Shown here piece by piece: positions 1 through 64,000 of a stretch of DNA of 64,000 bases; positions within the stretch are counted from its first letter, which is position 1, and each line of letters opens with the position of its first letter. The DNA is taken from positions 60,453,888 to 60,517,887 of the forward strand of contig NC_052020.1 of NCBI RefSeq assembly GCF_015832195.1, in the 5' to 3' direction. Below the pieces are notes generated by a model. It searched no databases. It was not told the DNA's origin and saw nothing but the letters and a program-made list of their open reading frames with translations. The stretch comes from Motacilla alba alba. Its lineage: Eukaryota; Chordata; Aves; Passeriformes; Motacillidae. The position numbers and the translations under genes were made by a program.

Positions 1-218
1 GGAGGAAGCCGTGCTGAACCATAGCATAAAATGTGTTTTTCAAGTAAAAGTTGTGTTCTCCTATGAAATACCTGCTTTGAACAGGGAGGTTCATGCTTCT
101 CCCAGAACATTCTGGGATCTTCCAACCTTTAAAAATCAGAGTAACCAAAAAAAAAAAAAAATCAGACTGAGAAGAGCAGAGTGAAAAGAGCTTGGGGGTG
201 GAGCAGAGTCTCTTGATG

Positions 219-310
219 TGATAAATATAAAATATAAAATATAAAATATGAAATATAATATATAAATATAAAATATAAAATAAATATGAAATATGAAATA
301 TAAAATAATC
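219..310. repeat. AT-rich simple repeat, (AAATAT)n-like
   Basis: About 90 bp of imperfect AAATAT/ATAAA units directly upstream of the first MAP4K5 exon seen; its right edge is 15 bp from the splice acceptor. Confidence 0.8.
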
Positions 311-325
311 TGTTTTTTCCCCCAG

Positions 326-3300
326 GCAATCAGCAGCTGGATGCCATTCATGTGACACAGCTGGAGAGAGACACTGTCCTGGTCTGCCTGGACAGTGAGT
401 AACACAAAATTCTCTTGGATAACTCACCACACCTCGTGCACAACTCGGGTTGTCACAGTTGTTGATTTGAACGTCACCACAAGCTTGATTTTTTTTTCTT
501 CCTGCCTACATTATTAATTTGTGTTGTAATATTTCCAAAATGATCGATTGGATAAGTGGGATTTCATTCTGGCTTTTGTAATTCCACTTTCCCTCTTCAT
601 TTGTGCATCACTCTGTCAGTGTAAAACCACCCCCAGGGGTACAAATTTTCCCGTATTTGTTTTGAGAGAAAAATGCTCTTGGGTTCATTTTAGCAAATGC
701 TGTAGATGTTAAATTTGGGTATTTCTTTGTGCCTGAAAGATTGAATTTGTATTTTAAACCTAAATCCTTCTCAGCAGTGGGTTTTAATACTGATTTTTCT
801 CTTTCTCTTGAGAATTTGTGAAAATAGTGAATTTACAAGGGAAATTGAAGTCAAGCAAGAAATTGGCTTCTGAGCTGAGCTTTGATTTCTGCATCGAGTC
901 AGTGGGTGAGTGATTTGCTGCTCGGGGGTCTCTCAGGGGTTTAAGAACTCACTGTTGAAAGCCTGACTGGTTTCTGGTCATTTCCACAGCAATGAGAACA
1001 AAATTTGGGCAGAAAAAAAAGTGGTTTAGTAATACATAAATCTGTGTTAGCCTTCTAAAAGTTAAGATTTTATTTCAAGTAATAGCACATCCATTTTTTA
1101 ATAGTCAGGGCAATAATATTTGAATCTAATTCTCAAGCTGCTGTCTTTAGACTAGGACAGGTTTGTTTGTTTGTTTTTTTAATTGTAGCTGTCAAAGAAG
1201 AATTTCTGCTGTAATAAACTCTCAGAATCACAGAATTAAATCCCTCAGAGCTGGCAGCTGTGCGCTGTCTCCATCCCTGAATGGAAAACTCCCATTTTCC
1301 ACCATTCATCTGTTTTGAATAACTGTAATAATTCAGGTGATGTGTCATTTCCAGCAGCCCACGGTGCTTTGCTTGGCACTGTTTGTTTTTACACTTCCTG
1401 AGGGGTTCTCCAGAGGCCCTGGGAAAACAAGGAAGCAGGGAATGGGGTGTGATGTGTCCCTCCTTTGCAGTGTGCCTTCAGGACAGCGTGCTGGCCTTCT
1501 GGAAACATGGCATGCAGGGCAAGAGCTTCAAGTCTGATGAAGTAAGTGATCTCAGCCTCTCCAGTTTAATTCCTGCTGTTCCTTATTTACCACTGGATCT
1601 TTTGGTTTCTCTCTCTGATGCCTTGAGCAGGCTGCCCTAGAGCAGAGCTGGGCAGAGTCACAGAATAAAGCAGGGATTTATTCAAAGCATCTCCTCCATG
1701 GATCCACCTTGGGCAGCACAAGAGCCCAGCCAGGGCTGCACCCAAGAGGAACCCAAATGGTCCCAAAATGCACGAGCGCTGCCGGGGTCTCTGCCTTGGC
1801 TCAGCTCTGCTCCATTTGCACCTTGCAGTTCATTGTCCCGTTCCAGCTTTAGCCCAGGCACTCCCACCCTGCTTGTTTGTCTCTCTCCAGCCCACGCTGT
1901 TTGTGCTCCTGGGCTGAGCTTTGGATCATTTGTCCTTGGTGCCCAGCTGGAGCAGGAATTGTTTTGTCTCCCTGCTCTGTGCAGAGCTCACCATCCCCTG
2001 ATACGAACCCAGCCCCTCAGACTAAAGCAGCACAGAACCTGAAAAATAGAAAAGCTAAAAACCTGAGGCATCATCTCTGCTTCCCAAGTGAGAATGCTCA
2101 CATTCCACAATGCTTGACATCAAGTTATCCATTTCAGTCCTGTACTTTGCATTAAATTGCATTTGAATGTTTCTTTTCTTCCAACTCAGACCAATAAATT
2201 CCCTTGTGCTGCTGAAATGGATCTGAATATCTGCATTTTTCTGCAGGTGACCCAGGAGATATCTGATGAAACCAGGGTTTTCCGCCTGCTGGGCTCAGAC
2301 AGGTAATCCCCCTGCAGAAACAGAAACCTTTTGTTTTATTTAAACCAGCTTTCCTAGTTCCCAGCTGGGCCTGGCTTCCAGCCCAGCCCAGCTCTGTCTG
2401 TGGGCACCAAGTGTCAGGGAGAGAGGAGAGATGCTCTGGGCTTGCAGGGTGCCCAGTGCACTTCTGGAAAAGCCTGCTCTTGGTTTTGGGTTGTCCTGGT
2501 GAGCTGGAATTACCTTGGCAGCAGCCTGTTAGAAACAACCTTGGCTGGTCTGGAAATAACAAACTGAGGTTTTAGTCCCATGATCCAAATCCACCCATTT
2601 TCCATCAGATCCAGCTGATCCCTTCCAGCTGCACGGGTGGGGAGAGGTGCAGCTGTCCCCACGTTTGCAGCCTGAGCAGAAGCTGCCCCAGGCTCCAGGT
2701 TGGACACGTTCACTTGTGGATTCTCAGCCAGCCAGGGGGATAAATGTAGGAATGGACAGGGATGAGTGCAGCAATCACTCAGCCACAGAATCCCACACTG
2801 GTTTGGGTTGGAAGGGACCCTAAAGCTCACCTTGTTCCACCCCTGGGCAGGGCCACCTTCCACTAGAGCAGGTGGCTCAGAGCCTTGAACACCTCCTGCT
2901 GTCAAATCCCTGATCCTCTGCTCCCTCATCTGGGCCTGGGACTGCCAGACCCTTTGGTTTGTATTTTCCATCTCTGTACAAATGGAGCAGGAGTTTTCCT
3001 GCCATTCCAGTGAGATGTGGATCACCTTTTTACCTTGGATCACTCCAGAACTGCTTGGGTGCAGAGGTGAGGATCAGGGACAGAGAACTTCATTTGGAAA
3101 CTCCTTGAGGAAAACAAAAATCAAATACAAGTTTAATCCTTAAAACAATAGGAACTGGTGCAGAGAAATGCTCAGCATTTGGGAGGGAGAGGGGAGCTCC
3201 AAGGCCCAACCACAGCAGCTGATGGTCAAGGTCCTGCAGTGGTCAGTGTGCCAAGACAGGGGGACAATCATTTTCCAGAGTGGCCCACAGGAGCATGATC

Positions 3301-3779
3301 CAGCAGGACAAAGGTTGAGGGATCCCTGTGAACCCATGAGGTGATAAATATTTAGGAGGGAGGAGAATTGTCGAGGTTGCTTATCAGAAGATGTAGGAGG
3401 GATAAACATTTGGGCTGCAGATGATGGGATCATGGAATTACAGAACGGATTGGGCTGGAAGGGACCTTTAAAATCATCCAGTTCCTGCCCTTCCACTATA
3501 TATTGCCCTTGAGTGTTTTTATCAGAAGTGATGCTGGAAAATGAAGGAGCTGGTTACAGAATGAAACATCCAAGGTATTTGGGAGAACCTCTGTCTCCAG
3601 TCTGTAGAACCCCTGGGTTTTACTCCTCAGGAGTCACACCAAGAGCCGCTCTTTGCCCCTCACTGTGGATCCTGTTTGTGTTTGGTTGCAGAGTGGTTGT
3701 GCTGGAGAGCAGGCCCACAGAAAACCCCACAGCTCACAGCAACCTCTACATCCTGGCTGGACATGAGAACAGCTACTGA
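326..3779 (+). CDS. MAP4K5: MAP4K5, C-terminal part (last five coding exons, partial)
   Basis: MAP4K5 (GCKR/KHS1) is a germinal-centre-type Ser/Thr kinase acting upstream of JNK. Coding exons seen: 326-394, 813-905, 1471-1541, 2247-2302 and 3692-3779, the last ending in TGA. Each has AG before and GT after (the last has only the AG), and phases join without a break. The 377 bases give about 124 residues plus stop. The translation contains [46 protein letters not shown] and ends LAGHENSY, which I recognise as the C-terminal end of the citron-homology (CNH) regulatory domain of MAP4K5. The kinase domain and most of the CNH domain lie left of the window. The first two bases seen complete a split glycine codon. 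The neighbour order (CDKL1 next) matches the conserved vertebrate block. Identity is confident; MAP4K3 is the nearest alternative but does not fit the synteny. Confidence 0.95.
1645..2090. mobile_element. possible LTR-type interspersed repeat in MAP4K5 intron
   Basis: Moderately GC-rich block without coding sense in an otherwise AT-rich intron. It starts with an AATAAA-containing stretch and resembles LTR fragments seen dispersed in songbird genomes. Boundaries and family are uncertain; no flanking target-site duplication was identified. Confidence 0.3.
2781..2910 (-). mobile_element. CR1 LINE 3'-end fragment
   Basis: Reads as the reverse complement of the CR1 tail: CACAGAATCCCA..., then GGTTTGGGTTGGAAGGGACC, then the CCACCTTCCACTAG block. 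It lies in the last MAP4K5 intron. Confidence 0.8.
3425..3505 (-). mobile_element. CR1 LINE 3'-end fragment (short)
   Basis: About 80 bp containing GGGCTGGAAGGGACCTTTAA and a following CTTCCACTAT block, about 190 bp before the terminal MAP4K5 exon. Confidence 0.75.
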
Positions 3780-5100
3780 GCAGCACTCGCCCCACCCAGC
3801 AGAGGGAGTTGGGACCCGGGAGCGCCGGGAAACCGGGACTCGGCCGCTTCTTGTCTGACCCCCGAGCTGTGTTGGGGTTTGGGGTGGGAATCAATCCATT
3901 TTTTGCAGCTGGGAACAGCTGGTTCTGTCTCTTGCCACTGTGTGGTTGGTTATGTCGAGTTTGCTTAATAAAAGCTGAGATAAAGAGCCCTTTACTCGTT
4001 AGTTCTAGGGAAACCGAGCCTTGAAACGTGTTCTGCAGTAAAGGTGCCATAAACTGTTAAATATTCCCCTTCCCTTGGGATTTCCTTTTATTCTGTAGAT
4101 ACAGATCTAGTGCTGCCTGTTGCCCTGTTTTATACTGAGTCTTATTCTTAATAAAACAAAGATTTGTGTAGGAAGTGAAAGTATCTGCAAAGCTTTTTGG
4201 TTTTAAATCTGCCATTGGGTATGGCTTTGTATAATAGACTATTTAATCCTTATTTATTAATCTGCTGCTAGGATGGGGTAATGTCTAACTTTTAGCAAAG
4301 GAAGGTTGCAGAGCAGCTTACTTTTTTTTTTACAATTGTATAAAAATTTGATTATTCTTTTTCCTTGTAGGGATGTAGTGCATTACTGAGGGGTGTGTTA
4401 CCGTGTTGGGTGATCATGTAAAAAAAAAAATGCAGTTTTGTACAACAGAGTATTTTGTACTGATTTTTCTGCCTGCAGAATTGCCATAAAAGGGATTTTC
4501 TTACTTCCTAGACGTAGGGTGTGTGTACACAAAGTAGAATATTGGTATCAGACTTGTTGCTCCTGGGTGGCTGTGTACAATATCCATGTGTGTGCGCGTG
4601 TGCATGTGTGTGAAGTTGCCTGGCAGTGTGTATTTTTTATATATATATTTATACATATATATATATAAAATGTACAAAACATATATGCTTTATTTTCATA
4701 AATTAGGGATAAGCCTTGTGACATGAAGTGGAAACTGTAGCAGGTCATCATCCTTAATGAATGAAAGTATCATGTATCCAACTGCCCACGACGTGTGGTT
4801 TATTTATGCTGTTCCAGAGGGGAGCCTGGAGCCACAGCTGAGCCTGAGCAGCATTCCAGCTGCTGGGCTTTGGGGATGGCTGCTGCCCCAGCTGGGAGTG
4901 TAAATAAACATGATAAGAACCAGTATTCTGTATCCAAGCTTTGATCACTTTTTGGTCACCTGCATTTTTTTTCATTTCTCTTTTCTCCATTGAAGAGTCG
5001 CATCGGTTCCTTTTGTCTTCCTCATTAATTAAAATTCTTGAGGTACCATTAAATATAGACTGACTCCAGGAGAGCATCTGCTTTTACTACCTCACATTAC
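3780..5100 (+). other. MAP4K5: MAP4K5 3' UTR and candidate polyadenylation region
   Basis: Non-coding sequence after the MAP4K5 stop. Candidate AATAAA signals lie at 3967-3972 and 4150-4155. AT-rich, TG-repeat sequence continues to about 4720, and another AATAAA is near 4903, so the UTR could be short or about 1.1 kb long. A TG/TA-rich microsatellite spans roughly 4585-4670. The true end cannot be fixed from sequence alone. Confidence 0.6.
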
Positions 5101-7839
5101 CCTGCTGGCTTTGATGTGAACACTCCTCGGGAGGTGCAGAATTCCAGTGCTCAGGAACATTGGAATTGAAGGGGTTTTTAATGAAATGCCTGTTCAGCTC
5201 CTGAGATCTGCTGCCTAGGAAGGAGAGGCTGGAATTCCCAGGTCATTTGAGCAGAGCAGGAAAGGTGTGTGAGAGCTGCGAGTGGTTTTGGTGCTGTGTT
5301 GGCATCGGGCTCCGTGATCCATAATTTAACAGCGAGGGAATTGTCTGGGCCCACGTGATGGCTCAGGGACATCTCCTTTCTCAGGACAGCTGCAAGGTGG
5401 GAAGGTCCAAACAGCCCTGCACACATTCAGCAGTTTAGCCACTGTCATTCAGAACTAATTCTTGCTGACTTGACATCCAAATCAAGTCAAGCTTTTCACT
5501 TCTGACACTGTGTCAAAGCTTAATAAGTAGTAAGTGTACAGAGGAAATTTATAGATCCCAGAGCATGAAAAATGTGCTTTAGGGGTGATCAGCTGGAATT
5601 GGCTCAGCAGTATTAAAAGCAGGACATGGGATTTTTAATCTTCTAAAGGAGTTCTCTAGTATTGAAATTACTTCTCCACAGGTAACAGTGACTGGTGATT
5701 AACCTCAGATGGTGCCTCTCCTGGTCTTTAAAACAAAAATTAAGGTGAAGCACCAGGTGTAGATAATGTAGAGCAAACACTTCTTAATTTACCTCATTCA
5801 CTACAGAAAGTAATTTCAGCATCATCTTTGAAAACACTTAAAGGAGATCTCTAAAAGACTAGAGAAACCTGTAAATAAAATCTGAATATTTATGGGGAAT
5901 AACTGGAGTAAATAACTCTTAGGTCATGACACTGTCATGCAGAAATAACGAGCAGAAAGGATTTTTCTTCGACACGAATTGCTGATGTTTTGCTGGATCA
6001 TAAAGAATAAACTTAGGAAAGTCCTTGTTTAATCAAACCTTTTTTAGCTGTTGAAGCATTTCTAATGGCATGCTGTGAAATGCTTAGTGCTGGTTTCATA
6101 GACAGTGGCATTTTCTGGCATGATCTGCAAGATGCTGTTTCCTAGTGTAAAACCTCACTTTTGTTCCGTACCACAGAGCAGATTTGTGTGTTCCAGCCAG
6201 CCTCAGTGACTCTGATCAGTATAATTTGTGTTTAATTTAGTCTGGTATTGTCTGTACCTTTGTTTTTGTGGAATTTAAACCAGGCTTGAGAAAGCCTAAC
6301 AGGGGGAGCTCGGGGGTGATGAAGCAAAAGCTTGCTCAGCCCCTCCTTCCTCAACATTTATCAAAATTTTAATTATTGGATGCACGGAGTCATATACCTG
6401 ACTTGAAAGCCTTAAAACAGGCTCCCAGAGCTCTTGGAAGTACAAACAGCATGGGAAGAGCAGGAGAGCAGTGTGTGGATTAATCTCTTTGGATTTCCTA
6501 ACCAAATTCCTTGCAAGTGAAAAATACAGCTGGAATTGTGCTGACGTCTCTTTAAAGAAGAAAGGTACAACGCATCGGGGGAGCCACGGTGTCTCTGGAT
6601 GGAAAGGACAAGACTGGGAGACTCTGAAATGTGCTTTTTTTTACCTTGTTTAGTCGTTAGGTGTAACTGAGACTCATAACTGCACTCGTTCAGTTTGTGT
6701 AACCAGGCTTTGTTCCTCGGGAATTTCTGTTGCAGTTCGGTCTATGCCAAATAAACTGCTTTATTTGATCTGTGCCGTGGTGACTCGCTGGGAACAATAC
6801 CTTGTCACGGGGCTCTGGGGAGGATCCAGGCAGCTCCAGGTTTTGTGGCTGCTGTGGGAAGGGCCTGGCGCCGCTGTTCCCTGTCCTGCAGACCGCAGGG
6901 AGCCAGCAGCAGCTCCCAGGGACAGCACGGGAGGGACAAATCACAGCAGCAGGGACAAATTATTCCCGGCCCAGTCACCCGGGAGCACTGAGGAACCACT
7001 CAGGAGTTGTTTGGCTGGAAAAGCAGAGGCTGGCTGCCTTGTACCCGGGAAGAGAGCAGGGGCTGGTGGGCTTCAAAGGGCTGCTCAGAGCAGGAAAACA
7101 CACAGCTCAGCCTCGGCAGGATCTAGAGCAGTTTACACCTTGTCCTCACTCTGGCTGCTGTACCTGTATCCCAGATCTTCAGGGATCTGCTGAGGTAGAG
7201 GGAAAAGAAGGCTGAAAAAATAACATAATGAATGTGGCTTTGGACGACACGACTGCCAGTTACTGGCAGTTACATTTATAAATAAATACACAGCAGTATT
7301 CCTCCCCTGCAGGAGATGGTTAACTCTGGGGGGTCAGTCTTGGCAGCTGGAATGTGAGGGCTGCACATCCCTGGTGAATGTGGCTTGGGAAGAAAACTAG
7401 TGGATCTTTGTTCTGAGTTGGGAAGCACTTCAGGAAAGGATTGGGGAGGGAGGAGGCATGAGATGGAGTGGGGTGCCCACACTCAGATCTAATCTTGAAA
7501 GCAATTACCACCACAAAAGGCACCTTGGTCAGGGGATGAGGAGAGGGATGAGGATCCAGGGACCCAGCCGGGTGCACCAGGAAAGAGAACAGGATGGTCA
7601 GGGATGGAAAAACTCGACCGGAGGAAGGGTCTGGCTGCTGGCAGGAGCCCATTCAGTGACAGAGGCCTGAGATACCAGAACCGTGCAGTGGGAAGATGTT
7701 CCAGGGAAACCTCCAGTGCCGGAGGGAAGTGCGGGCACTGCCCGACCCTGGCAGACCCTGTGGATGTTCCCGCTTCCCCTGCAGGAAAACGGAGTCAAAC
7801 CCAGCGATCCTCTGCAAAGGCAGGGAGGGGTAAAGACAA
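5101..7839. other. MAP4K5-CDKL1 intergenic region
   Basis: About 2.7 kb with no exon-like open frame, RNA gene or clear repeat recognised. Composition is ordinary until about 6.8 kb, where GC rises toward the CDKL1 promoter. Confidence 0.6.
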
Positions 7840-7925
7840 TGTGATAATGGCAGGATGGTTGGAGCTGGGTGGTCTTTAAGGTCCCTTCCGACCCAGCCCA
7901 TGAGCGGTTCTGTGACTCCATGAAC
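7840..7925 (+). mobile_element. CR1 LINE 3'-end fragment
   Basis: Sense-orientation tail with TGGTCTTTAAGGTCCCTTCC, then GACCCAGCCC and the degenerate TCTGTGACTCC terminus. It ends about 235 bp before the CDKL1 start codon, at the edge of the CpG island. Confidence 0.8.
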
Positions 7926-20555
<12,630 letters not shown>

Positions 20556-21340
20556 CCAGGTGGCACATCAAAACTCAGTTGTTTGCAGTCACCCAGGATT
20601 TATAAAGGGAGGATACGCAGTGGAACACTCAATTTCTAGAAGCTATGGCATGTACAGTGATCTGCCCCCTGCTCTGGGTCACTGACGGAGAGGAAGCGAT
20701 GCAGAAAGAACTCCAAGCTCATCCTAGCGTTCTGTGTACAAAGGCAAATGCCTTCTGCTTTAGTTCCTGATTGCCTCCGGGTTCAGGAGTACCCCAAGAA
20801 ATTCAAAACTCTGTCCCTGCATTTCAGACGTGGCAGGAGAGCTGCACCTTGCCAAATACAGCAGGCCCTCCTGCTTTAGGCTGGCGCGAGTCCCTGCTCT
20901 GCGAGGAGCTGTGCCTGTGCTGCAGGGCTGAAGATGGGTTGGTGCAGCCCAGCTGGCAGGGCTGCCTGCTCCAGGGAGGTCTCAGCTCCAGAGACGCACC
21001 GGGCTCACTCCTGCCCCTACAGAGCTCAAAGGTCTCCAGCTGCTGCTGGGGGCTTCAGAGCTCCCCCGGCACCAGAACAGAGCAGCAGCCCTGCTGTTTC
21101 TTTAGTCTTTCCAGAGCTTCTGCAAGCTTCGGCCTTGGATTCTGCTTCTGACAAGAGTGAGGGCACTTGCTTGTAGTTACAGAAATGATTTTATCAAAAC
21201 TAATCATGAATGTAATTTATAACATTGGCCAGACACAGGCAGGAATTCTACCTACGTGTTTGTATTAGAACGACTGGGGTTTGTAGAATCTCAGAATATA
21301 ATATGGTGATGATCTTGAATAAAAGAAATGTAGCTTCTTT
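20556..21340 (+). other. CDKL1: CDKL1 3' UTR, candidate AATAAA at 21318
   Basis: Non-coding sequence after the CDKL1 stop. The first clear plus-strand polyadenylation hexamer is AATAAA at 21318-21323. The extent is inferred. Confidence 0.5.
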
Positions 21341-21649
21341 TTCCAATTTACTGGAGGTATTTTGCTATATGAAACTTTACTACTGGACAAGAACATCCTC
21401 TTTTTACTGACACTTAGAGCAAAAATGTTTTGCCACTCCCTTTTGTGTCCCACAGCAGTAAAAGCCCTTTCAGTGGGACAGATGACATGTCCTGTGTGGG
21501 CCTGTTGCCCTTCTGTTTCCTTACACATGGAAAACCATCTCTGAGACAGCACCATGCAGCTGACTGCTTGAGAGTCACTGCCTTCTGCCTTTCCCTAGCC
21601 CAGCCCTGGGGATTTGGGTGAAAATGCTGTGCTGTCCCCGAGGATCAGC

Positions 21650-22212
21650 CATTCCCACTGTGCTGGCACGGGTGAGGCCCTGCCTCCAGTCCTGGGGCAC
21701 TGCTGAGTCTCTCACGAGAAAGGCACGGAGGGGCTGGAGCGTGTCCAGGGCAGGGAACAGAGCTGGGAAGGGGCTGGAGAATTCCTGAGGGAGCTGGGAA
21801 GGGGCTGGAGAATTCCTGAGGGAGCTGGGAAGGGGCTGGAGAATTCCTGAGGGAGCTGGGAAGGGGCTCAGCCTGGAGCAGAGGAGGCTCAAGGGGGCCC
21901 TTGTGGCTCTGCACAGCTCCTGCCAGGAGGGGACAGCCGGGGGGAGTCGGGCTCTGCTCCAGGAACAGGGACATCAAGTTGTACCACGAAGCTTTAGCTT
22001 TGATAATTGGGAAAATTCCTTCATGGAAACGTTTATCCAGCTCTGGCACAGCTGCTCAGGGCAGCGCTGGACTCACCATCCCTGGAGGGATTTAAATCCA
22101 CGTGGATGTGGCACTTGGGGATGCGGGTCAGTGGTGGCCTTGGCAGTGCTGGGGGAACACTGGACTCCCATGATCTCAGAGGGCTTTTCCAACCTCAACA
22201 ATTCTGAAAGAC
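21650..22212 (+). mobile_element. CR1 LINE 3' fragment, long (about 560 bp)
   Basis: One of the longest CR1 copies here, sense orientation: GCACGGAGGGGCTGGAGCGT, CTTGTGGCTCTGCACAGCTC, CTTTAGCTTTGATAATTGGG, CACCATCCCTGGAGGGATTT and GGCTTTTCCAACCTCAACAA. It fills the gap between the convergent CDKL1 and DMAC2L 3' ends. Confidence 0.9.
21764..21868. repeat. 30-bp tandem expansion inside the CR1 copy
   Basis: Three to four adjacent copies of GAGCTGGGAAGGGGCTGGAG followed by AATTCCTGAG. The related CR1 at 30.2 kb has the unit only in single, diverged form. Confidence 0.85.
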
Positions 22213-22394
22213 TTTTATTTATCAGGAGGGATGAGGATGCAACGCCAGAGTGCACAGAGCTGCTGCAGCCCATCAGCACCAGCAAAAACTGCTCAAGGCT
22301 GTGTCCAAGAGCTGCTGCTCCTGCACAAAGAGCCCGTGACCCTGCCTGCCTGCAGATCTTTAAACCGGACAAACTCCAAGCGTGAAGAACACAA

Positions 22395-22812
22395 AAAAGA
22401 CCCAGAACCTTTTTTATTAAATCAGCACCCACCTACTGGGTGAGATTCTCCCGGAGGGAACAGCACCAACACCAGGCACTGACCGCACGCGCCCCGACAT
22501 CCCCCCAGTGCCACTGTGCACTCTGCTGCTGTGCAATAAAACACTGAGAACTTCTGACCGAGGGATTCCGAGCTTCCTAGAAAAACAGGAAACAGATCCC
22601 TGCGTGCAGAGGCCTGCCCTGGCTGTTCTTGATCCACCACTGAGTTTAAGCTTAATAAAAATTAATTGCATGATTTCTTAAAAGGTCACACACACCTCTG
22701 AGGCTGGACTGGGAGAGCTGGGCTTACTGCAAACACAGTGGTGTCTACAACTTCATGGAGGCAACGTAAGAGAAATCCTAGGAAATCACATCTCAGTTAC
22801 GTGCTGCTGCGT
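22395..22812 (-). other. DMAC2L: DMAC2L 3' UTR with minus-strand AATAAA
   Basis: Reading the minus strand, AATAAA lies at 22418-22413, about 400 bp past the DMAC2L stop. Plus-strand AATAAA motifs also occur (near 22535 and 22651), so the strand assignment rests on the gene, not the motif. Confidence 0.5.
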
Positions 22813-25719
22813 TTATTCCAAATCCAGCTCCAGCTCCAGCTTGGGCAGTGCCTCCTGAAGGACACGGAAGGTTGTTTCTTTCTCTCTGATCCCAGGAAGG
22901 TCACTCAGATACAAATATTCCAGGTTCCTGTAAATATTCAAAAAGAAAATGGGCGACTACTGTTGAATTGCTGACAGAGAAATTAATTCTACTGCAGTTT
23001 TTTTGAGAATTTTAAATGGTGGCTGGAAGGTTTGGTATTTTAAATGGTTATACTGGAAGTTTGTTTCTGAAGTGGGTGTTTGGGGTTTTTAGCTGCAGTA
23101 TCCAACTGCACCCCATTCCTGAGCACCCAGGTCTGTCCCAGACCCTGAGGGATGACAGGCAGCTGTGAGTGGAGAAGCACTGAAAGCTGCAGGACACAAA
23201 CTGTGTCAAACAGAGCTGGGCAGGAGAGGGCTCAGGAGCAGCAGCCAAGCTGAGCATGAACCACTTACCCTGGAGCCCACCCCAGCCACAGCCAGACTGC
23301 AGCCCCTGCAGGCAGCACAGTCCCAGTCCCAGTCCCAATCCCAGTCCCACAGAGCAGGGGGCTGTGGGAGCACTCAGTGCCTCACGTACGTCAGCTTGTG
23401 GAGTGCAAGGATGCCTTTGTCTGTGACGTTGCCACAGGAAATGATCTTCAGCTGCTGCAGACTCTTCTGGAGGTTGCTGGTCTCGCTGAGCCGCTGCAGA
23501 CACTGGTCCTGGATGTACATGCACTTCTCCAGCTTGATGTCTGTGACGTGCTCCAGGCCATCTGCAGGGGCACAAGGGAGGATTTGCTGCAGGATTCCAG
23601 GAGCAGCCTGATAGCACGGGGATTGAATGTTTCTAAAATCATGGAATATTCAGGGAGTTAGAAAGGAAGGATAGGCCTGGTAGGCCCTGGGACAATGTTA
23701 GGCTGCACCTGTATAGTCATTTAATGACTGTGATAAATGATAGGATTGTTAGATGAGATGATTGTTTGGTAATTGGATATAATTATTGTTTAATCAGAAC
23801 AAGAATCATGAGAAATTATGTGGGGGGGTTTGATGAAAATCACAAAATCCATGCTTGGATGAAATCAATGTGTACAACAGAACAATATAAGTTTAATAAT
23901 TAATATGTAGTTATATAACGATAAGGGTATAAAAACATGTTCATCCTGAACCCGTGTGGGAGTCAGATCTGGGGCTGCAGCCCTGACAGCCAGAGCTCTG
24001 CAGTGAGAGCACCTGCGTGCAATCACGCTGTGATGATGTGCTCCTGAACTCCAACAAACCCGTGCTGCTTGCTCTCGGTTTAATAACTGCCCCTAAAACC
24101 ACCCAGCAACACATTCCTTTTTACACGGGGGCTGTAACACAGTGAATCTCCAAAGTCCTTTTGTGGTACTTCAGATTTAGGAAAACCTTGGGGTTGGAAT
24201 CATTTCAGTAAGATTTCAAGAGCTTTGCAATGGGCAAGTAACAAAAAACCTGCACAATTTTGGGTAATGAACAGCGACTCTGACATAAGAAAGGGCTAAT
24301 GCCAGAAATTCAGGCTCCCTTGCTATGAAAAAATAAAACAGCCTGTTCCCATTTTGGTTTCTGTTATTTAAAGATCACCTGAAACACTTCAATCTCATAT
24401 TTTTAATAAGAGATTAATCTCTTTGTAAGAGTTTTAATAAGAGTTTAATCTCCTATTTTTAAGAGAATCTGCTTTTTGTCTTTAGACAAATAAAGACAAA
24501 AGACATCATAAATGCCTGGAGAATGAGCAGAATTACAACTTCAGAGCCACCAAAATCATCCCTTGGTGCAGAAGAAAAATAATATTTATAGTGCTTTTTG
24601 CTACGAACTCATCAAAATTCGTGGCACTATCTTAGTGCTACGGCCACTTCAGGTAAAAGCTGAAATCCCCAATGTCTTTCCACTTCACACCACACCTCCA
24701 GCAAAACCTTGGGGACTGATAAATATTTGCAAAGGGGGAAAAAACCCACAAATTATTTATCAGTATCTAGCTAAGGAACGAGAAGACCGCCCCCTCATTC
24801 ACATTCTGATGCAATTAAAACCCATTAAGAACGACCACCGCGTGTACGTTACCCAGGTAGTCAAATCCTCGGTACATGATGCAGGAGTCGGTGGCGTTGA
24901 TGGCTTCGATCCTGTACTTGCCCAGGGGACCCGTGGGGAGCCCGTTGTAGTCCTGCTGCCACTTGGGCGAGCCCTGGTACCTGACCAGGGCCCCGCAGCG
25001 CAGCAGCCACTCCGAGGCCGCCCGGTCGGGACCCACGGCTCGGATGCGCTCGTGGTCCACCCTGCAGGACACAGAGAGCGCCCAGAGCCCGCCTGGAGCG
25101 CGGCACAACCGCTCCGTGGACCACTGAAATGCTCCACAGCAAGGGTTTGCGAGGATGGGATTCACTAGAAATGGTTTACGGGGGAGTTTTGGATTGTGCG
25201 GCGCTCAGTCTGGCGAGAGGCTTTTCAACTTAAGCGGCAGGTGCTCTTTAGAAAACTGGACACAAATGTAACAGGACTAAACTCTGTTTCCTTCCGTGTA
25301 AGGAAAGAAAACTGCTACTGCTTAAGGTGAGTTTGGGGTCAAAGAAGAGCAGGATTGAGGGATGGGATCCATGTGGCCAGCTTGTCTTGGCCATTCCAGG
25401 GAAGGGGCAGAGCCAACACCTTCCTGTGGAAGGTCACGGCTTTGGAAGGGGAAGCAGATACGGAATGACCCCTTGTCAACAACCAACATGCGATCTGAGG
25501 AGAAAGAGGAGCATTCGTGACAAAAAACGCTTTCTGCAGCGTACGGACTTGATTGTTCCGCTTCACAAACCGCGCAGAGAATTTGAGGGATCTGAAAGTT
25601 AATCATTAACCAGCGACTCACTCTTACTTGTTGAACACGGCATTCAGCCATCCCCAGAAGGCTCTACAACTGCCCGGCGGCAGCGGCGGCTTCCTCAAGA
25701 GCGTCCCCAAGGCCATCAT
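22813..25719 (-). CDS. DMAC2L: DMAC2L / ATP5S, distal membrane-arm assembly component 2-like (complete, four coding exons)
   Basis: DMAC2L (formerly ATP5S, ATP synthase coupling factor B) is a small mitochondrial leucine-rich-repeat-like protein. Minus-strand exons in order: 25719-25628, 25061-24853, 23561-23390 and 22927-22813 (TAA at 22815-22813). They total 588 bases, 195 codons plus stop; mammalian forms are about 200-215. Exon 1 encodes an N-terminal region rich in Leu, Pro, Arg and Lys, compatible with mitochondrial import, then AFWGWLNAVFNK. Exon 2 has GPDRAASEWLLRCGALVRYQ and NATDSCIM. Exons 3-4 carry the LRR-like part with IISCGNVTDKGILALHKL and YLYLSDLPGIREKE. The first of two adjacent ATGs is preceded in frame by a TAA 13 codons upstream, which fixes the start. 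Donors and acceptors (for example GTAAGA, GTAACG, GTACGT) close phase at every join. It is divergent from L2HGDH across 302 bp. Confidence 0.95.
23319..23350. repeat. (CCCAGT)n microsatellite
   Basis: Five imperfect CCCAGT/CCCAAT hexamers about 40 bp beyond the donor of DMAC2L exon 3. Confidence 0.8.
23670..24115 (+). mobile_element. possible solo LTR in DMAC2L intron 2
   Basis: AT-rich 5' half with GGTATAAAAA (TATA-like, about 23926) followed by a short GC-rich leader-like segment, laid out like U3-R-U5 of a retroviral LTR. No gag/pol/env remnants. The ends are approximate. Confidence 0.4.
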
Positions 25720-26021
25720 CACCTTCTTGCAGACGGGAGAGGGGAAAGGCAGCTGTTACTCAGCGGCAGCGGCAGCAGCAGGGCCAGGCCGTGCCGCCCG
25801 CAAGGCCTGACCGCGGCTGTGAGCGAGCCCGGCGGGGCCCGCGGCTGCAGGGGGGGCCGTCACCGCCCCCGGGCTGCCCCCGGCGCCGAGCGGCCGAACC
25901 TTGCCCGGCGGAGCGGAGCAGGAGGGGCAGGGGCAGGGGCAGCAGCAGCAGGAGGAGAGGAGGAGAGGAGGAGGAGAGGAGGAGGCGCGGCCGCGGCCCC
26001 GGCGCTCCCTCCGCCCCCAAG
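25720..26021. promoter_or_regulatory. shared head-to-head promoter of DMAC2L and L2HGDH
   Basis: Only 302 bp separate the two divergent ATGs. The interval is CpG-dense, has no TATA box, and contains GC-box-like GGGGCAGGGGCAGG runs plus a GGAGGA purine tract at 25920-25985. This is the usual form of a bidirectional housekeeping promoter; both products are mitochondrial. Bidirectional transcription is inferred from layout. Confidence 0.7.
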
Positions 26022-29000
26022 ATGGCGGCGGCGCTGAGGGGCCGCGCGGGCCCGGGCGCGGCGGCGGCGCTGTGGCGGCTCCAGAGCCGGCGGCGCAGGT
26101 GAGGCCGGGGCAGCGGGGCGGGCCCGCCGCACGCTGCCCCTGACCCTAACCCTGTCTCTTCCCCTGTCCTAGACCCTTACCTTCACTTTATCCTTGTCCC
26201 CTATCCCTGTGATTTCCCCTCTCGCCTCACCCCTTCCCCTCTCTTTTTACCTTTACTCATCTCCTTCCCCTATCCCTTTCCGTATCGTTTTTCCCTATCC
26301 TTTCCCCCATCCCCTGTCCCTCTGTCCCGTATCCTCTATGTTTGCTATATCACCTTTTCCTCTCTCCTATATCCCCTATATCCTTTATCTGCTGTCTCTA
26401 TCATTTCCCCCTTTACATTATTAACCACCTCTATCCCCTTTCCTCTATCCCGTTTTCCTTTCCCCTATATCCTGTTTATTCCTTATATCCCCTTCCTTTA
26501 TATCCCCTCTCCCTATCGTATCCCCTTTCCCTCTCCCCTCTATTTCTGACATCCCCTGTCCCCACCCTTTCCCCCTATCCCTTGTCCCTGTCCCCATCCC
26601 CAGGCCGTGCTGATGCCGTGTCCGTGTCCCTGCAGCTCCCCTGTCCCTGTCCCTTGTCCCTGTCCCCATCCCCGGGCCGTGCTGATGCCGTGTCCGTGTC
26701 CCTGCAGCTCCCCTATCCCTGTCCCTGTCCCCATCCCCGGGCTGTGCTGATGCCGTGTCCGTGTCCCTGCAGCTCGTTCGACGTGGCCGTGGTGGGCGCG
26801 GGGATCGTGGGCCTGGCCGTGGCCCGGGAGCTCATCCAGCGCCATCCCTCGCTGGCCTTGGCCGTGCTGGAGAAGGAGCAGGAGCTGGGTACGGAGTGGG
26901 ACAGGGAGCCACAGCCACAGGAGGCTGTGCCCGAGGAGACGCTGCCACAGCCTCAGCATCCCACGGATATCTGTGTGCAGGGGTCAGGAGCTGAGGGGGA
27001 GCTGCTGCCCTTGTTGTTGGAGTGGGTGATGGATTTCTCATTTCCAAGCCAGGCTGGACAGGGCTTGGAGCAGCCTGGGGTAGGGGGAGGTGTCCCTGAG
27101 CATGGCAGGGGTGGGATGGGGTGATCTCTAAAGTCCCATCCCAAACCATCCTGGGGTTCTGTGATAACTCTCACAGAATTCCCAGAATCACTGGGTTGGG
27201 AGAGACCTTCAGGATCAAGTCCAACCCAGCCCCAACAGCTCAACTCAACCCTGGCCCCCAGTGCCACATCCAGGCTCTGTTAAACACACCCAGGGATGGT
27301 GACTGCACCACCTCCCCAGGCAGAACATCCCAGAACTTTATCACCCTTTCCATGAAAAACTTTCTCCTAACATCCACACTTGGTGCAGCTTGAGGCTGCA
27401 TGTCAGTGCCCAGACTCTCCCCTGCCAGGGATTTCTTCCACCCTTCTCCCAAGGCCACGTCCTTCAGCAGAGTTGTCCTCAGGCTGTGCTCCTCTGCTGG
27501 GCTGCAGATTGGGAGTTTGAAGTTAAAACCTGCGGAGCGTTGCTGCTGCACGGTGTGTGCTGTGAACGTAACTGCCAGTTAAATCGGATCAATGATTCGC
27601 GAGAGCCAAATTATGGTAAAATAACAAAATATAAATTCTATTTCGCGTTCGAATGACAAAATCAACAAAATTTGGGTCAGCCACGAATCAGACAGAGTCT
27701 AGCCCGGGACTGGGCTCTGGGTGTCACACGCACACAGCTCTGAGCCCCTGCATGCATCAGCGTGGTCATGGCACACCATAGCCGTGTCTGAGGCCAGTTC
27801 TTAGACTCTTTTTCTCGCCGCAGGCCAGGATGTCCTGTGTCCTTTTCTTAATCAAGTGAGTCCCAAAGCTTCTCCTGTCCCAGGATAAAGCTATCAGGTG
27901 GAAGATGGTCCAGCTCTCGATGTCTCGGGAATAATTCATTGGCTTCTTGTCTCCTGCTAGACAGAGCTTGAGATACACAAAACCCACCTCTGGGAAATAC
28001 ACAAGCTAAACAGTCCCTTCCTGGCAGTTCTTTGCATGTTAAGGGATTTCCCAGAAACAGACCACAGGCCTGAATGGATTACCATGGACATGTCATCTCC
28101 CCTGGCTGTCTGCAGCCAGGTGTGCCACTGATGGCTGACTCTTTACTTGGTTAAAATTTCTGAAACCCTGTGCCGCTTCCCCTCCTTCACGTGTAAGTGT
28201 AGTCAGGCTGTGTGTGGTGTGTGTTTGACAGCAGGTTTCCCAACCCCTGCAAGCCACTTCCCTTAGCTTTTGGGAACTTGCCTGGGCAAGCCTCCTGTGA
28301 CAGTGAGATAGACCCGAATTTTCCATAACCACTCTAAACTTATTCTATTATCTTCACATCTTTAACTATATTATATTCATCACGTCATTTTATTTTCTCA
28401 CGAGTTTTGACCCGTTTATAACAGTGTGCAAGCTGCAGTGTGGCTGCTGGGGCTGCAGCAGCTCGGGAATGGCAGGACAGAGGACACGGAGGGTGAATAA
28501 CCAGCATAAGGAATAGTGCAGCTTCTGGGAGGGCACAGGCGGGTCCTGCATGGAGCTGGCAGAATCCCAAGGGACAGACCTCAGTGATTAACTCCTAACA
28601 GGACCTGTGAGCCCAAAATCTTGTCTTAAATAGCTCCATCAGCCTGGCTATGACTTGCTTTGGAGATGTTCCATGAGTGATAGAAAATGAGTGTTTATCC
28701 CCAAGACACACAGCTGTGTGAGTGCCGAGCAGGAATGACCTTTGGCCATCCACACCTTAAAGAGGGGCAAGAACCTGACCAAATGACTTCAGTAAAAATG
28801 TTTGTGGTGTTTTTCACCTGTATTTTATCGATTTGCAAAGAGGAAATAGCAACCTAATCCAGTTCACAAATACTCAAAAATCCTGCCAGGCCTGCTAGCA
28901 TGTCCAAAGGAATTGTGGATTGCACAGATACTATGTTAGATGAGGCCCTAGGAGATGCAGTTCATTGTAAAAATTGGATTTTAAAATTTAATTTTAGCTT

Positions 29001-32000
29001 GTTTTGATTGATTGGTTTGTTCTTGAAGGAAAAAATTGTTGTTTTAGGGTTTTTTTCCCTGTTCAGGCTGTGATGGATTATCATTAAGCAGAGCTGGCTG
29101 TGTCAGTGTTTCTCTAACCTTTTGAGGCCAGGGGAGGAATTAATGGTGCAGTTCTCTCACTTGATCATCCCTTAAAATGCTGATTTAAGGCAGGACCTCA
29201 ATTAACTCACTTTTCTGACAGCAGAAGTGATTAAGTGGGAACAAATGAGTTCTAACAACGTGTTCTTCTTTCTCTTTAGCCCATCACCAGAGTGGACACA
29301 ACAGTGGTGTGATCCACAGTGGGATTTACTACACCCCTGGCTCCCTGAAGGCCAAGCTGTGCGTGCAGGGGGCAGCCCTGTGCTACAAATACTGCGACCA
29401 GAAGGGGATTCCCTACAAGCAGTGTGGGAAGGTACAGGAATCCCTGTGATTCCCTGCTTTACCTGGAAACTGGAGCTCTGTGATGTGTGGTACCACACGG
29501 GGCACAGGCCTGCTTGTGGCTTTTCTCCCCACTCTCCAAGCTGCAGATAGTTTTATTCAGAAATGTGTGTAATGTACATAATCCCCTCCTGCCCTCAAAT
29601 CACCCCTTCCTGCTGATGAGTCTCAGTTTGGGAGAAGGGTTTTCATGATCTCCCCACCGTGTCTTCGTGCTCTGAAGCATTTTTAATTCAGTGCAATTTT
29701 TAATTTGGTGCAAGGGGAGAACCAGGGCTGGGCAGAGCATGCCAGGTGTGGTGAGGCTCAGGGAAACAGAGCTCTGTATCCATGTCCCAGTTGTTCCTAG
29801 CACTCCCTTCAGGTTTTTGGTCTCTCACTGGGCACTGAGCTGCTGTTTCCACAGGACTGTCTATCCTGACCCCAAGGTTTTGGCCCTGAGGGATAAATTT
29901 GAGTTCCGTGGTTTTTCTCGGAGCTGTGTCTGGTCCGTGCTCCCTCTGCTGCCACGCCGGGCACAGGGTGGCACTGTGGGTCCGTGCAGCAGCACACCCG
30001 AGGGGACAGCCTGCTCAAAGCTCCTGGCCTGAAGGGGTCGGCTGGAGCCTGGGGGAGCTGAATTTGTGTCTTTTGTACCAACAGCAGGGTGGCAGCAGGA
30101 GCAGGGCAGAGCCTGTCCCCTGTGCTGGCACTTCTGCGCCACCTCCAGTGCTGGGGACAGCTCTGGGCTCCTCACAGCAAAGCCACAGGAGGGACTGGAG
30201 CATGTCCAGGGAAGGGAAAGGAGCTGGGAAGGGAATGGAGCACCAGGAGAGGCTGAGGGAGCTGGGAAGGGGCTCAGCCTGGAGCAAAGGAGGCTCAGGG
30301 GGGACCTTGTGGCTCTGCACAGCTCCTGCCAGGAGGGAGGTCGGGCTCTGCTCCAGGGAACAGGGACAGGAGCAGAGGGAATCACCTCAAGTTGCACCAC
30401 GAAGCTTTAGCTTTGATACTGGGGGAAATTCCTTCCTGAAAGGTTTGTCCAGCCCTGGCACAGCTGCCCAGGGCAGTGCTGGGCTCACCATCCCTGGAGG
30501 GATTTACAATCCATGTGGGTGTGGCCCTGGGGGACAGGGGTCAGTGGTGGCCTTGGCAGTGCTGAGGGATCAGTTGGACTCTTACAGAGCTTTTCCAACC
30601 CCAACAATTCCATGACGCTCCCCTGGCAGTGCATTCCAGGGAAGATAATGGTGCAGCTTCACCAGCTGTCCCTAGAGCAGCCCCAGGCTTGAGGAGCTTC
30701 CCAGCTGTGGGGTGCCAGAGCAGACCTGGCATGGCAGGACCATGGTGTGTGCACACCTGGCACAGGTACTTCTGTCTGGAGTTATCTCCTGGGATAGCTG
30801 GGAACAGGCTCCTGGTTAAATGAATCTGGTGCAGTTCCACTCAGAGCGTGTCAGAACATGTCCTCACTCTCTTATCCAGGCTCTTGGAGCTTTGAACATC
30901 TTGGGTCGAGTTCAGCTTTACTCCTGACAGCATCCCAGTGGATCTTTCAATTCAAATTCTCTTCTCTCACACGCAGACTTGTAGTCTCAGGCTGCTTCTG
31001 GCAAATATTGTGGATTGATTTGAACTCAAACTACAGTTTAGCATTTGTTTATTGTTTCTCTGTGATATATTAGTGCTTCCTCAGCCACAGAATTCTGTGC
31101 ATTTAATGGCAGCAACCACTCTTTGCCCCCTGGATTTACTGTTCACTCGTTCACTGTTGCTTGTGCTTGATGCCAAACTTGCCCTGCTCTGTTTTGCTCA
31201 CTGCTGTGCCTTTTGTTCCTCTCCCCAAGCTGATCGTGGCCGTGGAACAGGATGAAATTCCACGGCTCAAAGCTCTGTATGAGAGGGGGCTGCAGAACAA
31301 CGTCCCCGGGCTGAAACTCATTGGAGCCAAGGAGATCCAGGAGAAGGAGCCCTTCTGCAGGGTAAGGGGGGGCCGTGCTTCTAATTAGCTGATTGTAAGA
31401 GCTTCTGATTCTAATTGTAAGAGCTGTTTCTCAGGTGAAAACATCTTTTAATGTAACACAAATCCTTTTCTGGCCTTGAGGTTCAAGTTCAGAAGAGGCT
31501 GGAAATTCCTTCCCGTCCATAAAAGTGGATTTGGGTCAAGCCCATCTCAGAGCAGTTGGTGAGGTTGTTAGGTAGCGCTTCCCAGCCTGTTTGTTTTCAC
31601 AGCAGGAGGAATGTGTGGAGCGTGTGGAACACAGCTTTGTTACTGATGGTTTGTCTTTGTTTGAAAGGAGAAGCTGGGTGTGAATTCCCTGTGCTGTGTC
31701 ACCTGGCAGCTCGCTCTGCTGCAGCTCTGTCCCTTAGGAGTGGCTGTAGGTACAGACAGAAATCTTCTGGAAAAGAATCTTTTTCAATCTTTTCATTTTC
31801 CCCGTGAACCTTTTGGATCTGCTCCTTAAAACATCCTTGGAGTGCTCCACATCCAGCTGGACACGAGGGAACGCAGCAGCACTCCCTTCCCGGGCAGTGC
31901 AAGATTCCAGATGAAATATCCCAGCCCTCACTCTTGCTGTGTCTCTGAAACCTTGCCAGGGACTGATGGCCCTCGATTCCCCCTACACTGGCATTGTGGA

Positions 32001-35000
32001 TTACAAACAGGTGGCCCAGTCCTATGCCAGAGACTTCCAGGAAGCAGGGGGGACAATCCTGACGGATTTTGAAGTCACAAGCGTGGAGATGGCCAAAGAG
32101 AGTCCTGCAGAAAGCGAAGATGGTAAGGCTGGATCGTTTTTGCCCTCAGTTTGCTACAAAGATTTTGTTCAATTGTTTCAGCTGAAATGACATTTCTGAA
32201 TCTTTCTGTCCCCTAGGCATGAGAAAAAAGGCAAAATTATCTCAGTGAGGGTATTCAGCAAACTCACTTGGGTTTTTTTTGCAGGCAGGTCACCCTTCAG
32301 CTGAAACATTTAAAGCTGATGGAAGAAAGTGAGAGTAAAATGGAGAAATAAAGTTGTTCCCTCCTCTTAAAATCAGAATTTATCTGAATCTTGCGTGTTT
32401 ATTCTTGTGATAGTGATTTTCCTTACCCCGAAGGCAGGTTGGATCTGTGCTGGCACACAGAGGGAAGAATAAAACCCCTGTTAATTAATAAATACAGTCA
32501 TGTCCAACAACGTTAATTATGACAAGAGTAGCTCTTGCATAGCTTGGAAGATATTCCAGAGGAAAATTCCTTCCTGGTGACAAGCTGCTTGTTCTGTCAG
32601 CTCTGCTTGTTCCAATAATTCCTCTCTTGTCTAATTCCCTTTCAGGGCTGAAGTACCCAGTCATTGTCAGGAGCAAAAAGGTAAGGGTGAAAAAGAAGCT
32701 TGCATTCCTTCCAGGAAGCTGCTTCTCCTTTTCTTCAGTTTTTTTTTTTCTTTTTTCTTGTGAATTAATAATTAAAAAAAAAAAAAGATTAAAAATCTGC
32801 TGTTCAGCAACACGACCAGCTTGATAAAACAGCTGCAGTCAGTTCTGCAATGATAAATAGAAATAAATAATGATGATGATGATGATGTCAAATATGAAAC
32901 CATAGCTTCCTGCTGCCTGGCATTTCACATCCCCTGTCTGCTCTGTTTGCACAGTCTGATGCTCGTGCTTCCATGACTCCTTTCTGACTCGTTCAGCTGC
33001 TGACAAACAGACACCTCACGTTCACTGCCGGGCTCTGGCAGCCGTGAGATGATGAGGAGGCTTTGGGCATCATTTTATTGGCATTTTATCAGCAGAGCTG
33101 CTGCAGGTTCAGGTGGGAACATCTGCAACCCACCCAACTCCACAGCCCCTCTGGTCATCTTCCCATTTCATTCTGCTTTTTTTCTCCTATTTTTTTTTTT
33201 TTTGCTCTTTCAATAAAAAGAGCAAAATAATAAATAAAATAAAAATAAAAAGTAGCTTCCAAAATCTGTTAAGATTTTTTTTGCACCAAACAGATATTTT
33301 TTTTCATGCAGATATTTATCAGTTGAAAAAAAAATCAATATCAAGTTGAAAATAAATATTTAAAAGCAGATAGGAAGCTAAATAAGTAGATAATAGGTTT
33401 TGATTTTGATGGATTTATTTATTTGGATGGTAAAGGTGTTTCATGTTTAGCAGCTCTCCAGACCTGTGTGCTGTCAGTCTGTGTAGCTGCTCCCACCCTG
33501 TGGGGTCAAATCAATGAACATCTTTATTTCACTTATTTAAATAAATTATTTTTTAAAAATAAGTTAAATAAATTGTATTTATTTAAATAAATGCCTGTAG
33601 GGCTTTTCTGGGTGTTTTTTTAGCAGATAAATAGAATTTTGATGTGTTTTGGGTTTTTTTTAATAAGTGAAATAATTTTTAATATAAGTTAAATAATTTT
33701 AAAATATTTTTAATAAGTTAAATAAATTTTATTTCTTTAAATACACCCCTGTGGGGTTTCTGGGTGTTTTTAATCAGACCCATAGAATTGTGCTGTGTTT
33801 TTTCGGTTTATTTAAAGAAATCAATTTTATTTCTTTACATAAACACCTGTGAGGTTTTTGGGTGTTTTTTTATCAGAACAATAGAATTTTGATGTATTTT
33901 GTTGGTTTTATTTAAATAAATCAATTTTATTTCTTTAAATAAACGCCTGTGAGGTTTCTGGGTGTTTTTTAATCAGATCAATAGAATTGTGATATGTTTT
34001 GGTTTTTAAAAGAAGTTAAATCAATTTTATTTCTTTAAATAAATACCTTTGGGGATTTTTGGGTGGTGTCTTATCAGATTAATAAAATTTTGATATGTTT
34101 TGTTTTTTTTTTAAATAAATGAAATATTTTTTTTTAATAATTGAAATAATTTAAAGGTGTCCCTGTGGGGTTCTGGGTGTGTTTCTCAGCCCATGGACCA
34201 TGCTGTGCTTTGCTGGTTTTATTTAAATAAATCCATTTTATTTCTGTAATCCACCCCTGTGTGTTCCGGGTGTTTCTCAGCCCATGGACTGTGCTTTGTT
34301 GGTTTTTTTAGTTAAATCCATTTGATTTATTTAAATAAACCCCTGTGTGTTTCGGGTGTGTTTGTCAGCCCGTGGACTGTGCTGTGCTTTGCTGGTTTAT
34401 TTAAATAAATCAGTTTTATTTATTTAAATAAACCCCTGTGTGTTCCGGGTGTTTCTCAGCCCATGGACCGTGCTGTGTTTTGTTGGTTTATTTAAATAAA
34501 TCAATTTTATTTATTTAAATAAACCCCTGTGTGTTCTGGGTGTTTCTCAGCCCATGGACTGTGCTGTGTTTTGTTGGTTTTTTTAGTTAAATCAATTTGA
34601 TTTCTGTGAATCCAGCCCTGTGGGGTTCCGGGTGTTTGTCAGCCCACGGACTGTGCTGTGCTTTGTTGGTTTATTTAAATAAATCCGTTTTATTTATTTA
34701 AATAAACCCCTGTAGTGTTTCGGGTGTGTTTCTCAGCCCATGGACTGTGCTGTGCTTTGCTGGTTTTATTAAAATAAATCCATTTGATTTCTGTAATCCA
34801 CCCCTGTGTGTTCCGGGTGTTTGTCAGCCCATGGACCGTGCTGTGCTGTGCTGGTTTATTTAAGTAAATCGGTTTGATTTATTTAAATACCCCCCGTGTG
34901 TCCCGGCTGTTCCCGAGCCCATGGACTGTGCTGTGCTGGTTTATTTAAGTAAATCGGTTTGATTTATTTAAATACCCCCCGTGTGTCCCGGCTGTTCCCG

Positions 35001-38000
35001 AGCCCACGCCGTGTGTCCCTAGGGCGGGCGGCTGTCCTGCGCTCACCTGCTGGCGTGCGCGGGGCTGCACTCGGACCGCGTGGCGCGGCTGGGCGGCGGC
35101 AGCGCGCAGCCCCGGATCGTGCCGTTCCGCGGGGATTACCTGCTGCTGAGAGCGGAGAGACGACACCTGCTGAGGGGCAACATCTACCCCGTGAGTACCG
35201 GCTGTGGGGGCAACATCTACCCCGTGAGTACCGGCTGGGGAGGGGCAACATCTACCCCGTGAGTACCGGCTGTGGGGGCAACATCTACCCCGTGAGTACC
35301 GGCTGGGGAGGGGCAACATCTACCCCGTGAGTACCGGCTGTGGTGAGGGGCAACATCTACCCCGTGAGTACCGGCTGCGGGGGCAACATCTACCCCGTGA
35401 GTACCGGCTGTGGGGGGCAACATCTACCCCGTGAGTACCGGCTGCGGGGGCAACATCTACCCCGTGAGTACCGGCTGTGGGGGGCAACATCTACCCCGTG
35501 AGTACCGGCTGCGGGGGGGCAACATCTACCCCGTGAGTACCGGCTGCGGGGGCAACATCTACCCCGTGAGTACCGGCTGCGGGGGCAACATCTACCCCGT
35601 GAGTACCGGCTGTGGGGGCAACATCTACCCTGTGAGTACCGGCTGCGGAGGGGCAACATCTACCCCGTGAGTACCGGCTGCGGAGGGGCAACATCTACCC
35701 CGTGAGTACCGGCTGCGGGGGCACCGGCTGCCCGAGAGCTGCCGCGAGTGCGGGGAAAGAGCAACCCCCTGCTTGCCTCTGCCAGGCAGCGATCTGCTTT
35801 GGGACAGGGCGGCTTGGGTTTTGTTCATTTATTGTTCATTTGCGGGGGGGGTTGTTAAATTTTTGTTAAATTTTTGTTAAATTTTTGTTAAATTTTTGTT
35901 AATTTTTTGTTAATTTTTTGTTAATTTTTTGTTAATTTTTTGTTAATTTTTTGTTAATTTTTTGTTAATTTTGGGGGGTTTTTTGTTCAATTTTTTGTTC
36001 AATTTTTTGTTCAATTTTTTGTTAATTTTTTTTGATAATTTTTGATAATTTTTGGGGTTTTTTTGTTAATTTTTGTAAATTTTTTGTTAATTTTTTGTTA
36101 ATTTTGGGGGGTTTTTTGTCAATTTTTTGTTAATTTTTTTGTTAATTTTTTGATGATTTTTTGTTCATTTTTTGTTCATGTTTTGTTAATTTTTTTGTTA
36201 TTTTTTGTAAATCTTTTGTTATTTTTTGTTAATTTTTTGTTCATGTTTTGTTAATTTTTTGTTAATTTTTTGTTAATTTTTTGTTAATTTTGGGGGGGTT
36301 TTGTTAATTTTTTTGTTGATTTTTTGTTCATGTTTTGTTCATGTTTTGTTCATGTTTTGTTCATTTTTTGTTCATTTTTTGTTATTATTTTGTTAATTTT
36401 TGCTAATTTTTTTCTAATTTTTTGTAAATTTTTGTTAATTTTTGTTACTTTTTTGTTAATTTGGGGGGTTTTTTTGTTAATTTTTTGTTAATATTTGTTA
36501 ATTTTTTCTTAATTTTTTTTGTTAATTTTTTGGGGTTTTTTGTTAATTTTTTTGTTAATTTTTGCTAATTTTTTTCCAATTTTTTAAAATTTTTTGTTAA
36601 TTTTTGTAAATTTTTGTTAATTTTTGTAAATTTTTGTTAGTTTTTTTGTTAATTTTTTGTTAATTTTTGTTAATTTTTTTATAATTTTTTGATAATTTTT
36701 TGTTAATTTTGGGGGGGTTGTTAATTTTTTGTTAATTTTTTGGGGGGTTTTGTTAATTTTTGTTCATTTTTGTTCATTTTTTGGTTAATATTTTTGCTAA
36801 TTTTTTTTTTTTTTTTGGTTAATTGAAGAAAACATGAAAGTACCACATGGGGAGTTATTGCCAGTTGTTTTGTTTATGGTTTTAGTTTGGGGGGTTTTTT
36901 ATTTAATAGAGAAAAGATGGAATATCACATTGACACATATCCAGAAAACTCTGAATTATTTCTCTATGCCCTCAAATAAATCCGAATTGATTTTAGAAAA
37001 CTCTCAATTATTTCTCTAGGTCCTAAAATAAATCCGAATTGATTTTAGAAAACTCTCAATTATTTCTCTATGACCTCAAATAAATCTGAATTGATTTTAG
37101 AAAACTCTCAATTAGTTCTCTGTGACCTCAAATAAATCTGAATTTAATTTAGAAAACTCTCAATTATTTCTCTCTGTCCTAACATAAATCTGTAGGCAGG
37201 ATTCAGAAGTCAGGCCGAGAGGACACTGCATTATTATTTATTATTTAGTAATTCTAACAGTCCTGTTGAATCTCTTTGTTGCTGATCTGGACAGAGGGGG
37301 TGACTGTAACTCAGGAATTCACAGGTGACACTGGAGGGCTTTCCAAGCTCAGTGCTTCTGGGATAATGTTAATTAAACCCTGATGAAGGATTTACTCTTT
37401 TGTGCTAATACCCAACATCCAGATTTAGGGATTTTCCTCTCAACCTTATTTTTGAATGAGATGTTTTTATCATTAAAAAATAGATGTGGGAGAAAAGGGA
37501 ACAGCCTTTCTACCTGGGCTGGGGAGCAGCAATCCCAGCCAGAAAATGGAATTACAGAGCGAGTGGAGAGAATTCCTGGGGCAGCATTTTATCCATTCTG
37601 TCCATTTCAGTACTGATTTTCTGGAGATGAGATTGGCTTTGCCTGCTGAGCACTGGATCTTTGGAAAATTGGAATGCTGATCTCACCTGGGAACGATTCA
37701 GGATCCTGTCTTGGGATGGGAGGGAGGACATGGAACAAAAAAAGAACATGCAGCTTTAGCATTATTATTAGCATTATTATTAGCATTATTATTAGCATTA
37801 TTACTAGCATTATTACTAGCATTCACCAGGCCTGCTAAGTTCAGGCTGGTTTGTACACACTGTAAGGGTTTCCTAATATTTTATATTCCGTTTTATTGCA
37901 GTGTGGTTGCTGCTGGTGAATAACATCAGGGTTACACCATGAGAAATCACGTGGACTTTTTTCCCTCTGTTCCTTGTTTTCCTTTTCCCTAAAATCCAGC

Positions 38001-40268
38001 TTTGCCCGGCCCCGCTCTGTTCTGCAGGGGTTTCATTAATGACATGCCACAACTGCACAATTAACGGGCAACAAAACCAGCTCAGAGCCACTTCTGAGGC
38101 TCTGTGACTCAGAGTTTTGCTGCTGTGGGGGGCAATAAAGTGGCAGATTTGCTGTTTGCTCACTCCTGTGTCCCGTTCCAGGTTCCCAACCCTCGTTTCC
38201 CATTCCTGGGGGTCCATTTCACTCCCAGGATGGATGGCAGTGTCTGGCTTGGCCCTAACGCAGTGCTGGCCTTTAAGAGAGAGGGCTACAAACCCTTGGA
38301 CTTCAGCCCTGGGGACTTTCTGGACGCTGTCACCTACAGGTAATGCCTTGTGTTTGTGTCTGCTGGCTGCTCTTGTTGAAGTGAGAGCCACGGGAGCCCC
38401 TTCCTGCCCCAAATCCCGCTTTTCCTGCGGTTTTGGTGTGTTTAAAGACACTTGTGCTGCTGAGGGTGGACTTCCCGAGGCATTTGACTTCGTGTGGTCT
38501 CCTGTTTGAGTTTGCTAGCAGGACGTGTCTCAGCCGGTCTGGGAATGTGGCTGCTCCCTGGAAGGTGCTGGTGGAGCTGTTCCAGGCTGGGTTTGCGCTG
38601 TGGTAACTTCATCAACCTGGACAGCATCATGAAATACCTGCAGAGGGTGCTGGGACACAGAGCTGGGAATGTCCCCTGGAGAGAAGGAGGCTCCAGGAGA
38701 GCTCAGAGCCCCTGGCAGGGCCTGAAGGGGCTCCAGGAGAGCTGGAGAGGGACTGGGGACAAGGCCTGCAGGGACAGGACACAGGGAATGGCTGCCAGTG
38801 CCAGAGGGCAGGGATGGGTGGGAGATTGGGAACTGGGAATTCCCAGAGCAGCTGTGGCTGTCCCTGGATCCCTGGCAGTGCCCGAGGCCAGGCTGGACAG
38901 GGCTTGGAGCAGCCTGGGACAGTGGAAGTGTCCCTGCTCAGGTGGCTCCAAGCTCATCAGGTCCTGGAACACTTCCAGGACTGGGATTGAGATTAATCCA
39001 ACGCCACGGCTCTGTGAGCAAGGCTTGTCCTGGCAGAGAAGGACAAACCTGCATTTCCCACAGACAAAGCATGGTGTGATTCCTGATTTTGGGAATGGGA
39101 ACTTGTGTCCTGCATTGCATTTGCTGCCTTGTCCAGGTGCATTTGGAGGCAGCTGTGGCCTCAGTGCAGTTGTGTGTCCCCTTGCAGTGGGCTGTGGAAG
39201 CTGGTGCTCAGGAACGTGTCCTACGGCCTGGGGGAGCTGTACAGAGCCTTTTCCCTCAGTGCCCAGGTGAGGCAGCTGCAGAAGTTCATCCCTGAGATCA
39301 CCACCAACGATGTTCTCAGGTAAAGGAGGCTTCTTCTGTTTGGGAAATCTCCTGTTTGAACGGCAGAAAACGTGGCAGGGCTTTAGTCCCTTCCTCCAGC
39401 AAAATATGAGAGAGAAGCTTGGAGCTGCCTCCAGCGTGGAGGTCCCAGCACAGAAAGAGCCTGGAGCTCCAGAGGAGGCACCAGGATGATCAGGGGGATG
39501 GAGCAGCTCTGCTGGGAGGAAAGGATGAGCATTTTGGGATTGTTCAGCCTGGAGAAGAGAAGTGTTGGGGTGGCCTCATTGTGGCCTTGAGGAGAACCCG
39601 CAGAAAGATGGAGAGGGATTATTGACAGGGCATTGGAGGGGCAGGACCAGGGGGAACGGCCTCAGACTGCCAGAGGGCAGGGTTAGATGGGATATTGGGA
39701 AGGAATTCCTGGCTGGGAGGGTGGGGAGGCCCTGGAATAGAATTCCCAGAGCAGCTGTGGCTGCCCCTGGGTCCCTGGCAGTGCCCAAGGCCAGGCTGGA
39801 CACTGGGGCTTGGAACCAGCTGGGGGAGTGGGAGGTGTTCCTGCCATGTCAGGGGTGGAATGGGATGGGCTTTAAGCTCACAGGTTGGCCACCTCAATGA
39901 TCCCATGACTGTCAGATACCACCAGTCTGCCTCAGGAGTGTTAAATTCCCCGAAAAATGCTGTGTCTCCACTCCCTGCCCTCCTCACTGTCTCCCTGGAC
40001 ACCTCCTCACGGGAATTCATTTCCTGACACACATCTTCCTTCTTTTCTTCTCTCCTTTCCTTGCTTGTGCAGGGGTCCCTCTGGTGTGAGAGCCCAGGCC
40101 CTGGACAGTGAGGGCAACCTGGTGGATGACTTTGTGTTTGACGGGGGCTCGGGGGCCGTGGGGAGCAGGATCCTGCACGTCAGGAACGCGCCTTCCCCCG
40201 CCGCCACCTCCTCCCTGGCCATCGCCGCCGCCATCGCCGACGAGGCCCAGCGCCGCTTCCAGCTCTGA
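26022..40268 (+). CDS. L2HGDH: L2HGDH, L-2-hydroxyglutarate dehydrogenase, mitochondrial (complete, ten coding exons)
   Basis: FAD-dependent mitochondrial enzyme oxidising L-2-hydroxyglutarate to 2-oxoglutarate, a metabolite-repair step. Coding exons: 26022-26098, 26773-26888, 29280-29431, 31230-31361, 31960-32122, 32646-32680, 35023-35190, 38182-38339, 39188-39319 and 40073-40268 (TGA at 40266-40268). They sum to 1329 bases, 442 codons plus stop; the human protein is about 463. Exon 1 is an Ala/Arg-rich targeting peptide. Exon 2 holds the FAD-binding GAGIVG (residues 34-39) and ends the first Rossmann unit at LEKE. Exon 3 has [14 protein letters not shown]. Later landmarks are [40 protein letters not shown] and [15 protein letters not shown]. 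All phases close. Exon 7 is far more GC-rich than its flanks and is enclosed by tandem repeats on both sides. The exon 2 acceptor and exon 7 donor are themselves repeated. Confidence 0.96.
26134..26590 (+). repeat. pyrimidine-only-like tract in L2HGDH intron 1
   Basis: About 450 bp nearly devoid of G on the plus strand: irregular CCCCTATCCCTTTCC-type units. Purine-rich on the other strand, so able in principle to form triplex structure. Confidence 0.85.
26575..26775 (+). repeat. 65-72-bp tandem repeat carrying the L2HGDH exon 2 splice acceptor (three copies)
   Basis: Unit: GTCCCCATCCCC(A/G)GGCC, GTGCTGATGCCGTGTCC, GTGTCCCTGCAG|CTC. The acceptor AG occurs at 26634-26635, 26706-26707 and 26771-26772. 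Only the last is followed by open exon 2 (CTCGTTCGAC). Spacings of 72 and 65 bp mean use of an upstream AG would add 65 or 137 bases and shift the frame. Confidence 0.93.
27045..27168 (+). mobile_element. CR1 LINE 3' fragment
   Basis: Sense tail with CCAGGCTGGACAGGGCTTGG and ATCTCTAAAGTCCCATCCC, ending at TTCTGTGATAAC. Directly abuts an opposite-strand CR1. Confidence 0.85.
27172..27460 (-). mobile_element. CR1 LINE 3' fragment, other subfamily
   Basis: CACAGAATTCCCAGAATCAC, GGGTTGGGAGAGACCTTCAG, ATCCAGGCTCTGTTAAACAC and the CCATGAAAAACTTTCTCCTA block. Tail-to-tail with the preceding copy; in L2HGDH intron 2. Confidence 0.85.
27560..28430. mobile_element. possible ERV/LTR-derived block in L2HGDH intron 2
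   Basis: Sequence unlike its surroundings with several CG dinucleotides in AT-rich context, and a distal segment rich in short T/A runs. No coding remnant of gag, pol or env was recognised. Classification is a guess. Confidence 0.3.
28431..29279. other. rest of L2HGDH intron 2
   Basis: Ordinary AT-leaning intron; nothing recognised besides the poly-T/AG acceptor region just before exon 3. Confidence 0.6.
30125..30612 (+). mobile_element. CR1 LINE 3' fragment, long
   Basis: Same subfamily as the copy at 21.65 kb: GGGACTGGAGCATGTCCAGG, GGCTCAGCCTGGAGCAAAGG, GCTTTAGCTTTGATACTGGG and AGCTTTTCCAACCCCAACAA. In L2HGDH intron 3. Confidence 0.9.
32852..32888. repeat. (GAT)n / AAAT microsatellite
   Basis: AAATAAATAATGATGATGATGATGATG in L2HGDH intron 6. 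Confidence 0.85.
33170..33350. repeat. T-rich and A-rich low-complexity sequence
   Basis: Long T runs followed by AATAAAATAAAAATAAAA. It leads into the ~91-bp array. Confidence 0.75.
33490..35022 (+). repeat. ~91-bp tandem array filling the end of L2HGDH intron 6 and abutting exon 7
   Basis: About 15 copies of a unit combining TTTATTTAAATAAATC, (A)AACCCCTGTGTGTT, CCGGGTGTTTCTCAGCCC and ATGGACTGTGCTGTG. The GGGTGT landmark recurs at about 34268, 34354, 34447, 34538, 34630, 34722, 34815, 34905 and 34990 (85-93 bp apart). Earlier copies (33.5-34.1 kb) are longer, near 100 bp, and more AT-rich. The two units nearest exon 7 are nearly identical and GC-richer. The array's last partial unit supplies the exon 7 acceptor (CCGTGTGTCCCTAG). 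Confidence 0.93.
35023..35190 (+). CDS. L2HGDH: L2HGDH coding exon 7, GC-rich exon enclosed by tandem arrays
   Basis: 168 bp (56 codons, residues 226-281, both ends in phase 0) encoding [33 protein letters not shown] and RGNIYP. Codon third positions are nearly all G or C, whereas the preceding kilobase is mainly A/T. The sequence aligns in sense with the conserved L2HGDH segment, so the exon is real despite its setting. Its last 15 bases (GGCAACATCTACCCC) are the exonic half of the downstream repeat unit. Confidence 0.92.
35174..35735 (+). repeat. 33-bp minisatellite made of the L2HGDH exon 7/intron 7 junction (16 donors)
   Basis: Unit: GGCAACATCTACCCC|GTGAGTACCGGCTGTGGG. GTGAGTACC donors begin at 35191, 35224, 35259, 35292, 35327, 35364, 35397, 35431, 35464, 35498, 35533, 35566, 35599, 35632, 35667 and 35702. 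Spacing is 33-37 bp, most often 33 (11 codons) with one- or two-base G-run variants. Translated, a 33-bp unit reads [11 protein letters not shown] without a stop. Exon 8 continues in phase 0. Confidence 0.97.
35819..36832 (+). repeat. 1-kb T-rich array, (GTTAATTTTTT)n
   Basis: Some 80-90 short units of GTTAATTTTTT and variants (GTTCATTTTTT, GATAATTTTTT), interrupted by GGGGGGTTTTTT. Almost no C on the plus strand for 1 kb, an extreme strand asymmetry. Confidence 0.95.
36944..37195. repeat. 52-bp tandem repeat, five copies
   Basis: Copies start at 36944, 36996, 37048, 37100 and 37152, each GAAAACTCTCAATTATTTCT then CTATGACCTCAAATAAATC and GAATTGATTTTA. Exact 52-bp spacing suggests recent expansion. 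Confidence 0.93.
37755..37824. repeat. 12-bp tandem repeat (GCATTATTATTA)n
   Basis: Five to six units in L2HGDH intron 7; the last two change one T to C. Confidence 0.9.
38660..38985 (+). mobile_element. CR1 LINE 3' fragment
   Basis: AGAAGGCTCC-type start region, GGGGCTCCAGGAGAGCTGGA, GGGACTGGGGACAAGGCCTG, then AGGGCAGGGATGGGTGGGAG and GTGGAAGTGTCCCTGC. Between L2HGDH exons 8 and 9. Confidence 0.9.
39404..39912 (+). mobile_element. CR1 LINE 3' fragment, long
   Basis: Longer sense copy beginning near GAGAGAAGCTTGGAGCTGCC, with TGTTCAGCCTGGAGAAGAGA, GGGTTAGATGGGATATTGGG and the GGCTTTAAGCTCACAGGTTG end. Between L2HGDH exons 9 and 10. Confidence 0.88.
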
Positions 40269-40690
40269 GTCCCGGCAGGAATCCCGCCAGGAGCCCTGCC
40301 TGCTGCCCCTCTGCACCCTGGCACTCCTCCTGAGGGACACAGAGGCACCAGGCAGTGCCCGAGCAGCCCTGGCAGCGTTCCGTGCCCGCGGCTCCTGGCG
40401 TGGTGGAGGAAGGTTTGGCCGGCGGAGCAGAGCAGCCGTGGCAGGCTCTGCAGCCACAGCAGAGCAGGCTGGGATCCCTCTCTGCTGGGATTTTCCACGT
40501 GGATTTGCCATGCCCGTGCTCACAATGCTGCCTCCTCAGAGGGGGCTGGAAGTCACGGGCGTGGGCTGGGACTCCACTGGTTCCATTCCACCCCAGGCTG
40601 GGGTGTGCAGCCCTCTGGATGACATGGGAATAATGGAATAGAAGGATGAGCCCTGCCAAAGGGCCCTGCTGATGTGGAATTAAAGGCTTG
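40269..40690 (+). other. L2HGDH: L2HGDH 3' UTR with ATTAAA signal
   Basis: GC-rich sequence after the stop; the first plausible polyadenylation hexamer is ATTAAA at 40679-40684, giving a UTR of about 0.43 kb. Inferred. Confidence 0.5.
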
Positions 40691-41495
40691 ATCAAAAACT
40701 GAGAACAATATTCAGAGCCTTCGACGTGAATGTAGAGTATTTCACAGGAAAATAAGCTTAAAGGGGATTACCAAACCCAAGGAAATTTAGATCTGCATTT
40801 CAGATACTCTGTGTGATCACTGTCTGTATTTTTTATAGAGCAGAAATCAAAATATGCATATAAACAATCACTTTTCATTTCATTTCCAGCTGGGAAATCA
40901 GCACTGATCAGAAGCTTCATCAGAGGCTTTGGGTTTCTTCCTTTGAATGCTGATGATGCAAAAGGAGCTGATCTTTGTCCAGCCACTTGAGCAATCCAGG
41001 GAAAATGGTCTTTGGAACAGGAAATGTGAAGGGAGGGAAGCTCCAGAAACCTGCCTTGAGTCATGTTTGGTGTCGCTTCCCTCGGAGCAGGGATGAGTCA
41101 GGGAGATTTCCCATTTTCCCCGAGCACCAGGGGAGCTCAGGCAGGGCTGGAGACTCCTCTGAGCTCCACTGATACCCAGTTTTTATCAGAAATGCACCTG
41201 GAGGAGTCTGTGTGCAGGGAGAGGTGAAGTAAACTCGGTGCTGAGCTGAGCATCTGGGAGTGCCCTGCAGAATTGCTGTAAAGCAGAATTTTGTGGCCTC
41301 GGGGACAAAGTATTGAGGATTTAATAACAACAGCTGGGTAGGACAGGTAATTGTGGGGAGTTTGAACCAGAAAACTGGACACTGATTTTTCCTTTAAAAG
41401 TTCTGAGTTCCTCTGCTGGGAGTTGGCAGCTGTGAGGCTGATTTTACTGTACAGATTGGAGACATTTTTGAGGGGGAAAAGGGCTTAATCTGCCA

Positions 41496-41496
41496 C

Positions 41497-41548
<52 letters not shown>
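41496..41548. repeat. (ATT)n microsatellite, about 17 units
   Basis: Uninterrupted TTA repeats followed by a pyrimidine run. Confidence 0.95.
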
Positions 41549-42469
41549 TTCCTTTTTTTTCCCCTGGTAACATCTACTTTACCAGCAAACTGACTGCTGG
41601 AAATTCAAATACCAGCCCTTTCAGAGCAAAGCTTTGCTCACTTCAGGCAGAGATTCAGCTGATTCCAAGTGTTCCAGAGCCACAGGGCTGTGTAAAACTT
41701 CCCACACTGGAACAATCCTGTCTTCCCTCCCTGCCAGAAGCGTTGCCTATCAACAGTAAATCCTACAAAAGGATTGCAAAAGCCACTTCCTCCCACATGG
41801 GGTGTGGCCCTGACATGTATTAACAGAATAAAAACATGAAAATGCAAAGCAGAGACCAGGGCTGTCCTGAGTCAGCATTGCCCTGTGCTTTTTCCTCTCA
41901 GGTGATGATTGTTTGGGGGTGAAGTTTATTTGAAATTTAAATTATGAACCTTGATGTAGCATTCTGTGGAGCAGAAATCTTTGCAGAGATAAAAGCTTGA
42001 CACTTTTGTTATAAGTTCAGAGATTGTGATATCAGGGTTTCAGGCAGCAGTCTTGTTGCTCACAAAGTGTGAAAATGCATTAATTTATTTTCCAACTGAG
42101 CCTCACACTGATGATTTCATAAATGTGCCTTTTATGATTAAAATAGTCTGGTGGGGTGGTTGTTTTATGAAATGCTGTAAAATCTGTGTATTTCTCCTGA
42201 CTCAGAGAAAAGTCTCACTGGACTTGGTTCATTCTCAGCTGAATGAGGCAGGACATCACTCTGTGTAACAGGAATCACCTCCCGAGGGGGCACACGACCA
42301 AACTTGTCTTCCTGAATTCTCCGGAGTGCTCCTCACACCTCACAGCTTTTCCTCCCTCGACAGGACTGCTCTTCAGGCTGATCTGGGCCTGTCGGGACAG
42401 GTGGGATGAGAATTCCTGAAACTCTGAATAAATATTTGGACAAACACCAGTTGTTCCCCAGAAGTGTTA

Positions 42470-42630
42470 CAGCATCACAGAACCCCAGGCTGGTTTGGGG
42501 CTGGAAAGGACCCTAAATCCCATCCCACTGCAGCCCTTCCACTATCCCAGGCTGCTCCCGGCTCTCTCCAGCCTGGCCTTGGGCACTCACAGGGAATTCC
42601 TTCCCCAAATCCATCCAAACTGCCCAGCAA
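42470..42630 (-). mobile_element. CR1 LINE 3' fragment
   Basis: CATCACAGAACCCCAGGCTG, GGCTGGAAAGGACCCTAAAT and CCAGCCTGGCCTTGGGCAC, intergenic. Confidence 0.85.
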
Positions 42631-43119
42631 GGTCAGCCCTAAACTCTGCAAGGAGGAGGAACTGTGGGTGCCACCATTATCCCATCACTCCTTTTCCCTT
42701 TTGCTCACAGTTTGGGTTTGAGGTGCAAGTGTAAAACAGAAATAATACAAATACAGAAATGGATAATTTAGATATACAGATAGAATAGATATTAATGCAG
42801 AAATAAATATTTTGTTGGGAAGCTCTCAGGCTGCTCTGGTGGGGCAGGAGGGTTGAGCCACGGAGCAGAAGGAGCAGTTTGTGCCTCTGGAAGCAGCAGG
42901 CTCCTCCAGGAAATCTTACAACAAGGATCATAATTTTACTGATCTTACAACAAGGATCACAATTTTACTGTCAGGAAGGTACATTTTCCCCCCTTTGGTT
43001 TAATTTGTCCATTCCCTCTGTGGACAAGTCTTAAAAACGGGGAGTGGAGGGAATATAAGGTGTGAGATTTGAATATTATGCTGTCAGAAGGGAAATGAGG
43101 GAAAATTTAGCTGGATTTG

Positions 43120-44055
43120 GGTGATGAGTGGGTGAAGGGAATGTTCTCTGGAGCAGGGAGGAAAACTGCCTCCAGAAAGGGAGAGAAACTGCTGCCAGGT
43201 AGGAAAACATCCTCCAGAGAGGGAGGAAAACCTCGGGGTTGGGATGGGAACAGCCCTCAGGCTGGGAGGAGAACATCCCCCAGCTGGGGAGGAAAACAGC
43301 TCCAGGCTGTGAGAAAAACTGAGGCAGGGAGAAGAAAAGCCTCCAGGTAAGGAGAGAAATTCCTTCCAGGTAAGAAAACAGTCTCTAAACAGGGAGGAAA
43401 ATGCCTCCAAATAGGGAGCAGAAGAAAATTCAGGTAAGGAGGGAACAGCCCTCAGGTAAGAAGAGGCACAGATCTCCAGGTAAGGAGAGACATCCTCCAG
43501 GGGGCGAGGAAATCTGCCTCCAGGGAGGGAGAGGAGCATCCTCCAGGCAGGGTAAAACACAGCCTGCAGGCAGGGAAATGGCATCCAGGGAGAGGAGCAT
43601 CCTCCAGGCAGGTAAAACACAGCCTGCAGGCAGGGAAACGGCATCCAGGGAGAGGAGCATCCTCCAGGCAGGGTAAAACACAGCCTGCAGGCAGGGAAAT
43701 GGCATCCAGGGAGAGGAGCATCCTCCAGGCAGGTAAAACACAGCCTGCAGGCAGGGAAATGGCATCCAGGGAGGAAGAACAGCTCCAGGCAGGGAGAGGA
43801 GCATCCCCTGGGAAGGGAGAGGCACAGCCCCGAGGCAGGGAGGGCAAGGGCCTTCAGAAAAAACTGCTTCCAGGCAGGGAAATATCATCGGGGAGGGAAA
43901 TACCCTCTGGGCAGGGAAATCTCCTTTAGGAAGTGAAATATCCTCCAGGTAGAGAAATATCATTTGGGCAGGGAAATATCCTCCAGGTAAGAAAACATCC
44001 CTTAGGTAAGGAAATATCCCATGGGCAGGGAAACATCCCCTAGGTAAGGAACTCT
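43120..44055 (+). repeat. minisatellite of ~20-bp CTCCAGGCAGGGAAA units with a 60-bp higher-order block
   Basis: Roughly 930 bp of purine-rich units like CCTCCAGGTAAGGAGAGAAA. Between 43532 and 43775 a 60-61-bp higher-order repeat (AGGAGCATCCTCCAGGCAGG, GTAAAACACAGCCTGCAGG, CAGGGAAATGGCATCCAGGG) occurs four times at 43532, 43592, 43652 and 43713. Many units contain CAGGTAAG, a donor-like string, but no gene crosses the region. Confidence 0.92.
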
Positions 44056-44059
44056 CCGC

Positions 44060-44460
44060 CAGTTTAGGAATTCTCGCCCGGTGCCGGTGCTCTCTCCCGG
44101 TTCCGCTCTCCCCGGTTCCAGAGCTCTCCCTGGTTCAGCTCTCCGGGCCGGGCAGTCCCGGTTCAGCTCTCCCCGGTTCCGCGCTCCGGGCCATGCCGGT
44201 TCCGGAGCTCTCCCCGGTTCCGGAGCTCTCCCCGGTTCCGCGCTCCGGGCCATGCCGGTTCCGGAGCTCTCCCCGGTTCCGGAGCTCTCCCCGGTTCCGC
44301 GCTCCGGGCCGTGCCGGTTCAGCTCTCCCCGGTTCAGCTCTCCCCGGTTCCGCGCTCCCCGGTTCCGCGCTCCGGGCCGTGCCGGTTCAGCTCTCCCCGG
44401 TTCCGCTCTCCCCGGTTCCGCTCTCCCCGGTTCCGCGCTCCGGGCCGTGCCGGTCCCGCC
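44060..44460 (+). repeat. CpG-rich minisatellite immediately upstream of SOS2
   Basis: Some 20 units of CTCTCCCCGGTTCCG alternating with CGCTCCGGGCC(G/A)TGCCGGT. It ends about 285 bp before the SOS2 ATG and merges into the CpG island. All frames are largely open because the units lack stops, giving misleading long reading frames on both strands. Confidence 0.93.
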
Positions 44461-44742
44461 GCTCGGTCCCCGCTCGGTGCCCGCAGTTCCGGGCGCTGCC
44501 CGCAGGGGGCGCGCGGGGCGGGCGGCGCAGGCGCGCAGGGCGGCGGCCGCGGGCGGCGGCGGCAGCGGGGCCGCAGCGAGCGGGGCCCGGCCCGGCCCGT
44601 CCCGACCCCCGCCCGGCGCCTCCCCGCGCCCCGAGCGGCCCCGCCGAGCCCCGAGCGGCCACGCCGAGCCATGGCGGCCCGGCCGGGCGGGTGAGCAGCG
44701 ACACCGCGGCGGCCCGGCCGGCCCCGATGCGGAGCGGCCGCC

Positions 44743-62615
<17,873 letters not shown>

Positions 62616-64000
62616 GTGAGTCCTTTATTGATCAGCAATGCTAATTGCTCCATTAGCAGCCAGAACTTACCCATTTTGCATTAACTGTGTTGGAGGTGAA
62701 ATCAACTTTGATTTATTGTCTGTCAGTGAATAATGAGAGTTGGCTGCATGTGAAATGCAATGGGGGAATTGCCATTAGTGGGAAAGGAGTTTAATGGACA
62801 CAATTCCCTGTCAGTAGCTGGATTATTTTGGTCATTTAGGTAATAGTTTCACTTTTGTTTAAGACAAAAATTAAGTCTTCAACCTGCATCTGCAGTGAAT
62901 GCTTGAGCTGACGTTTTATCTGTAGAAATTCCAATTGAAACAGCCCTTGGCTGTGGATTCTCTCACTCTGAAGGGAACCTCTGTTTGAGAAACGATTGAA
63001 ATATTTGAGTGAAATTGTCCTTGTGGCAAATTCTGTTCTCAGGAGGAGTAAGGAAGGATTGGTGGATCCTTCCTGCGGGCAGGGAGAAGGGGAGAGGCCA
63101 GCAGAACTGGGATTTTTGGCAGGGGGAGCCATTCCCATCCCAGCTGGGTGTGTGTGGAAGTCCTTAGGAGCTGATGGAATTGTGCAGATGTGGGGGTAGA
63201 ATTCCAGTGAAGATGATGGGAGCAGAAGGGAACCAGTTTGGGAGCTGAGGAATATTCTTTTGGGAGTGGGAATGGGAAATTTCAGGCTGTCATGTTCCCA
63301 CAAGATGGGGGGCCATGGTCTGGGCACTGCCTGGGGGTCAGGGGGAGGTTGGGGCAGAGAAACTGCTGAGCAGGGAATTCAGAGGGGGAATCCAGGACAC
63401 TGAACTGGGGAAGGGGCTCCCTCACTGAGTGTGGGGAATTGAAAATCTACATTAGAATTTGGGAAGGAAGCTGCCAGGTCCTGCTCCACTCCAGCCCAGG
63501 AGCTGCTTTAGCTGCACCATGGGTTTGGAGGGTCGGAGCTCGGAGCTGCTGTAAATTCCTCCTGTAAATCCCCTCCTTCCTGCTGTGTTCTGTGGGACCA
63601 GAGGGAGCAGGGAGGGCCGGGAGTGCCTGTCCAGGTCCAGCAGCTCCTGGGGAGGATGCTCTGGAAATTGGGCAAGGCTGGATGAGCTCAGGGAAGCCTG
63701 GAGGGCTGGGAAGACCACAGAGCTTAACTTTTCCTTGCTTTCTGTTGGCTCCTCTCTGTTGGAAGCCTGGTTACTGAGAATTCCAGGCTTTCTGTGCTGC
63801 CAGGCTCTGACCCCCAAGAGAACACTGCATTGACCTGAGGCTGTGGAGAAGCTTCCAGAATGGAATGACAGAACTGGGACTGGGGGTGTGGAGTTTGAAT
63901 AGAAGTGTGTGATATCACAGGGTGGGAAACTCAAGAGTTCAAGGGTTTAGAATATAGAAATATCTACAAAGCAAGATGGAGGTTTAGGGTTGGAGGTTGC
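62616..64000. other. SOS2 intron 5, left part, to window edge
   Basis: No exon continuing the DH domain appears; the next SOS2 exon must be beyond the window. No clear repeat recognised. Confidence 0.6.

Follow-up and report, generated by a model that had tools for sequence, protein, structure and literature searches.

Tandem repeats lying across an exon-intron boundary have been described in the human CBS gene. The VNTR c.1444_1467+7(16_21) is reported as a 31-bp unit located at the exon 13/intron 13 boundary and present in 16-21 copies (PMC2630376). The repeat is variable, and higher repeat number is reported to go with lower activity (PMC5188458). CBS also hosts 844ins68, described as a tandem splice-junction duplication of which one copy is strongly favoured (PMC2630376). 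The accelerated human exons described by Berglund et al. 2009 feature clustered AT-to-GC changes and many amino-acid changes, limited to one exon on a scale of about 1 kb (PMC2631073), and GC-biased conversion is reported for birds in general (PMC4290106). Exon-limited AT-to-GC bursts and boundary VNTRs are each already known.

Exon 7 of L2HGDH, in the 64,000-nt stretch of DNA analysed here (the window), is compared with these systems in what follows. The reading that we favour, if with reserve, is that of an intronic minisatellite spanning the exon boundary in an intact, songbird-like L2HGDH gene, and adjoining an exon hit by a GC-biased substitution burst. The burst would have provided the microhomology from which the array arose, and the first donor would be the productive one.

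The donor array of L2HGDH exon 7

The genes recognised in the window by protein similarity, and the L2HGDH exons flanking the array, are the following. 

8161 to about 20555, + strand: CDKL1
about 22.8-25.7 kb, - strand: DMAC2L
26022-40268, + strand: L2HGDH
35023..35190, + strand: L2HGDH exon 7 (168 nt, phase 0-0, GC 0.74)
38182..38339, + strand: L2HGDH exon 8, starting in phase 0
from 44743, + strand: SOS2, start only

L2HGDH has ten exons whose splice sites are consistent, and use of donor 1 of exon 7 leaves an open frame of 442 aa. Among the homologs listed, the best is the cluster of Molothrus aeneus (92% identity along the full length), which makes the window songbird-like. Seven of eight checked short bird L2HGDH models (398-402 aa) lack exon 4 (P0014, P0030, P0036, P0039, P0040, P0042, P0043), and the eighth, P0048 (Gallus), lacks exon 9. 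The absence of exon 4 may come from repeated in-frame skipping or from noise in the annotation.

The end of exon 7 and its 5' splice site are reiterated in tandem.

35174..35721, + strand: 16-unit tandem array, each unit made of the exon 7 end and the 5' splice site (TRF)
35174..35179, + strand: GGGGCA within the exon, presumed to have seeded the array on the left
35718..35723, + strand: GGGGCA immediately past the 16th unit, presumed to have seeded the array on the right

TRF assigns to the array 16.1 copies and a score of 884. The 16 donors (GTGAGTACC) start at 35191, 35224, 35259, 35292, 35327, 35364, 35397 and 35431 (donors 1-8), and at 35464, 35498, 35533, 35566, 35599, 35632, 35667 and 35702 (donors 9-16). 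A previous sequence-only reading had reported, at exon 7 of L2HGDH and in phase 0, 16 copies of a unit made of exon end and donor, spaced 33-37 bp. All this is borne out by the donors and by TRF; its array end at 35735 has to be moved to near 35721. The 33-bp basic unit, equal to 11 codons, that it proposed is found in seven of the 15 donor-to-donor units, and the other eight depart from this length, being 34 bp (two), 35 bp (five) or 37 bp (one) long. Its view that variation is confined to the G run, as expected from slippage, was nearly right. The 30-base core (16 bases before and 14 after each donor) features one substitution across the 16 units, at the base preceding donor 14, and the remaining variation, T/C changes and insertions of A and G, falls in the G-run spacer. 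Since one core substitution is found among 16 units, the array is either young or homogenised. Each unit has one GGGGCA and a further copy follows the last unit, making 17; slippage or unequal exchange involving one copy in the exon and one in the intron would leave this pattern.

Repetition of this kind is restricted to few junctions. When each junction was probed with 24 bases (up to 4 mismatches, 2.5 kb on each side), all but two of 22 donors and all but one of 21 acceptors turned out to be single-copy. The probe matched 25 times at the donor of CDKL1 exon 5, 16 times at that of L2HGDH exon 7 and twice at the acceptor of L2HGDH exon 2. An exact 24-base search of viral contigs with the unit of the exon 7 array gave no matches. 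Hairpins hiding or exposing the donors at the RNA level were also considered, and were discarded as the stability of four folded stretches did not exceed that of shuffled sequences (z = 0.67, 0.70, 1.57, 1.28).

The other two junctions are embedded in the following arrays.

15952-16957: CDKL1 exon 5 donor array (26 donors, 39-bp unit, 272-bp higher-order repeat)
26570-26775: three tandem copies of the acceptor of L2HGDH exon 2 (introns ending at 26635, 26707 and 26772)

A second donor array in a different gene had likewise been announced from the letters, and it corresponds to that of CDKL1 exon 5. The first six of its 26 donors retain both frame and C-terminus. An insert at the CDKL1 exon 5/6 junction was found in one of 119 spanning homologs, a model from Equus asinus, and is unrelated to the repeat. 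Selection on donor bases within the CDKL1 array was evaluated on the 39-bp units (20 of 25) and rejected, the longest invariant run being of 21 columns (p 0.07). The two upstream copies of the exon 2 acceptor would yield products of 63 and 39 aa. The array regions analysed span 7.8% of the window, and three of 43 junctions, those just listed, lie inside them versus 3.4 expected. There is hence no enrichment among the 14 array regions considered, which were hand-picked from 77 TRF rows, mainly for long units, and leave out for instance 35852-36824. Arrays meet junctions at chance rate, which makes the capture of a donor less remarkable than it might seem. Intron 6 hosts a 91-bp array (34179-34996) that nearly reaches the exon 7 acceptor and includes eight acceptor-like TTT[C/G]TCAG motifs. 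An AT-rich 11-bp array of about 89 copies (35852-36824) is found in intron 7, downstream of the donor array.

Predicted use of the 16 donors

The products predicted for the donors are as follows.

35191..35199, + strand: donor 1, 442-aa product
35224..35232, + strand: donor 2, 453-aa product with a stop-free, in-frame insert of 11 residues before exon 8
35259..35710, + strand: donors 3-16, frame lost

Translation confirms the earlier claim that donor 2 adds 11 residues in frame before exon 8, in phase 0. Donor 3 causes a frameshift, and the 383-aa product ends at a stop located 51 nt upstream of the last junction. A common stop within the array is reached from donors 4-16, giving 304 aa. Because this stop precedes the last junction by 321 to 731 nt, decay of the corresponding transcripts is expected. 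The frame is kept by two of the 16 donors only (donors 1 and 2), which is at odds with the in-frame arrangement of productive tandem-donor splicing. Donor strength does not serve as a discriminator, as 15 of the 16 scores are equal and that of donor 14 is slightly higher, with the scoring matrix used here. Donor 1 is expected to dominate splicing, with some loss to decoy donors. As part of the favoured reading, donor 1 would make the enzyme, and the other donors would mostly be unproductive decoys.

It is possible, though rather unlikely, that the identical donors compete on more equal terms, downstream ones being often used and leading mostly to premature stops, so that more repeats would result in less L2HGDH output. 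The near-equal scores fit such a scheme, and so do the early stops reached from 13 of the 16 donors. Plentiful U1 can moreover favour, among duplicated donors, the one nearest to the intron; long exons are however usually disfavoured. CBS provides a precedent, as more repeats are reported there along with lower activity (PMC5188458). The intron after exon 7 offers a natural competition among 16 donors, and the adjacent gene CDKL1 one among 26, which would test how splicing chooses among identical sites.

Divergence of exon 7 and its junction with exon 8

Compared with Molothrus aeneus, 19 of 56 residues differ in exon 7 and 15 of 386 in the remaining nine exons (p 2e-10). The same holds versus Zonotrichia (19/56 in exon 7, 17/342 in the rest) and Geothlypis (19/56 and 34/386), though in the latter exon 5 is also high (15/54); versus Geospiza exon 7 differs at 14 of 40 aligned residues. 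The direction of changes was deduced from the shortest codon paths leading from the amino acids of relatives to the codons of the window, and refers to proteins only. So measured, 13 of the 19 exon 7 changes versus Molothrus are explicable by AT-to-GC substitutions without any GC-to-AT step, six are neutral and none needs GC-to-AT. The 15 changes in the other exons are distributed differently: four are of the AT-to-GC type, three are neutral and eight need GC-to-AT (p 0.00035 for the last class). Both traits of accelerated exons, an excess limited to one exon and an AT-to-GC bias, are hence found at the amino-acid level versus Molothrus. These data suggest, as a further part of the favoured reading, that exon 7 went through a GC-biased substitution burst, which the sequence-only reading does not mention.

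Exon 7 and the array form a sharp GC island.

35000..35790, no strand assigned: GC island, GC 0.68, CpG observed/expected 0.75

In 200-bp windows GC ranges from 0.33 to 0.49 over the 600 bases that precede the island, and from 0.15 to 0.24 over the 1000 bases that follow it. The island extends over the array, as judged by base composition of the window. At fourfold sites of exon 7, G or C is found at 35 of 37 positions; other L2HGDH exons are also GC-rich at such sites (exon 2, 1.0; exon 9, 0.91; exon 10, 0.90). The idea that array exons form a GC-ranked set was abandoned. By CpG density L2HGDH exon 7, L2HGDH exon 2 and CDKL1 exon 5 occupy ranks 3-5 of 24, and they rise to ranks 1-3 only when three first exons are left out, in a post hoc comparison.

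Eight residues, all in exon 7, were private versus the first 120 homologs, and five of them fall at sites uniform in those 120. All eight are however present among 116 further proteins, selected for similarity to the exon 7 stretch, and privacy is therefore no longer strong evidence. Among the added proteins R268 is found in 84, R271 in 97 and H273 in 97. Eight of these proteins are from named eukaryotes, mostly marsupials (R268 in five, R271 in six, H273 in seven); the same residues are otherwise found in many unnamed or bacterial proteins. As the new residues occur in other L2HGDH proteins, the changes are consistent with an enzyme that still works.

This bears on whether exon 7 diverged because constraint was lost, by mis-splicing, skipping or failure of the gene, with the GC bias as a secondary effect. 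Skipping of exon 7 (168 nt) leaves an open frame of 386 aa, and changes at five uniform sites may point the same way. We nevertheless hold this to be very unlikely, as the central 14 residues of exon 7 are identical to those of Molothrus, no change needs GC-to-AT, several of the new residues recur in other L2HGDH proteins, and frame and splice sites are intact in all ten exons.

The exon 7/8 junction is where any insert would be placed. Changes in length within 5 residues of it were found in none of 236 L2HGDH homologs (120 initial and 116 added), and the searched unit peptide motifs were absent from all 356 proteins examined. At the junction itself, P281 and V282 show no variation among 30 sequences, and in the Molothrus protein model (mean pLDDT 85.8) the junction falls where a predicted strand (residues 278-281) ends. 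Human Pro302 probably aligns with the last residue of exon 7. In cells, the human Pro302Leu enzyme is reported to have activity not above control and to be mostly unprocessed, which the authors attribute to folding and import (PMC12385959). The insertion point thus looks intolerant of inserts. The array could in principle be a source of variant enzyme carrying 11 additional residues, through use of donor 2 and possibly of others, and donor 2 is indeed in frame and free of stops. Yet only one of the 15 extra donors qualifies, eight of 15 units break the 33-bp length, and the homologs and the inactive human variant speak against it; we regard this as highly improbable. The expectation of the sequence-only reading that inserts should matter as variant proteins is not supported, given the loss of frame from donor 3 onwards, the constant length of homologs around the junction and the reported intolerance of the human junction residue (PMC12385959), though some use of donor 2 in splicing may occur. 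Finally, assemblies are error-prone at tandem repeats, but an assembly or sequencing artefact of repeat or exon is extremely unlikely, as unit variants are interspersed, unlike what one collapsed unit would give, and exon 7 retains frame, splice sites and a conserved core.

Origin of the array and related systems

The favoured reading, a boundary-spanning minisatellite next to a GC-biased burst, can be broken down into four steps. A local hot spot of conversion or recombination would have introduced AT-to-GC changes across exon 7. This step is suggested by amino-acid changes and composition, and by the known behaviour of conversion hot spots as described in PMC2631073 and PMC4290106. The exonic G run, so lengthened, would then have come to match an intronic GGGGCA about 33 bp downstream; the flanking copies are observed, and the earlier state is a plausible reconstruction. 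Exon end and donor would have been multiplied to 16 copies by slippage or unequal exchange, the G run continuing to slip, a mechanism to which the pattern of the units points. Lastly, exon definition may direct splicing largely to donor 1, the remaining donors, of equal strength, giving rise at low level to mostly decay-prone transcripts. The burst probably preceded the array, because the exon end is G-rich in all 16 copies, whereas residue 276 is lysine in relatives.

A tight causal link between burst and array is opposed by CDKL1 exon 5, which has a larger donor array and no such burst. It differs from Molothrus at three of 67 residues, none private versus 120 homologs. L2HGDH exon 2 differs at five of 38 residues, two of which are not AT-to-GC. 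As neither exon features a comparable burst, arrays and bursts are not generally coupled. Carried to its full extent, the model would have a songbird hot spot both rewrite the exon and breed a ladder of 5' splice sites via G-rich microhomology, the length of the ladder setting enzyme dose. This extension is doubtful and clearly improbable; if true, one hot spot would alter both the protein and the dose of L2HGDH. The burst, seen in one lineage of a conserved enzyme and adjoining an array, makes conversion, rather than selection, a clear candidate for the driver of protein change.

In the part covered of the literature on boundary and CBS repeats, biased conversion and L2HGDH variants, no description was found of the L2HGDH array or of avian boundary minisatellites; nor was the conjunction of a boundary repeat and an AT-to-GC burst at one exon found in the portion covered for these two topics. 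L2HGDH exon 7 resembles the exons of Berglund et al. for the excess limited to one exon, the AT-to-GC bias and the many amino-acid changes, as these are described in PMC2631073. Those exons are human, whereas exon 7 is avian, is judged at the protein level and is adjoined by a minisatellite, a word absent from the text of that paper. CBS 844ins68 has its closest counterpart in the acceptor copies of L2HGDH exon 2. It is described as two 68-bp copies at another type of junction, in contrast to the 16 copies of 33-37 bp of the exon 7 array.

The closest relative is the CBS VNTR. In both cases the unit joins an exon end to an intron start (24 + 7 bases, going by the CBS name), is about 30 bp long and resides in an enzyme gene. 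CBS units are reported as invariably 31 bp, in contrast to the L2HGDH units. Variability in copy number and an effect on activity are reported for CBS, whereas the L2HGDH array is known from one sequence. An exon burst is found beside the L2HGDH array and goes unmentioned in the passages of PMC2630376 on the CBS VNTR. All 16 L2HGDH units hold exon end and 5' splice site, and the first copy lies at the real exon end. On anatomy, the array belongs with the splice-junction-spanning VNTRs of the CBS type.
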